Shown one piece after another: positions 1 through 64,000 of a DNA stretch of 64,000 nt. Numbering within the stretch: position 1 is the first letter of the stretch; each line of letters starts with the position of its first letter. The stretch is from Hellea sp. (lineage in GTDB: Bacteria; Pseudomonadota; Alphaproteobacteria; Caulobacterales; Maricaulaceae). The DNA is taken from the NCBI GenBank assembly GCA_020631215.1, contig JAHDHS010000010.1, positions 1 through 64,000 of the forward strand. Direction: 5' to 3'. Position numbers and translations under genes: made by a program. The notes under the pieces were generated by a model, which was not told where the DNA came from, did no database searches, and worked only from the letters and a program-made list of their open reading frames with translations.

Positions 1-52
1 TCCCCGCCGCCGCCATTTCGCAACCGCTAAGGTCATGAACAGACAGTAAGAT

Positions 53-451
53 TTATGCCGCTTTATTAGCAAAGCGCGTTGCGCCATACCAGCCAAGCAG
101 AGTGACGACGATCGCACCGATCATCATCCAGATCGGGTGCGGGATCATGAACATGGTAATACCCGCAAAGACCAATAGCATCACAGCGATTATGGTCGCA
201 GGTAATGTCTGTCCACCTGATAACTTTACGCCCGTCAGGCCGCCGCCAAAAACCCCGAGTCCCCACGCTATTAGCACGGCGAGTTTCGCCCCGAACGGGA
301 TCGAGTCCATGATCGCCGCCAATTCTTCCGGATTTTTCAGATCAACGCCTTCGGGCGGCGGAAAGATCATGTGACCGATAGATTCGACGATCATGATCAT
401 GATGACCCCCACGACAAGGCCCGCGATGGTGCCCAAGATTGTTTTTTTCAT
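53..451 (-). CDS. hypothetical multi-TM membrane protein, 132 aa
   Basis: ORF track; four hydrophobic segments, no recognised enzymatic motif. Confidence 0.7.
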   Translation of the reverse strand: MKKTILGTIAGLVVGVIMIMIVESIGHMIFPPPEGVDLKNPEELAAIMDSIPFGAKLAVLIAWGLGVFGGGLTGVKLSGGQTLPATIIAVMLLVFAGITMFMIPHPIWMMIGAIVVTLLGWYGATRFANKAA

Positions 452-463
452 TTCAAACTCCCC

Positions 464-1285
464 CTATTTTTTCGTGAATTTATAGGTATTGGCCTCGCCC
501 GGAAAGCTTCTGTCGCTCACCTCTTTGGCATAGGCTTTGACGGCTTTTTCGATTTGCGCTTTTTGATCACCGAATTTTTTGACGAATTTCGGCACGCGAT
601 CAAACATGCCCAGCATATCCGGCGTGACCAAAATCTGCCCATCACACCCCGCCGACGCCCCAATGCCGATGGTCGGAATATTGACGGCTTTGGTCACTTC
701 ATCGGCGATTTCGACGGATGTACCTTCAACCACGACAGCGAATGATCCCGCCTCCGCCGCCGCGATGGCATTGGCGATAATTTCATCTTTGACAGTTTCC
801 GTGCGTCCGCGCGCACGAAACCCGCCCAGCACATTCATGCTTTGGGGGCGCAAGCCGACATGGCTCATGACGGGAATGCCGCGCTCAACCAGATAAGAAA
901 TCGTCTCGGCAGCATAAGAGCCGCTCTCGATCTTCACCGCCTGACAGCCTGTTTCCATCATCACGCGGGAGGCACTGCGAAAGGCGGTCTCGACGCTGTC
1001 TTCATAGGACCCGAATGGCAGGTCCACAACAACGAGGGCTTTCTGAGAGCCGCGCATCACCGCCTGCCCGTGCATGATCATCATATCCAGCGTCACACCT
1101 ACCGTTGTGGTCAGGCCATGCACAACCATACCAACGCTGTCACCGACGAGGATCAAATCACAATACTCATCGACAATCGCCGCTGTCGGCGCGTCATAAG
1201 CCGTCAGGCAAACAATCGGTTCCCCACCCTTTCGCTCCGTAATCTGCGGCGCGGTCATCCGGCGGATTTGATTTTGTGCGGACAT
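464..1285 (-). CDS. panB: 3-methyl-2-oxobutanoate hydroxymethyltransferase
   Basis: Full-length ORF with PanB-typical segments ([51 protein letters not shown]). Confidence 0.95.
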
Positions 1286-1351
1286 AAAACCTCCAAGTTA
1301 CAGAGGCTTATAGGGCTGTCGATCATAATCCCGCAAGGTGACTTTTGGAAA

Positions 1352-1999
1352 TTATGAGCCTTCAGCCTCATTCTCTGAACTGATTGCCATCACCGCATAT
1401 TTGATTTGCTCCTCGGGCGAGCACCAAGGGTAGCCACTCATAGTTATATGATTATGCGCAATTCCGTGAAGTGCCGACAAAAAGAAATCGAGTTTCGTTT
1501 TAAGAGTTTCAGCGTCATCATTGGGCGCAATGGCTGATATCGCCTCGGTTATGATCTCATATCCAGATAGAATTTCTGGGTTATCCAGAAACACATTAAC
1601 TTGAGACTGTGTTACACCTTTCGCCATAAAGACGAGCCTGTATTCTTCGGGATGACGTAACCAGTAATCAACATAGACCAGTCCCATTTTATAAATAGCC
1701 TCATGATCAGACACGTTCGAAACGGGCTTTAGCTCTTCTAAAAGCCCGGCAAAGACATCCCCCCAAAGCGACCGAAGAATATCTATTTTCGCATCGTAAT
1801 AGCTGTAAAGAGTCATCGGTGCGCAGCCAATTTCCTTGGCTATTCGCCGCACGGAAACATTGGCATAACCATCTTGCTGAAACAGTGTTCTGGCGACGCT
1901 CGTAATCCGCGCGCGGGTTGTTTCACGCTTTTCTGCCGAGATCGAGGGTCGACCTCTTTTAGCAGTTAATTTTTCATTGGTTTCGGCAGATTGGTTCAT
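1352..1999 (-). CDS. TetR/AcrR family transcriptional regulator
   Basis: N-terminal HTH (ITSVARTLFQQDGYANVSVRRIAKEIGCAPMTLYSYYDAKIDIL) typical of TetR; divergent from the next gene. Confidence 0.9.
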   Translation of the reverse strand: MNQSAETNEKLTAKRGRPSISAEKRETTRARITSVARTLFQQDGYANVSVRRIAKEIGCAPMTLYSYYDAKIDILRSLWGDVFAGLLEELKPVSNVSDHEAIYKMGLVYVDYWLRHPEEYRLVFMAKGVTQSQVNVFLDNPEILSGYEIITEAISAIAPNDDAETLKTKLDFFLSALHGIAHNHITMSGYPWCSPEEQIKYAVMAISSENEAEGS

Positions 2000-2043
2000 A
2001 ATGATCTCTTCAAGAAGATAATATTTGACTGTTGCTTTATTTT

Positions 2044-2059
2044 AATATACGCGTATATT
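2044..2059. promoter_or_regulatory. candidate TetR operator, perfect 16-bp palindrome AATATACGCGTATATT
   Basis: Exact inverted repeat in the 88-bp intergenic region between the divergent tetR and membrane-protein genes. Confidence 0.7.
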
Positions 2060-2087
2060 TTATCAAGAGTTAAATGAAGGCAACCAC

Positions 2088-2516
2088 ATGATTATTGATA
2101 TCTTACACGTCCTGACAACAGTCATGATTGGGCTATACGCAGGAAGCCTTTTAACAGAAGCCATGATCTTAGTTCCTTACTGGCGACGTATGGAGCCAGC
2201 GGAATTTTTCCGCTTACACGGCACGATGGGGCCGCCTTTGTTTCGCTATTTTGCTCCCCTGACGACAGCCGCCGTGTTTTTATCAGTTATAGCAGCTATC
2301 TTTGGTGGATTTTGGCAAATCTTGGCAGCATGCCTATGCGTCACAGCGCTCATTATTTTCTTTTTATATTTTAAAAATGCCAATCAGTCCTTTGCAGACC
2401 ATTCACTAGAAACCGCAGATTTACCAAGTGAGCTCTCTCGTTGGGCAAGCTGGCACTGGCTTAGGACTGTGATAATTATCCTCGCCATGGTCATGTCTGT
2501 CTACGGGCTTGTATAA
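2088..2516 (+). CDS. four-TM membrane protein, DUF1772-like
   Basis: ORF with hydrophobic segments; divergent partner of the TetR gene. Confidence 0.6.
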   Translation: MIIDILHVLTTVMIGLYAGSLLTEAMILVPYWRRMEPAEFFRLHGTMGPPLFRYFAPLTTAAVFLSVIAAIFGGFWQILAACLCVTALIIFFLYFKNANQSFADHSLETADLPSELSRWASWHWLRTVIIILAMVMSVYGLV

Positions 2517-2708
2517 CTGGTCAGGATAAAACTTTTATAAGACCGCTAATTGCGACACCGACAAGTTTAACATCGAAAACGTCCAGTCAAAAATATTTTG
2601 TGCGGAGATAAACTTATTTAAATTCAGTGGCTTATAGGCACTAATATAAGCTATCACTAAGATATATTTATTCTTGCACTTTGATTATTACCGTGGTCAC
2701 GTATCGAA

Positions 2709-3122
2709 ATGAAAGACATAGCTATATTAATTGCGAGCTCAATACTCTGGTTGTGTATGTTTCTTGCGACGCTAGTCAGCATGATCGTCGTGTTCATAGG
2801 TGTAGGCGTTGGACTTCACTATCACCCTAAACCTTTATTGCCTTCGGTGCTGATCATGTCTTTGTCGCTCGTCCCCGCGGTTCCGCCATTGCTTTTCGCA
2901 ATTACTAAATTGGATGCCATCAAATCCAAACCTGCAACACTATATAGCATTTACTTGGTAGTCGTTTTATCTGGTGTTTGTTTTGTAAAATATATGAGCG
3001 ATAATTTAGCCAAAGACACCGGAGACAAGTTTCTCTACATGCCGATACTAACGCTCGGAGTTTTGCTGATAGCTGCTGTTTTTCTAGAGATTATCAAATC
3101 AAGACTTACGGCTCACGACTGA
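2709..3122 (+). CDS. hypothetical multi-TM membrane protein
   Basis: ORF with four hydrophobic helices; AT-rich relative to neighbours. Confidence 0.55.
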   Translation: MKDIAILIASSILWLCMFLATLVSMIVVFIGVGVGLHYHPKPLLPSVLIMSLSLVPAVPPLLFAITKLDAIKSKPATLYSIYLVVVLSGVCFVKYMSDNLAKDTGDKFLYMPILTLGVLLIAAVFLEIIKSRLTAHD

Positions 3123-3155
3123 AGTTCAAATAATATTCTAAAATTTACTCTACTA

Positions 3156-4877
3156 CTACAAATCCGCCAGCTGCGCTTCCGGAAAATCAAAGACTGGGCT
3201 TGCTCCTGCCCGAATTTGTTCGAGTTCGGCTTCGGCCTCGGGCATGATAGATAGGGCGTGGTAGCGGGCGAGTACGCCCATATTCTTGGCTCCCGCATCG
3301 CCTGCCATTTTACCCCGCGCGACAGATTTAATCAGCAGCGCGCCGGAAATCACGGCTGCGCAGAGCGATTGATAAGGCGTGGCGACCGAAAGGGCATCCT
3401 TTTCGGAAGCATTTAAAACAATATCCGTCGCGGTCGAGAGTGTCTCTATGCCTTTGGTCAAAGCCTGTACGCATACGTCCAAATCGCCCGACTGTTCGGC
3501 TTCAATATTGATATGTTTGAGGTCTTTGATCAGCGCGCGCATAGCCTCCCCACCATCGCGACGGAGTTTGCGGCCAATTAGGTCCATCGCCTGAATGCCG
3601 TTTGTACCTTCATAAATCGGGGCAATGCGGCTGTCGCGATAATGCTGCGCTGCGCCGGTTTCTTCGACAAAGCCCATGCCGCCGTGAATTTGTACGCCCA
3701 CTGATGCCACGGACACACCTGTGTCAGAGCCCAAAGATTTTGTCATCGGCGTTAAGAGTGCGGCCTGGCTGTGATCGCCCATATCATCGGCTGCGGCCGT
3801 CGCCATCGCCAAGACCCGCGCTGCCATCAGGCGGGTTTTCATGTCAATAAGCATACGCCGTACATCCGGATGACCGATGATCGGATCACTCTTCTCGCCG
3901 TCAATCGGACGGCCCTGCACACGGTCATTCGCGTAGTCCAGCGCGGTTTGATAGGCGCGTTCACCAATCGCCACGCCCTGCACACCGACAAAGAGCCTCG
4001 CTTCGTTCATCATGGTGAACATGCACGCCAGACCGCGATTGACCTCACCCACCAGCCAACCTTTAGCGCCGCTAAACTCCATCACGCAGGTCGGGCTGCC
4101 GTGAATGCCAAGTTTATGCTCCAGTCCAATGGGCGAAAAATCATTACGTTCGCCAAGGCTGCCATCTTCATTCACAAGGTATTTTGGACATAAAAACAAA
4201 GAGATACCCCGGGAACCTTCAGGGCTATCCGGCAAGCGCGCCAACACCAAATGAATGATATTATCCGCGCAATCATGGTCGCCCCATGTGATGAATATCT
4301 TCTGCCCTGTGATCGCAAAAGTTCCGTCACCATTATCTTCGGCTTTGGTACGGACTGGCCCCAAATCAGACCCCGCCTGCGGTTCCGTCAGGCACATCGC
4401 CCCCGTCCATTCACCGCTGACCATCTTGTCCAAATAGATGTTTTTAAGATCGTCATTGGCATGAGCGTCAATGGCCTTCACCGCAGAGCTGGTCAGCATA
4501 GGGCATAAGCCCAGAGCCATATTGGCGGCATAGATCATTTCATTCACGGCGACGCTGACCACACTGGGCAAGCCCATACCACCGATCTCGGCGGGCATAG
4601 GCAGGCTTTGCCAGCCGGCTTCAGCGAAAGCCTGATAAGCCTCTTTAAAACCCGGTGATGTGGTGACATCGCGGCCGTCAATCGTTGCGGGATTTTGATC
4701 CCCATCCCAATTGGTGGGGGCCAAGACATCCCGCGCAAAAACGGAGGCACCGTTTAAAATGTCACTGACAAGCTCTGGCGTGGCCTCAGCAAAGGCAGGC
4801 CGGGCAGTGATCTTGTCAAAATCAACGCCGTGATTGAGCAGGAATTGCATCGCATTAACGGGGGCAGTGAAACTCAT
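3156..4877 (-). CDS. acyl-CoA dehydrogenase
   Basis: MCLTEPQAGSDLG, QIHGGMGFVEETGAAQHYRDSRIAPIYEGTNGIQAMDLIGRK; classic acyl-CoA dehydrogenase motifs with C-terminal extension. Confidence 0.95.
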   Translation of the reverse strand: MSFTAPVNAMQFLLNHGVDFDKITARPAFAEATPELVSDILNGASVFARDVLAPTNWDGDQNPATIDGRDVTTSPGFKEAYQAFAEAGWQSLPMPAEIGGMGLPSVVSVAVNEMIYAANMALGLCPMLTSSAVKAIDAHANDDLKNIYLDKMVSGEWTGAMCLTEPQAGSDLGPVRTKAEDNGDGTFAITGQKIFITWGDHDCADNIIHLVLARLPDSPEGSRGISLFLCPKYLVNEDGSLGERNDFSPIGLEHKLGIHGSPTCVMEFSGAKGWLVGEVNRGLACMFTMMNEARLFVGVQGVAIGERAYQTALDYANDRVQGRPIDGEKSDPIIGHPDVRRMLIDMKTRLMAARVLAMATAAADDMGDHSQAALLTPMTKSLGSDTGVSVASVGVQIHGGMGFVEETGAAQHYRDSRIAPIYEGTNGIQAMDLIGRKLRRDGGEAMRALIKDLKHINIEAEQSGDLDVCVQALTKGIETLSTATDIVLNASEKDALSVATPYQSLCAAVISGALLIKSVARGKMAGDAGAKNMGVLARYHALSIMPEAEAELEQIRAGASPVFDFPEAQLADL

Positions 4878-4974
4878 AATAACCTCTTTCTTTCGCTGTT
4901 AATGGCATGGCCGCCCAACAAAATTAAGCGGAAATATCGCTTGAAATAGCGACGGACAGCCGCATTATGCCCAT

Positions 4975-5430
4975 ATGAAATCCTTTATTTACATGCCTGT
5001 GGGCTTGATCTGTTTGTTACTGGCCGGTTGCGGCGGCGGGGAAACAACGTCTGCCCCCGCGTCAAGCCCTGAGCAAATCACAGCACCGAAAATCGAGACC
5101 GTAAAAGCTGAAAGAACGCCGATGGAGCGGGGGCGCATTCTCTATAAACGCTGTCAGGCCTGTCACACATTGGAAGATGGCGGCAAGCATAAGGTCGGTC
5201 CAAATCTATGGAATGTATACGGCTCCAAAGCCGGGACAAAAGAGGGTTATGCCTATTCCAAAGCTTTGCTGGCTTCTGAAATTGTCTGGGATAACAGTAA
5301 CATGGACGCTTATATGGAGCGGCCGCGGGAATTTATACCGGGGAATAAAATGAGCTTTATCGGTATTAAAAAACAGGAAGATCGCGACGCGTTGCAGATA
5401 TACATTAAGGCGCAAACGGGCGCGGAGTAG
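4975..5430 (+). CDS. c-type cytochrome lipoprotein (class I, c552-like)
   Basis: Lipobox LLLAGC, haem motif CQACH, distal GNKMSF methionine ligand. Confidence 0.9.
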   Translation: MKSFIYMPVGLICLLLAGCGGGETTSAPASSPEQITAPKIETVKAERTPMERGRILYKRCQACHTLEDGGKHKVGPNLWNVYGSKAGTKEGYAYSKALLASEIVWDNSNMDAYMERPREFIPGNKMSFIGIKKQEDRDALQIYIKAQTGAE

Positions 5431-6336
5431 TTAAAACCGATACCAATAGCTGATCGCGACTCCTTCTTCCGCGACAATGCTGCGCCCTGATAAGGTCTTT
5501 GTGTAGGATAATTGCAGGCTGTGGTTCCGTTTTAAGGGCGTCTCATCCCCTTTCGTTTCACTTTCATTTCCACGGTTTTTCTTCTTTTTTCGTCTGTAAT
5601 GATAGGTCAGAGACGGCTGAAACTTCCAATATGACTGCCGCCCGACAGCAAATCCAAATGCGCTTTCCGGCTCCCGCGTTGCCGTATAATTTTGCAGCAT
5701 AATCAACCACTTATCATTAGGTTTATAACCTAAGGTTAGGTCAAAATGCGTCGAGTCATAACGCCCGCCCACATCAAATCGTGACGCGGCCTGAACATCA
5801 AAAAACACATCATGCTTCTTCCGATCCGCACTTTGCCCCCACATCGCCCTGACCTCGATTTGGTCGCTACCGCCATTGATATCGAGGATATTATCCTGCG
5901 GGCCGCCATTCAGAATATAGCTGATCTGCACGCCGACCGCATGCCCGGGTTTAGAGCGAATATTATAGCGCAGCCCTAACTCGGTTTGATCGAAGTCCTT
6001 GAAAAGAAATGCGTTTTGCGGGCCTTCAAAATTGATCGTCTGATAAGCGGCATTGCCTGTCAGAGTGATTTTTTCCGTCAGGCCGTATTCAAAGAACAAA
6101 CGGCTCTCCGTTTTGGAAAAATCTGAAATATCTTGCTGATTTCCGTCTGAATCAAAGACCGTATTGCCGTCCGACCAAAGAGTCGTCGTAATAATTTGCC
6201 CATCGCCCTTGGGCATATTCCAAGCGCCCGCCCAGGCCGACCCAGGCAGCGCGCCCGCCAAAAACAGGCCAAAAACGACCATTTTCGATGCATTTATGGT
6301 TAACGCAGCCATCCCGGCCCAAATCCCCAACTTCAT
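5431..6336 (-). CDS. putative outer-membrane beta-barrel protein
   Basis: Signal peptide, alternating beta-strand pattern, C-terminal ...YWYRF aromatic end. Confidence 0.65.
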   Translation of the reverse strand: MKLGIWAGMAALTINASKMVVFGLFLAGALPGSAWAGAWNMPKGDGQIITTTLWSDGNTVFDSDGNQQDISDFSKTESRLFFEYGLTEKITLTGNAAYQTINFEGPQNAFLFKDFDQTELGLRYNIRSKPGHAVGVQISYILNGGPQDNILDINGGSDQIEVRAMWGQSADRKKHDVFFDVQAASRFDVGGRYDSTHFDLTLGYKPNDKWLIMLQNYTATREPESAFGFAVGRQSYWKFQPSLTYHYRRKKKKNRGNESETKGDETPLKRNHSLQLSYTKTLSGRSIVAEEGVAISYWYRF

Positions 6337-6391
6337 CCCTGCCTTCGCAATAAGCTTTTGGATATCGGCGCGTCAAATGATATAGGGCGGC

Positions 6392-7177
6392 ATGTCAAAA
6401 CCATCCTTCACGCGTCTGGCTTTCATCAGCAATGACAAGCCCAGTGCCAAATTCGCCAAAAAGGAATTCTCCGAACGTTACGGCAATGTCGACGCGGCGG
6501 AGGCGGATGCCATTATTGCAATTGGCGGGGATGGCTTCATGCTGCAAACGCTGCGCCGCTATATGCCGCTAATCCGGCGGGGCCTGCCTGTTTACGGGGT
6601 CAATAAAGGCACGATTGGATTTTTGATGAATGCTTATAATCTGGATGATCTGCCGGAGCGTTTGGCACAAGCCGAACCGACCACCGTCAAGCCGCTAAAA
6701 ATGACGGCGGAATATGGCGGCGGCACAATTACGGAACTGGCCTTTAATGAGGTCTCCCTGTTCCGCCAAACCCAACAAGCCGCCCATATCGAAATAACCG
6801 TCGACGGCAAAACCCGCATGGAGCGGTTGATCGCCGATGGCGTGCTGGTCGCGACGCCTGCCGGGTCAACGGCATATAATCTTTCCGCCCACGGGCCAGT
6901 TGTGCCTCTGGGGACGGATATTCTCGCCCTCACCCCGATCAGCGCCTTCCGCCCCCGCCGCTGGCGCGGGGCTTTACTGCGCGGTCAATCCAAAGTCCAT
7001 TTCAATGTGCTTGACCCCAAAAAGCGCCCGGTCTCCGCCTCCGCCGATAATTCTGAAATCCGGAGCGTGACCTCTGTGACCGTTGAGCAGGACGGTGAAA
7101 CTTCCCTCACCCTGCTCTTCGATGCCGATCACGCGCTGGACGAAAAAATGCTCCGCGAACAATTCGGGGATGGGTAA
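6392..7177 (+). CDS. nadK: NAD kinase
   Basis: AIGGDGFMLQTLR (GGDG motif), GVNKGTIGFLMN, DGVLVATPAGSTAYNLSAHGP. Confidence 0.95.
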   Translation: MSKPSFTRLAFISNDKPSAKFAKKEFSERYGNVDAAEADAIIAIGGDGFMLQTLRRYMPLIRRGLPVYGVNKGTIGFLMNAYNLDDLPERLAQAEPTTVKPLKMTAEYGGGTITELAFNEVSLFRQTQQAAHIEITVDGKTRMERLIADGVLVATPAGSTAYNLSAHGPVVPLGTDILALTPISAFRPRRWRGALLRGQSKVHFNVLDPKKRPVSASADNSEIRSVTSVTVEQDGETSLTLLFDADHALDEKMLREQFGDG

Positions 7178-7198
7178 GGCTGTTGCCTTAACCCATCC
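7168..7198. terminator. hairpin overlapping the nadK stop codon, possible bidirectional terminator
   Basis: ggatgggtaaggc-tgtt-gccttaacccatcc, near-perfect inverted repeat (one bulge) between convergent genes. Confidence 0.6.
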
Positions 7199-7201
7199 TG
7201 C

Positions 7202-10090
7202 TTAGCGCTTTTTATAATTTACGTTTACGGGTGAAACGGCTTGTTCGTTTTGATCCAGTATACATTTACCGGAACGGTAATTGCCGACACTTCGAATGAC
7301 TTCGCCCGCCTCTGGCTCGACACGCACGCCTTTAACCAAGCTATTCAAGACCCGCGTGACCAGCCCGTCCAATCGCGTGACGATATAGCAATCCACCGTG
7401 GGTTCGGCATGCGGGTTTCCGATACCGCTGTCATCCGTCAAAAACAGATATCGCCCTCCAGTAATTTGCGCCATGGACCGCATCAGAAACTCGGCTGTTT
7501 TATCCACGCCGCTGGCCGCAACAGGCACAATATGAACACCTCTTGTCCGTGACAGCAAGCCGGCTTCCCAGGTGTCACTGATATAGCGGTTATGCGGCGG
7601 CGCATCAGCCACCAGCAAGTTCACCTTCAACGCATCATCACGCCACGCCATTTTCAAACCGGCATTCATGGCCTTATGCATGGCTTCAGGCATATCGCCG
7701 CCACCATGCGCGTTTTGCTTATCAAGCGATGATTTGAATGCATCAATATCGCCTGTGAAAGGTACTTCCCGCACGACATATGCATCACCCTCATCGCGAT
7801 AGACAATCAGCCCTGTTCGGATATCGATCCCCGGATTGGCATCCTCAACGCGCCTTAGAATGGCTTTCAGTTCTGATTGCAAATATCGCATCTCATCCGC
7901 CATTGAACCTGTCGCATCAATGGTCAGAAGAAGGTCCATTTTCTCGAAAGCCTGGCTATCCGTTTGAAGATTGACAACAAGATCCCCGCCATTGCTAATC
8001 TGCGACTGGGTCAGCGTTTTCGTCACCGAATTCGCTCCATCAACAGAGACTTTGACACTCACCCCTGCTTTTAAGCCATCAAAATAAGGATAAAGATAGG
8101 CCATGCCATCCGCGCCCGTCCGAAGCGGGAACATGCGTTTTCCACCTGGCGTTTCCAGGGTGATATCTGCCATCGGCACAGCTTTGCCAGCTCGGTCGAG
8201 AATACGAATATCGATACGCCGATCAGCATCCACATAAGGCAAACCTCTCTGACCAAGCGGGCCTTGCAGAACCTTATCTAAATAAACTTTATAGAGATCA
8301 GGATTAAGAACGTCATCATAATCACCCGCCGTAAGCTGACCAGCTTGCGGTTGAGGTTTGGGCTTGGGTTCGGGCGGCACTACAGGACTTTCAATGCGTT
8401 CAATGGAACCGTCTGGCATTACAATCACCATTTCCACGCTTTTCGGCTGAACGACAATCGTTTCCATGACGGTTTCATAGACAGGCGGCGGCGTAACAAT
8501 TTCAGTATAAGCTTCCTGAATAACGATCGTCTCGACCACATCTTCATACGTGCCGTCCGCTTTTTGAATTCGGAAAGTGACGTCTTTTGTAATGGCCGGG
8601 ATGACACGTTCCGTTGTACTGGCCGGGGTTTTGACAACGCGGCGGGGAACCTGTTTTGTTACGGCGGGCACTGCCCGTTCAACCAGCCGAGCGCCTTCGG
8701 GCAAGGTGAATGAACGCTTCCCATCAGATGTCACAGACGCATCGCGGCTGCGCTCAAAAGCCGGAGACGGAGGGGGCGGCGCGATTGGTGCAGAGGCAAT
8801 TTTTCTGGCAGAGCCTTTGCGTTTACTCGCGGTCACGACGATTTCGTCTGCCATCACAGGCGACGGCGCAATCACATCGCTATGACTAGCTATCTCTTCG
8901 GAAAAATATGCTGCGCCACTGTCGACCACACCAAGTTTATTTCTCAATTCACCGACTGAAGTAATCCCGCTCGATGCCCCCTCGCTTGGTTTGGGAGAGG
9001 CGACAATCTCTGACGCAATCACCTTGGTGGAACCGTCAGGCTGGAGTTCGATTGTCTCGCGCACCGTTTCAAAGACGGGCGGTACAGTCACCAATTCCGT
9101 GCTGGCTTCCTGAACAATCACGGTTTCCTGATAGGTTTCATATTCCGCCGGGGTGGTTACATATTCCACAGACTCAGGCTGAACAACCACAAGCTCAGAA
9201 ATGGTTTCAAACGTGCCATCCGCTTTCTCTACCCTGCGCGTTTCCGTTTTTGTAACCGGCGGAATTCGGCGCTCAACCGTTCTGGCTGGTGTTTTGATAC
9301 GGCGGCGTGTTTCAACTCTGGGTATTGCTGGAACAACTCTTTCCACTGTTTGGCCGGGCGTTTTTATGATCCGCCGTTCGATTGTCACCACATTGGAAGG
9401 AGTGGCAGTCTCTGGCGTCACTACTGCAATGTCTGCCGTGGGCGGCTCGGTGACGGAGGCATCGGTCTTACCCTCGCCATCTGCGGTCTTAACCGAAGGC
9501 GTTTCCAAAACAGGCGCAGATATCTCAGGATCGGAAATGACGGGCTCTTTTGGGGTTGCATCCACCTTTGGCACGACAATATCCGTTTTCGGCTCTGGCG
9601 TGATGACGGGTTCAATTGTCACTGGATCAGAAATCGCCGGATTAGAGATAACAGGCTCAGAAGTTTTCGGCTCGGTTATTGGCACGTTCACCGGGGCAAT
9701 GGGTTCAAGCGGATCGACACTGTAATCATGATTTGGCAGGATGATCACAGCCGCGATCAGGGCCGCCATACAGCTGCCGCCCATCATGGCGGCTCTTGGC
9801 GATAAGTTGAAAAAATTATTGAGTTTAGACATCATCAGGCTCCCAAAGGTCTGCACGCGGGCCGCGTGCGTGGTATGACCTGTAGGACGCGGCGCGCCCG
9901 CCAATCCTTGGGAGGTGTCTGATTTTTTTTGCGTGGCCGCCTGGGACGCGCTCTCTGATGAAGCCGCTGTCTCGGCGATAAATTCGCTGTCAAAGGCCGC
10001 CATCGCCGCCGCCATTCCGCGCGTGCGCGCGGCCTTGGAAGGTTTCAGGCCTTGCATCTCTGCGGCCAGCTTATCTGTGTCATCTGTCAT
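7202..10090 (-). CDS. single-pass membrane vWA-domain protein with duplicated periplasmic modules
   Basis: Cytosolic N-terminus, TM (AAMMGGSCMAALIAAVIIL), Pro-rich PVISDP repeats, two copies of a VERxxPAxxK.../VYETVxETIxxQ module, MIDAS-like LLLTIDATGSMADEM. Confidence 0.85.
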   Translation of the reverse strand: MTDDTDKLAAEMQGLKPSKAARTRGMAAAMAAFDSEFIAETAASSESASQAATQKKSDTSQGLAGAPRPTGHTTHAARVQTFGSLMMSKLNNFFNLSPRAAMMGGSCMAALIAAVIILPNHDYSVDPLEPIAPVNVPITEPKTSEPVISNPAISDPVTIEPVITPEPKTDIVVPKVDATPKEPVISDPEISAPVLETPSVKTADGEGKTDASVTEPPTADIAVVTPETATPSNVVTIERRIIKTPGQTVERVVPAIPRVETRRRIKTPARTVERRIPPVTKTETRRVEKADGTFETISELVVVQPESVEYVTTPAEYETYQETVIVQEASTELVTVPPVFETVRETIELQPDGSTKVIASEIVASPKPSEGASSGITSVGELRNKLGVVDSGAAYFSEEIASHSDVIAPSPVMADEIVVTASKRKGSARKIASAPIAPPPPSPAFERSRDASVTSDGKRSFTLPEGARLVERAVPAVTKQVPRRVVKTPASTTERVIPAITKDVTFRIQKADGTYEDVVETIVIQEAYTEIVTPPPVYETVMETIVVQPKSVEMVIVMPDGSIERIESPVVPPEPKPKPQPQAGQLTAGDYDDVLNPDLYKVYLDKVLQGPLGQRGLPYVDADRRIDIRILDRAGKAVPMADITLETPGGKRMFPLRTGADGMAYLYPYFDGLKAGVSVKVSVDGANSVTKTLTQSQISNGGDLVVNLQTDSQAFEKMDLLLTIDATGSMADEMRYLQSELKAILRRVEDANPGIDIRTGLIVYRDEGDAYVVREVPFTGDIDAFKSSLDKQNAHGGGDMPEAMHKAMNAGLKMAWRDDALKVNLLVADAPPHNRYISDTWEAGLLSRTRGVHIVPVAASGVDKTAEFLMRSMAQITGGRYLFLTDDSGIGNPHAEPTVDCYIVTRLDGLVTRVLNSLVKGVRVEPEAGEVIRSVGNYRSGKCILDQNEQAVSPVNVNYKKR

Positions 10091-10650
10091 GCCAGCGCCT
10101 CCTGTCCAAATCCGTTATCATTTGAGGCCAATGTCTTTAAAAGCCGCCTGATCTCGCTCATGCGCCAGGCCACTGTGCCTTCCGCCACGCCCAGAATTTC
10201 CGCAGCTTCGGCGAAGTTCAGTTGCTCGCCCAGCGTCAAAGCTGCCGTCGCACGTAAATCCTCCGATAAGGTATCCAGGGCGGCTTGCAGCCATGACAGC
10301 CGTTTGGCTGTGTCCAGACTGGCCTCACGCGATAAGGCCTCCACCTCGGCATAGCCGGACACCACGCGGGCTTGGGACGCCGACCGGCGCAATGAATCCT
10401 TGGCCGCGTTCAGGGCGATACGGTGCAGCCAGCTGGTGAACTTCGCGTCCCCGCGCCATGAGCGGAGCTTTTTCGGCATGGCCGCCCATATGTCCTGCGT
10501 GACATCTTCGGCTTCGCTTTGATCACGCAAGACGCTGTAGGTGACGCGAAACACCCGGTCATAATGCCGCCCAAGCAACAGCCGAAAGGCGTCCGCATCC
10601 CCCGATGCAGCCCGCGCGGCAAGCTCTTCATCCTGTTCGGTTTCAACCAT
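10087..10650 (-). CDS. RNA polymerase ECF-type sigma factor
   Basis: Sigma-2 (SEAEDVTQDIWAAMPKKLRSWRGDAKFTSWLHRIALNAAKDSLRR) and sigma-4 (NFAEAAEILGVAEGTVAWRMSEIRRLL); ATGA overlap with the vWA gene. Confidence 0.92.
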   Translation of the reverse strand: MVETEQDEELAARAASGDADAFRLLLGRHYDRVFRVTYSVLRDQSEAEDVTQDIWAAMPKKLRSWRGDAKFTSWLHRIALNAAKDSLRRSASQARVVSGYAEVEALSREASLDTAKRLSWLQAALDTLSEDLRATAALTLGEQLNFAEAAEILGVAEGTVAWRMSEIRRLLKTLASNDNGFGQEALA

Positions 10651-10755
10651 CTTACCCTGTAAGACGTATCTGAAACGGCAATCCTTGGAAATATTTTATA
10701 TTTTTTTTGAAAAAACTCAGTGCGCCGGTCTGTGAAAGGTGAAACCGCCGCAGGC

Positions 10756-12660
10756 CTACCTTGCTTTTAACGTGATGCTCTGTGTTTCGGACAGATCGGC
10801 CAGGTATATGTCGCGCCCGCTCTCGCCGCTGCGTTCTATGGGCAGAGAAGTCTCTGTGACCTGAAAGTCACCGTTTAGCTCTATCGTCAGGCCTTGAATG
10901 GGCTTCGGGGCCTCCAGCCGGATTTGATATTCCCCCCGGCCGAGCTTTATGAGATCGACCGAGACGTCATTGCGCGCGGCCCACCAATCCCCAAATTGCC
11001 GCATAGACCCCATCCAGGCATAGGGTTTGACTTCTTCGATGATGGCTTTTTGAAAATCCAGCCGACTATCCACTTCATCCGTATGGATCAGCACCACATA
11101 GACGCCGTTTATCTTGGCGATCTTGCGCGCCACATCAATCGCTTCATCCAGACGGTCTATCATAGGGCCGTCCAGTTCATCTTCGATCGTGATTGGAATT
11201 TCAAACACAGGCGTGAAGGCCTGAAACTCACGGTCATAGCTCAGTTGAAACGGGTAATGGGTCAAAGAGACATTCGCCGTTGAGGAAGAGCTGTATTTAT
11301 AGCCTGTGGCTGCCAAAACCTGCGGCAGCTGGCTCGGATTGCTTAAAAAGCCGGGCCGAAATGACTCCACCTTTTGCCCCGCAGAGAAGTGATCGAGCAG
11401 GAATTTTGATACGCGCAGCTCCCCCATCAAGCTTGCGCCGGTCGTGCGCGTGGCGGTCTCTACAAATGGCCGGTAATCGGGGTAGCTTTCTGTGCCGGTC
11501 CCAATTTCAAAATCCCACATATTATTCGAATGCGCGACGCTGTGGCTGGCGATTTCAGCGCCGTAATATTCGAGCGCCTTAATGATCTCTCCGGCCTGAT
11601 CATCCATAAAAATCTTATCATTAAAGTCCCGGATATATTTGGTTTGAATGAAATAAGTCCCGGAGATATTTTCCTCATTCAGATGTTTTGCATAAGGGAT
11701 GGTATTTCTCAGGCTTTCGGAAAAATCTATGTCATAGCTTAAGATAAAGCTCAGGGATTTTCCGTCAGGCACAGTTCCCAAAGTCGCAATCGGTTTTGAT
11801 TGGGATTGATAGATTTGCTTTAAGAAAATCAGACCTGCATCTAGAACTGGGTGATAATGATTGGCATAATGTTCCGCGATATCAACTTGCCGCCGATTAT
11901 ATCCCTTGGACAAAAGCTGCCCTAAATCGACGCCCAAGGCATAGGCCCGCCCGTCGCCATAATCATTGCGCACGATCGCCGCTTCGCCGTTTTCATAAAG
12001 TGCTAAGGGCGGATTCACAGGATCATTATAACTATTCGTGCCAGGATTAGCGGCTGTATCCGTGGCGCTGCCGATTTTGATACTAGACAGGCCTTTTTCA
12101 CGAAACCCGGCCGTTTCAGAAAAGCCGGGCTGGAAGCTTAAGCCATGTCGGGATTTGCTCTCTGATATCGCCTCAAACCCAAAGACGTCAAACATGCCGC
12201 CGCCCAGAATATTGGTGCCGATGAGCGTACCGCCCTTTTGCGTGAAGGCCCGCAGCGCGCCCAGTTCCTTGACCGTTAAATTGCGTCCGGTCAGCTTCGG
12301 ATAGATCATAACCATTTCATGTGACACCGCCTCATCCACATCCCGGGTCATACGAAAGGGAATACCGATGGTTTTAAGCCCCGTCGCCAAAGCCAGCCAG
12401 TGCGAGTCATCTTCTGTGATCAGGACCGCCAGACGACTTGGCTCGCCCCTATCAAACTGTTCCGTTCCGCCATAGACCGGGTCTTGCAGCGGGGTGGCTG
12501 CGGAAGGTCCTTCAAGCCCTTCATAGATATGTATGCGCTCGGCACATCCCGACAACATGAAGGTGATGATCACAAAAGGCGTAATCAATATATGACGTAG
12601 GTATAAGCCCATGATTGTGAAACGCCCCCTCCAGGCAGTTTGGATCAACCTAAGAGTCAA
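10756..12660 (-). CDS. polysaccharide deacetylase-like (NodB-fold) lipoprotein
   Basis: Lipobox LSGC; NodB-like motifs LSYDIDFS and EIASHSVAHS; C-terminal beta-rich region. Confidence 0.75.
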   Translation of the reverse strand: MTLRLIQTAWRGRFTIMGLYLRHILITPFVIITFMLSGCAERIHIYEGLEGPSAATPLQDPVYGGTEQFDRGEPSRLAVLITEDDSHWLALATGLKTIGIPFRMTRDVDEAVSHEMVMIYPKLTGRNLTVKELGALRAFTQKGGTLIGTNILGGGMFDVFGFEAISESKSRHGLSFQPGFSETAGFREKGLSSIKIGSATDTAANPGTNSYNDPVNPPLALYENGEAAIVRNDYGDGRAYALGVDLGQLLSKGYNRRQVDIAEHYANHYHPVLDAGLIFLKQIYQSQSKPIATLGTVPDGKSLSFILSYDIDFSESLRNTIPYAKHLNEENISGTYFIQTKYIRDFNDKIFMDDQAGEIIKALEYYGAEIASHSVAHSNNMWDFEIGTGTESYPDYRPFVETATRTTGASLMGELRVSKFLLDHFSAGQKVESFRPGFLSNPSQLPQVLAATGYKYSSSSTANVSLTHYPFQLSYDREFQAFTPVFEIPITIEDELDGPMIDRLDEAIDVARKIAKINGVYVVLIHTDEVDSRLDFQKAIIEEVKPYAWMGSMRQFGDWWAARNDVSVDLIKLGRGEYQIRLEAPKPIQGLTIELNGDFQVTETSLPIERSGESGRDIYLADLSETQSITLKAR

Positions 12661-14104
12661 CCGAAACCGTAAAGCCCCGGCGGTCCATATTGCCCCATGT
12701 CGGTTTCATGCCACGGAAATGTTGAATAAGACCCCTGATCCGCCAAATCGAACAGAGTTGACGGAAGCCAAAATTTTCTATGATTGCCGTCAAAAGCACT
12801 GACAAAATATCCTGCGGTCGTGAAAACCTTTCAATTTCATCCTGCTCTAAGACCAGCGCCAACACGGATATCAAAACGCCATAGGAAAAAATCAGCATCG
12901 TAATCGCAATAAAGAACCTGACATCCATCCAGCCCAGCAAAACAAAGATGATCATGAGGACATAACCCAGAATTTCGGCAATCGGACTGATCAAATCCGT
13001 CAAAACAAAGGTCGGTAAGGTCACCATGCCTAATCGCCCGTAGCGCGGATTAAAGATCATCTTCTTGTGGCGGCTAAGACATTCCAGCGCGCCCCTCTGC
13101 CAGCGCGTGCGTTGATTAGACAGGAACTTCAGCCCTTCCGGCGCTTCGGTCCAGCAGACCGGCTCGGGCACATATCTGATGGCATAATCTGTATCTGTTT
13201 CCAGCATATGCCGGTGCATTTTTAAAACGAGCTCCATATCCTCGCCGACAGTCGTTGTGTCATAACCCCCGACCTTCACAGCGATATCGCGCCGGAAGAC
13301 TCCAAAGGCTCCGGAAATAATCGCCAGGCTGCCCTTGCGGCTGGCGGCCAGCCGCGCCATCAGAAACGCGCGGATATATTCAACCACTTGCAGCCGCGCC
13401 AGAAATGACTTTGGCAGCTTATATTCAACCACTTGGCCGTTTTTAATCTTGCACCCATTGACAATCCCGACCGTACCGCCGACGGCGATGACATTGTCGG
13501 ATGTCTCCATAAAGGGGCGCACGACTTTTAACAAAGCCGTCGGCTCCAAAAGTGAATCCGCGTCAATCACACAGAACAAAGGCGTTCTAACACAGGTCAA
13601 ACCCGTATTGATGGCATCCGCTTTTTTCCCGTTTTCTTTATCGATGAATAAAAGCGAGGGGTAGATTTCGGATCGGTAAATCTGACGGATTGGTTTATGT
13701 GTGATCGTCGCCGTGTCTCTGACCAAATATGTTTCAACCATGTTAAATTCTTCAACCATGGTCTCGGCTGTGGCGTCGGAAGACCCATCATTGACGACGA
13801 TAATCCGCAGGTCAGGATATTGCAGCGCCATAAGGGCCATGACATTTTCACGAATAGTATTGGCCTCATTATAGGCCGGAACGATGATGGTTATGGGCAA
13901 GACAGAGCGGGACCGCAGAATTTCCCATCCGGCGTGATCATCATCCCGCTGGCTTCGAGCGTTTAGCTCAAGCCACGCATTGGGAAGACACCATGCATAA
14001 ACGACATTTTGAATAAACCCGACAGCCACCACAAAAAGACTGATCCAAAAGACCGCCATGGATAAATTTGGATTGGTCGGAAGATCTGTTAGCCACTCAA
14101 ACAT
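12650..14104 (-). CDS. glycosyltransferase family 2, PgaC/BcsA-like membrane synthase
   Basis: ITIIVPAYNEANTI, VVNDGSSDAT, DADSLLEP, GEDMELVLKMHR, QRTRWQRG (QxxRW), several TM helices. Confidence 0.93.
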   Translation of the reverse strand: MFEWLTDLPTNPNLSMAVFWISLFVVAVGFIQNVVYAWCLPNAWLELNARSQRDDDHAGWEILRSRSVLPITIIVPAYNEANTIRENVMALMALQYPDLRIIVVNDGSSDATAETMVEEFNMVETYLVRDTATITHKPIRQIYRSEIYPSLLFIDKENGKKADAINTGLTCVRTPLFCVIDADSLLEPTALLKVVRPFMETSDNVIAVGGTVGIVNGCKIKNGQVVEYKLPKSFLARLQVVEYIRAFLMARLAASRKGSLAIISGAFGVFRRDIAVKVGGYDTTTVGEDMELVLKMHRHMLETDTDYAIRYVPEPVCWTEAPEGLKFLSNQRTRWQRGALECLSRHKKMIFNPRYGRLGMVTLPTFVLTDLISPIAEILGYVLMIIFVLLGWMDVRFFIAITMLIFSYGVLISVLALVLEQDEIERFSRPQDILSVLLTAIIENFGFRQLCSIWRIRGLIQHFRGMKPTWGNMDRRGFTVSVDS

Positions 14105-15188
14105 AGCCTGACCTCATCTCCAAGGCGACATCAGCGGCGGTCGCGTTTGATTGTCTTAATGTATCGACAAATTGGCGGCCAGACTTACCAGTCATCCAGA
14201 TGGCCCTGAGGGCCCAATACCGCACCCATAATTCGGGGTCCGATGAAAGCTTATAAAGCTCTGACGTTAAATCAGCCCGTCTGTGAGTACAGGCCAGCTT
14301 GGCGGCTTTGATTTTGACGGACATGGCGTCATCTTTCAGCCCCATTCGCAAGGGATCTGCTCCTCCCTGATGGCTGGTCACCTCGGACAAGGATAGCGCC
14401 GCGGCCCTGACCAAATCAGACGGATGATCCATCAAGCCGATTAAATCCAAAGAGGTCTCATGTGGCATAATCTGGATTAAAGCTTCGAGGCAGCCCGCTA
14501 TCACGACATCATTGTTTGACTCTTGAATATGACTCTCCAAAGCGGGCGTGATCCCTGTCCCAAAGCCGGCCAAAATGCCGCCCAGTATTTGAGGGCGATT
14601 GGGGAATGCGTCTGAAAGTGACTCGATGATTTGATTTAAGAAAAAATCTGCTTTGCGCCTGACTAGGCACCTCGCCGCCGTCAAACGTATATATTTATCT
14701 CTGGATTCCAGCTGGGAAAATATGACCTCTAACGAGTCTTGGGTATTTAAATATGATAATGTCTGCACCGCCCGCATACGTACGCCTCTTGTGCCCTCGC
14801 GGCAGCTTTTGATGATATGTGCTTCCAGTTCAGAATTAGAAACCAGCTTTTGCAGGCGTTCATATTTTTTCCCGCGTAGAGTTCGGAAGTAATGCAAGAG
14901 CACCTCTGTGGCCTGTTCGATATGTGATGGAAATTCATCGATGATTTCCGGATCATCCATCAGGGGGTCGTCTTCCCCTGGATCATCAATTGTTTTTGCT
15001 AAGCGTTCAGAGAGGTGAGCCCGAAATTTTTCCGCCTGCACCATGCTTTTGACTTGATATTTGTTACGAAGAACGCGCCGTAAGATAATGAAAAGACAGA
15101 ACAAACATGCCAATATCAAAAAGGTAACAGAGACCGCCCAGAAAAATCCGAGCAGGCTGATTTTAGCGTTTATAAGTAAAACCGACAT
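14097..15188 (-). CDS. HEAT-repeat protein with N-terminal TM anchor
   Basis: Repeated helical pattern (GVRMRAVQTLSYLNTQDSLEVIFSQLESRDKYIRLTAARCLV...; VRYWALRAIWM) after a TM helix. Confidence 0.8.
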   Translation of the reverse strand: MSVLLINAKISLLGFFWAVSVTFLILACLFCLFIILRRVLRNKYQVKSMVQAEKFRAHLSERLAKTIDDPGEDDPLMDDPEIIDEFPSHIEQATEVLLHYFRTLRGKKYERLQKLVSNSELEAHIIKSCREGTRGVRMRAVQTLSYLNTQDSLEVIFSQLESRDKYIRLTAARCLVRRKADFFLNQIIESLSDAFPNRPQILGGILAGFGTGITPALESHIQESNNDVVIAGCLEALIQIMPHETSLDLIGLMDHPSDLVRAAALSLSEVTSHQGGADPLRMGLKDDAMSVKIKAAKLACTHRRADLTSELYKLSSDPELWVRYWALRAIWMTGKSGRQFVDTLRQSNATAADVALEMRSGYV

Positions 15189-16293
15189 TGACGCTGTTTC
15201 GAATATAACTGTTTTCGCGATCGTCTCTGGCCAGATTTACATGCAAATCCAAATTATCACGCACGGCATAAGACACGCCGCCAAATAGGCTTTCTGTCGT
15301 CACGGCGACCCCGTTAATAGCTTCCGGGGCTTTGGCATAGCCAAGATTTACCGATAGCTTGTCTGACGCGGGCACCCGCCCCTGAACCAGCCAGCCAAGC
15401 TGATCTTTTTCATTCCTGGAAACCGTCCCGATTAAACGCCCGGTCAGCACAACGCCATTATCCAAATAGGCCATCACGCCCGGCTGAATATTATGAATAT
15501 CCCCGGAGGCGTAGTCATCATAGCGGTAGGTCACATTCGGATAGAGAACGGTTCCGTTATCCGTCTCGATGGCTCGGCCGACCCGTCCGCCTGCACTGAA
15601 ATCCGGTCTGAATGTGGCATTGGGCGTAGCGCCGACTTCGACGCCCCAATCCCAGCCGCCGCGAACCGCGTCTGAAATACCGCCTTTAATCTCAAGGTCA
15701 GTTTTACCAAACCGCTTATAGCGCTGTACCGAGCCATGATAAGCAAGGTTTTCGGGCGCATATTCAGCGCGTAAAAACTGCTCGTCCCAATCACTTTGCT
15801 TCACCCGTGAGAAATCAGAAAAGCCGACACTGCCATCCAGCCGCCATGTGCGGCGACCATTTGACCGCTTTGCCGCTTTGGCTTTGCGAACATTTTCAAG
15901 GCCGGTTCTGGCGTCCTGATATTGCGGGTAGCGTTTCAGAACCTCCGTATAATGCATTTCGGCTTCCGGCAATTTCCCTTGATAATAGGCCAAATTGCCT
16001 CTTGCGACCTGAATATCCGCATTATTTGGGTAATCTCTGGACAGAGCCATCAACTCAGCATTGGCTTCGTTATACTGACCGCTCCAGGATAAAATACGCG
16101 CTTTTAGAAAACGGTGATCATAACCGGCTTTGGTTTGGGCATCTTCATTGGCTAACAGCGTGAGTGCCTGACTAAAGTTTTTTTGCCCCGCCAATTCCAG
16201 AGCACGCGCATTCGTCTCACTCGCCCAAGATGACGCGCTAAGCGCTACAAGCACCACAAGAGCAAGTATCACCTGCTTGAATGCTGTTATCAT
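15163..16293 (-). CDS. YaiO-family outer-membrane protein (TPR + beta-barrel)
   Basis: Signal peptide, TPR-like region (ANAELMALSRDYPNNADIQVARGNLAYYQGKLPEAEMHYTEVLKRYPQYQDARTGL) followed by C-terminal barrel. Confidence 0.78.
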   Translation of the reverse strand: MITAFKQVILALVVLVALSASSWASETNARALELAGQKNFSQALTLLANEDAQTKAGYDHRFLKARILSWSGQYNEANAELMALSRDYPNNADIQVARGNLAYYQGKLPEAEMHYTEVLKRYPQYQDARTGLENVRKAKAAKRSNGRRTWRLDGSVGFSDFSRVKQSDWDEQFLRAEYAPENLAYHGSVQRYKRFGKTDLEIKGGISDAVRGGWDWGVEVGATPNATFRPDFSAGGRVGRAIETDNGTVLYPNVTYRYDDYASGDIHNIQPGVMAYLDNGVVLTGRLIGTVSRNEKDQLGWLVQGRVPASDKLSVNLGYAKAPEAINGVAVTTESLFGGVSYAVRDNLDLHVNLARDDRENSYIRNSVNVGFTYKR

Positions 16294-17453
16294 TATGCAA
16301 CCTTCTGTCCAATCTCTAGATGCTGCTTCACACGCATCAACACCTCTTCAGGGTCAAAGGGTTTTGGAATAAAGTCGGCGGCCCCACGCTCAAACCAACT
16401 TTTCGCCTCACCGCGATTGACCATGGATGTCAATATCAGGACAGGAATGGATTTTAGGTTAATTTTGTTTTGAATTTCGTAAAGAACAGTTCCGCCTTCA
16501 AGACGCGGCATGAAACGGTCTAGCAAGACGATATCAGGCGTTTGCGAGGACAAATATTCAAGCGCCTCCAGCCCGTCTGTGGCAGTATCCACTTTGTAAC
16601 CATTGGCCTTGAGCATATGTTCCAATATATCCCGAACCACGGGATCATCATCGACAACCAGAACCGACTGCATGGGTGTATCGAAAAACCCTCTGACATA
16701 TTCGGCGATCTCGAGGATCTCATGTTTGTCTTCTGTAAATCCATCAACGCCTAAGCTTATGGCTTCTGCAATCGCTTCCGGGGAATTGGGATTGAAAGCG
16801 ATGAAGACGGACATTTTCGAGAGGGACAGAGATGTTTTGAACTCCTTTAGAAGTTCCAAACTGTTTGTACCGCTGAAATCATGTTCTAAAACCATCAAAT
16901 CAGGCAATTGACTGCGCATTGCGCGCCGAATGTCACCTTCGGAATGGCATTTGATCACGTTGTAATGCGGATCAATCATGCTGGACAGCAAATCACTTAC
17001 CCATGGATCTTGACAGGCGATCAGAACGCTCTTGGAGTTCGGGAAATGCGTGACATTTTCGGGCGTATCATCCGCCTCGTCAGCATTGCCTATAAAAGTG
17101 AAACCTGGCTTTTCCGCTTCCAAATACTCAATATCATTGCAAATAATGTGAATACTATCGACAAATTTCATCAATGAAATGAGTGCCTTAGGACGATCTT
17201 TTAAATGCGCACTAGCTCGAAGTTGAGCCTCGACTTGCCCAGCCTGCACACCCAGTTCAGGGTAATCATACATGGCTGCATTACCCTTGATCCGGTGAGC
17301 CATATTTATGGCATCACTGATGTCGCACAAAGAAGCATCGCTATCTCGCAACCGCGAAATCGCACCTTCTATAATGACGACAGCATCGCCCAGATAACTC
17401 AAGTAATATTGACTCACCTGATCGTGCTGGGACTGTTGTATAGCCCTAACCAC
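16293..17453 (-). CDS. Hpt + tandem receiver-domain protein
   Basis: Hpt motif MAHRIKGNAA; degenerate REC1 (LMVLEHDFSG), canonical REC2 (VLVVDDDPVVR...VLLDRFMPRLEG...FIPKPF). Confidence 0.87.
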   Translation of the reverse strand: MVRAIQQSQHDQVSQYYLSYLGDAVVIIEGAISRLRDSDASLCDISDAINMAHRIKGNAAMYDYPELGVQAGQVEAQLRASAHLKDRPKALISLMKFVDSIHIICNDIEYLEAEKPGFTFIGNADEADDTPENVTHFPNSKSVLIACQDPWVSDLLSSMIDPHYNVIKCHSEGDIRRAMRSQLPDLMVLEHDFSGTNSLELLKEFKTSLSLSKMSVFIAFNPNSPEAIAEAISLGVDGFTEDKHEILEIAEYVRGFFDTPMQSVLVVDDDPVVRDILEHMLKANGYKVDTATDGLEALEYLSSQTPDIVLLDRFMPRLEGGTVLYEIQNKINLKSIPVLILTSMVNRGEAKSWFERGAADFIPKPFDPEEVLMRVKQHLEIGQKVA

Positions 17454-17591
17454 GATATATTCCCAAGTTTAACGTGATTTATAAAAAATCACACACACAT
17501 TTTCCCAAGCCCATAGGACCACAGGCGAGTATATATTTGCTTAGACTTTAGAGTTAATAAGTTGGAAATATTTGCCTGAACTGGGCTTACC

Positions 17592-18737
17592 CTAACCTAC
17601 TGCCACCAAGGCCATGTGACTTAGGCTATCGAGTCTTTCGCAGAATTCTTTTTCGATCTCCGGCGTAAACTCGAATGGGAGCGTTAAAATACGCTCCAGC
17701 ATCATTTTTTGCATTTGCTTATCCGTGACTGGCACAGCGGAAAGCTGAAAATCTCGATAGATGACCAATGCCGCCCGCAAAAATGTGCAATAGGAGGCCG
17801 ACAGTTCGGCCCGGTCACAGAGTGCCTTAAGCCCCAGAGGCCCGCCATCAAACATCATCAAGCCGGCCTTTTGTATGCTGACGCCGTTCAGCTTTGCGAG
17901 TGCGATTTGCACAAAGCGCATATCGCCCACACCCGCGGCGCGCATGATGATCCCCTCGCCCAATTGGCCACGCTCATGAAGCGTTTCAATATAGGCGATC
18001 AGTGCCTTTTCTGACCAATCCCGATCGACATAGCTCAGCAAAGCTCGCTGCTGCGTCCGGTTCGCGATGTCAGCCGCTTCAAATTGGGTGACGCCTTCAA
18101 CGCTTTCGAGACGCTTTTCGATTTGCCGCGCTGCGGCATTGACCAGATTTTGTACAACATCTGCCGGCATGTCTTGACGGGATAGCGCCGCTTCGCGAAT
18201 GAGATCATCATCGGCATAAATCTCTGCCATTTTGGCTGCTGTTTCCGCATCGATCATGGCGCTGTCATTGGCTGCCAGGTCTGCGACAGCCGCCCCATCC
18301 CCGAAGCTGATGATGGCGTTACTGATGTGGGCGCTCAACTTTTGCCGCTGAGCAATGGCTTTGACTTTGGTTGCGGCTTTGGATTTTAAAATCGAACGCA
18401 AATCATCATCGGTCAAGACGGGTGAATGTTTCAGAACCGGCACGGCAATCGAATCGATATCATGAATAAGCTTATGCGCGATTTTATGAGGCAAATTAGG
18501 GGAATTTTGCAGGGTCACAGCCAAGGCCCGGCGCACTATATCGGATACATCCTGGCATATAAGGGACAGAATTTTCTCGGCAAATTCACGGTCAGACGAA
18601 CTGAGGCTCGCCTCTCGCATCGTGCGGCCGATTTTTTGCACGGCCAAGGCTCGCTGCTCTATATGCGGTGCTTTCACCGCATCCTCAATGGTCTTGCGGC
18701 CTAATGCACTGAACAGGTTTTTGGCAATATTCATCAC
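17592..18737 (-). CDS. DUF2336-like protein
   Basis: All-helical ~380 aa protein with segments typical of alphaproteobacterial DUF2336 proteins (EKILSLICQDVSDIVRRALAVTLQNSPNLPHKIAHKL; DSIAVPVLKHSPVLTDDDL). Confidence 0.8.
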   Translation of the reverse strand: MMNIAKNLFSALGRKTIEDAVKAPHIEQRALAVQKIGRTMREASLSSSDREFAEKILSLICQDVSDIVRRALAVTLQNSPNLPHKIAHKLIHDIDSIAVPVLKHSPVLTDDDLRSILKSKAATKVKAIAQRQKLSAHISNAIISFGDGAAVADLAANDSAMIDAETAAKMAEIYADDDLIREAALSRQDMPADVVQNLVNAAARQIEKRLESVEGVTQFEAADIANRTQQRALLSYVDRDWSEKALIAYIETLHERGQLGEGIIMRAAGVGDMRFVQIALAKLNGVSIQKAGLMMFDGGPLGLKALCDRAELSASYCTFLRAALVIYRDFQLSAVPVTDKQMQKMMLERILTLPFEFTPEIEKEFCERLDSLSHMALVAVG

Positions 18738-18815
18738 GTGATCACTCTGTTGGTCGGCGTAAAGCTAAACGAACAGGGTTAATCAGGCGTTATTGTGCTG
18801 AGAATTCTAAGAAAA

Positions 18816-18892
18816 TGGTACCGCCTCTTGGTCTCGAACCAAGGACCTCTGGTTCCACAAACCAGCGCTCTAACCAACTGAGCTAAGGCGGC
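18816..18892 (-). tRNA. tRNA-His (GTG), CCA encoded
   Basis: Cloverleaf: GCCGCCT acceptor / AGGCGGT-A-CCA, anticodon arm CTGGT-TTGTGGA-ACCAG, T-arm CTTGG-TTCGAGA-CCAAG. Confidence 0.96.
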
Positions 18893-18963
18893 CCATACAA
18901 AAGTGGCGCAGACCTAAATCAAGGCCCGCGCCAATTCAAGCGTTAAATCGCAGGGATAGGCGA

Positions 18964-19929
18964 CTAAGTCTGGATATTTTTATATCCCTGAGAGCCGAGC
19001 GCCTCTTGGCGGCGAATATAGGCATCAAGCTCACGTGCTCGGTAGGCCGGATCCGGATGGGTCGACAGGAATGTCGGGCCCCGGCTGCCGCTCTCCGCCG
19101 CCATTTTCTCCCATAACTTCACCGATTGCTGCGGATCATAACCAGCACGCTGCATGTAGTTCACGCCCAATTTATCTGACTCAAGCTCATGTTTACGCGA
19201 ATATGGCAGAACCACGCCGATCATCGCGCCCAAGCCCAATGCCTGAACCAGCATTTGCGACTTTTGGTTCGCACTGCGCATACAGTTATTATACTCCGTC
19301 CGCGTGCGGGCTTTTTTACAATTCTTGCTGAATTGAGAGCTGCCAATCACAGCACCGGCGACAGTTGCACCTTGCGCTGCCATTTGCATGGACATGCGCT
19401 CACGGGCATGTTGCCCTGAAACGTGGCCAACTTCATGGCCCATAATGCCAGCAATCTGATCATCATTATCTGTGAAATCCATCATACCCTTGTAAAAGCC
19501 GACTCGGTTGCCCGGCAAAACGAAGGCATTTTTCGTGTCCTTATCAAAAACTGTATAATCCCAGTTTTGATCGCCGCGCCCAGCCCCTCTGGCAATACGG
19601 CGGCCAATGTTACGCAGACGCGATGTATAGCGTGGATCACTCGAAGTCGGTGTTTTCTGTTTCATTTCCGCCCAGGACGCGGCCGCCATTTGGCCCAGCT
19701 GTTCTGATCCGGGGGCTAGTCCCACAAATTGCTTGCGGCCTGTTTCCGGGTTTGTCGCGCAACTACTTAGGGACGGAGCTGCAATTAGGGCTGTGCCTGC
19801 CGCGAGGCCCTGCACGAGCTTTCGACGCTGAATATGCGGTTCTTCCGCAGCGTGATGGGCGTCATGGCCGTGGGTATGATTAAAACACATAAGGTCCTCC
19901 AAAGTAATATGCATACAGCGACTGTTCAT
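18964..19929 (-). CDS. M48-family metalloprotease, Tat-type lipoprotein; start may be internal (19890)
   Basis: MGHEVGHVSGQHA (HExxH), RRKLVQGLAAGTALIAAPSLSSC twin-Arg/lipobox, RKHELESDKLG. Confidence 0.9.
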   Translation of the reverse strand: MNSRCMHITLEDLMCFNHTHGHDAHHAAEEPHIQRRKLVQGLAAGTALIAAPSLSSCATNPETGRKQFVGLAPGSEQLGQMAAASWAEMKQKTPTSSDPRYTSRLRNIGRRIARGAGRGDQNWDYTVFDKDTKNAFVLPGNRVGFYKGMMDFTDNDDQIAGIMGHEVGHVSGQHARERMSMQMAAQGATVAGAVIGSSQFSKNCKKARTRTEYNNCMRSANQKSQMLVQALGLGAMIGVVLPYSRKHELESDKLGVNYMQRAGYDPQQSVKLWEKMAAESGSRGPTFLSTHPDPAYRARELDAYIRRQEALGSQGYKNIQT

Positions 19930-20049
19930 TAACTATAGCCTAAGCTATAAGCAAATTACAGAGCCGTGAGCATTTTTTTATCAGTTCGATATGCAACGCA
20001 AGCTGAACAAAGGGTTCCACTCAGAACGGACACAGGAGATAGAAGAGAC

Positions 20050-23000
20050 ATGAAAAAGCTTCTGATTGCATTCGCTTTAATCCTAATATTGCTGCTGGCT
20101 GCCGTATTTATTGCGCCGTCACTCGTCCCCTCATCCGTCTATAAAGACAAAATTCAAGCGCAATTGACCAATGAACTGGGCCGGGAAGTCCGCATCCCAG
20201 GAGAGGTCAAGCTCGCCACTTTCCCGCTGATTAAAGCCAAAACCGGCGCGGTCGAAATTGACAACCCGGACGGATTTTCACGCACAGAATTTGCACGGCT
20301 GTCAGGCCTTGAAGCGCGTGTGAAATTGCTCCCGCTTTTTTCCAAACGCGTCGAAATCAGCCGCTTTACGCTCCAGGAACCTGTGATTCACCTTGAGAAA
20401 CGCGCCGATGGCAGAACCAATTGGGCCATGGGCGAATCCACAGAGCCCGCCCCTGAAGAGGATGCCGGGCCGTTTAAGCGAGATGGCCGTATGGCCGCGC
20501 TCGACCCTCAGATTAGTGCATTTAACCTCGAAAACGGCACCGTGACTTATAAAGACGCGTCCACAGGCACGGATATGGCCGTGACAGACATCAATACATT
20601 TGTCTCCATGCCATCCATGTCCAAAACGTTGGAAGTGGATGGCAGCCTGACTTACGACGGTATGCCACTGACACTGGATATGAGCCTGAACAGCCCGAGG
20701 GCCTTTCTGGACGGCCAAAGCGCCGCCATTAAAGGCACAGCCAAAACTGATTTCGCTAATATCGAAGTCGATGGTGAATTTCTGCCGGGCGAAGCCATTG
20801 CGCTCGCGGCTAACCTAGATGGATCCGTTTCAGATATGGCCTCTATTAAGCCTTATCTGGGCGAAAACGCACAATATGTAACGCCCATCTCTCAAACGGA
20901 TTTTTCTGGTGATTTCCGCTATGAAGGCAAAACTATCGCGGCCAAAAATGCCGACATTAAGATTCTCGGTGACAAGCTGAATATGACTTACAAAGGCGAT
21001 GCCCGCTTTGATGGCGCGCCATCCGCGTCAGGGGCCCTAATCCTCGATATTTCTGATATGTCTGTCATCAAACCCTATCTGCCCGAGGGCACAAAAGGGC
21101 TTGAGCACATTAGCGCCCTGAAAATGAATGCGAATCTTAAAGCCAAAGACAAAGGCTTCACGGCAGAGACTTTAACCGCCGAGGTAAAAGGACCGGAATT
21201 GGACGGTAAGTTCACGGGCACAGCGGGCTTTGATAAAGTCGTGACCGCCGATGGTAATTTCACCGCTAAACTATCTGACCCCGCAAAATTGGCATCGACA
21301 TTTGCGCCGGACATAAAAGGCGCAGCCGCTTTGGGCCTGACAGAGGCCAGCGGGAAACTCGCGCTGAATGACAAAGACATCTGGGTCCAAGACATGAAGC
21401 TTTCCACGGACGGCTCAAACCTGAAGGCCAGCTATGATGGCAATGTCATCTATCGCGGCGGGCAACCGACGGCACAGGGTAATTTCACAGCCAATGTCGC
21501 TGACCTGCCTGCCATCGCCCAACTGGCCGAGATTGAAATAGACAATATTGGCGCGGTTAAGACTGTCGCAGCATCCGGCACCGTCAATTATACGGCTGAA
21601 CAAACCAGCCTAAGCGGGATTGATGCCAAACTCACTAATGGCGCTTTGAACGGATCATATGAAGGCGCCGCAACTTTGGGCGAAGTTCCCGCCTTTGACG
21701 GCGCTTTCACGGCCAAGGTCGCAGATATGAATGCGCTCGATCAAGCGGTCACAATGGACGTGCCATATGCGGATGCTATCGGGAAAATCGACGTGTCCGG
21801 CCAGATTAAAGGTGCGGGACAAGCCGTTGATATTACAGGCTTAACGGCCGCACTTTCTGATGGCATGATGAATGGCAGCTACACTGGCTCTGCCCGTTAC
21901 AACAATGGCTTAAATCTAAACGGCAAGCTCGACACCGTCATTCCCAGCTTGCGGAATTTGGCCCAGACCACTGGCACAGCCTTACCGCCCAGCACCTCTG
22001 CGGGAGAGATTTTTGGACGCGTTGCATTAACCGGCGACGTATCAGGCACGCCTGAGCGTATTGATTTGAAAAATGCCAATTTATCACTCGATCAAATGAA
22101 GGGCACGGGCACATTTGGCATCGATCTAACGCCTGCCAAACCCATGATGACGGGCACACTAAATGTCACACCGGGTATGGATTTGCAGCCCTATATGGAA
22201 AGCTATTCCGCGCAGCGCCCGGAAGGTGAAATTCAGCCTTGGAGTGAGGAGCCAATCAATACTGAAGCGCTCAAAGCGATTGATGCCAATGTTGTTATCA
22301 CAACGCCTTTTGTTAGAACTGGGCGGCTGAATCTTGATGACACGACGATCAACACGAAGCTGGCCAATGGTAAGCTCACAGCAGACATGCCCAATCTTGC
22401 GCTTTATGGCGGCGTTGGAACCATGACGGCTTCACTCGATGCCTCAAGCGGCGTGCCGGCGATCGCCGTAGACGCCAATCTGGATCGCCTCAAAACGGGC
22501 AGTTTCCTTGCGGCGGTTGCAGGCTTTACCAAAGCCGATGGGCAAGGCAGCACCCTGCTGAAAATACGCGGGCAAGGCCGCTCTCAAGCGGAAATCATGC
22601 GTTCGCTAAATGGGACTGGCGGATATGAAATCCTGGAAGGTACGCTTTCAGGCATTAATCTACAGGAATTCATGACAGGTCTGGATACGGCCCTCACCTC
22701 ACGCAGCCTGCCCGGCGGCATAAGCGCAAAAGAGATCACCAAATTTGAAAACCTAATCGGTAAGTTTTCGATTGAAAACGGCGTCGTAAAAATTGGGACT
22801 TTCAATTTGAAAGGCTTTAACGTGCTGGCTGAAGGCGACGGCAAGATTGATCTGGGCAACCAGAATATTGATTTCCGCCTCTTACCCAAATTAACCGGCG
22901 AGCAAGCCAGCGGACTCGCGGCCTTTGGTATTCCCATACGGTTTTCCGGCGACTTTGGGTCCGCCAAAGCCAGTTTGGACACACAATTCTTGGGTGAAAT

Positions 23001-23382
23001 CATGGCGGCCAAGGCGCAGGCCGAAGTTCAGAAAAAGCTAAAAGATCAAATCGGCGGTAGTGTGGGTGATGCTTTGGGCGGGCTTCTAGGCGGCGGCAAA
23101 AGCAAAGACCCCGCAAAGCCCGCGGACGCAAGCACGCAGACATCAACGACACAGGGGACGTCACAAGGCACATCCACGCCGGCCAACACAAAACCGTCCG
23201 AAAAAGAGGTCATCGAAGATGCTTTGGGCGGGCTTTTAGGGATCAAGAAAGAGCCTGCCAAGGATGAGCAAGCTAATATATCCACGAATGAAAGTCAGCC
23301 TAAGGAAGAAACGAAAGAGCCAACAATCGAAGACGCGCTTGGTAGTTTATTTGGTAAGAAGAAGCCCAAAGGTGACGAATAA
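20050..23382 (+). CDS. AsmA-family protein
   Basis: N-terminal MKKLLIAFALILILLLAAVFIAP TM, AsmA-like repeats and C-terminal GGYEILEGTLSGINLQEF/LRGKIDL-type region; start chosen at ATG 20050 within ORF 19966..23382. Confidence 0.88.
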   Translation: MKKLLIAFALILILLLAAVFIAPSLVPSSVYKDKIQAQLTNELGREVRIPGEVKLATFPLIKAKTGAVEIDNPDGFSRTEFARLSGLEARVKLLPLFSKRVEISRFTLQEPVIHLEKRADGRTNWAMGESTEPAPEEDAGPFKRDGRMAALDPQISAFNLENGTVTYKDASTGTDMAVTDINTFVSMPSMSKTLEVDGSLTYDGMPLTLDMSLNSPRAFLDGQSAAIKGTAKTDFANIEVDGEFLPGEAIALAANLDGSVSDMASIKPYLGENAQYVTPISQTDFSGDFRYEGKTIAAKNADIKILGDKLNMTYKGDARFDGAPSASGALILDISDMSVIKPYLPEGTKGLEHISALKMNANLKAKDKGFTAETLTAEVKGPELDGKFTGTAGFDKVVTADGNFTAKLSDPAKLASTFAPDIKGAAALGLTEASGKLALNDKDIWVQDMKLSTDGSNLKASYDGNVIYRGGQPTAQGNFTANVADLPAIAQLAEIEIDNIGAVKTVAASGTVNYTAEQTSLSGIDAKLTNGALNGSYEGAATLGEVPAFDGAFTAKVADMNALDQAVTMDVPYADAIGKIDVSGQIKGAGQAVDITGLTAALSDGMMNGSYTGSARYNNGLNLNGKLDTVIPSLRNLAQTTGTALPPSTSAGEIFGRVALTGDVSGTPERIDLKNANLSLDQMKGTGTFGIDLTPAKPMMTGTLNVTPGMDLQPYMESYSAQRPEGEIQPWSEEPINTEALKAIDANVVITTPFVRTGRLNLDDTTINTKLANGKLTADMPNLALYGGVGTMTASLDASSGVPAIAVDANLDRLKTGSFLAAVAGFTKADGQGSTLLKIRGQGRSQAEIMRSLNGTGGYEILEGTLSGINLQEFMTGLDTALTSRSLPGGISAKEITKFENLIGKFSIENGVVKIGTFNLKGFNVLAEGDGKIDLGNQNIDFRLLPKLTGEQASGLAAFGIPIRFSGDFGSAKASLDTQFLGEIMAAKAQAEVQKKLKDQIGGSVGDALGGLLGGGKSKDPAKPADASTQTSTTQGTSQGTSTPANTKPSEKEVIEDALGGLLGIKKEPAKDEQANISTNESQPKEETKEPTIEDALGSLFGKKKPKGDE

Positions 23383-23469
23383 TTTGCCCCATACGGGCCT
23401 TAAATTTGCCTGAAAATAGGTAATTATTACGCTCAGGATCCTTTATGCTACGTCCAAAAGGAGCCCTGA

Positions 23470-24330
23470 GTGATTCACGACCCCGTCATCGAAGCCCAAA
23501 CACCTGCGGATGATTTCACGATCAAGCAATGCTGGGGCGAATATACCGATGACGAACATGCTGTTTGGGATGAGCTTTACGCGCGTCAAATCAATATCCT
23601 GAAAGGCCGCGCTGTTCCGGAATTCTATGAGGGTCTGGACGCTCTAACTCTCGGCGGTAGCGGAATCCCTAATTTGGAGGCGATAAACCCCAAGCTGAAA
23701 GCTTTAACAGGCTGGGAGGTTGTTATGGTCCCTCACCTCGTACCGGATTTGGTGTTCTTTGATCATTTGGCGAACCGCCGCTTCCCCGCCGGACGCTTCA
23801 TACGGGGTCGTCATCAGATGGATTACTTGCAGGAACCTGACATCTTCCATGATATTTTTGGCCATGTCCCGATGCTAACCCAGCCGGTGTTTGCCAACTA
23901 TATGGAAGCTTATGGCAAGGGCGGCCTGCGCGCAGAGCGGCACGGCATGCTCAAACAACTGGCCCGCCTATATTGGTACACTGTCGAGTTTGGCCTGATG
24001 GAAACGCCAAAAGGCTTGCGTATCTATGGTGCGGGCATCGTCTCTTCAGCAGGTGAAAGCATTTTCAGCCTGGATGATCCATCGCCCAACCGCATCCATT
24101 TTGATCTAGAGCGCATTATGCGCACAGATTACCGGATCGACGATTATCAACAAACCTATTTCAGCATCGCGTCCTACGAAGAATTATTCGATGCCACACA
24201 ACAGGATTTTGGCGACATTTACGCTCGCCTGAAAGACGGACAACCGCCTTACACGCCTGACGAGGTTCTGGATAAGGATATGGTTTTAAATCAAGGCACT
24301 CAGGCCTACGCCAAGTCAAAGGCACTTTAG
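23470..24330 (+). CDS. phhA: phenylalanine 4-monooxygenase
   Basis: MDYLQEPDIFHDIFGHVPML, VEFGLMETPKGLRIYGAGIVSSAGE; aromatic amino acid hydroxylase signature. Confidence 0.95.
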   Translation: MIHDPVIEAQTPADDFTIKQCWGEYTDDEHAVWDELYARQINILKGRAVPEFYEGLDALTLGGSGIPNLEAINPKLKALTGWEVVMVPHLVPDLVFFDHLANRRFPAGRFIRGRHQMDYLQEPDIFHDIFGHVPMLTQPVFANYMEAYGKGGLRAERHGMLKQLARLYWYTVEFGLMETPKGLRIYGAGIVSSAGESIFSLDDPSPNRIHFDLERIMRTDYRIDDYQQTYFSIASYEELFDATQQDFGDIYARLKDGQPPYTPDEVLDKDMVLNQGTQAYAKSKAL

Positions 24331-24581
24331 TTTTTGATATGGTTGCGTAAGCATCAATACTCGCGCCATTCATGCTAACCTGCTCGCACTACTTGGCATT
24401 TATAGCACCATAACCTTGGTCATCTAACGAGAAACAGCCGCCCTCTGTATAATCGGCCACGATATTACTTGGGCATGACTCGCTGATGGCCCGCTAGGTA
24501 TTGGCTTCGCTCCTGCCCTTTAAAGTTATCTTCCCAATAAACTGAGCTGAGCTTCAACTGACCCTGTATTCGCCCATAAAA

Positions 24582-24605
24582 AAAGCCCGGCGAATGCCGG
24601 GCTTT
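24582..24605 (-). terminator. intrinsic terminator of the OmpA-like gene
   Basis: AAAGCCCGGC-GAAT-GCCGGGCTTT perfect stem, T-tract on the minus strand. Confidence 0.88.
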
Positions 24606-24626
24606 CTTATCGAGTATCGGACAATC

Positions 24627-26009
24627 TTAGTTGATTGCGCCGATTGAACCCAGTGTGATCAGAACTTCTGTACGACGGTTCAACTGCTCTTTGCGGTTGT
24701 CGCCTGGGATGATCGGCTCAGTTTCGCCTTTACCCTCAGAAGAGATCTTGTTGCGGTCGATACCTTGGCGAACCAACTCGTCAACAGCGTCTTTCGCACG
24801 ACGCTTAGAGAGTGAAAGGTTATAAGCAGCAGAACCGGATGTATCAGTGTGACCTACAACACGAATGTTGTCGACGTCACAGAACTGACCTGTATCCAAG
24901 ATACGGTTGATTGTGTTGCGTGTTTCAGCAGACTGACCTTTGTCAAATTCATAGTAGATGACTTCGGAACGATACTGCTCGCCACAAAGAACGGCTGTGG
25001 ATACACCCGAACGTGTCTCTGGCGGACAAATCGACAGGTCACTTACGATAGAACCATCCCAACATGTGTATGTCTGAGGTTGAGCGGGGCATTGACCAGC
25101 TTCGAATACCATTGATCCATCCCAGCAACGCACTTCAGGCTGAGCCGGAGCAGGTTCTGCAGGACATTGACCCGCATTGAAGACCATAGATCCATCCCAG
25201 CAGCGGAAATCTGCAACTGGAGCCGGAGGTGGCGGTGGAGGTGGAGGAGCCATAGCTTTGTCACCAAACCGATAACGGAAACCAGTCATAAGTGCATGTA
25301 GACCAGCATCCTCAAATTTCGAGTTTGCTGGCTGCGTAAACCCATCCACAGTATCAGTGGCAAATCCGGCATATTCCAAATTTCCAAAATTCTGATATTT
25401 GTAGTGCGTATCCCAAGTAAGTTTATCTGTGATCGCATACCCCAAACCAGCAAGAAGCTGCCAGCCGTATGCATAATCCGTATCATGTACTTCACAAGTA
25501 ATAGCTTGGCCAGCCGTGCGCGACGGATCCGGGCATGCGTCTGTACGAATTAATACAGTTCCAGCATTGTTTGCAAAATCATGAGCAACGGCATCTGCTT
25601 CTGCGCGGACAATACCGACGCCCGCACCTACGTAAGGCTCCCACTTTCCAAAGTCGTCAAAGTCGTAAATAGCATTTAACATGAGCGCGTTTGTGCGAAT
25701 CTTAGCAAAAGAGCTAGGTATTTGGCCGACTGCGCCGAGATCAGACCATAGTGAAGTTCCGTCGACCTCTAGACGCCAGTTCTCGCCAAAGTCGTAGCCA
25801 AGGCCAAGAGACATAGCTGCATTACCTTCGCTTTCAACATCACCGATAATACCTGGTGTTGTCACAGTGCGTGTGATGTCAATGTCAGTATGTGTGCCGT
25901 AACCTACGTTACCGCGAAGATACCAACCGTCTTGGTCGTCTGCCTGTGCAAGAGATGGCGCCGCCATCAATGCAGAAGCCGCCGCCGCAATAAGAAGCTT
26001 ATGCTTCAT
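24627..26009 (-). CDS. OmpA-family outer-membrane protein (barrel + Cys-repeat linker + OmpA C-terminal domain)
   Basis: MKHKLLIAAAASALMAAPSLAQA signal; 8-strand-type barrel; NIRVVGHTDTSGSAAYNLSLSKRRAKDAVDELV; GGAGGA RBS supports start 26009. Confidence 0.93.
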   Translation of the reverse strand: MKHKLLIAAAASALMAAPSLAQADDQDGWYLRGNVGYGTHTDIDITRTVTTPGIIGDVESEGNAAMSLGLGYDFGENWRLEVDGTSLWSDLGAVGQIPSSFAKIRTNALMLNAIYDFDDFGKWEPYVGAGVGIVRAEADAVAHDFANNAGTVLIRTDACPDPSRTAGQAITCEVHDTDYAYGWQLLAGLGYAITDKLTWDTHYKYQNFGNLEYAGFATDTVDGFTQPANSKFEDAGLHALMTGFRYRFGDKAMAPPPPPPPPAPVADFRCWDGSMVFNAGQCPAEPAPAQPEVRCWDGSMVFEAGQCPAQPQTYTCWDGSIVSDLSICPPETRSGVSTAVLCGEQYRSEVIYYEFDKGQSAETRNTINRILDTGQFCDVDNIRVVGHTDTSGSAAYNLSLSKRRAKDAVDELVRQGIDRNKISSEGKGETEPIIPGDNRKEQLNRRTEVLITLGSIGAIN

Positions 26010-26279
26010 GATGTTTCCTCCATTTATGAACGGTTCATCCATTCAAATTAATCCAAACAGCATACCCGACGGGTACACGTGCTTGGAGCATAGCTACACG
26101 ATTTGGTTCCATGTTGCCAAGCCTCAATAGTGGTATTTATTCGATATTAAAAGGTTTTTTATGAAAAGTTGCTATTTTGCATCACTTTTAAGCGTCATAA
26201 AATTGTCATCCACCGAAAAGACGCCCGTATACCCTCAAAACGACTCAGTTTTGATAATGCAATATAAAATGGTTAAAAA

Positions 26280-26355
26280 TGGTACGCCCGCACGGACTCG
26301 AACCGTGGACATCCTCATTAAAAGTGAGGCGCTCTACCAACTGAGCTACGGGCGC
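26280..26355 (-). tRNA. tRNA-Lys (TTT), CCA encoded
   Basis: Acceptor GCGCCCG / CGGGCGT-A-CCA, anticodon arm CCTCA-CTTTTAA-TGAGG, T-arm CACGG-TTCGAGT-CCGTG. Confidence 0.95.
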
Positions 26356-26427
26356 ATACCTAAGAAGCGCCGCTTACTATGGCCGACCCGCCCCCGCGTC
26401 AAGGCCAAAATATGCGTAAAAAACGTC

Positions 26428-27555
26428 TCATGTATGGTTAAGATTTGCGCGAAAACGCTGCGCAAACACTTCAAATTCATTTTTCGCGATAGCTGCCCGC
26501 ATTCTGGCCATCAAATCCTGGAAATATGCGATATTATGCCATGACAAAATCATCGCGCCCAAAAGCTCCTGACTTCGGATCAAGTGATGGACATAGGCTT
26601 TGCTGTAATTTTGAGACGCTGGGGACACTATCGACGCATCGAGTGGCGAGTCATCTTCGGCGAATTCGGCCTTTTTGATGTTGTACGGCCCCTCATCCGT
26701 CCAGACCTGACCATGCCGACCGGAACGGGTCGGAATGACGCAGTCAAACATATCGACACCGCGATAGACCGCTTCAACCAGATCAATCGGCTTGCCGACA
26801 CCCATTAAATATCGGGGTCTGTCCTGTGGCAAATGAGGCACAGTTAAGTCCAATGTTTCGCACATCGCCTCATGCCCCTCCCCCACAGCCAGTCCGCCAA
26901 TCGCAAAACCGCCATAACCGCCGGCCGTGGTATCCGCGACACTGGCTTCGGCGCTGGCTTGCCGCAAATCCGAAAAGGTTGAGCCCTGAACAATGGCGAA
27001 GAGCGTTTGATTTTCACGCTCACCAAAGGCCGCCAAAGACCGCTGCCCCCAACGCAGGGATAGCTCCATGGAGGATTTCGCCGCATGATAGGGCGATGGA
27101 TACCCTGTGCACTCATCCAATTGCATAGAAATATCCGCCCCGAGCAGATCAGCCTGTATCTCAATCGACCGCTCCGGCGTCAGCATATGTTTGGAGCCAT
27201 CCAGATGAGATTGAAACTCAACCCCTGCCTCGCTCATTTTGCGCAGCTTGGACAGTGACCAAACCTGAAACCCTCCGGAGTCAGTCAAAATCGGACCTTC
27301 CCAGCCACCAAATTTATGAAGCCCGCCCAAACGCTTCACCCGCTCCGCTCCGGGCCGCAGCATGAGGTGATAAGTATTGCCCAGAATAATATCCGATCCG
27401 GCGCCCCTAACCTGATCCATATACAGGCCCTTAACTGTGCCTGCTGTCCCGACCGGCATAAAGGCGGGCGTGCGAATATCCCCGCGCGGCGTTTTCAACA
27501 CCCCTGTGCGGGCTTTGCCTTCGGAGGCATGTATATCGAAAGGAAATTTCGCCAT
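26428..27555 (-). CDS. tgt: queuine/preQ1 tRNA-ribosyltransferase
   Basis: FMPVGTAGTVKG, ILTDSGGFQVWSL, GVDMFDCVIPTRSGRHGQ; TAATG overlap with queA supports start 27555. Confidence 0.95.
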   Translation of the reverse strand: MAKFPFDIHASEGKARTGVLKTPRGDIRTPAFMPVGTAGTVKGLYMDQVRGAGSDIILGNTYHLMLRPGAERVKRLGGLHKFGGWEGPILTDSGGFQVWSLSKLRKMSEAGVEFQSHLDGSKHMLTPERSIEIQADLLGADISMQLDECTGYPSPYHAAKSSMELSLRWGQRSLAAFGERENQTLFAIVQGSTFSDLRQASAEASVADTTAGGYGGFAIGGLAVGEGHEAMCETLDLTVPHLPQDRPRYLMGVGKPIDLVEAVYRGVDMFDCVIPTRSGRHGQVWTDEGPYNIKKAEFAEDDSPLDASIVSPASQNYSKAYVHHLIRSQELLGAMILSWHNIAYFQDLMARMRAAIAKNEFEVFAQRFRANLNHT

Positions 27556-28610
27556 TACGCCGCCGCCCATATCAGGCTGCTGTCACCATAGCTATAGAAA
27601 CGATAGTCGTTTTTGATTGCATGATCATAGGCGGCTTGCATGGTGTTCAGGCCCGCAAGGCTGCTCACCAACATGAACAGCGTGGATTTCGGCAGGTGGA
27701 AATTTGTCATCAGCCCATCAATGATCTGAAACTGATAACCCGGCGTGATGAAGATATTGGTATCGCCGCGAAACCCTTTCACCTGCCCGTTTTTAGCCGA
27801 GGCCTCCAGCGCCCGCAACGCCGTCGTGCCCACAGCAATCACCCGCCCGCCTTGCGCGCGGGCCGCATTGATCCGCGCGGCAACATCTGCGGGCAGATCA
27901 AACCATTCATGATGCATGACATGATCGTCAGTATTCTCACTTTTGACGGGCAGAAACGTCCCGGCCCCCACATGCAGCGTCAGATATTCAATCTCTACGC
28001 CCTTATCTTTCAAGCGCTTGAGCAGTTTCGGCGTGAAATGCAGCCCCGCCGTTGGCGCAGCAACGGAGCCTGCTTCATCAGCAAATATTGTCTGATAATT
28101 TTCAGCATCGGCCGCCTCGATTTCGCGCTTGCGGGCGATATAGGGCGGAAGCGGCATTTGCCCAATTGCCTCGATTTGCACCGATAGAGCTTCGCCGGAT
28201 TGATTGAAACTCAGGCTGATATCTCCGCCATTTCTGATTTCAGTCACGACAGCCGACAAGCTTTTAGAAAAATGCAGTTCATCGCCCACTTTTAGGCGCT
28301 TCACAGGCCGCGCAAAGGCCGCCCATTGATTGCCGGATACTTGTTTGTGCAAATTTACTGTGACGGTCACATCCCCTCCGCCGCCATGGGCGCGGGCCGG
28401 ACGTATCGCCGTCAGCGCCGCCGGAATCACCTTGGTGTCGTTGAGGACCAGAACATCCCCTGCTCTTAAATGGTCAGGAAAGTTAGCAACTAAATCATCC
28501 TGCAACCCGCCATCCGGCAAAACCAAAAGCTGCCGCGCTGTGCCGCGCGGCAGTGGCCGAAGCGCTATCGCGCTTTCGGGCAGCTCGAAATCAAAAGCTG
28601 ATACGTCCAT
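27555..28610 (-). CDS. queA: S-adenosylmethionine:tRNA ribosyltransferase-isomerase
   Basis: FDFELPESAIALRPLPRGTARQLLV, APTAGLHFTPKLL, TNFHLPKSTLFMLVSSLAG. Confidence 0.96.
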   Translation of the reverse strand: MDVSAFDFELPESAIALRPLPRGTARQLLVLPDGGLQDDLVANFPDHLRAGDVLVLNDTKVIPAALTAIRPARAHGGGGDVTVTVNLHKQVSGNQWAAFARPVKRLKVGDELHFSKSLSAVVTEIRNGGDISLSFNQSGEALSVQIEAIGQMPLPPYIARKREIEAADAENYQTIFADEAGSVAAPTAGLHFTPKLLKRLKDKGVEIEYLTLHVGAGTFLPVKSENTDDHVMHHEWFDLPADVAARINAARAQGGRVIAVGTTALRALEASAKNGQVKGFRGDTNIFITPGYQFQIIDGLMTNFHLPKSTLFMLVSSLAGLNTMQAAYDHAIKNDYRFYSYGDSSLIWAAA

Positions 28611-28629
28611 CTGGACGAAATATGGCGGC

Positions 28630-29088
28630 CTAAGAGACCGTCATCTTGACGATCTTACCGGGATAGCGAGGCGGTTCACCTTTGGGCAGAGCGTCGATGA
28701 ATTCCATGCCGCTTTCGACCTGTCCCCAGACCGTATATTGCCCGTTTAAAAATGACGCATCGTCAAAACAGATAAAGAACTGACTGGACGCCGAATTTGG
28801 GTTGGCGGCCCGTGCCATGGAACAGGTTCCGCGCACATGCGGCGTTGAATTAAACTCTGCCTCTATCTGTTTCTTTGCACCGCCCATGCCGGTGCCGTCC
28901 GGACAGCCGCCCTGCGCCATAAATCCGTCAATGACGCGATGAAAGGTCAGCCCGTCATAAAAGCCGTCCTTGGCCAAAGTCGTGATTTGCTCGACATGTT
29001 TTGGGGCCACATCCGGGCGCAATGCGATGACCACGTCACCCGTTGTCCCGTCATTTGCATCGACGGTAATTGTCAGTTTTTCTGCCAT
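28630..29088 (-). CDS. peptidyl-prolyl cis-trans isomerase (cyclophilin)
   Basis: FYDGLTFHRVIDGFMAQGGCPDGTGMG, SMARAANPNSASSQFFI. Confidence 0.95.
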   Translation of the reverse strand: MAEKLTITVDANDGTTGDVVIALRPDVAPKHVEQITTLAKDGFYDGLTFHRVIDGFMAQGGCPDGTGMGGAKKQIEAEFNSTPHVRGTCSMARAANPNSASSQFFICFDDASFLNGQYTVWGQVESGMEFIDALPKGEPPRYPGKIVKMTVS

Positions 29089-29099
29089 GTTATCTCTCT

Positions 29100-29996
29100 T
29101 TAATTGGCTTGTGTTGGGACGGTAATATCACAAATATCAGGATAAGTTCCGTCGTCTTTTTTAAAAGTCTTTAGATGTGTTTTAAAGGCCGGATGGTCAG
29201 TTTTCATGACCTGAACGCTCGGCGCATCCTTCATGTCGGAGGCGACTTTGACCCAATTCATTTGATCAGGCACCCAGCCCGGCACTTCACCGATCGTCCC
29301 GACCTTGAATTTCTCCAAATGCTCTTGCCCCATGACGGTCGCGCCCCAGATAGAATATTGCGCGTCAAGATGATTAGCCATAGCCCGCATCAGGAAAAAC
29401 TGGCTATTGGCGGAATTCGGATCACTCGTCCGTGCCATGGATGTCACACCTTTGCAGTGCAGGCCCATCGCGCCGACTTTGCCGTCTTTGGTGAGCATAG
29501 CCTGGCTTTGCGGCTGCGTGGCGACAGGCAAGGCTTTGTAAAACCCTGTCCCGACTTCTTTGCCGCCGGCCAGCCGCGCGCCCACCAATGTCACAGACAT
29601 GTCTGCCCCGCGCCGGAAGGTGAATTCTGCCGGAATATTTGGCAATTGGCTGTCACCCGTACCGTCACCATTTGAGCCGTCACCCGTTTGGTTCATGAAA
29701 CCGTCAATCACACGGTGAAACGGGACATTGTCATAGAAGCCCTGACGCGCCAACGCCTTGACCTGCGCGACATGTTTCGGCGCAATTTCCGGATAAAGCT
29801 CGACGCCGATGACGCCATAAGCCGTATCAATGACGAGCAAATTTTCAGGATCAACTGAACGCCATGCCTCGGCAGGCAGCTGACTCATGACGGCGGTTTT
29901 GGAGGTGACGACAGCATCCGTTTCAGGGGCCTCTGCCGCGCAAGCGGATGTCATGAGGGAGGCAGCCATAGCGGCGCCCATGAGAAAGCGTTTCAT
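29100..29996 (-). CDS. secreted peptidyl-prolyl cis-trans isomerase (divergent cyclophilin)
   Basis: Signal/lipobox TSAC; FYDNVPFHRVIDGFMNQTGDGSNGDGTG, SMARTSDPNSANSQFFLM. Confidence 0.93.
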   Translation of the reverse strand: MKRFLMGAAMAASLMTSACAAEAPETDAVVTSKTAVMSQLPAEAWRSVDPENLLVIDTAYGVIGVELYPEIAPKHVAQVKALARQGFYDNVPFHRVIDGFMNQTGDGSNGDGTGDSQLPNIPAEFTFRRGADMSVTLVGARLAGGKEVGTGFYKALPVATQPQSQAMLTKDGKVGAMGLHCKGVTSMARTSDPNSANSQFFLMRAMANHLDAQYSIWGATVMGQEHLEKFKVGTIGEVPGWVPDQMNWVKVASDMKDAPSVQVMKTDHPAFKTHLKTFKKDDGTYPDICDITVPTQAN

Positions 29997-30006
29997 GGTG
30001 AAAATC

Positions 30007-30498
30007 CTAACTAAATTTATCTTTCAGGCGTTGTTCGACTTCGGGTGTCACGAACTGGCTGACATCCCCGCCCAGACGGGCAATCTCTTTGACGAGACGC
30101 GAGGCAATAGTTTGATATTGTGGGTCGGCCATAAGGAATACAGTTTCGATATCCGGGTTCAAACGATCATTCATACCGGCCATCTGGAACTCATATTCAA
30201 AGTCCGAAACGGCCCGCAAGCCGCGCACTATCATGGAGGCCCCGCAGCTTTCAACAAAATGTATCAGTAAACCTTCGAAAGGTTTCACCTCCACCTCTAT
30301 ACGCTTGCGGAAAGGCTCAACAACTCGCTCAACCATTTCAACCCGCTCTGACAGGCTAAAAAGCGGCCCCTTATCCTTATTAATCGCCACACCGACAACC
30401 AAGCGGTCGCATAAATTGCTGGCACGTTTCAAAATATCCAAATGCCCCAAGGTCATCGGGTCAAATGTGCCGGGATAGAGTGCAATGCGCTTTGTCAT
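30007..30498 (-). CDS. coaD: pantetheine-phosphate adenylyltransferase
   Basis: ALYPGTFDPMTLGHLDILKRA, IVRGLRAVSDFEYEFQMAGMN. Confidence 0.96.
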   Translation of the reverse strand: MTKRIALYPGTFDPMTLGHLDILKRASNLCDRLVVGVAINKDKGPLFSLSERVEMVERVVEPFRKRIEVEVKPFEGLLIHFVESCGASMIVRGLRAVSDFEYEFQMAGMNDRLNPDIETVFLMADPQYQTIASRLVKEIARLGGDVSQFVTPEVEQRLKDKFS

Positions 30499-30566
30499 AG
30501 GGGCTGTTTATAGAGCGGCATAATGTTTGACTAGAAGTTTTTCAGCGTAACGATTATGACTTTGAC

Positions 30567-31859
30567 ATGACAAAAAAATTTATCGCCACTTCAATGTTTT
30601 CAGCGCTCGCGGCCATGTCTCTGACCAGTTGTCAGGATTCGAGAACCTTTGAGACTACATCAACGCCCGCCGAACAGACCTTAGAATTTAACGCCAATGA
30701 TGCCTGGGAAGAATTTGAAGGGCAGTTTAGGCTATTTTACGCCTATATTGATCGGTATGATTTCGATGTGGATGAAGTGCTAAATCGCACAAAAAACTTA
30801 GCGCTCAAGTCAAGTGACAAAGCCGAATTTCGCCGAATTTTACACCGCATGACCTTTGCCTTTACAGACCCGCATTTCATCATAGGGCCGTTTGAAGACG
30901 AGGATTTCAACATTATCCCGACCAGCTCAGATATACGGATCGCCTTACAAAACGGCTCTTACATCGTGACAGACGTTCGGGCTGGCTCAGCTGCGGATAA
31001 GGCCGGGGTTAGACCTGGATGGATCTTGGCGGCGGTGAATGGCACTGATATCGATGAAGCTGTGTTGTCCCCATTCGTTGATATTGTATCGAACCCGACT
31101 GAAAAACAGCTGAGCTATGCTGCAACTTTGCTGGCAAACGGACAAAGAAAATATGATCGAAAGTTGACGTTCAAACATGATGGCGGGGACGAAGTCATTT
31201 CGCTTCCCAGTCCCCGGGATTTTGCCATAGCCCTTAACGAGCAAGCCATAGTGAGTGTCAGGCGGGAGAGTAATATTGGGATTATTCGAATCAATAATTC
31301 GCTCGGTAATAATGATCTGATCACCGAATTTGATAAAGCCATCAAAGAGGTATCAAATGTCGATGGCTTAGTCATTGATATGCGCAACACAGCCAGCGGC
31401 GGGAACACAGAGGTTGGACGCTCTATATTGGGGCATTTTGTGTCAAAGTCTCGGCCTTATCAAGTTCACGAAATCCCGTCGCTCGAACGCGAATATACGG
31501 TGCCCCGTCATTTTGTAGAATATGTCAAACCACGTCAGCCTTATTTTGACCCAGACAAAACGGTCGTTCTGGGGAGTTTTTGGACCGGCAGTATGGGCGA
31601 AGGGTTGGTGATAGGTTTCGATGCAATCGGCGTTCATACCATCGCCTCTGATATGGGAGATCTGTTAGGGGAATTATCAAATTTTGATCTGGAAATTTCA
31701 GGCGCCAGAATGGATATCGGAACGGAAACACTTTTCCATATCAATGGACAACCCCGCGAAGATTATGTGGCAGACTTACCGCTCGCCTCCGCAGATCGTG
31801 CAGCTGATGGGTCTGATCCTGCGATGAAGGCAGCCCTAGAGTATTTACAGGCTGAATAA
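30567..31859 (+). CDS. S41-family peptidase-like lipoprotein with PDZ domain
   Basis: Lipobox SLTSC, PDZ (VTDVRAGSAADKAGVRPGWILAAVNG), GLVIDMRNTASGGN, TGSMGE (S41 catalytic Ser region). Confidence 0.82.
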   Translation: MTKKFIATSMFSALAAMSLTSCQDSRTFETTSTPAEQTLEFNANDAWEEFEGQFRLFYAYIDRYDFDVDEVLNRTKNLALKSSDKAEFRRILHRMTFAFTDPHFIIGPFEDEDFNIIPTSSDIRIALQNGSYIVTDVRAGSAADKAGVRPGWILAAVNGTDIDEAVLSPFVDIVSNPTEKQLSYAATLLANGQRKYDRKLTFKHDGGDEVISLPSPRDFAIALNEQAIVSVRRESNIGIIRINNSLGNNDLITEFDKAIKEVSNVDGLVIDMRNTASGGNTEVGRSILGHFVSKSRPYQVHEIPSLEREYTVPRHFVEYVKPRQPYFDPDKTVVLGSFWTGSMGEGLVIGFDAIGVHTIASDMGDLLGELSNFDLEISGARMDIGTETLFHINGQPREDYVADLPLASADRAADGSDPAMKAALEYLQAE

Positions 31860-31900
31860 CCATCTTAAGTGGGTAGCTCCCAGCTTGAATAAGCGATTTT

Positions 31901-34687
31901 CTAGGCTTGGGCCGGTGGGTCAGAGGCGGCACTATCCTCACCGTCATCACCCTCTTCATCTTCGGTCTCTTCAATTCGCCCGACCGAGACGACTTTTTCG
32001 TCTTCGCGTGTTCTAAGCACCCAGACGCCTTTGGCGCTGCGCTGGCTGATGGAGATGTTTTTGACGGGCGTTCGGATGATCTGACCACCATCGGTCACGA
32101 GCATGATTTGATTGTCATCTTCGACGATAAAACTTCGAACCAGCTTGGCCGGATCGGCTTTCTTGCCGCGGTCAAGTATTTGCGCCACCATGCCCTTCCC
32201 GCCTCTGTTTTTACAGGCATAGCGGAAGGACGATGTGCGTTTGCCCAGGCCGTCATCGGCAATGGTCAGAACGAATTCTTCATTGGCAGACAGGAAGGCA
32301 TAGCGTTCATCAGACAAGATTGTATCGCTGTCCTCATCCGGCGTCTCCGTTTGGACATCATCGCCCAGCGCGCGCCGTTCGGCGGTCGAGCGTTTGATGA
32401 ACGCCATGCGTTCATCCTGCTCGATGTCAATATGGCGCAGGATAGCCATAGAGATCACTTCATCGCCGTCGGCCAGCTTGATCCCGCGCACACCCGTCGA
32501 AGCGCGGGAATTAAAGCGGCGTACATCGGTGACTTTGAAACGAATGGTTTTACCCATCAGCGTCGTCAGCAAGACATCATTATCTTCAGTGACCACGCGC
32601 ACATCGACAATGCCGTCACCTTCATCGGGCTTCATGGCGATTTTACCATTGCGGTTGACTCGGGTAAAATCGGCTAGGCTGTTTCGGCGTACACCGCCCG
32701 AGCGCGCTGCAAACATGATATCCAGATCTTTCCAGCTATCCTCGTCCTCAGGCAGCGCCATGATAGAGTTGATGGTCTCGCCCTGCTCTAGCGGCAGCAA
32801 ATTGACCAAGGCCTTGCCGCGCGTATTCGGCCCGCCCAGCGGCAATTTCCAGACCTTCAGCTTATAGACTATCCCGGTCGAGCTAAAGAACAGAACCGGC
32901 GTGTGCGTATTGGCCACAAAGACTGTTGTGACGTAATCCTCATCTTTGGTGGACATGCCCGAGCGGCCCTTACCACCGCGTCTTTGCGCGCGATAAGTGT
33001 CCAGAGCAGTGCGTTTCACATAGCCCTGTGAGGTCACAGTCACGACCATATCCTCAACGGCGATGAGATCTTCATCGTCAAAATCCAGCTCACCTTCCAT
33101 AAAGATCGAGCGCCGGGGCGTGGCGAATTTCTCTTTAATTTCAGACAGTTCGTCCGTGATGATGGTGTGAACACGGTCACGGGACCGCAATATATCGAGG
33201 AAGTCCGTGATCTTTTCGGCCAGCTTTTCAGCCTCATCCGTAATCTCTCCGAGACCAAGCTGTGTGAGTTTCAGCAGGCGCATGTCCAATATCGCTTTGG
33301 CCTGCTCATCGGTGAGTTGGATCGTGCCGTCATCATTAAGGCGGGAGCGCGGATCAGCAATCAGCTTTAACAGCGGCTCCATGTCTTTGGCGGGCCAGTT
33401 GCGGGCTTTCAGGTTTTCGCGGGCCTCCGCCGGATTGGCCGAGCCGCGAATGATTTTGATAACCTCATCAATATTGGCAACGGCTGTCGCAAGGCCAACC
33501 AGAATATGGGCGCGATCACGGGCTTTGGACAGATCATATTTTGTGCGGCGGGCAATGACTTCTTCGCGGAAGGCGAGGAAAGCCTCAATCATTTGCCGGA
33601 CATTCATCTGTTCCGGCTTACCGCCATTCAGCGCCAGCATGTTAGATGAGAAATTCTGTTGCAGCGGTGTAAAGCGAAAAAGCTGATTTAGTACGACATC
33701 CGGCACGGCATCGCGTTTCAATTCGATCACGACACGCATCCCGACGCGGTCAGATTCGTCCCTGACCGCCGAAATGCCTTCGATCTTTTTCTCATTCACC
33801 AAAGCCGCAATTTTTTTGATCATATTGGCCTTGTTCACCTGAAACGGAATCTCTGTGACGATGATCGCCATGCGGTCTTTGCGGATTTCTTCGATCTCGG
33901 TCTTGGCCCGCATAGTCACGGAACCCTTACCTGTCAGCACACCGGATTTTGCGCCGCTGCGGCCCATAATCAAAGCGCCGGTCGGGAAGTCCGGACCGGG
34001 GATAATATCGAGCAATTCCTGATCCGTCAGAGCGCCATTTTGCAACAAGGCAATGGCCGCATCACAGACCTCGCCGAGGTTATGCGGCGCAATATTCGTC
34101 GCCATACCCACGGCAATGCCGCCTGCCCCATTGACCAAAATATTCGGAAAGCGAGAGGGCAGAACCACAGGCTCGCTTTCAGAGGCATCGTAATTGTCCT
34201 GAAAATTGACTGTGTTCTTTTCGATATCGGCTAGCAGGCTGGCCGCCGGACGATCCATACGCACTTCGGTATATCGCATGGCGGCGGGCGGATCGCCATC
34301 AACAGAGCCAAAATTGCCTTGCCCGTCCAGCAGCGGCAGGCGCATAGAAAAATCCTGCGCCATACGCACCAAGGCATCATAAACAGCGCTATCCCCGTGA
34401 GGGTGATATTTACCGATCACATCGCCGACCACGCGGGCGGATTTCTTATAAGGCTTTTCGCGCGTAAAGCCGTTTTCATGCATTGAATACAGGATACGGC
34501 GGTGGACAGGTTTAAGCCCGTCACGCACATCCGGGATGGCGCGAGAGACGATCACTGACATAGCATAGTCGAGATAGGAGCTCTTCATCTCCTCTTCGAT
34601 AGAGATCGGCGAGACGCCTTCGGGCAGGCCGCCCGGCTGATCGTCTTCGGGGATGTCTGTTTCGTCAGTCAAAGAGAATTTTCCCAA
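31901..34687 (-). CDS. gyrA: DNA gyrase subunit A
   Basis: [56 protein letters not shown]-terminal GyrA beta-pinwheel repeats. Confidence 0.97.
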
Positions 34688-34849
34688 TTACAAAATGCGT
34701 CTTCGATTCGGACGCCAATCAACAAAATCCCTAGCATTTCAATGGGCCTACCGCAAATTTTACACCGGATATTGTGGGTTTTTTAGAACATTATCTCGCC
34801 TTGCGGATTTGCCATGCTATAGCTCCTTTATGACAAGGAGGATCCGATC

Positions 34850-35452
34850 ATGAAATTCGTCTATGCCCTATCTGCCGCCAGCCTGTTAGCTCTTTCAGCT
34901 TGTAATAAAAAAGACGCCCCTACACAAATGAGCGAGGCTGAAACTGAGAGCCCGCACATGGGGCACAACGAGACTGCGGAGACATCGGCGACCCTGGAAA
35001 GCGGCACTTTTTCTGTCATGAACAGCAGCGGTTTTGATATCGGACAGGTTACTATCACAGATAGCCCGGAAGGCGTGACTTTAGGGTTGGACGTTATCGC
35101 CATTCCAGAAGGATCACATGCCATACATTTCCATGAGGTCGGAACCTGTGACGGGCCTGATTTTACCACCGCTGGCGGCCACTACAATCCGGCCAGCAAA
35201 GATCATGGATTTGACACCAAAGACGGGCCGCATGCGGGCGATATGCGCAATTTCGAAGCGCCGCAATCCGGCATCGTTAAAACCGAAATTCAGAATGGCC
35301 GCGTGTCTTTGTCAGAACGGGCTGATTTTGCCCCTCTGCTCGATCGTGACGGCACCGCCCTGATCATTCATGCCTCGGCGGATGATTACAAAAGCCAGCC
35401 CAGCGGAGCCGCCGGCGCGCGGATCGCCTGCGCTGTTCTGACAAAATCCTAA
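34850..35452 (+). CDS. sodC: Cu/Zn superoxide dismutase lipoprotein
   Basis: Lipobox LSAC; HFHEVGTCDGPDF, AGGHYNP, GPHAGDMRN, IIHASADDYKSQPSGAAGARIACAV. Confidence 0.92.
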   Translation: MKFVYALSAASLLALSACNKKDAPTQMSEAETESPHMGHNETAETSATLESGTFSVMNSSGFDIGQVTITDSPEGVTLGLDVIAIPEGSHAIHFHEVGTCDGPDFTTAGGHYNPASKDHGFDTKDGPHAGDMRNFEAPQSGIVKTEIQNGRVSLSERADFAPLLDRDGTALIIHASADDYKSQPSGAAGARIACAVLTKS

Positions 35453-35454
35453 CG

Positions 35455-36648
35455 CTATCGCTTGATACGAATTTCTGACTTTGAAATTTCGTACCCGATA
35501 TCAACGAATGCAGCTTTAAAGGACTGGGCATCATCTGCGTCAAAGTAATATTTAGACTTTTCATCGCCATTACCTTTACAATGCCCCAAGGCTTTACCCT
35601 TACCTTTAGACCCGTTATTCATGCATTTGCTCGGATCACTACCATTTCCGTTTCCATTGTTAGCACTTGGGTTGGAATCTTCATTTGGGTTATCCCAAGA
35701 CGCGCAATTCCATAGGAGAAGTTGTCCCTTTTCCGGAGCCGTAAACGCAACGGAGTAGATTTCGATCCCGTCTTGGCGCATATCCCAACATACCTGGGCT
35801 GACGCAGCGTCCCATTCAGGTTGGTTATTATCCCCATCCGTCATGAACAGGACATATTCATTGAGCGTTGACTGGTCGAAATCCGGATCATTCGCCTTGC
35901 GAAAATCACGATCTTCGAGAATCTGATTATAGCTATTCAGTAAAGCCGGGGATGAATTGGTTCCACCATCTGCAATCAAATTATCGACTGAATTTTCCAG
36001 ATGATGCCAGCCCCAACTCATATTTTCAACTGAGACAACCTCTGTGTTATAGGCCGACATGCCCGTACGAATAGCCTCTTTTAACAGATCAGGGCGCTTT
36101 GATCCCTCCTCGACAGCGTCGAATAACAAGGCCGTTGCATCTTTTAAAACCTCAATTTTCTTTTCGCCTGTACTGGATGCCCAATCCATAGAGCCGGATA
36201 CATCCAGCGCAAATGCCAGCGTAACCGGATCGATTTCACTAGTGGCATAGGAGGTGACTGAAGAGGCACGCACAGGAGTTTCATCCATCCCGAATAAGCC
36301 GCCAAAAAATAGATCGATATCTGCTGTAACCTCAAGAAATAATTCTTGCGCATTATCATCAAACTTTAATTTATAATTCGGGTTTATCTGAGCGGGCAGA
36401 ACTTCATCAGCATTGGCCGCCAAGAATTCTCGGGTAATTTTAACCCGGTTTTGTCTTTGATTTTCTGCGGCGAAAGCCCCTGCCAAAGCTGCGTTATCTA
36501 CCACGCCAGACAGTTTACTCTGCGCGCTCATTAAACGAATGCCGTCAGAGGCCAAAGCCGTAAGGCCCAGCAAAGCCGGTAAGATAATTGAATACATCAT
36601 CGCAACATTGCCGCCACGATCAGAATAATATTGTTTTGCTAGCGCCAT
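35455..36648 (-). CDS. TadG-like pilus-assembly protein with vWA domain (paralog 1)
   Basis: N-terminal GGNVAMMYSIILPALLGLTALASDGIRL; LAFALDVSGSMDWAS MIDAS; paralogous to next gene. Confidence 0.85.
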   Translation of the reverse strand: MALAKQYYSDRGGNVAMMYSIILPALLGLTALASDGIRLMSAQSKLSGVVDNAALAGAFAAENQRQNRVKITREFLAANADEVLPAQINPNYKLKFDDNAQELFLEVTADIDLFFGGLFGMDETPVRASSVTSYATSEIDPVTLAFALDVSGSMDWASSTGEKKIEVLKDATALLFDAVEEGSKRPDLLKEAIRTGMSAYNTEVVSVENMSWGWHHLENSVDNLIADGGTNSSPALLNSYNQILEDRDFRKANDPDFDQSTLNEYVLFMTDGDNNQPEWDAASAQVCWDMRQDGIEIYSVAFTAPEKGQLLLWNCASWDNPNEDSNPSANNGNGNGSDPSKCMNNGSKGKGKALGHCKGNGDEKSKYYFDADDAQSFKAAFVDIGYEISKSEIRIKR

Positions 36649-36838
36649 GCCCTTAACCCAACATCCACAAATTATGTATGTCCTATAGCACCGACATTAA
36701 AGTCTGATTGAAATAGTTGGTTTACAAGCCCTTAAAAACAGGACGTTGGAAAAGAGCGGGTTTAATCGGCCTAACATATTGATTTCGTAAGATCCTAACA
36801 GGTCATATGTTTCTTATAATTAGACTCAAGAACTCATC

Positions 36839-38002
36839 TTAACGAATGATGCGGGTGTTTAGATTGCCGATTTCCTCGCCGATTTTCTTGAAGGCCGCCT
36901 CAAATTCTTTGGCGTTTTCAGCATCAAAGTAATACTTGCGTTTATCCTTCTCGCATTTTTTGCGGCCATCACCATCGTCATCGGCAGCGTCATCATCACG
37001 GCCATCCCGATCATCATCGTCTTCATCGGTTTCGCACTTTTCGTTCTTCTTTGTCCCGTCATCTGCCGAGGCGCAAGTCAGCAGCATCTGTTTACCCTCA
37101 GCGGGCGCTTCGAAAGCCACAGAATAGATTTCAATTTCATCAAGCTTAGCTTGCGTACATAACGCCTCTGTCAGGCCGTTATCCGCCAAATCATTATTCG
37201 CGCCATCCGTCATGAATACGATGAACTGACGTAAATTTTCCGGCTTGTGCGGATCGTCTCTCAACATGTTATAACCAGCGGCAAACGCATCTGTGGAACT
37301 TGTCCCACCCTCAGCAAAAAGCCTTCCAACTTCTGATCTGACATGATCCCATCCATAGGCCATATTGACCGTATATTCAGGACGAATTTCAGTATTATAG
37401 GCCGTCATGCCGCTACGAACTTTCGTCAGCAAAATATCCCGGCGCGGCGCGGCATTTTCAATCGCATCAAACATGATATTTGCCGCATCTCTGAGGGAGT
37501 CGATTTTAATTTGCCCATCTTCGGATGCCCAGCTCATAGAGCCGGAGACATCTACGACCAAAGCCAGTGAGACTGGCTGCACATCTTCAATCGCATATGA
37601 TGTGACGCTCTCACTCTCTACGATGAATTTATCCTTACCCAAGACTTTACCAAATGTTGTGCTGACATCGGATGACAATCTGACGGTCAATTCTTGCGCG
37701 GCATCATTGAAGATAATACTAGGTTGGCCAATCACCTGATTTTCTGGCAGGTTTGTGCTATGTTCATCAAGGGCGCTTTTAACAACTTGCTCTCGATTTG
37801 CCTTGTCAGTCATCGCGACATAGGCCCCGGCCAAACTGGCAGCGTCTGCCATATCCGACAGCGCGCTTTTGGTGTTGTAAGCTCTCGACCCATCAACCGC
37901 CAACGCCAAGCCGCCGAGCAGCATTAACGAACAGCCCGCAAACATCATAGCGACATTGCCGCCTTGATCCGCTTTGAATTTATTTATTTTTGAACCCAAC
38001 AT
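36839..38002 (-). CDS. TadG-like pilus-assembly protein with vWA domain (paralog 2)
   Basis: GGNVAMMFAGCSLMLLGGLALAVDGSRAY; LALVVDVSGSMSWAS; same architecture as 35455..36648. Confidence 0.85.
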   Translation of the reverse strand: MLGSKINKFKADQGGNVAMMFAGCSLMLLGGLALAVDGSRAYNTKSALSDMADAASLAGAYVAMTDKANREQVVKSALDEHSTNLPENQVIGQPSIIFNDAAQELTVRLSSDVSTTFGKVLGKDKFIVESESVTSYAIEDVQPVSLALVVDVSGSMSWASEDGQIKIDSLRDAANIMFDAIENAAPRRDILLTKVRSGMTAYNTEIRPEYTVNMAYGWDHVRSEVGRLFAEGGTSSTDAFAAGYNMLRDDPHKPENLRQFIVFMTDGANNDLADNGLTEALCTQAKLDEIEIYSVAFEAPAEGKQMLLTCASADDGTKKNEKCETDEDDDDRDGRDDDAADDDGDGRKKCEKDKRKYYFDAENAKEFEAAFKKIGEEIGNLNTRIIR

Positions 38003-38086
38003 AATTTTCGCCCAATAATTATGGGTATAAAATTACATTGGACGGGTAAAAACTCCCTTGCCAATCGTGGTCAACGGGTGGTTAAT

Positions 38087-39481
38087 TTATTCATCCCCGG
38101 GCCAGATTTTATTCCACCATTCGTGGTCTTTTTTGGGTTTATCGACTTCGAAAAATCCACCTTTGCCGGATTCTTCCACTTTAGCGCGGATGTATTTTGT
38201 TTCCCAACCGGTCATATTGGCCAAGGTTTTGATTTCCTTTTCTTTTCGCTTATTGACCTCGCGCTTATAACCCTCGGCTTCGGGGCAGTTCATCTCACCG
38301 TCATAGGCATGACGAAGGACATAGCGGCCTTGGAAGTTTTGGCGGTTTCCGGTGGATTTGAATTTCAAATCTTCCGGGAAACTTTCGGCGTCATATCTCA
38401 CATGCAGGCGGGTGACATAGACATCCTTGGCCATGGATTTCGGCCCCGGACGACGCGGCATAATACCGGGTTTATTGGGCCGGTCATTGAGCCAGAAAAC
38501 CCCAAGCTCTTGCAATTGCTCATTCGACAAGGGATCGGCGGCGCAAGGGTCACACCAGTTCATATCCCAGGCATATTCCATAAACACGCCATGGCCGCCC
38601 TCGCGCTTGGCGGCAGTCTTATACATGTCCTTGTAAAAATCTCCGAAATCATCCTTGATGAAGATCGGCAGCTCTTCGCCCGTCGGGATTTTTTGCGTGC
38701 GGTAATTCGTAGTCTCCACCTGCCCGTCACGGGTCAAGGCATAGACAAATAAATCCTGATCGCCATTGGCATTGACCGTGCCCAACCGGATCGGCAGCAT
38801 GAATTTTGGAGACTCATAAGCCACTGCGATCGGGCGCAACATCTCTCCGCCCTGCTTGGCTTTCTCTTCGAGGTTTACCTTGGCGACGAAGAATTTCATA
38901 TCCTGCTTGATATAGCTGCCCAGAGTACGTTCCGCTTTTTTGGGCACCTTATAACCATTGTCCGACAACCAGGTCTGTAGCCCATCACTTTCCTTGGCCG
39001 AAAGGATGAGAATATCATATTCGCCGACTGAGAAGCTTTCTTCGATTGTGACTCCTAGGGATTTAGCAGAACTAAAATCCGAAACAGCTTCCGGAGCGGA
39101 TTGCCCTCTCATCCTTTGAGCCGTAACGATGAGCTCTCTCTCCATGCAGGGATTATCATCAAAATACTCCACGAGACGCGGGGCCGTGTAAGCATCCAAA
39201 TGATCGAGCAGAGACGCATCGGAAATATGCACTTGTTCTTTCTTGATAACGGTCGGCACGGGGATAACCATGGCGAATTCCGTTGGATCGCCCTGATAGT
39301 CATTTGCCATGGTAATGACCGTCCGGTCGCCGTCACGCACCAGCGCGACTTTAGAGCTTTGGTTGAACAAATCGGTTTCCGCTTTGGCGACATAGAAGCC
39401 GCAAAAGGCATTGGCTTGGGCGGCGGCGCCCATGACGGTTATCGCAAGCGCGCTACTCAGCAGGTGTCGTGATCGTTTCAT
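38087..39481 (-). CDS. DUF2330-domain secreted protein
   Basis: Signal peptide then CGFYVAKAETDLFNQSSKVALVRDGDRTVITMANDYQGDPTEFAMVIPVP, characteristic of DUF2330. Confidence 0.85.
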   Translation of the reverse strand: MKRSRHLLSSALAITVMGAAAQANAFCGFYVAKAETDLFNQSSKVALVRDGDRTVITMANDYQGDPTEFAMVIPVPTVIKKEQVHISDASLLDHLDAYTAPRLVEYFDDNPCMERELIVTAQRMRGQSAPEAVSDFSSAKSLGVTIEESFSVGEYDILILSAKESDGLQTWLSDNGYKVPKKAERTLGSYIKQDMKFFVAKVNLEEKAKQGGEMLRPIAVAYESPKFMLPIRLGTVNANGDQDLFVYALTRDGQVETTNYRTQKIPTGEELPIFIKDDFGDFYKDMYKTAAKREGGHGVFMEYAWDMNWCDPCAADPLSNEQLQELGVFWLNDRPNKPGIMPRRPGPKSMAKDVYVTRLHVRYDAESFPEDLKFKSTGNRQNFQGRYVLRHAYDGEMNCPEAEGYKREVNKRKEKEIKTLANMTGWETKYIRAKVEESGKGGFFEVDKPKKDHEWWNKIWPGDE

Positions 39482-40343
39482 CGGAAACTCCTTTCAGTGA
39501 AGCAAAAAATTCCGGCCATTGATACCGGCCGGATGGGAACATACGGTCAAATAGAGGGACGATGGGCGCAGTCAGGATAAGCGCCAAAATAATACCCGCC
39601 GAATTATAAAACCCAAATTGTATCGTGAAGCCTATAACTGCCACCAAAGCGGCATATAGAACTCGCCCTAACCGCGCATCGGGCGTCGTCTTCGGGTCAG
39701 AAATCATGAAGAAAGCAAAGATCAACAGCGCCCCGCTTTGCAATTGATGAATAGGTATCGCTAAAGGATCGCCCAGCCACAAAGCCCGTCCGAATAAGAG
39801 CGCTGCATAGCTGCCCAAAAGCGCGAGAGAAACATCCCAGCGCTTGGCCTTGCCCGTAACGATCCCGCCCATGCCCAGTAACAGAATGGCAAATATGGGC
39901 GCGGAGCCCCACTGCCCCGGTGATATCCAGGCCGATGTAAATAACAGGCTGACAATGACGAGCCCGAAATTGGCCGGATTGAAAATATGCTTGCCCCGCC
40001 AGCGGATCAGATATTTAGACGCTATCGCTAAGATTCCTGCGGCGATGGATAAGGTGATGGACCCGGTTCGAAGCAGCAGGGTCAAAGACAAGGCAGAAAT
40101 CAACGGGCTACGTGCATCAAATCGGCGGCCAACGGCCCTATCCGCGATGGCCTGTGTCCCCAAAGCCGCCCCTAAACAACCGACCACGTGCCACCAAGGC
40201 AATTGAAAGGCGAAATGGAACACACCGAATAAAATTAGGGAAGACAGAATCGCAATTTGATAATGCCGAGGGTCAGCCAATATTGCCGAAACCCATGCAG
40301 CAGCTTTGCCTAATTTTCGTGTCTGAAGGGAAATTTCCGACAC
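39453..40343 (-). CDS. RnfD/NqrB-like integral membrane protein (stand-alone)
   Basis: HIFNPANFGLV and FFMISDPKTTPDARLGR motifs with ~9 TM helices; overlaps the DUF2330 gene. Confidence 0.8.
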   Translation of the reverse strand: MSEISLQTRKLGKAAAWVSAILADPRHYQIAILSSLILFGVFHFAFQLPWWHVVGCLGAALGTQAIADRAVGRRFDARSPLISALSLTLLLRTGSITLSIAAGILAIASKYLIRWRGKHIFNPANFGLVIVSLLFTSAWISPGQWGSAPIFAILLLGMGGIVTGKAKRWDVSLALLGSYAALLFGRALWLGDPLAIPIHQLQSGALLIFAFFMISDPKTTPDARLGRVLYAALVAVIGFTIQFGFYNSAGIILALILTAPIVPLFDRMFPSGRYQWPEFFASLKGVSDETITTPAE

Positions 40344-40437
40344 AGCCTCACCTTTGTGTTATGATGTAACCCTAACACAGAAGTGTGAAGCGCAAAAATA
40401 GCAAGTGCAGAAAACTGCGTTACAAATTGGAGAGAAT

Positions 40438-43293
40438 TTATTTCGTCTTTCCCCGCTTCTTATCCCGCTCCAGCATGGGCTTTAGGTAGCGTCCGGTCCA
40501 GCTGGCTTTGACCTTGGCGATGTCTTCGGGGGTACCGACGGCGACGATTTCTCCGCCGCCATCACCGCCTTCGGGGCCGATATCAATGACCCAGTCGGCG
40601 GTTTTAACGACGTCGAGATTATGCTCGATGATCACCATTGTATTTCCTGTGCCGACAAGTTCATTGAGCACACCCAGCAGCTTATTCACATCTTCAAAAT
40701 GCAGACCCGTTGTCGGCTCGTCCAAAATATAAAGCGTGCGGCCCGTCGCGCGTTTGGCGAGTTCCTTGGCGAGTTTGACCCGCTGCGCTTCGCCGCCGGA
40801 TAGGGTCGTAGCCTGTTGCCCGACTTTCAAATATCCCAATCCAACCCGTTCCAGCGTGACGAGCTTTTCCCGGATTTTTGGCACAGCTTTGAAAAATTTC
40901 GCGCCCTCTTCAATCGTCATACCCAGCACATCGGCGATGGACTTGCCTTTGAATTTAATCTCCAGCGTTTCGCGGTTATAGCGCGCACCATTACAGACAT
41001 CGCACTGCACATAGACATCCGGCAGGAAGTGCATTTCAATCTTGATCACCCCGCCGCCTTGGCAGGCTTCACAGCGCCCGCCTTTGACATTAAAACTAAA
41101 CCGCCCTGGCTTATAGCCGCGTGTTTTGGCTTCGGGCAGGCCTGCAAACCAATCCCGGATCGGCGTGAACGCCCCGGTATAGGTCGCGGGGTTTGAGCGC
41201 GGCGTGCGCCCAATCGGGCTTTGGTCGATGTCGATGACCTTATCCAGATGCTCGATGCCTTCGACACTGTCATGCGGCATAGGCACGATGCTGGATTTAT
41301 TCAGTCGGCGGGCGACGGCTTTGTAAAGCGTTTCAATCGTCAAAGTGGATTTCCCGCCGCCAGATACACCGGTCACGCAGGTCATCAAGCCAAGTGGAAA
41401 TTCCGCCGTGACATTTTTCAGATTATTGCCCCGCGCTCCTTTAACCGTGAGGACTTTTTTGGATTTCTGTCTGCGCTCTTTAGGCAGCGCAATTTCCTTT
41501 TTGCCCGTCAGATATTGTCCAGTGAGAGATTTTTTGGAGGATTTGATTTTGGCGGGCGTTCCTGCCGCGACCACCTCGCCGCCATGAACCCCGGCCAGCG
41601 GGCCCATATCGACCACATAATCCGCCGTCAGGATGGCTTCTTCGTCATGTTCGACGACCAGAACCGTATTGCCCAAATCCCGCAGGTTTTCGAGCGTTTC
41701 CAAAAGACGTGCATTGTCTCTCTGATGCAGACCAATAGAAGGTTCATCGAGAACATAAAGCACGCCCGTCAGACCGGAACCAATTTGACTGGCCAAACGA
41801 ATACGTTGGCTCTCCCCGCCTGACAGCGAGCCGGAACCCCGCCCCAATGTCAGGTAATCCAGACCCACGGCATTGAGAAATTGCAGGCGGTCTTTGATTT
41901 CTTTGAGGATACGCTCCGCGATCTCCATTTGTTTGTCGGTTAGGTCTGTGCCGAGTTTTTCAAACCGGGCATAGGCATCGCGGATACTCATCTCGCCTGT
42001 GATCGAGATATCCATATCCGCGACTTTGACGGAAAGTGCTTCGGGCCGCAGGCGTTTACCGTGACAAGTTTCGCACTGCGCGTCGCTCATATATTTGGAT
42101 AGCTCCTCGCGCATCCAGGTCGACTCGGTTTCGCGGTAGCGGCGGTCCAGATTGGGGATCACTCCTTCAAAGGATTTTTTGGTTTTGTATGTACGCTTTT
42201 CGTCTTCATAAACGAAATTAATCGCCTGCCCGTCCGTACCGTAAAGCACGACTTGTTTCGCACCATCGGATAAATCCTCAATGGGTGTATCGACCTTGAA
42301 ACCGTAATGTTTCGCCAGCGCTTTGATGGTCTGCATGTAAAGGCCGCTGGCCTTGTTCGGCCAAGCGGCAATCGCCCCGCCCGCCAGAGAACGGCTTTCA
42401 TCCGGCACGACAAGGCCGGGGTCGAATTTCAGCTCCTTGCCCAAACCGTCACAAACGGGACAGGCGCCATGCGGGTTGTTGAATGAAAATAAGCGCGGCT
42501 CGATCTCGCTGATCGTAAAGCCGGAAACCGGACAGGCGAATTTCTCTGAAAATAATGTGCGATCCCCATCATCGGCATTTTCCGCCACGGCCAAGCCGTC
42601 GGCCAGTCGCAGGGCTTGCTCAATCGAATCTGCCAGACGCGTTTCCAGCCCTTCACGCACCACAACGCGGTCCACGACCACATCGATGTCATGTTTGAAT
42701 TTCTTGTCCAAATCCGGCGCGTCTTCGATGCGGACAATCTCGCCATTGATCTTGGCGCGCTGAAAGCCCTGTTTCATGTAATCAGCGAAGTCGCGCTTGA
42801 ACTCGCCTTTGCGGCCGCGCACGACGGGGGCCATGATGTAGAGCTTTGTGCCTTCAGGCAGGGCCATGACAATATCAACCATCTGGCTGACTGTCTGGCT
42901 TTCAATCGGCAGGCCCGTTGCGGGCGAATAGGGTATGCCGACCCGCGCCCATAACAGACGCATATAGTCGTAAATTTCCGTGACCGTGCCAACTGTGGAG
43001 CGCGGGTTCCGAGAGGTTGTTTTTTGCTCAATCGAAATGGCGGGAGACAAGCCCTCAATACTGTCGACATCCGGCTTGCCTTGCAGCTCCAGGAATTGGC
43101 GCGCATAGGCGGATAAGCTTTCCACGTAACGGCGCTGCCCCTCGGCATAGATCGTGTCAAAGGCCAGCGATGATTTGCCCGACCCCGACAGGCCCGTAAT
43201 CACGATCAACTTGTCACGCGGCAAATCAACATCAACGCCTTTTAGATTATGCTCACGGGCGCCGCGGACTTGGATGGATTTCAACATGGCCAT
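40438..43293 (-). CDS. uvrA: excinuclease ABC subunit A
   Basis: [38 protein letters not shown], zinc motifs Cxx[16 protein letters not shown]. Confidence 0.98.
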
Positions 43294-43406
43294 AAAGGGA
43301 AGCTCAAAGATGTGGACAACTTACGTCTGTCCGTGGACTTAAGCCCCCTTGCCCGCCAAAACAAGAGCGTGAAAAACGGGCTTGAAGACTCGTTGTGAAT
43401 AGAATA

Positions 43407-43421
43407 GAACATAGACAGAAC
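43407..43421. promoter_or_regulatory. alphaproteobacterial LexA (SOS) box GAAC-N7-GAAC
   Basis: gaac atagaca gaac in the uvrA/ssb divergent intergenic region. Confidence 0.85.
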
Positions 43422-43441
43422 AAACACGCAAGAGGTGAATT

Positions 43442-43939
43442 ATGGCAGGCTCCGTCAATAAGGTCATTCTGGTCGGCAATGTCGGCAATGACCCGGAAAT
43501 CCGCACATTTGGGAATGGCGGTAAGGTCGCAAATCTATCACTGGCTACGTCAGAAAACTGGCGCGATAAGCAATCCGGTGAGCGCCGCGAGAAAACAGAG
43601 TGGCACCGCGTCGCCATTTTCGGCGAGGGTCTGGTCGGCGTAGTCGAGCGCTATGTCAAAAAAGGCTCCAAGCTTTATATCGAAGGCAAGCTGCAAACCC
43701 GCAAGTGGCAGGATCAAAACGGCAATGACAAATACAGCACCGAAGTGGTCTTGCAGGGTCCTGGCTCCAACATGACCATGCTGGACAGCGCCAACAGCCA
43801 AGGCGGCGGACGCGTCAGTGGCGGCGGCGGTTACAACCAAGATCGCGGCTATAATCAGGATCGCGGCCAGCAGCGCTCAGCCTCTGCTATGGAAGGGCCG
43901 AAAGAAAACTTCGATCTGGACGACGAAATCCCGTTCTAG
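43442..43939 (+). CDS. ssb: single-stranded DNA-binding protein
   Basis: [37 protein letters not shown]; acidic C-terminal tip DLDDEIPF. Confidence 0.97.
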
Positions 43940-43957
43940 AATCCAGCTATAGCCATC

Positions 43958-44506
43958 TTGATGAAAAACTTTCTGACTGTAGCTCTCTTGTCTTTAGGGG
44001 GCTGCATGTCCTCCGGTGAACCGCTCGTAACCGAACGGGCGCAGGCGCAAAATGTAGCCGAAATCGAATTTGCCAAGAAAACCCTCAATGCGATCCAAGC
44101 ACAAAGCATAGAGGAAAACCGGGAATATTGCGGCTATATCGGCTTAAGCGCCGACGGAAATTTCATCGCAACGCCCCCAAAAAAAGGGCGCAAGGCCTCT
44201 TGTTTCGTCAAGACCATCCCGGATGATATAACCATTTTGGCGTCTTACCATACCCATGGCGGTTATTCTTATGACCATGACAGCGAGTTGCCCTCTCCTG
44301 ATGATATTAAGGCAGACTCCGAAGAAGGCACGGATGGTTATATCTCGACGCCAGGCGGGCGCGTCTGGTTTACAAACACAGAAACTGGAATGGCTACGCT
44401 ATTATGCGGTGAAGCCTGTGTGATTTCTGATCCCGATTACAAAGCAGACCCGACCTTACCGATCAAATCATCCTATCAATTTTCAGAACTGATCGACCCG
44501 GCTTAA
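43958..44506 (+). CDS. DUF4329-like lipoprotein with JAMM-like motif
   Basis: Lipobox LGGC; NREYCGYIGLS ... SYHTHGGYSYDHDSELPSPDD. Confidence 0.7.
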   Translation: MMKNFLTVALLSLGGCMSSGEPLVTERAQAQNVAEIEFAKKTLNAIQAQSIEENREYCGYIGLSADGNFIATPPKKGRKASCFVKTIPDDITILASYHTHGGYSYDHDSELPSPDDIKADSEEGTDGYISTPGGRVWFTNTETGMATLLCGEACVISDPDYKADPTLPIKSSYQFSELIDPA

Positions 44507-45486
44507 TCAAAAGGCGAGGCCTGATCCTCTTCGGCCCACCATTTGACAGTGTAGCTGGCCACGCCCGCCATGGATAACATCCAGGCGGCGGTGACAAAAC
44601 AATAGATCAACATCCCGATAATGGCCCCGATGATCACCACTGGGTTTGAGAACATATCCCGCAGCTTCTGAGCGATATCTTCTCCGCTTCCGTCACCCAA
44701 TTCTCCGCCTGACGCCAAAAACAGGCTGCCATCGCCGATCAGGGCCATCATTCCGGCCATGCTGATGATTGTACTGGCGACATAGCCAACAATCCCGACA
44801 ACCAGATAGGCCAGAAACATGTTCCAGAAACGATGCTTGCTGACATGACGCCCCGCCATGACGTGCATTTTTTCATGCTTGACTGACAAACCTGCGGCAG
44901 GGGCCAATCTTATGGCGACAAAGGGCCAAAAGACGATCCCGGCTAAATAGGCTATGCCGATAATGATTGCGCCGAAAGCCCCAATCGCGACGCTGAGCAT
45001 CCCACCAACGACAAGCCCGGCCAAGACGAAACCCAGAAATGCCAAAAAAGCCAAAATCCAAACACTCAGCGATGCCCCAAAGACCCGCAATTCATCCCGT
45101 CCAAAACGCAAAGGAATGCCCGGCGTGTCTTCATCCCTCAACACAGCTCTGTGCAATGACGCTTCGCCCGCCGCAAAGACGGCCAGCGCCCCAACAGTTA
45201 GTAGAAGATAACCGGGAATAAGCGCATAAAAACTGCCCATAAATTCTTCGGGATTGGTTTCAATTTGGTCCATATTGGCAATCATGTTCAGATATGGCGC
45301 GCCAATCAGAAACGCCCCCAGCGCATAGACGACAGCCATCAAAACGCCCGTCGCCAAAATCAGCTTAAAAGCCCAGCGCGGCCCGCCATGTGTTTTGAAC
45401 AGCTGCGTAACCGCCGTGCCAAAATCAAACGGCGTTTTGGGTGTGCGTGGTGTGATATTCATAAGTCTCTCTCCCTGCTCCGACAT
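44503..45486 (-). CDS. hypothetical multi-TM membrane protein
   Basis: ORF with ~6 hydrophobic helices; no recognised motif. Confidence 0.7.
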
Positions 45487-45566
45487 TTTCGAAACTCACG
45501 ACAATTGTCAATGAGAATACAGATGAGCGGTTTACAAATCCGCCGCATAGCCTAAATCGCGCGCCT

Positions 45567-46952
45567 ATGACAAAACCTGTTCACATTATCGGCGCCGGTA
45601 TGGCCGGATCAGAGGCTGCTTGGCAATGCGTGTCTATGGGCGTGCCGGTGGTCATCCATGAGATGCGCCCACACCGCATGACAGACGCGCATGAGACCGG
45701 CGGCTTTGCCGAGCTGGTCTGTTCGAATTCTTTCCGAAGCGATGATAAATTCGGCAATGCCGTCGGTGTGCTGCATGAGGAAATGCGTATGGCCAATTCC
45801 TTGATTATGGGCATGGGCGATATGACCAAACTGCCGGCGGGCGGCGCGCTGGCTGTGGACCGCAATCATTTTTCTGATGCCGTGACGACCATCTTGCAAC
45901 AGCATCCTCTGGTGACAGTCGACTATGGCGAAGTTAAAGGCCTGCCGCCCAAAGAGTGGGGCAACACGATCATCGCCACAGGCCCCCTCACCGCCCCCGG
46001 CCTGGCCCAAGCGATCCTATCAGAGACCGGCGAAGACAGCCTCGCCTTTTTCGATGCCATCGCGCCCATCGTGTATAAAGATTCCATCGATTTCGATATT
46101 GCCTGGATGCAATCGCGCTATGACAAAAAAGGCCCGGGCGGAGACGGGGCGGATTATATCAACTGCCCGCTGGATAAAGACCAATATGAGGCTTTCATCC
46201 AGGCCTTGCTGGACGCGGAGAAAACCGAGTTTAAAGACTTTGAAAAAGACACACCCTATTTTGAGAGCTGCCTGCCCATTGAAGTTATGGCGGAACGCGG
46301 GGCGGAGACCTTGCGTTGGGGCCCGATGAAACCTGTCGGCCTGACCAACCCGCATAACCCGACCGTCAAAGCCCATGCGATTGTGCAGTTGCGGCAGGAT
46401 AATGCGCTGGGCACGCTTTACAATATGGTCGGCTTTCAGACGAAAATGAAATATGGCGCACAGACAGAGATTTTCAAAACCATACCAGGGCTCGAAAACG
46501 CCGTCTTTGCGCGGCTGGGCGGCATTCACCGCAATACCTTTATTAATTCGCCTAAATTACTGAACAAGCAGCTACAATTAAAGTCCCGCCCCGATCTGCG
46601 TTTCGCGGGACAGATTATGGGCGTCGAGGGTTATGTCGAAAGCGCCGCTTTGGGCTTAATCACCGGACGTATGGCGGCGGCACAAGCGCTGGGCCATCAA
46701 GTTGGGGCTCCGCCGCTCACGACCGCACTCGGCGCGCTGGTTGAACATGTGACGGGCGGTTTCATGGACGGCCCCAAAGCCAAATTCCAACCCATGAATG
46801 TCAATTTCGGCCTGTTCCCGCCGATTGAGGAAGAAATTGTCTATCCCAAAGTCGATGGAAAACGGATGCGCGGCAAAGCCAAAACCCGTTACCGCAAAAG
46901 CCTGCTGGCGAAACGCGCCCTGCAAGACATACAGGGCTGGGCGGCGGCTTAA
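45567..46952 (+). CDS. trmFO: methylenetetrahydrofolate-tRNA-(uracil-5-)-methyltransferase
   Basis: [50 protein letters not shown]. Confidence 0.97.
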
Positions 46953-47458
46953 TCCTCCGGCGGCAGAATGTCGTTGAAATCCTCGTCCACCAGACCGGTC
47001 AATATGGCATAGCCAGACGGGCTGACCCGGAATTTGCCATATCGAGCAGGCTCATAGGTTTCCGCCGTACCGTTCTGGAAATAATATCGCGGCGCACCAA
47101 AAGACACGCCCCATCGCTGTTTGATATATTTCAAGCGAATCTCATCCTCTGCCAAAGTTGATTCGTCATCGACCCTGACAAAGCTAGCGACGTTTTTGTC
47201 ATCCAGTTTCAGGACAAATGCACCCTCATTTGGCAAGGCTTTCATGTCTTCTGACGATATCGCGACCGGTCTTTCGTCACGGTATGCCAGCGCCATATAA
47301 TCCCCCATCATCAAGGCGCGCGGATCCGCCGGGCGCAAATCCAGTAAAATGACTTGGCCGGATTTGCGCAATGTCTCCAGCCCTTGGATTCGCGGCGCGA
47401 AATAGGCGGCTATGGCCGCTAGCCCTAAGATAATCAGTCCAATCCGAAGCCATTTCAT
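46949..47458 (-). CDS. GDYXXLXY-type protein
   Basis: Contains [12 protein letters not shown]; single TM; overlaps DUF2157/DUF4401-like gene. Confidence 0.8.
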
Positions 47459-49527
47459 GATGTGACCTCCGATTCTTTACGAACGAATATCCAAACACCC
47501 AAAAAGATGAGCCCCGATACAAATAGGATGATCGATTTGGTCAGCAAATCCAGACTCAGGTCATAATAAAACATGGTCAGGAAATAGATTTGCAGCAACG
47601 TGCCAATAATCGCCAATGTTCGTGACCCCAGAATATAACCTGCCAAAATCAAGAGCAAGGCCGAGGCCCCGCCCAGCGGCACTAGCGCAGCACCGATCAC
47701 CAAGGGGATCAACACTAATAAGGGTGGTTTGAAATCGCTCAAAGCTTTACCTCGGTTCAGATATGCCACCGCCCCCAACAGAACCAGCAGGCTGATAATC
47801 CGGGCCGTCAAATCATCGGAGAAGCGCGAGCTTTCCGCCAGATTATCCCAGCGATGGGCATGCACTAAGGCGATGCCCAAAATGGCGGGCGCAATCAGGA
47901 AGGCCGTGCCAGCGGCGCTGTAAAGCCTGCGGCCTATTGGGCGGGTCAGACAGAAAACGCCCATCACAGTTGCTATCACCAGAATGAAGGTTTCCGCCAT
48001 AGGCACCTTCAAATGATAGAGCTCTATTCCGATCAAGGTGATAATCGCGGCTGCGGCGAGAAACTCCAAAATGCGGTCACGGACTAACAGCAATACGCAG
48101 ATGCTAAGCGCCAGCAAAACGAAGATGATCAAATCGAAATTCTTCGCTTCAATCCCGAAACCGACGGCCGCAATCAACCCGCCAATAATGATCATCGTAT
48201 TGAGGATATGTTGCAGATAGAGAGGCTTGGCTTTGCGGCGGAAGACAAGACTGGCCGCGAAAATGACCAGACCAAATGCCATGTAAACAAAACCACTGGC
48301 GTCATTTAAAATCAGGGCGACAAAGCTGCCAACAAAGCCGCAGCCAACCAGCGCCGTTAAAATCCCGGCAATCGCCAGAAATGTATGCATATACCAAGGC
48401 GTGTTTCTGTCCGGCTCTGACGCCAGAGCTTTCGTGACATCATTTTTTGACAAGGCCAGATGAGAGGCAAAGTCTTCTACCGTTCGCGTGAGGCCAAAGT
48501 CCTCCTCTTCGTCATCTTCATCTTTTGGCTTACTTTGCCGGTGGTGGGCGGTGTGGTCACGGTAATGTTTGAAGAGCTGCACCATGGCGATGGTCAGCCC
48601 GCCGATCCACAAAGTCATCAAAAGAAAGATGCCAACAGCATCCCCAAAGCCGTCAAAAAGCTTAAATCCGAACTGCGCGATCAAGGCAAACAGCCCGAAG
48701 CTGGTCAGGGATAATGTCGCCAATGTGGGCTTTAGGCTGTAGAGATAGGCCAGCAATCCGCCCAGAATGAGAGCCGCAGAAACCCACGCCAGTGACTGTA
48801 GATTATGATCAATATACCGCCCCCAAAAACTTTCCGTGAAACCGGCAAAGGCAAAGGCGGCTGCGCCCACAACCAGCAACACCCGGAACCATTCCGCCCT
48901 CGCCCATTTCATGCGCGGCGCGATTACTTTGTCCAAAGCGACCAGGCCGAGCACAAATCCGCCCGAGACAGCGATATTCAGCCAGTTAGCCGCAGCGTGA
49001 TTGCCCATCAGACGCAGGCCCGAATTTGCATAGGTCGAAATCGCGACGACCAAAATGGCAATCCACACCGCCCAATGTGCCAGATTTCGCGACGCCAGCG
49101 CAAAGGGTAAGGTCAAGAGCGCCCAGAACACAAAGGGCGTATGGATCAGTGCCGGGGTTTGATAGACTTGCCCCAGCACAGCAAACATCACCCCGACCAA
49201 AACTGTGGCCGCAATGCCAAAGGCCTGCCCCGCCGGACTGTCCAGCTTGGCGATGAACCAAGCCAATACACTCGCGCATATGCCGCCGCCGACCACGGCG
49301 AATTTTACCATGGGCGCCAGATCGTTCCAGTTAAAGGCAAAGAAGAAAATGATCCCGGACAAGATATGCCCAACCGCCAAAGCCAGCAGCGCCCGAATGG
49401 CCCATGTCTTCCAGAATTCCGGATCACGCAAATAGGACATGGCCGGAACATATGCCCCGGATGGCAGCGCCCCGGATTTCACCAAGAAAGGTAAATCATC
49501 GGAGGTTATGAAATCAGACTTGTTCAA
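47455..49527 (-). CDS. DUF2157/DUF4401-like polytopic membrane protein
   Basis: N-terminal DUF2157-like (WTIRALLALAVGHILSGIIFFFAFNWNDLAP...) followed by many TM helices. Confidence 0.75.
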   Translation of the reverse strand: MNKSDFITSDDLPFLVKSGALPSGAYVPAMSYLRDPEFWKTWAIRALLALAVGHILSGIIFFFAFNWNDLAPMVKFAVVGGGICASVLAWFIAKLDSPAGQAFGIAATVLVGVMFAVLGQVYQTPALIHTPFVFWALLTLPFALASRNLAHWAVWIAILVVAISTYANSGLRLMGNHAAANWLNIAVSGGFVLGLVALDKVIAPRMKWARAEWFRVLLVVGAAAFAFAGFTESFWGRYIDHNLQSLAWVSAALILGGLLAYLYSLKPTLATLSLTSFGLFALIAQFGFKLFDGFGDAVGIFLLMTLWIGGLTIAMVQLFKHYRDHTAHHRQSKPKDEDDEEEDFGLTRTVEDFASHLALSKNDVTKALASEPDRNTPWYMHTFLAIAGILTALVGCGFVGSFVALILNDASGFVYMAFGLVIFAASLVFRRKAKPLYLQHILNTMIIIGGLIAAVGFGIEAKNFDLIIFVLLALSICVLLLVRDRILEFLAAAAIITLIGIELYHLKVPMAETFILVIATVMGVFCLTRPIGRRLYSAAGTAFLIAPAILGIALVHAHRWDNLAESSRFSDDLTARIISLLVLLGAVAYLNRGKALSDFKPPLLVLIPLVIGAALVPLGGASALLLILAGYILGSRTLAIIGTLLQIYFLTMFYYDLSLDLLTKSIILFVSGLIFLGVWIFVRKESEVTS

Positions 49528-49609
49528 TGCACTCCCCTTTGCGAATAGACGCTAACGGGTTCACGGAAGATTAGCAAATCTCAAACGCCTAAGGACTAAA
49601 CCCTGATAT

Positions 49610-51355
49610 TTAAAATCCTGCCGTTAAGAGCTGAAAAGAAAGGCTCTCAATTTTATCCTCTTTGACTTGATAGCTCACATCTTGCACCACGATGGCTAGT
49701 CGCTGCCCGCCGCCTAGCTGTAGAGGGATCACGGGGTCTTCAACATCAAGACCCATATCGGTCACGGCTTGGCGCTTGACCCAAGTGATCACATCAATCG
49801 TCCCTATTTCCTTTTCACTGTCTGAAATGAAGATCGCTCCATCTTGCATTTTCAGGATCAATCCGGTCCTTTCAGATGTTACGTCCATGTCCATATCAGG
49901 ATGGAGCCAATAAATACCTTCGGAAAGATCATAGGCCGAAATGTCATAAGCCTGTTCCGTCCGGTTATAATGCAGAAATTGTTCGCGGGCTGTGAAAGTT
50001 GAGATATCCTGCAAGGCCAAACGTTCATAAAGTTGTTGCTTGGGCTTACCATTTTCCGTCGGTACATCGTCGGCCCCCACAAACATCCTTTCAATAGCGG
50101 GCCAGCCTCTATGGCCCTCTAGGTATCGCAGCGCGCCTTTCGCTTTTGCGGCGGCCGCTTCATCCGTTATAGTGATCTCGCTGCGAGGTTTGATGACACC
50201 GGTCTCAGATGTGATACCTGCGGCTTTCATAAAATGTTTCGCCCGATTGGTTTGATTATGCAGAGACAGCCATCCGGCGGTGATGGCTCCCGCGATTAAA
50301 AGCCCCGCGCCGATCCCTGGAATCAGGCGGATGTCACGTTTGGCTTTGGGGCCAAAAATTAACCATAAAGCGACCGAAAATGCCCAAAAAACGACCAAAA
50401 TCAGCGCCAATCGCTCCTCGGTCAGGCCGTATTCCTGCACCCGCACTCCGATTGCGATGGCCAGCATGACGGTTGCGGGCAGAGATACGGGCCACCACAG
50501 CTTTCGAAACAGCTTGGCCAGTGAAAATTTCTGAGTGAAAGGCGGCTCCAAAGCCAGCCATGTCAAGCTTCCTATCAACAAAAACGGCGTGGTCAGTTGC
50601 GCGATTTCGCCTTTGGGCAGGCTGCCTTCCAGAATGATTTTCGCAGCGTAAGCTACTAATATGGCTGCATAAATCAGGGTCAGAGGCGCGAGTATCCATG
50701 TCCCTAAAAACCCGACGGCCTTTGACACAAAGCCCGGCTTATCCACTAAATCATCGTAAGGCTCGTCGACGGGCGGGATGGTTCCCAGCCAGAAAAGCGG
50801 GGCCAACAGGCCAAAGCCTACAGGGAATAAAACATGCTCTGCCAGCTGCTCTATGTTTATCCCGAAAAGTGATTTTAAGGCCTGGGTTATCGCAATGATT
50901 CCAAAGGCATAGAGTGCACAGCCCAGCGCCGCAAAACCGCCGCCTGTCCAGATTTTATGGGTAAAATCCCAGACGTGCAGATCATTTCGGGCCTTGCGCC
51001 ACAGCACGGCATTGCCCAGCAGCGCCAAAGTCGCGCCCAAAGCCATGAGCAAATTCAGACGTAACTCTTTGGAAAACCAGAAGATTATCGCCAAGAAAGC
51101 CGCGAAAGCGATTTGCAACGGAATAAGCCGGGATTTACCGCGGGCCTCTCTGGCCACCGTGATCATCATGGCGCTATAGGCCCCGATCACCAGCCCCATC
51201 ATCATCCGCCCGACATATTCTGTATTATCCAACAAATCGATACAGGCCACGCAAATCGTGAAAACCACCATGATCCCGACGGCAACCGGGAAACGCGCTA
51301 TGACATCAGACACATCCGGCACGCGGCCTATCCAACGTTTTAGACTGGCTTTCAT
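49610..51355 (-). CDS. DUF4153-like polytopic membrane protein
   Basis: Multiple TM helices then soluble C-terminal region; DUF4153-like architecture. Confidence 0.65.
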   Translation of the reverse strand: MKASLKRWIGRVPDVSDVIARFPVAVGIMVVFTICVACIDLLDNTEYVGRMMMGLVIGAYSAMMITVAREARGKSRLIPLQIAFAAFLAIIFWFSKELRLNLLMALGATLALLGNAVLWRKARNDLHVWDFTHKIWTGGGFAALGCALYAFGIIAITQALKSLFGINIEQLAEHVLFPVGFGLLAPLFWLGTIPPVDEPYDDLVDKPGFVSKAVGFLGTWILAPLTLIYAAILVAYAAKIILEGSLPKGEIAQLTTPFLLIGSLTWLALEPPFTQKFSLAKLFRKLWWPVSLPATVMLAIAIGVRVQEYGLTEERLALILVVFWAFSVALWLIFGPKAKRDIRLIPGIGAGLLIAGAITAGWLSLHNQTNRAKHFMKAAGITSETGVIKPRSEITITDEAAAAKAKGALRYLEGHRGWPAIERMFVGADDVPTENGKPKQQLYERLALQDISTFTAREQFLHYNRTEQAYDISAYDLSEGIYWLHPDMDMDVTSERTGLILKMQDGAIFISDSEKEIGTIDVITWVKRQAVTDMGLDVEDPVIPLQLGGGQRLAIVVQDVSYQVKEDKIESLSFQLLTAGF

Positions 51356-51369
51356 ATGACCCCTCCCGG

Positions 51370-52104
51370 CTAGACCTTACCGCTGGCGGCCGCTTTCAGC
51401 AATGTCATTCGCTTGGCTAAGCTGCTGTAAGGCTTGGGGTTATCTGTTTCGTGACGACTGAGAAATCCGGGTATCAGGGCGGCATAGGCAATGGCGGGCA
51501 TCAATTCTGGCGATATCTTTCCTCGCGCCGCATAATAGGTACTGCTCGCCTGCCCGATCAATTCGGCGCGATCCAACTCCCTTAATATCGTCTCTTTATA
51601 GAACCCCCAGCCCCGCACCAGCCCCGTCAAACCCCAAGCCAGACCGAGCTGTGCCGCCGTGTCGGTTTCTTCAGGCGCGCTTATCAAAGCCGCCAGTCTG
51701 GCCAACACGCCGGATGTCACAGCGGCATAGTCATAGGCGGTTTCCATAGAATCGAAACTGCGCGGGTCGATATCTCTCTCCCGACCATCAATCAGCTGAT
51801 CGACGTAAAACCTTGGAATATCATAGGTTTTAACAACCGCTGCAAAAGGCGTGGTGACCTCATGGCGGCGGACGGGTTTACCCGTATAAATCTCGTCCAC
51901 CGCATCCCGCCACCATTGATAACGGATTGCACCCATCATTGGTTCGCTGACGAGTTCAGGAATTTTCGCGAGCTCATAATGAAATGCATAAAGCGTCAGC
52001 AAAGCCGCCCTAACATCCGGCTCCGCAAACATCGCCGCCCGGCACCGATCCGGATCGGCCTTCTTCACAGAATTTATAACGGAGTTATCGAGCATCTCTT
52101 GCAC
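51370..52104 (-). CDS. squalene/phytoene synthase-fold protein (NDUFAF6-like)
   Basis: LLTLYAFHYELAKIPELVSEPMMGAIRYQWWRDAVDEIYTGKP; family architecture, catalytic Asp-rich motif not conserved. Confidence 0.82.
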   Translation of the reverse strand: MQEMLDNSVINSVKKADPDRCRAAMFAEPDVRAALLTLYAFHYELAKIPELVSEPMMGAIRYQWWRDAVDEIYTGKPVRRHEVTTPFAAVVKTYDIPRFYVDQLIDGRERDIDPRSFDSMETAYDYAAVTSGVLARLAALISAPEETDTAAQLGLAWGLTGLVRGWGFYKETILRELDRAELIGQASSTYYAARGKISPELMPAIAYAALIPGFLSRHETDNPKPYSSLAKRMTLLKAAASGKV

Positions 52105-52164
52105 GGCTTAGTCAGAGCGCCTATGCCTATCAAGGTAGAAATATTAGGTAAGAGAGGACTTCCC

Positions 52165-52368
52165 ATGAAAAAAACAATCTCAACATTTGCCGCGCTTGGC
52201 GCGGTGGCAGGCGCTTCGCCGGCCTTCGCTCATGGCTCTGAGCATTCACACGGTTTTGTCACAAACCTCATCCATTGGCTCTCCAGCCCCGTCCACGGGT
52301 TTTTCACGGTTGTTGCCTTGCTGGCTTTAGGCTCAGTCGCGACTTATTTCGTTCGTAAAAAAGCTTAG
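52165..52368 (+). CDS. small His-rich single-TM protein with signal peptide, 67 aa
   Basis: MKKTISTFAALGAVAGASPAFA|HGSEHSHGFVTNLIHWLSSPVHGFFTVVALLALGSVATYFVRKKA; start at ATG 52165, 10 bp upstream of sodN. Confidence 0.8.
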   Translation: MKKTISTFAALGAVAGASPAFAHGSEHSHGFVTNLIHWLSSPVHGFFTVVALLALGSVATYFVRKKA

Positions 52369-52378
52369 GGAGGCCATA

Positions 52379-52858
52379 ATGTTAGATAAATTATTTTCCA
52401 ATATCGACACTGCCTCCGCCCATTGTGACATTCCATGCGGGATTTATGACGCGCGGATTGTGACCTATTATGCGGTGTCGGCTTTGCGCCAGATCGACAT
52501 TCTTCTAAGCTTGAAAGATAAGGGCCTTTCCGACACTGGGTTTGCGATGCAGGTCGCTCGCAACACGGCCAAGAAAGAAGAAATGGCTGAGAATTGCAAG
52601 CATCAGACCCGCATCATCTGGGGTGACTTTATGAAGCCGGGCAATCAGGAAGACATGGCCAAATGCCACGAAGCCGCCCATGCGATAATGCTGGCGGGTT
52701 CTGCGGTGAAACAGGATCTCCACCGCGAAGATGGCGAAAAACTCGTTGCGGCGGCCAATGATTTTGCAGAGATATTCTGGGCCTCCAAAGGCGTAAAGAC
52801 CAAAAAAGTCACAACGCCTTACGCGCCGAATGTCGAAGTGGTCGAACCTGACCTCTAG
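52379..52858 (+). CDS. sodN: nickel superoxide dismutase
   Basis: 14-aa leader MLDKLFSNIDTASA then HCDIPCGIYDARI, the Ni-hook signature. Confidence 0.96.
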   Translation: MLDKLFSNIDTASAHCDIPCGIYDARIVTYYAVSALRQIDILLSLKDKGLSDTGFAMQVARNTAKKEEMAENCKHQTRIIWGDFMKPGNQEDMAKCHEAAHAIMLAGSAVKQDLHREDGEKLVAAANDFAEIFWASKGVKTKKVTTPYAPNVEVVEPDL

Positions 52859-52861
52859 GCT

Positions 52862-53158
52862 GTGTTTCGCCTAATCAGAGTGTCCGGTGATTCCATGTCA
52901 CCTACGCTTAAGGACGGCGACATCGTTATAACAATCAAGCCCCGGTCTTTGCGGCCGGGGCTTATTTATGTGGTCGACCATATCGATCTCGGGCGTGTGA
53001 TTAAACGCCTCGGAGATGTGGAAAATGGGCGTTACCGCCTCTCGGGGGATAATGCCAAAAGCACGCCCAGACCCGTCATGGGAACCGTAGAGCCGGGCCG
53101 AATTAAGGCCCGCGCAATCATGACGATAGGCTCGCGCGGGATTAGGCGTCTTCGCTAG
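52862..53158 (+). CDS. sodX: Ni-SOD maturation peptidase (S24/S26-like), GTG start
   Basis: VSGDSMSPTLKDGDIV catalytic Ser motif, GRVIKRL Lys region, no TM helix; immediately downstream of sodN. Confidence 0.9.
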   Translation: MFRLIRVSGDSMSPTLKDGDIVITIKPRSLRPGLIYVVDHIDLGRVIKRLGDVENGRYRLSGDNAKSTPRPVMGTVEPGRIKARAIMTIGSRGIRRLR

Positions 53159-54116
53159 GCGCGCCCGTGTTCGCCCCGCGCTTTAGCTTAAGCAGCATCA
53201 GCAAAGGTGAGGCGACGAAGATCGAGGAATAAGTTCCGACAAACACACCCCAAATCATAGCGAATGAGAAGCCACGCAGCCCTGCCCCGCCCAGGATGTA
53301 AAGCGCCAGCAAGGCCAGTAAGGTTGTCATCGAGGTTAGGATCGTCCGGGACAGCGTGTCATTAATCGACAGGTTCAGCACATCCGGCAAAGGCATTTTC
53401 TTAAATTTACGCAGATTTTCGCGAATACGGTCATACACGATCACCGTATCATTGAGCGAGTAACCGACAATCGTTAGGATCGCCGCGATAATAGAGAGGT
53501 TAAATTCCAGTTGCGTCAGGCTGAACACGCCAATTGTCAGGATGACGTCATGGAAGAGCGCGATGACCGCACCCAGACCAAACTGCCATTCAAACCGGAA
53601 CCAAATATAAGCAAGCACCATAAAGAGCGCGATCCCCACGGCCATCAGGCCTTTGCGGCGCAGCTCGCCTGAGACCTGAGAGCCAACGGACTCCTGATTC
53701 CGGATTTCAAAATCACCGATTTCCGCCCGCAGTGCATCTGTGGTTTTTTGCATAGCCAGTTGCTGCGCTGTTGCGCCTGTTTCTTCGGTTTCAATCTGCA
53801 GCGGAATACCCACACGCACATAATCATGATCAACGCCAGTGGCTTGGTCGGGCGCTATGTTCTGTACGGTCGCGCCCGGGAAACCGGCTTCCGCGACAGT
53901 CACCCGGATTTTATCCAAATCAGGCGCAGAGCCTGTATCAATTTCGATAACCGTCCCGCCCGTAAAATCGATCCCGTAATTCAGGCCGCGCGTTGTGAAC
54001 AAAAAGACAGAGGCGATTAGCGCTAAGACGGATAAAACCGCAGCAACCAGACGCAGGCTGATGAAGGGAACTTTTGGCTCGACGGGGAGCAGTCTGACAA
54101 GGGAAATATCTTTCAT
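53142..54116 (-). CDS. secF: protein translocase subunit SecF
   Basis: RGLNYGIDFTGGTVIEI, IVGYSLNDTVIVYDRIREN. Confidence 0.97.
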   Translation of the reverse strand: MKDISLVRLLPVEPKVPFISLRLVAAVLSVLALIASVFLFTTRGLNYGIDFTGGTVIEIDTGSAPDLDKIRVTVAEAGFPGATVQNIAPDQATGVDHDYVRVGIPLQIETEETGATAQQLAMQKTTDALRAEIGDFEIRNQESVGSQVSGELRRKGLMAVGIALFMVLAYIWFRFEWQFGLGAVIALFHDVILTIGVFSLTQLEFNLSIIAAILTIVGYSLNDTVIVYDRIRENLRKFKKMPLPDVLNLSINDTLSRTILTSMTTLLALLALYILGGAGLRGFSFAMIWGVFVGTYSSIFVASPLLMLLKLKRGANTGAPSEDA

Positions 54117-54130
54117 GATCTACTCCAACC

Positions 54131-55744
54131 CTAAATCGGTAAGCTCTTGGGGCGCGTCCCGCGCAGCCATGTGGCAGTCAATAGACGCGCAAAGACGACC
54201 GCCGTAAAGACTGACATGACAATTCCGATCGCCAGTGTCACCGCAAAGCCTCGGACTGGACCCGACCCGACAAAATAGAGCGTAATCGCCGCGATTAGGG
54301 TCGTGATATTGGCGTCGAGAATTGGTGCCAGTGAGAGGCGATAGCCGGTTTCAATCGCATTGACTGGCGGGCGGCCTTTATGGGTTTCTTCGCGGATACG
54401 TTCAAAAATCAAAACATTGGCGTCCACCGCCATACCGATGGTCAGGATGATACCCGCAATCCCCGGTAGGGTCAGGGTCGAGCCGAACAAAGTCAAAGCG
54501 CCCGCTATCAGAATGATGTTCGTCCCAAGCGCCATATTCGCAATTGTCCCAAAGCGCAGCCCATAAGACAACCACATAAACAGCGCCACACCGGCAAGAC
54601 CAATCATGGACGCGACTTTACCCGCATTAATCGAGTCTTGTCCCAATCCGGGCCCAACGGTGCGTTCTTCAACAATAATCAGCTTCGCAGGCAGTGCACC
54701 GGCATTGAGCAGCAGCGCAAGTTCCCGCGCGCTTTCAATGGTGAAGCTGCCTTCAATAAAGCCGGAACCGCCCGTAATCGCGCCATTAATGCGCGGGGCC
54801 GTAATGATTTCCTCATCCAGGACAACAGCAAAACGTTTGCCGATATTGCGGGAGGTCAAATCGCCAAAGCTTTTGGCGCAACGGACATTAAAGCTGAAAT
54901 TCACAATCGGATATTGGTTTTGCGGATGCAGACCTTCTGTGGAAGATTTCAAACACTCCCCCGTAATCCGCGTGCGTTTGTCAACGATCAGGCCGCTTTG
55001 CGCGTCTTGCTCTTTAAAATAAGCAGCCCCCGGCGGCAGGCGTCCTTCGCGGGCAGCCTGCATCGCGGCGGCGTTGTTGCTTTCCTCGCGCACCATATGA
55101 AAGGACAGGTTCGCGGTTTTGTTAATCCGGGATTTGATCTCATCAATGTTTTTCGCGCCCGGTACTTGCAGCAGGATCCGCTCATCACCCTCACGGGCCA
55201 AAGTCATCTCAGTTGTGCCTTGCGGGTCAATCCGTTTGCGCAAAACTTCGATAGATTGTTCAATCGTCCGCTTACGGATATCTTCGATATTGGCCTCAGT
55301 GATAGTGACCTTAAAGCCTTTCTCGCCGGTCTGCTCGACATTGGTTGTTTTATCCTGATTCAAACCTGTGGGATCAACGGGGCGCGAGAGCTTGTTTAAG
55401 ACCTCCATGGCCTTGGGCAGATCGTCTATATTACGAACACGGCCGATAACCGCGCCGTCTTCAATGCGGATAAATTCCGTCCGCAATCGGTCGGCATCCC
55501 GAAATTCCTGGAGGATCGCTTGGCGTTCATTTTCAAGTTCTTGCGAGATCACGCTCGACAGGTCGACCTCAAGCAGCATATGCGCCCCGCCCTGCAAATC
55601 CAGACCCAGATTCAGCGTCCGCTGCATCGGCGCAGGCAGTTTTGCCCGTGTCTCCGCAGGGATGGCATTTGGCAAGGCAAAGAACAAGCCAGCCAACACA
55701 GCCGCGAGTATGAAGAAGATTTTCCAGCGGGAGAAAATGAGCAT
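54131..55744 (-). CDS. secD: protein translocase subunit SecD
   Basis: NLGLDLQGGAHMLLEVD, LTIGMAVDANVLIFERIREE. Confidence 0.97.
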   Translation of the reverse strand: MLIFSRWKIFFILAAVLAGLFFALPNAIPAETRAKLPAPMQRTLNLGLDLQGGAHMLLEVDLSSVISQELENERQAILQEFRDADRLRTEFIRIEDGAVIGRVRNIDDLPKAMEVLNKLSRPVDPTGLNQDKTTNVEQTGEKGFKVTITEANIEDIRKRTIEQSIEVLRKRIDPQGTTEMTLAREGDERILLQVPGAKNIDEIKSRINKTANLSFHMVREESNNAAAMQAAREGRLPPGAAYFKEQDAQSGLIVDKRTRITGECLKSSTEGLHPQNQYPIVNFSFNVRCAKSFGDLTSRNIGKRFAVVLDEEIITAPRINGAITGGSGFIEGSFTIESARELALLLNAGALPAKLIIVEERTVGPGLGQDSINAGKVASMIGLAGVALFMWLSYGLRFGTIANMALGTNIILIAGALTLFGSTLTLPGIAGIILTIGMAVDANVLIFERIREETHKGRPPVNAIETGYRLSLAPILDANITTLIAAITLYFVGSGPVRGFAVTLAIGIVMSVFTAVVFARLLTATWLRGTRPKSLPI

Positions 55745-55767
55745 ATTTATATGTTCCGCAAAAATTA

Positions 55768-55785
55768 AGCGGGCCGTAGCCCGCT
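55768..55785 (-). terminator. intrinsic terminator/attenuator between yajC and secD
   Basis: AGCGGGC-TACG-GCCCGCT stem-loop followed by TTAATTTTT on the minus strand. Confidence 0.72.
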
Positions 55786-55792
55786 ATCTTGA

Positions 55793-56119
55793 TTATTTCG
55801 TATCGTTGGCCGCAACAGACTTGTTGCGCACATCGGCAATCATGGTCCGCACGACTTTAACATCATTAGACCCAAAGCTGACCGTCAATTCGTCATCACT
55901 ATTGACTTTTTTCACCTTCCCAATCAGCCCGCCATTGGTGACAATCGTATCGCCGCGCTGAATAGAGGACAGCAATTCGCGATGCTGTTTGATGCGTTTG
56001 TTTTGAGGACGGATCAGCAGAAAGTAAAAGATCAGACCGATCAGAATAAAGGGGATAAAGCTGCTCAGCGCCCCGGCCGTGCTACCGGTTGAAGCTTGAA
56101 AAATAAGAGAAATAGGCAT
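55793..56119 (-). CDS. yajC: preprotein translocase subunit YajC
   Basis: PFILIGLIFYFLLIRPQNKRIKQHRELLSSIQRGDTIVTNGGLIGKV; start chosen at internal ATG 56119. Confidence 0.95.
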   Translation of the reverse strand: MPISLIFQASTGSTAGALSSFIPFILIGLIFYFLLIRPQNKRIKQHRELLSSIQRGDTIVTNGGLIGKVKKVNSDDELTVSFGSNDVKVVRTMIADVRNKSVAANDTK

Positions 56120-56277
56120 GTCGTCCCCGCTCCGTTCTACAAGAGAAAGGCCGCGTGGGTCACGGCCTTTGAATTTACGAATGTATATAGGGCCGCATTT
56201 CGACATTGCAACGGCCAAGCGAAATATTTCACCTGTTTTCGCGCCGCAGATTTATCCGGCGCTTGTGGCGTAGACGC

Positions 56278-57099
56278 CTAATTCGTCAAACAATGACCGC
56301 TGGGCAACGTCAACATCTGCCCGGGTTTCAAGGCGTTTGGATTGGAAAGATTATTCGTCGAAATCAAATCCGCTACAGCCACACAGCTGCGGCGGGAAAT
56401 TGAATAGAGCGTGTCTTTCGGCAATACCGCATAGCTCTGCGACGTCCCGCTGACTGAAACCGGCTGCACGACGCGGCGCGTCACAAATCCATCCTGCACG
56501 GGCGAGCTGGCAAAGATTGGCTGCGTCATGGTTGTATTCAGGCTTTGCTGCGGAATGGCAGTTGCCGGAATTTTCAGGTTCTGACCCAAGCCGATATTCG
56601 TGCTGTAAAGGCCATTGGCATCCTGAATGGCCGCAACCGTCGTGCCATAGCGTTTGGAGATATTATAAAGCGTATCGCCCTTGGCGACTGTGTGCATCAT
56701 TTGTGTCGTGGCAATGGTTGGCGCAGTTGTGACTGTCGTCGGCGCAGCTTCGTAAAGATCGATTTCATAAGCCCCGGAAATATTTCCAGACGGTGCCGGA
56801 TAGCCTTGATAGGCGCGGATACGGTCTGCCTCTCTCTGTACCGGATCAGAGGTTTGAGATGTCACGGTTGTACGGATGTAGGGCTGAGCCGGCTCTGAAA
56901 CAATCGTGTAAGAGCTTTCAGATTGAACCGTCGTTTCGGGTTGATAAATTTCAACCGTACCGCCTTGATAAGCCGGAGTGATACCAAGATTGCCGTATAC
57001 ACGAGGCTTAAATCGATCATCATCCAAGTGATCCTGCGCGGCGGCAGAACCTGCCAGTGCGACGGTCAAAGCGGTGGTTAGTAAGATTACAGAGCGCAT
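56278..57099 (-). CDS. secreted protein with two LysM domains
   Basis: MHTVAKGDTLYNISKRYGTTVAAIQDANGL and YAVLPKDTLYSISRRSCVAVADLISTNNL...LKPGQMLTLP; no peptidase domain. Confidence 0.9.
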   Translation of the reverse strand: MRSVILLTTALTVALAGSAAAQDHLDDDRFKPRVYGNLGITPAYQGGTVEIYQPETTVQSESSYTIVSEPAQPYIRTTVTSQTSDPVQREADRIRAYQGYPAPSGNISGAYEIDLYEAAPTTVTTAPTIATTQMMHTVAKGDTLYNISKRYGTTVAAIQDANGLYSTNIGLGQNLKIPATAIPQQSLNTTMTQPIFASSPVQDGFVTRRVVQPVSVSGTSQSYAVLPKDTLYSISRRSCVAVADLISTNNLSNPNALKPGQMLTLPSGHCLTN

Positions 57100-57177
57100 A
57101 GCTATTCCCTTCCCATGGGTATAAATTCCCGCAGATAGTGAAGCTTTGTGGTTAATGAAGCGCTAAGAAAAGCGTAA

Positions 57178-57996
57178 TTATGGGCCAGTGCTTTCCGGCT
57201 TTTTCTGCAATACAGACACGCTTAAAATCGAAATCTCATAAAGCAAATAGATCGCAATAATCAGGATGAATTGTGAAAACGGATCGGGCGGCGTGACAAA
57301 GGCGGCAAAAACAGCAATCCCCAACAGCGCATATTTTCGGCCCTTCTTTAAGGTTTCAGCTCTGATGATGCCTGCCCGCCCCAAAAGGCTGAGCACTACA
57401 GGCAATTGAAACGACAGGCCAAAAGCCAAAAACAAAGTCGTGGCCAGCTTTAGGTAATCGGCGATTTTCGTCAAAAGCTCGATGGATTGGGTCTCTGACA
57501 CCATTTGCTGCTTCAGGGCAAATTCCATGACAAACGGAAAAATGAAAAAGAAAACCAATGACGCACCCGCTATGAATAAAACAGGGGATATCAACAGGTA
57601 AGGCAGGAAAGCTCGCTTTTCATTCTTATACAATCCCGGCGCGACAAAGCGGTAAAACTGATAAGCCATGACCGGAAACCCAATCACAACCCCGCCAAAA
57701 AGCGCGATCTTCAGCTTCGCGAAAAACGTCTCAAGCGGATAGGTCGAGATCAGTTCTAAATCGATTGGTTCTAGCCCTTTGGCCTCTAACCCTGAATTAT
57801 AGCGCGCAAGCGCGACCTCAAATGGCCACATCAAGAGTGTGATGATCTCGTCCAGAAACGGGATACAGATGATACAGCCGATGACCAGAGCGATGACGCA
57901 TTTGATCAGCCTGGCCCGAAGCTCCAGCAAATGATCCATGAGCGGGGCCTTGCTCGCCTCTATCTCAGTCTCCGGGGTTGGCAGAGCCTCCGTCAT
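57178..57996 (-). CDS. tatC: Sec-independent translocase TatC
   Basis: PLMDHLLELRARLIKC, FYRFVAPGLYKNEKR, FGLSFQLPVVL. Confidence 0.97.
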   Translation of the reverse strand: MTEALPTPETEIEASKAPLMDHLLELRARLIKCVIALVIGCIICIPFLDEIITLLMWPFEVALARYNSGLEAKGLEPIDLELISTYPLETFFAKLKIALFGGVVIGFPVMAYQFYRFVAPGLYKNEKRAFLPYLLISPVLFIAGASLVFFFIFPFVMEFALKQQMVSETQSIELLTKIADYLKLATTLFLAFGLSFQLPVVLSLLGRAGIIRAETLKKGRKYALLGIAVFAAFVTPPDPFSQFILIIAIYLLYEISILSVSVLQKKPESTGP

Positions 57997-58325
57997 GACT
58001 GGCCCTTACCCGTACGCGGCGATGATTTATCTGTCGCCGCGCGCAAGTCATTATCCAGAGCGGTCATTTCATTCTCAAGGTCTTCGGATAATTCACTGAT
58101 AGGGTTGAGTTTTTTCAGCTCTTGGATTTCTCGGCGCATAGCCGCGATTTCTTCTTCCGCGCCCATTTCATCAAATGCGTCTTTGAACTCCTGTCCCATA
58201 GCGCGGATTTTTGACATCCATTGCCCAAGCGTTCTCATAACTTTCGGCAGGTCTTTGGGCCCCACGACAATAATCGCCAAGAGCATCAAAACGATCATTT
58301 CTGAAAAACCGACTGACGGGAGCAT
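57993..58325 (-). CDS. tatB: Sec-independent translocase TatB
   Basis: MLPSVGFSEMIVLMLLAIIVVGPKDLPKVMRTLGQW. Confidence 0.93.
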   Translation of the reverse strand: MLPSVGFSEMIVLMLLAIIVVGPKDLPKVMRTLGQWMSKIRAMGQEFKDAFDEMGAEEEIAAMRREIQELKKLNPISELSEDLENEMTALDNDLRAATDKSSPRTGKGQS

Positions 58326-58354
58326 GAGGCGTCGCCTTTAGCTAGGGTGCAGGA

Positions 58355-58564
58355 CTATTGCTTCTCGTCCTTTTTCGGCGTGACATCCAGAGCCTCATCA
58401 GCGGCGTCTTTGGTCTCGTCAACGCCATCCTTCAAACCCTTTTTAAAGCTGGTAATGCCCTTGCCCAAATCACCCATAATATTGGATATGCGCCCTCGCC
58501 CGCCAAAAATCATGAGCGCCAAAACAGCAATGAATAATAATCCGAGTGGGTGAATGCCGCCCAT
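58355..58564 (-). CDS. tatA: Sec-independent translocase TatA
   Basis: MGGIHPLGLLFIAVLALMIFGGRGRISNIMGDLGKGITSFKKGLKD. Confidence 0.93.
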   Translation of the reverse strand: MGGIHPLGLLFIAVLALMIFGGRGRISNIMGDLGKGITSFKKGLKDGVDETKDAADEALDVTPKKDEKQ

Positions 58565-58614
58565 AACAAGCTTCCTTATGTTTAGCTGCTATATACGGAT
58601 GCAATCACGCAGGT

Positions 58615-59370
58615 TCAAGCGCCCTCTTCATCCTCTGCCATAAAGTCTTCGAAAAACTCTGGGTCAGCTTCATCTTCCAGCGGATCTTCTTCATCCGTTA
58701 AATCATCAGGCATCATGGGTTCAGGCATTTCAAAATCTTTGGGCAGGCGCGGATCAAGCAGGCCGGCAGCCTTTAAATCTTCACGGCCCGGTAGATCAGA
58801 AATTGTTTCCAGATTGAAATGCGCCAGAAACCCATCGGTTGTGCCATAGGTCACAGGCCGGCCCGGTGTGCGGCGACGACCGCGCAAGCGAAGCCATCCC
58901 AGCTCCATCAGCACATCCAGCGTGCCTTTGGACACGGCCACACCGCGAACATCTTCGATCTCGGCGCGCGTGACAGGCTGGTGATAAGCCACAATGGCGA
59001 GTGTCTCCAGCGCGGCCTTAGAGAGCTTTCGCGGGGTTTCTTTGATATCGACCAGATTAGCCTCCAGATCAGGGGCCGTTTGAAAGCGCCAGCGATCCGC
59101 GACCCGCACCAGATTAATACCGCGCCCGGCATAATCCCGCTGTAACCGGGCGAGGATTGTCCCGATATCCGCCGTTTCAGGCAATCTTTCACGCAAGGTC
59201 TGTACATCGATTGGCTCCACCGCAGCAAAGAGCAAAGCCTCGACGTGGCGTAAATCCTGATCCAGCGCCTCACCTTCACCCGGCTGTTTCAGGCGTTGGG
59301 ACAAATTAACCACACCCTCTTCGATACCGATGGTCGCCTTATCAATCCGTTTCGATGTTGGTTTGGACAT
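58615..59370 (-). CDS. scpB: segregation and condensation protein B
   Basis: VEALLFAAVEPIDVQTLRERLP, ALETLAIVAYHQPVTRAEIEDVRGVAVSKGTLDVLMELGWL. Confidence 0.96.
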   Translation of the reverse strand: MSKPTSKRIDKATIGIEEGVVNLSQRLKQPGEGEALDQDLRHVEALLFAAVEPIDVQTLRERLPETADIGTILARLQRDYAGRGINLVRVADRWRFQTAPDLEANLVDIKETPRKLSKAALETLAIVAYHQPVTRAEIEDVRGVAVSKGTLDVLMELGWLRLRGRRRTPGRPVTYGTTDGFLAHFNLETISDLPGREDLKAAGLLDPRLPKDFEMPEPMMPDDLTDEEDPLEDEADPEFFEDFMAEDEEGA

Positions 59371-59373
59371 GGA

Positions 59374-60204
59374 TTATCCTCGTTTTTCTTCGTCTTTGGC
59401 CCGCGCCGCGTCACGCAGATAGATCGGTGTGTAGGCCCCGGTTTGACGTAATTCGATTTCGCCTTCTTTGGCCAGTTCCAGACCGGCCAGCAAAGAGCTC
59501 GCCCGCACAGATGACGTCTGGACGCCTTCGCCGACCTCCGACGCATCGGGCAATAGGCTGTCCAAAGCCGTCCAGTCAGACAGATTAACACCGACAGACT
59601 TCATTGCGCGGCGAAGGCGGTTGCGCGCATCCTCCAGCCCCATGACTTTGGGTTTTTTCAGCGTATGGACTTTGATCTCTGCGCGGGAACGGCTGTCACC
59701 ATAGGCTTGAAGCAAATCAAAAATCTCCGCCTCATAAATGGGCGAGGTCCGCGAGCGCAGTCCTTCGGGCATGCCGCGCACATAGACGGATTGACCGACC
59801 TGCGGAGCTCGGAAAAGCCCGTCCACCGCCCGGCGCATAGCCTCCAGACGTTCCAGACGAAACGCCAAATGTGCTGCCAGTTCTTCAGCCTCAGGTAAAG
59901 CATCCGCATCATCGCTCGGCAAGATTAGACGCGATTTAAGATAAGCCAGCCATGCCGCCATGACCAGATAATCCGCCGCAAGTTCTATGCGTAAATCCTG
60001 CGCGGTTTTGATGAAGGCAATAAATTGTTCGGCGAGTTCCAAGATCGAAATTCTTGCCAGATCGACTTTCTGCTTGCGGGCAAGTTCCAGCAGTAAATGC
60101 AGCGGCCCCTCATAGCCGTCTACATCCAAAATCAATCCTTCGCCGTCATCGGCGGCATTGTCTGCCGCCTCAAACTTGACGTCTTCTTCAAACAGCTCGC
60201 TCAT
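59374..60204 (-). CDS. scpA: segregation and condensation protein A
   Basis: DGYEGPLHLLLELARKQKVDLARISILELAEQFIAFI. Confidence 0.96.
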   Translation of the reverse strand: MSELFEEDVKFEAADNAADDGEGLILDVDGYEGPLHLLLELARKQKVDLARISILELAEQFIAFIKTAQDLRIELAADYLVMAAWLAYLKSRLILPSDDADALPEAEELAAHLAFRLERLEAMRRAVDGLFRAPQVGQSVYVRGMPEGLRSRTSPIYEAEIFDLLQAYGDSRSRAEIKVHTLKKPKVMGLEDARNRLRRAMKSVGVNLSDWTALDSLLPDASEVGEGVQTSSVRASSLLAGLELAKEGEIELRQTGAYTPIYLRDAARAKDEEKRG

Positions 60205-61220
60205 GCGACCCTCGCCTTGGCTGCCTCGGACACCAACCGGTCAAATTCCCGCTCGGCGGAAGGACGGTCAAACTCCGTGACGTGTTCTGCGCAGTTTTCA
60301 GCGATTCGGGCCCGCATGATAGAGCGGCCCTCTAAATTCCGGCCCCCTTTGGCAACCAATACCATATCCGCCATTTTACCCGAACATTGCAGGGCAATAT
60401 CGCATCCTGCCGCCAGTGCCCGCTCTGTTTTGCGGGTCAGAGTTCCGTTTAAAGCTTTCATGTCCAGATCATCACTCATGACCAAACCATCATAACCGAT
60501 GGCCGCCCGCACCAATTCCGTCAGGCTTTTTCTGGACACGGTGACGGCGGTGCGCGAGCTATATGTGTAGACAGCATGTGCCGTCATCGCCATGGGCGCA
60601 TCATTTAATAAACGAAATGGCAGAAAGTCTGTTTTTTCCAAGGTCGCGCGCGCAGCCTCTATTGTCGGCAAAGCCTTATGGCTGTCGACCTTAGCGCGGC
60701 CATGACCGGGAATATGTTTGATCACAGGCGCAACGCCCCCCATCAACAGCCCCGCCATACAGGCATGGGCGCGATCAACTATCTGGGCTGTGGTTTTGCC
60801 GAATGCCCGATCAGAAATAATCGGGTCTGCCCCTTTCACCGGCAAGTCCAAAACCGGGGCGCAATCTGCCGTGATACCGACGGTGCGTAAATCATCCGCG
60901 ATCAAACGATAGGCCAAAAAGGCGGCCCGCTTTTGATCTTCGGCTTCGGGCAAATATCCAAACAAAGACGCCGCCGGATAGTCGCGCCAATGCGGGGGGC
61001 GCATACGCCGAACGCGGCCGCCTTCCTGGTCGATAAAAATCAGCGCATCTCTGCCGACCGCCTGCCGAATATCCCCGCACAGCCGCCTGACTTGCGCGGG
61101 CGTTTCAATATTGCGGGCAAATAAAATAAAACCCCAGGGATTGGCATCCCGGAAAAACGCAGACTCTGCGGCCGTCAATTTAGGCCCGGACAGCCCGAAG
61201 ATGACAGCCAGTTGACTCAC
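60201..61220 (-). CDS. nagZ: beta-N-acetylhexosaminidase
   Basis: FIDQEGGRVRRMRPP, VIKHIPGHGRAKVDSHKALP, GLVMSDDLDMKAL; GTG start at 61220 gives a GTGA overlap with the upstream gene (ORF track start 61268). Confidence 0.95.
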   Translation of the reverse strand: MSQLAVIFGLSGPKLTAAESAFFRDANPWGFILFARNIETPAQVRRLCGDIRQAVGRDALIFIDQEGGRVRRMRPPHWRDYPAASLFGYLPEAEDQKRAAFLAYRLIADDLRTVGITADCAPVLDLPVKGADPIISDRAFGKTTAQIVDRAHACMAGLLMGGVAPVIKHIPGHGRAKVDSHKALPTIEAARATLEKTDFLPFRLLNDAPMAMTAHAVYTYSSRTAVTVSRKSLTELVRAAIGYDGLVMSDDLDMKALNGTLTRKTERALAAGCDIALQCSGKMADMVLVAKGGRNLEGRSIMRARIAENCAEHVTEFDRPSAEREFDRLVSEAAKARVA

Positions 61221-61966
61221 TTTTTGGTCACGAAACAGGCTTGGCCCACATCTTTTAGGGCTCGGCACATCTGGTTCGCCGCAGATTTATCCGCCAGCCC
61301 GGCCAGGCGCGTGCGAAAATATATGCCCTTCTCGGCCAGGTCGACCCGGCGCACATCCGCATAGAAATCAGATGTCACAATAGAGGGATGTTTGCGCCGC
61401 AATGTATTCCAGACATTTTGGGCATCTGCCTGTGACCGCACAGAGGCGACCTGAACCACCCATTCGGAGTTACCGGCGGCGACTGACGAAGGCACTGCGA
61501 TTTCGCGCGGCGGCGGCGTGTATGCCGGCTCCGGCGTGGTCTCTATGACGGGCTTTTCGGCGCCAGGACGGTTCATGACCGGCTCTTCGACCTTAATATT
61601 GGCCGTTTCGGGGATTTTGATTGGCACTTCGGGCGCCGCTGTTGTCGTCACAGTTTCATCAGGCTTTTGCCCGTCCATCACGTCAAAGACCGCCTTATCC
61701 TGATCCGGCGTCTGGATCCCGCCAGCCTCTTTTGGCGGCACTTTGAAGGGGGTGTTATCCGCCGTGATGCGTGGCGGGTCGCCCCGGTCACGCACGCCGG
61801 GCTGATAGAGCTTCAGCACAATAAAGGCCAGCGCCAGCAATATCCCAAAGCCGATTAACAGCTTGATCAGTCCTTGCCGCCCTGAACTGTCGCGCACATC
61901 AAAGGGCTGTAAGGTTTCGTCATCTGCCTGCATATTTGCAGAAAATTCTGTCTCATTACCTGACAT
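61217..61966 (-). CDS. SPOR-domain protein
   Basis: TM helix then C-terminal SPOR domain WVVQVASVRSQADAQNVWNTLRRKHPSI; start probably internal ATG 61966 (ORF to 62005). Confidence 0.9.
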   Translation of the reverse strand: MSGNETEFSANMQADDETLQPFDVRDSSGRQGLIKLLIGFGILLALAFIVLKLYQPGVRDRGDPPRITADNTPFKVPPKEAGGIQTPDQDKAVFDVMDGQKPDETVTTTAAPEVPIKIPETANIKVEEPVMNRPGAEKPVIETTPEPAYTPPPREIAVPSSVAAGNSEWVVQVASVRSQADAQNVWNTLRRKHPSIVTSDFYADVRRVDLAEKGIYFRTRLAGLADKSAANQMCRALKDVGQACFVTKK

Positions 61967-62097
61967 TCTTGCTCCTATCCCCATAAGCCGCGCCGAACGA
62001 ATCATTTAGCTTAACCCGCAATCTAAACGAAAAGCGCGGGTTTTGGGGTCAAATTTCCTGTTGTTTAAAAGCCTTACGCGGAAAGGTTAACCAAAAC

Positions 62098-63288
62098 TTA
62101 CAGGTAACCTGTGACGGTGAAGAGTTTTCGGTGCTCTGCGATGGCAAAACTATCCGTCATCCCGGCAATATAGTCACAAACGATCCGCGCTGTCTCGGGC
62201 GTATCCGGCCCTGTGCAGGTCTTACCCAGAGCCGTCGGCAGGATACCCGGATCTGCGATGAAAAGACCAAACAACTCTTTGACCACCCGGGAGGCCTGCC
62301 CCATCATGCGATTGACTTTGTAATGACGATACATGTTCTCCATCAAGAAAAGCCGCAGCGGTTTCTCCTGCGCCCGGAAATCATCCGAAAAATCACAAAT
62401 CGGACGTGACAAATTTCGGATTTCCTGCGCGCTTTTCGGCGCTTCGTCTTCGAGCCTGTTGCGGGTTTCTTTCAAAACATCCGCCACCATATAGCCGATC
62501 AAGTCCCGCACGGCTTCATGGATGAGGCGGTCCTCTGAAATATCGGGGTAGCGCCGCCTGACATCGGCAAAGGCCTCGCCGACAATCGGCACTTCACCCA
62601 CCTGATCCACGGTGAACAGACCAGCGCGAAGCCCGTCATCAATGTCGTGATTATTATAAGCGATGTCATCCGCCAGTGCCGCAACCTGAGCCTCCGGCCC
62701 GGCATATGTGTCCAACTCCAAATCTTTCCAATTCGGAATAACTTTCAAAGCCCATGGCAAACCTTTAATATCACTCGGTTTTTTAACCAAAGGGCCATTA
62801 TGTTTGGCGATCCCTTCCAAAGTTTCCCACGTCAAATTTAAACCGTCAAATTCGGCATATCGCCCTTCTAATTTCGTGACGATCCGCAAGGTCTGGGCAT
62901 TGTGATCAAACCCGCCATAAGGCGCCATACAGTCTGCCAGAGCATCTTCACCGGAATGACCGAAAGGCGGGTGTCCCAAATCATGGGCCAGCGCCAGACA
63001 CTCCGCCAAATCCTCATCCAGCCCCAGCACCCGCGCAATTGACCGCGCGATCTGTGAGACCTCCAATGAATGCGTCAGGCGCGTGCGGTAATAATCTCCT
63101 TCATGAGAGACGAAGACCTGCGTTTTGCCTTTCAATCGGCGAAATGCGGAAGAATGTATAATCCTGTCTTTATCGCGCTGAAACGGGCTGCGTTCCGAGG
63201 TCGATGGCTGCGGGATCGCCCGCCCCTGGCAGTTTTCAGGATCAGACGCATAAGGTGCGCGCTGACGACTGGCTGAAAATGTGGTCAC
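62098..63288 (-). CDS. dgt: dGTP triphosphohydrolase-like HD protein
   Basis: RDKDRIIHSSAFRRLKGKTQVFVSHEGDYYRTRLTHSLEVSQIAR, ALAHDLGHPPFGHSGE. Confidence 0.95.
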   Translation of the reverse strand: MTTFSASRQRAPYASDPENCQGRAIPQPSTSERSPFQRDKDRIIHSSAFRRLKGKTQVFVSHEGDYYRTRLTHSLEVSQIARSIARVLGLDEDLAECLALAHDLGHPPFGHSGEDALADCMAPYGGFDHNAQTLRIVTKLEGRYAEFDGLNLTWETLEGIAKHNGPLVKKPSDIKGLPWALKVIPNWKDLELDTYAGPEAQVAALADDIAYNNHDIDDGLRAGLFTVDQVGEVPIVGEAFADVRRRYPDISEDRLIHEAVRDLIGYMVADVLKETRNRLEDEAPKSAQEIRNLSRPICDFSDDFRAQEKPLRLFLMENMYRHYKVNRMMGQASRVVKELFGLFIADPGILPTALGKTCTGPDTPETARIVCDYIAGMTDSFAIAEHRKLFTVTGYL

Positions 63289-63356
63289 AGGCTTTTGTCC
63301 TCTCAGGCGGCCGCAAGGGGCTTTCGCAAATCAGTTCCGCGCCCTATATAACCATT

Positions 63357-63695
63357 ATGGAAACGATAGCTACACCTGTGACACTCTCAGCCTCTGCCGC
63401 CAAGCAGATCAATGCGATCATGGCCAAACAGGGCTTTGACAAGTTTCTGCGCGTGGCCGTTGAAGGCGGTGGATGTTCCGGCTTTTCCTATAAATTCGAC
63501 TTCGCAGACGCCCCGAATGAGGATGATCTGGTCTTAGAGCGGGATGGCGCAAAAGTCGTGATCGATGAAATTAGCCTTGAATTTCTGGAAGGCTCCGAAA
63601 TCGACTATGCCAATGAACTCATCGGCTCCGCCTTCAAAATCAACAACCCCAATGCCACCGCCAATTGCGGCTGCGGCACCAGCTTCAGTATTTAA
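63357..63695 (+). CDS. erpA: A-type iron-sulfur cluster insertion protein
   Basis: LRVAVEGGGCSGFSYKFDF, NPNATANCGCGTSFSI; start at ATG 63357. Confidence 0.93.
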   Translation: METIATPVTLSASAAKQINAIMAKQGFDKFLRVAVEGGGCSGFSYKFDFADAPNEDDLVLERDGAKVVIDEISLEFLEGSEIDYANELIGSAFKINNPNATANCGCGTSFSI

Positions 63696-63785
63696 AGCCG
63701 TTCATGGACGCCAATTCTCATGGGCATTTTGGCGCTAATAGGCTCACCTGTTTTGCTATTTGTTGGGTGATTGATAGAGTGCGGC

Positions 63786-64000
63786 ATGACTGAAAAGGAA
63801 GTTCACACCGCCCGCGCAGAAAAATATAAGCTGATCCGCTGGGTCGTGGGGTCTGTGACGCTGCTGATTATTATTGGCGTGATATATTGGTTTGTGACGG
63901 CCCCAGCCCGAATGGCGGGCAATATAACCGATCAGGTCAAGGATGCGGCGGGGAGTATGGATACAATTCGGCCTGTGCCTGCCCCCAAGCGCACATTGGG
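63786..64000 (+). CDS. N-terminal part of a membrane protein, truncated by window end
   Basis: MTEKEVHTARAEKYKLIRWVVGSVTLLIIIGVIYWFVTAPARMAGNITDQVKDAAGSMDTIRPVPAPKRTLG, open to the end. Confidence 0.65.
   Translation, partial: MTEKEVHTARAEKYKLIRWVVGSVTLLIIIGVIYWFVTAPARMAGNITDQVKDAAGSMDTIRPVPAPKRTL

Follow-up and report, generated by a model that had tools for sequence, protein, structure and literature searches.

The sigma factor gene and the von Willebrand A (vWA) membrane protein gene analyzed here probably constitute an autoregulated operon of an ECF sigma factor and a membrane anti-sigma factor, in which the anti-sigma gene gives two products. We consider it likely that the sigma factor drives a truncated, head-free form of its putative anti-sigma factor from a promoter inside that gene's own coding sequence; the free periplasmic vWA part would then be an output of the circuit, possibly with a role in feedback, and the coding sequence would have been shaped by the promoter across Pseudomonadota. 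Both genes are on the minus strand of the window (the whole 64,000-nucleotide stretch of DNA that was analyzed), where the stop codon of the sigma factor gene and the start codon of the vWA gene overlap in the sequence ATGA, as an earlier note on this DNA had described. Their features are collected in Table 1. A short overlap of the two genes is kept in nearly all relatives whose linked loci were compared, and for that reason the arrangement is more than chance. The same-strand genes upstream of the pair (10756-16293) look like an exopolysaccharide cluster: a polysaccharide-deacetylase-like protein comes first (the only one checked against Pfam), and the rest, by inspection, are a glycosyltransferase, a HEAT-repeat-like protein and a TPR/beta-barrel-like protein.

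Table 1. Positions of the genes, sites and protein regions discussed in the text, in window coordinates
Feature	Position	Strand	Remarks
P1, ECF-type promoter-like site before the sigma factor gene, CCAAGGATT...TACGTCTTA	10660..10688	-	Conserved in the family and in most linked loci
ECF sigma factor gene	10087..10650	-	187 aa; ORF call, profile matches, 60-77% identical orthologues
vWA membrane protein gene, long form, putative anti-sigma factor	7202..10090	-	962 aa; ORF call, domain match
Cytosolic head, residues 1-60	9911..10090	-	Two-helix core (about residues 5-40) widely conserved
P2, promoter-like site in the vWA gene, CCAAGGATTGGCGGGCGCGCCGCGTCCTA	9883..9911	-	Encodes QGLAGAPRPT; DNA-level conservation
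Shine-Dalgarno-like GGGAG	9840..9844	-	7 nt before the Met87 codon; conserved in relatives
Proposed short form from Met87, head-free	7202..9832	-	876 aa; predicted from sequence
TM helix	9737..9793	-	About residues 100-118; hydropathy peak starting at residue 100
Repeat module 1	8981..9379	-	About residues 238-370
Repeat module 2	8336..8698	-	About residues 465-585
VWA_4-type vWA domain	7406..7945	-	About residues 716-895; D725-A-T-G-S at the MIDAS position

The assignment of the upstream gene to the ECF sigma factors was based on a Pfam match to Sigma70_r2 (5e-16), a match to region 4 (3e-5) that fell just short of Pfam's cut-off, and a score of 77 bits against TIGR02937, for which the cut-off is 43. 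Consistent with this assignment, the protein has regions 2 and 4 only in about 190 residues, and a conserved fixed-spacer motif, CCAAGG-N16-CGTC, with a predicted promoter role is found at its own operon and at several other genes. The window's family includes 15 further genomes in which an orthologue is located directly upstream of a head-bearing partner. The ECF group to which it belongs may already carry a published number.

The downstream protein consists, in order, of a head of about 100 residues, a TM helix, a Pro-rich linker containing a PVISNP/PVISDP stretch, two repeat modules that share the motif KTPA.TxERxIPAxTK...ETVxE, an Ig-like region assigned by inspection, and a vWA domain matched by the Pfam VWA_4 profile over residues 720-855 (9e-10). 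Sequence, hydropathy and profile match thus agree with the earlier note on the single TM helix, the Pro-rich repeats, the two modules and the vWA domain. When the metal site is compared with a DxSxS-type MIDAS plus Thr/Asp, the protein has DATGS at 725, ADAPPH at 828, and GGGDM where relatives show GGGDT. No match was obtained in a PDB search with the vWA half, and AlphaFold2 models built from the single sequence for residues 560-962 (mean pLDDT 40) and residues 1-125 (mean pLDDT 53) were of low confidence and too poor for a fold search. The repeat module (window 8336-9379) recurs in relatives, where secreted ORFs of about 2800-3050 aa contain dozens of copies and their C-terminal region looks like a peptidoglycan-binding domain (loci with such repeat-module ORFs are L059, L131, L005 and L035:3-1163), and the end of such a protein is present at a contig edge in the window's own genome (C16).

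The search for related pairs began with the window's family (137 genomes) and went on to the class and the phylum, many of the genomes being incomplete. The analysis covered 56 sigma-linked vWA loci in Pseudomonadota, related to one another so that counts over them are not independent, in which the gene directly downstream of the sigma factor gene encodes a vWA protein that has a short cytosolic head and a single TM helix. Lack of conservation in related genomes, one of the results that the earlier note had named as refuting its reading, was looked for and not observed, and the presence of the pair in 56 genomes also supports the co-expression that it had proposed. Beyond the window's family the loci occur in several other alphaproteobacterial families, some of which look like rhizobia and Rhodobacteraceae, and three (L243, L245 and L246) are outside Alphaproteobacteria. 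Most of the sigma factor partners end in a module of the YfbK family (PF12450/PF12034 plus vWA), and in these sigma-linked YfbK genes the head is cytosolic and the TM helix internal; about 38 YfbK genes that have no sigma factor upstream, in contrast, lack the head and mostly begin with a signal peptide or lipobox, their products being exported proteins or lipoproteins.

In the window and in five other genomes (G014, G016, G017, G048 and G050) a VWA_4 module is present instead of the YfbK module. PF12034 (YfbK_C) was found neither in the window protein nor elsewhere in its genome. Compared with stand-alone exported proteins of G052 and G056, the VWA_4 module shows 66-69% identity over about 360-390 residues, and G052 holds both a sigma factor with a YfbK partner and a separate VWA_4 protein. 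Loci L048:10121-11686 and L049:4741-6081 encode exported VWA_4 proteins that stand alone and are homologous to the window protein's C-terminal part. The simplest reading of these comparisons is that the lineage of the window swapped the YfbK-type part for a VWA_4 part behind a constant unit of sigma factor plus head, with the stand-alone VWA_4 proteins as the likely donor. YfbK as the usual partner, this apparent swap, and the second promoter copy with its internal start, described below, all go beyond the earlier note.

Alignment of the DNA upstream of the sigma factor gene across the family revealed one conserved block only, TTTCCAAGGATT...GATACGTCTTAC. This site, P1, is conserved in most sigma-linked loci of Pseudomonadota, and among the 56 it was not recognized in L243 and L246; in the window its CGTC ends 12 nt ahead of the sigma factor ATG. 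The -10 of P1 is close to the gene in most loci (window 10648-10688 and relatives): only about 5-12 nt separate its end from the sigma factor start codon, and because of this proximity the sigma factor mRNA may be nearly leaderless. When genomes were scanned with the P1 motif, a second site, P2, came up inside the vWA gene, having CCAAGG-N16-CGTC in common with P1. The two are the only matches in the window (0 expected) and the only two in the whole of its own assembly. As a control for spacing, a pattern with a 17-nt spacer was used, and none of its 8 matches was at a sigma factor locus. Some extra matches to the motif, L134, L144 and L207 among them, fall within unrelated ORFs and seem to be due to chance.

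P2 was identified in 55 of the 56 linked genes, 3 of them with a weaker flank or one changed base. In the one gene left, L224, both P1 and P2 read CAAAGG-N16-CGTC, from which it follows that its two sites changed together. Synonymous resampling with each gene's own codon usage gave an expectation of 1.14 genes with P2, compared to the 55 seen. Within the site, which coincides with the codons for residues 60-70 of the head (QG.....RPTG) and shows constrained codon choice, the Gln codon is always CAA and the Arg codon always CGT, and CAAGG is preceded by a C in 55/55 genes even though the codon to which this base belongs encodes 11 different residues. The genes with P2 represent about 15 families, but since they are related no formal probability is attached to this conservation. 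As judged from these sequences, it is the DNA of P2 that is being conserved, and conservation of the protein alone would leave the site in about one gene. The motif was not found at the corresponding place in the sigma-free YfbK regions.

An in-frame ATG follows P2 in 54 of the 55 genes (all except L234), just ahead of the TM helix and 28-95 nt past the CGTC, the distance being mostly 35, 47, 50 or 53 nt; in the window it is the codon of Met87, a residue invariant in the family. A Shine-Dalgarno sequence precedes this ATG in 51/55 genes, against 9.8 expected, and was weaker in three family members; at other internal ATGs of the same genes it was present at 6%. Most likely, then, P2 would yield a short vWA protein that is free of the head but retains its membrane anchor along with the entire periplasmic portion.

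The portion missing from such a protein is the one that would contact the sigma factor. The earlier note had suggested that a cytosolic segment of about 100 residues could act as an anti-sigma tether. The length of the segment was borne out, but the core common to 34 lineages, L..L....P.PD..AR..A...AM.xF, with two predicted helices, has only about 40 residues, so any tether would be shorter than had been thought; the idea itself is favored by the occurrence of the pair in 56 genomes and of the head in vWA genes with the sigma factor but not in those without it. The ZAS motif Hx3Cx2C, which the note had likewise failed to see, is absent from the head because no Cys precedes the TM helix (the first, residue 107, is within it). 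A known anti-sigma family was considered for the head and rejected, since Pfam, NCBIfam and the PDB returned no family or structure match. As expected for a membrane anti-sigma factor, the gene is linked to a sigma factor gene (56 loci) and encodes an N-terminal part that is cytosolic and, next to it, a single TM helix. The head is present in the sigma-linked vWA genes, and because the approximately 38 sigma-free YfbK genes do not have it, a role as an anti-sigma-like part, predicted to bind the sigma factor, is supported.

The motif also occurs outside the operon. It is upstream of a DUF4349 lipoprotein gene in four genomes (L172, L168, L199 and L148) and upstream of a gene for a stand-alone NQR2/RnfD-like membrane protein in five (L158, L152, L166, L145 and L156). 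In relatives it is close before genes, and it appears to behave as a promoter of the sigma factor. The DUF4349 homologue of the window's own genome (L256) has no such site, and therefore membership of this gene in the regulon is not general, and the circuit in that genome may act mainly on itself. A study of Mesorhizobium huakuii bacteroids lists yfbK and a sigma factor gene with an adjacent number at ratios of 13.9 and 15.6 (PMC3973600); that the two change together counts in favor of the model.

In the mechanism that we propose, the head of the long form would hold the sigma factor at the membrane until some periplasmic event releases it. The freed sigma factor would transcribe from P1, renewing itself and the long form together, and from P2, giving the short form with its anchor and whole periplasmic part. 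We speculate that the short form is the output, an exported vWA envelope effector similar to the YfbK lipoproteins that have no sigma factor, and that, by competing against the long form for the signal, it could also reset the switch. The layout is that of two fused genes with the promoter, leader and ribosome site of the second inside, which suggests that long ago an anti-sigma gene was fused to a vWA gene with a promoter of its own, and that the promoter and ribosome site of the vWA gene were kept.

The same layout could be read as evidence that P2 is a functionless relic of that fusion, but a relic would have decayed, and about 15 families still carry an intact site, also at loci outside Alphaproteobacteria, which makes this extremely improbable. 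A different view of P2 is that its likeness to a promoter is a by-product of the head protein motif QG-x5-R, nearly constant among the linked proteins, and that the gene has one product only. We regard this as quite improbable given the fixation of codons far beyond usage and the C that always stands before CAA at a position where the residue varies; further, Gln has become Lys in L224 and yet the site is still equal to that gene's own P1, Gly is replaced by Ala in L047 and by Glu in L242, and both a Shine-Dalgarno sequence and an ATG come after P2.

Another explanation accepts the sites and questions the roles of the proteins. P2 may be active and the short form made while the head activates or recruits the sigma factor, or while the vWA gene is a mere target and the anti-sigma factor is encoded elsewhere. 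In favor of this is that the head is unlike any known anti-sigma domain and that its binding to the sigma factor is a prediction; however, head and sigma factor occur strictly together across families, their genes overlap, and a cytosolic head, a TM helix and a periplasmic part are the usual layout of an anti-sigma factor, so that we consider it unlikely. It is very improbable that P1 and P2 are sites of another regulator and not promoters of this sigma factor, given that a CGTC -10 at fixed spacing and orientation is ECF-like, that the motif sits close before genes, and that sigma-free YfbK regions do not have it at the corresponding place.

The favored reading, an operon whose anti-sigma gene would give two products, resembles the single-TM anti-sigma factors of the RseA, RskA and EcfR type in its adjacent or overlapping genes, cytosolic N-terminus, single TM helix, periplasmic C-terminus and autoregulation from an ECF promoter (general knowledge and PMC6180224). 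It differs from them in a head of no known family, a vWA periplasmic part, and the inner promoter copy and start. The S. meliloti ECF26 sigma factors RpoE1/3/4/6 with EcfR are likewise alphaproteobacterial ECF factors with a downstream membrane anti-sigma factor; their mapped promoters have a CGTC-like -10 and a GGAATA-like -35, whereas the -35 of the window motif is CCAAGG, and the account of 11 S. meliloti ECFs mentions no von Willebrand partner (PMC6180224). On the YfbK/ECF pair, in a literature comparison that lay outside the 2021 ECF re-classification, so that a published ECF group with a vWA anti-sigma factor may exist, nothing was found beyond the Mesorhizobium table (PMC3973600), and the literature searched contained no paper on a promoter located inside the coding sequence of an anti-sigma factor.

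If our reading is true, one gene encodes the inhibitor of a switch and, under the control of that same switch, the sensor or effector part free of the inhibitor, a design for which we found no description in the searched literature and whose layout is deeply conserved. It would tie uncharacterized YfbK/vWA proteins to a sigma factor circuit, and the promoter motif could be used to find the regulon (DUF4349 lipoproteins, NQR2/RnfD-like proteins). It would also mean that a promoter embedded in a gene can be the reason why part of the encoded protein is conserved.
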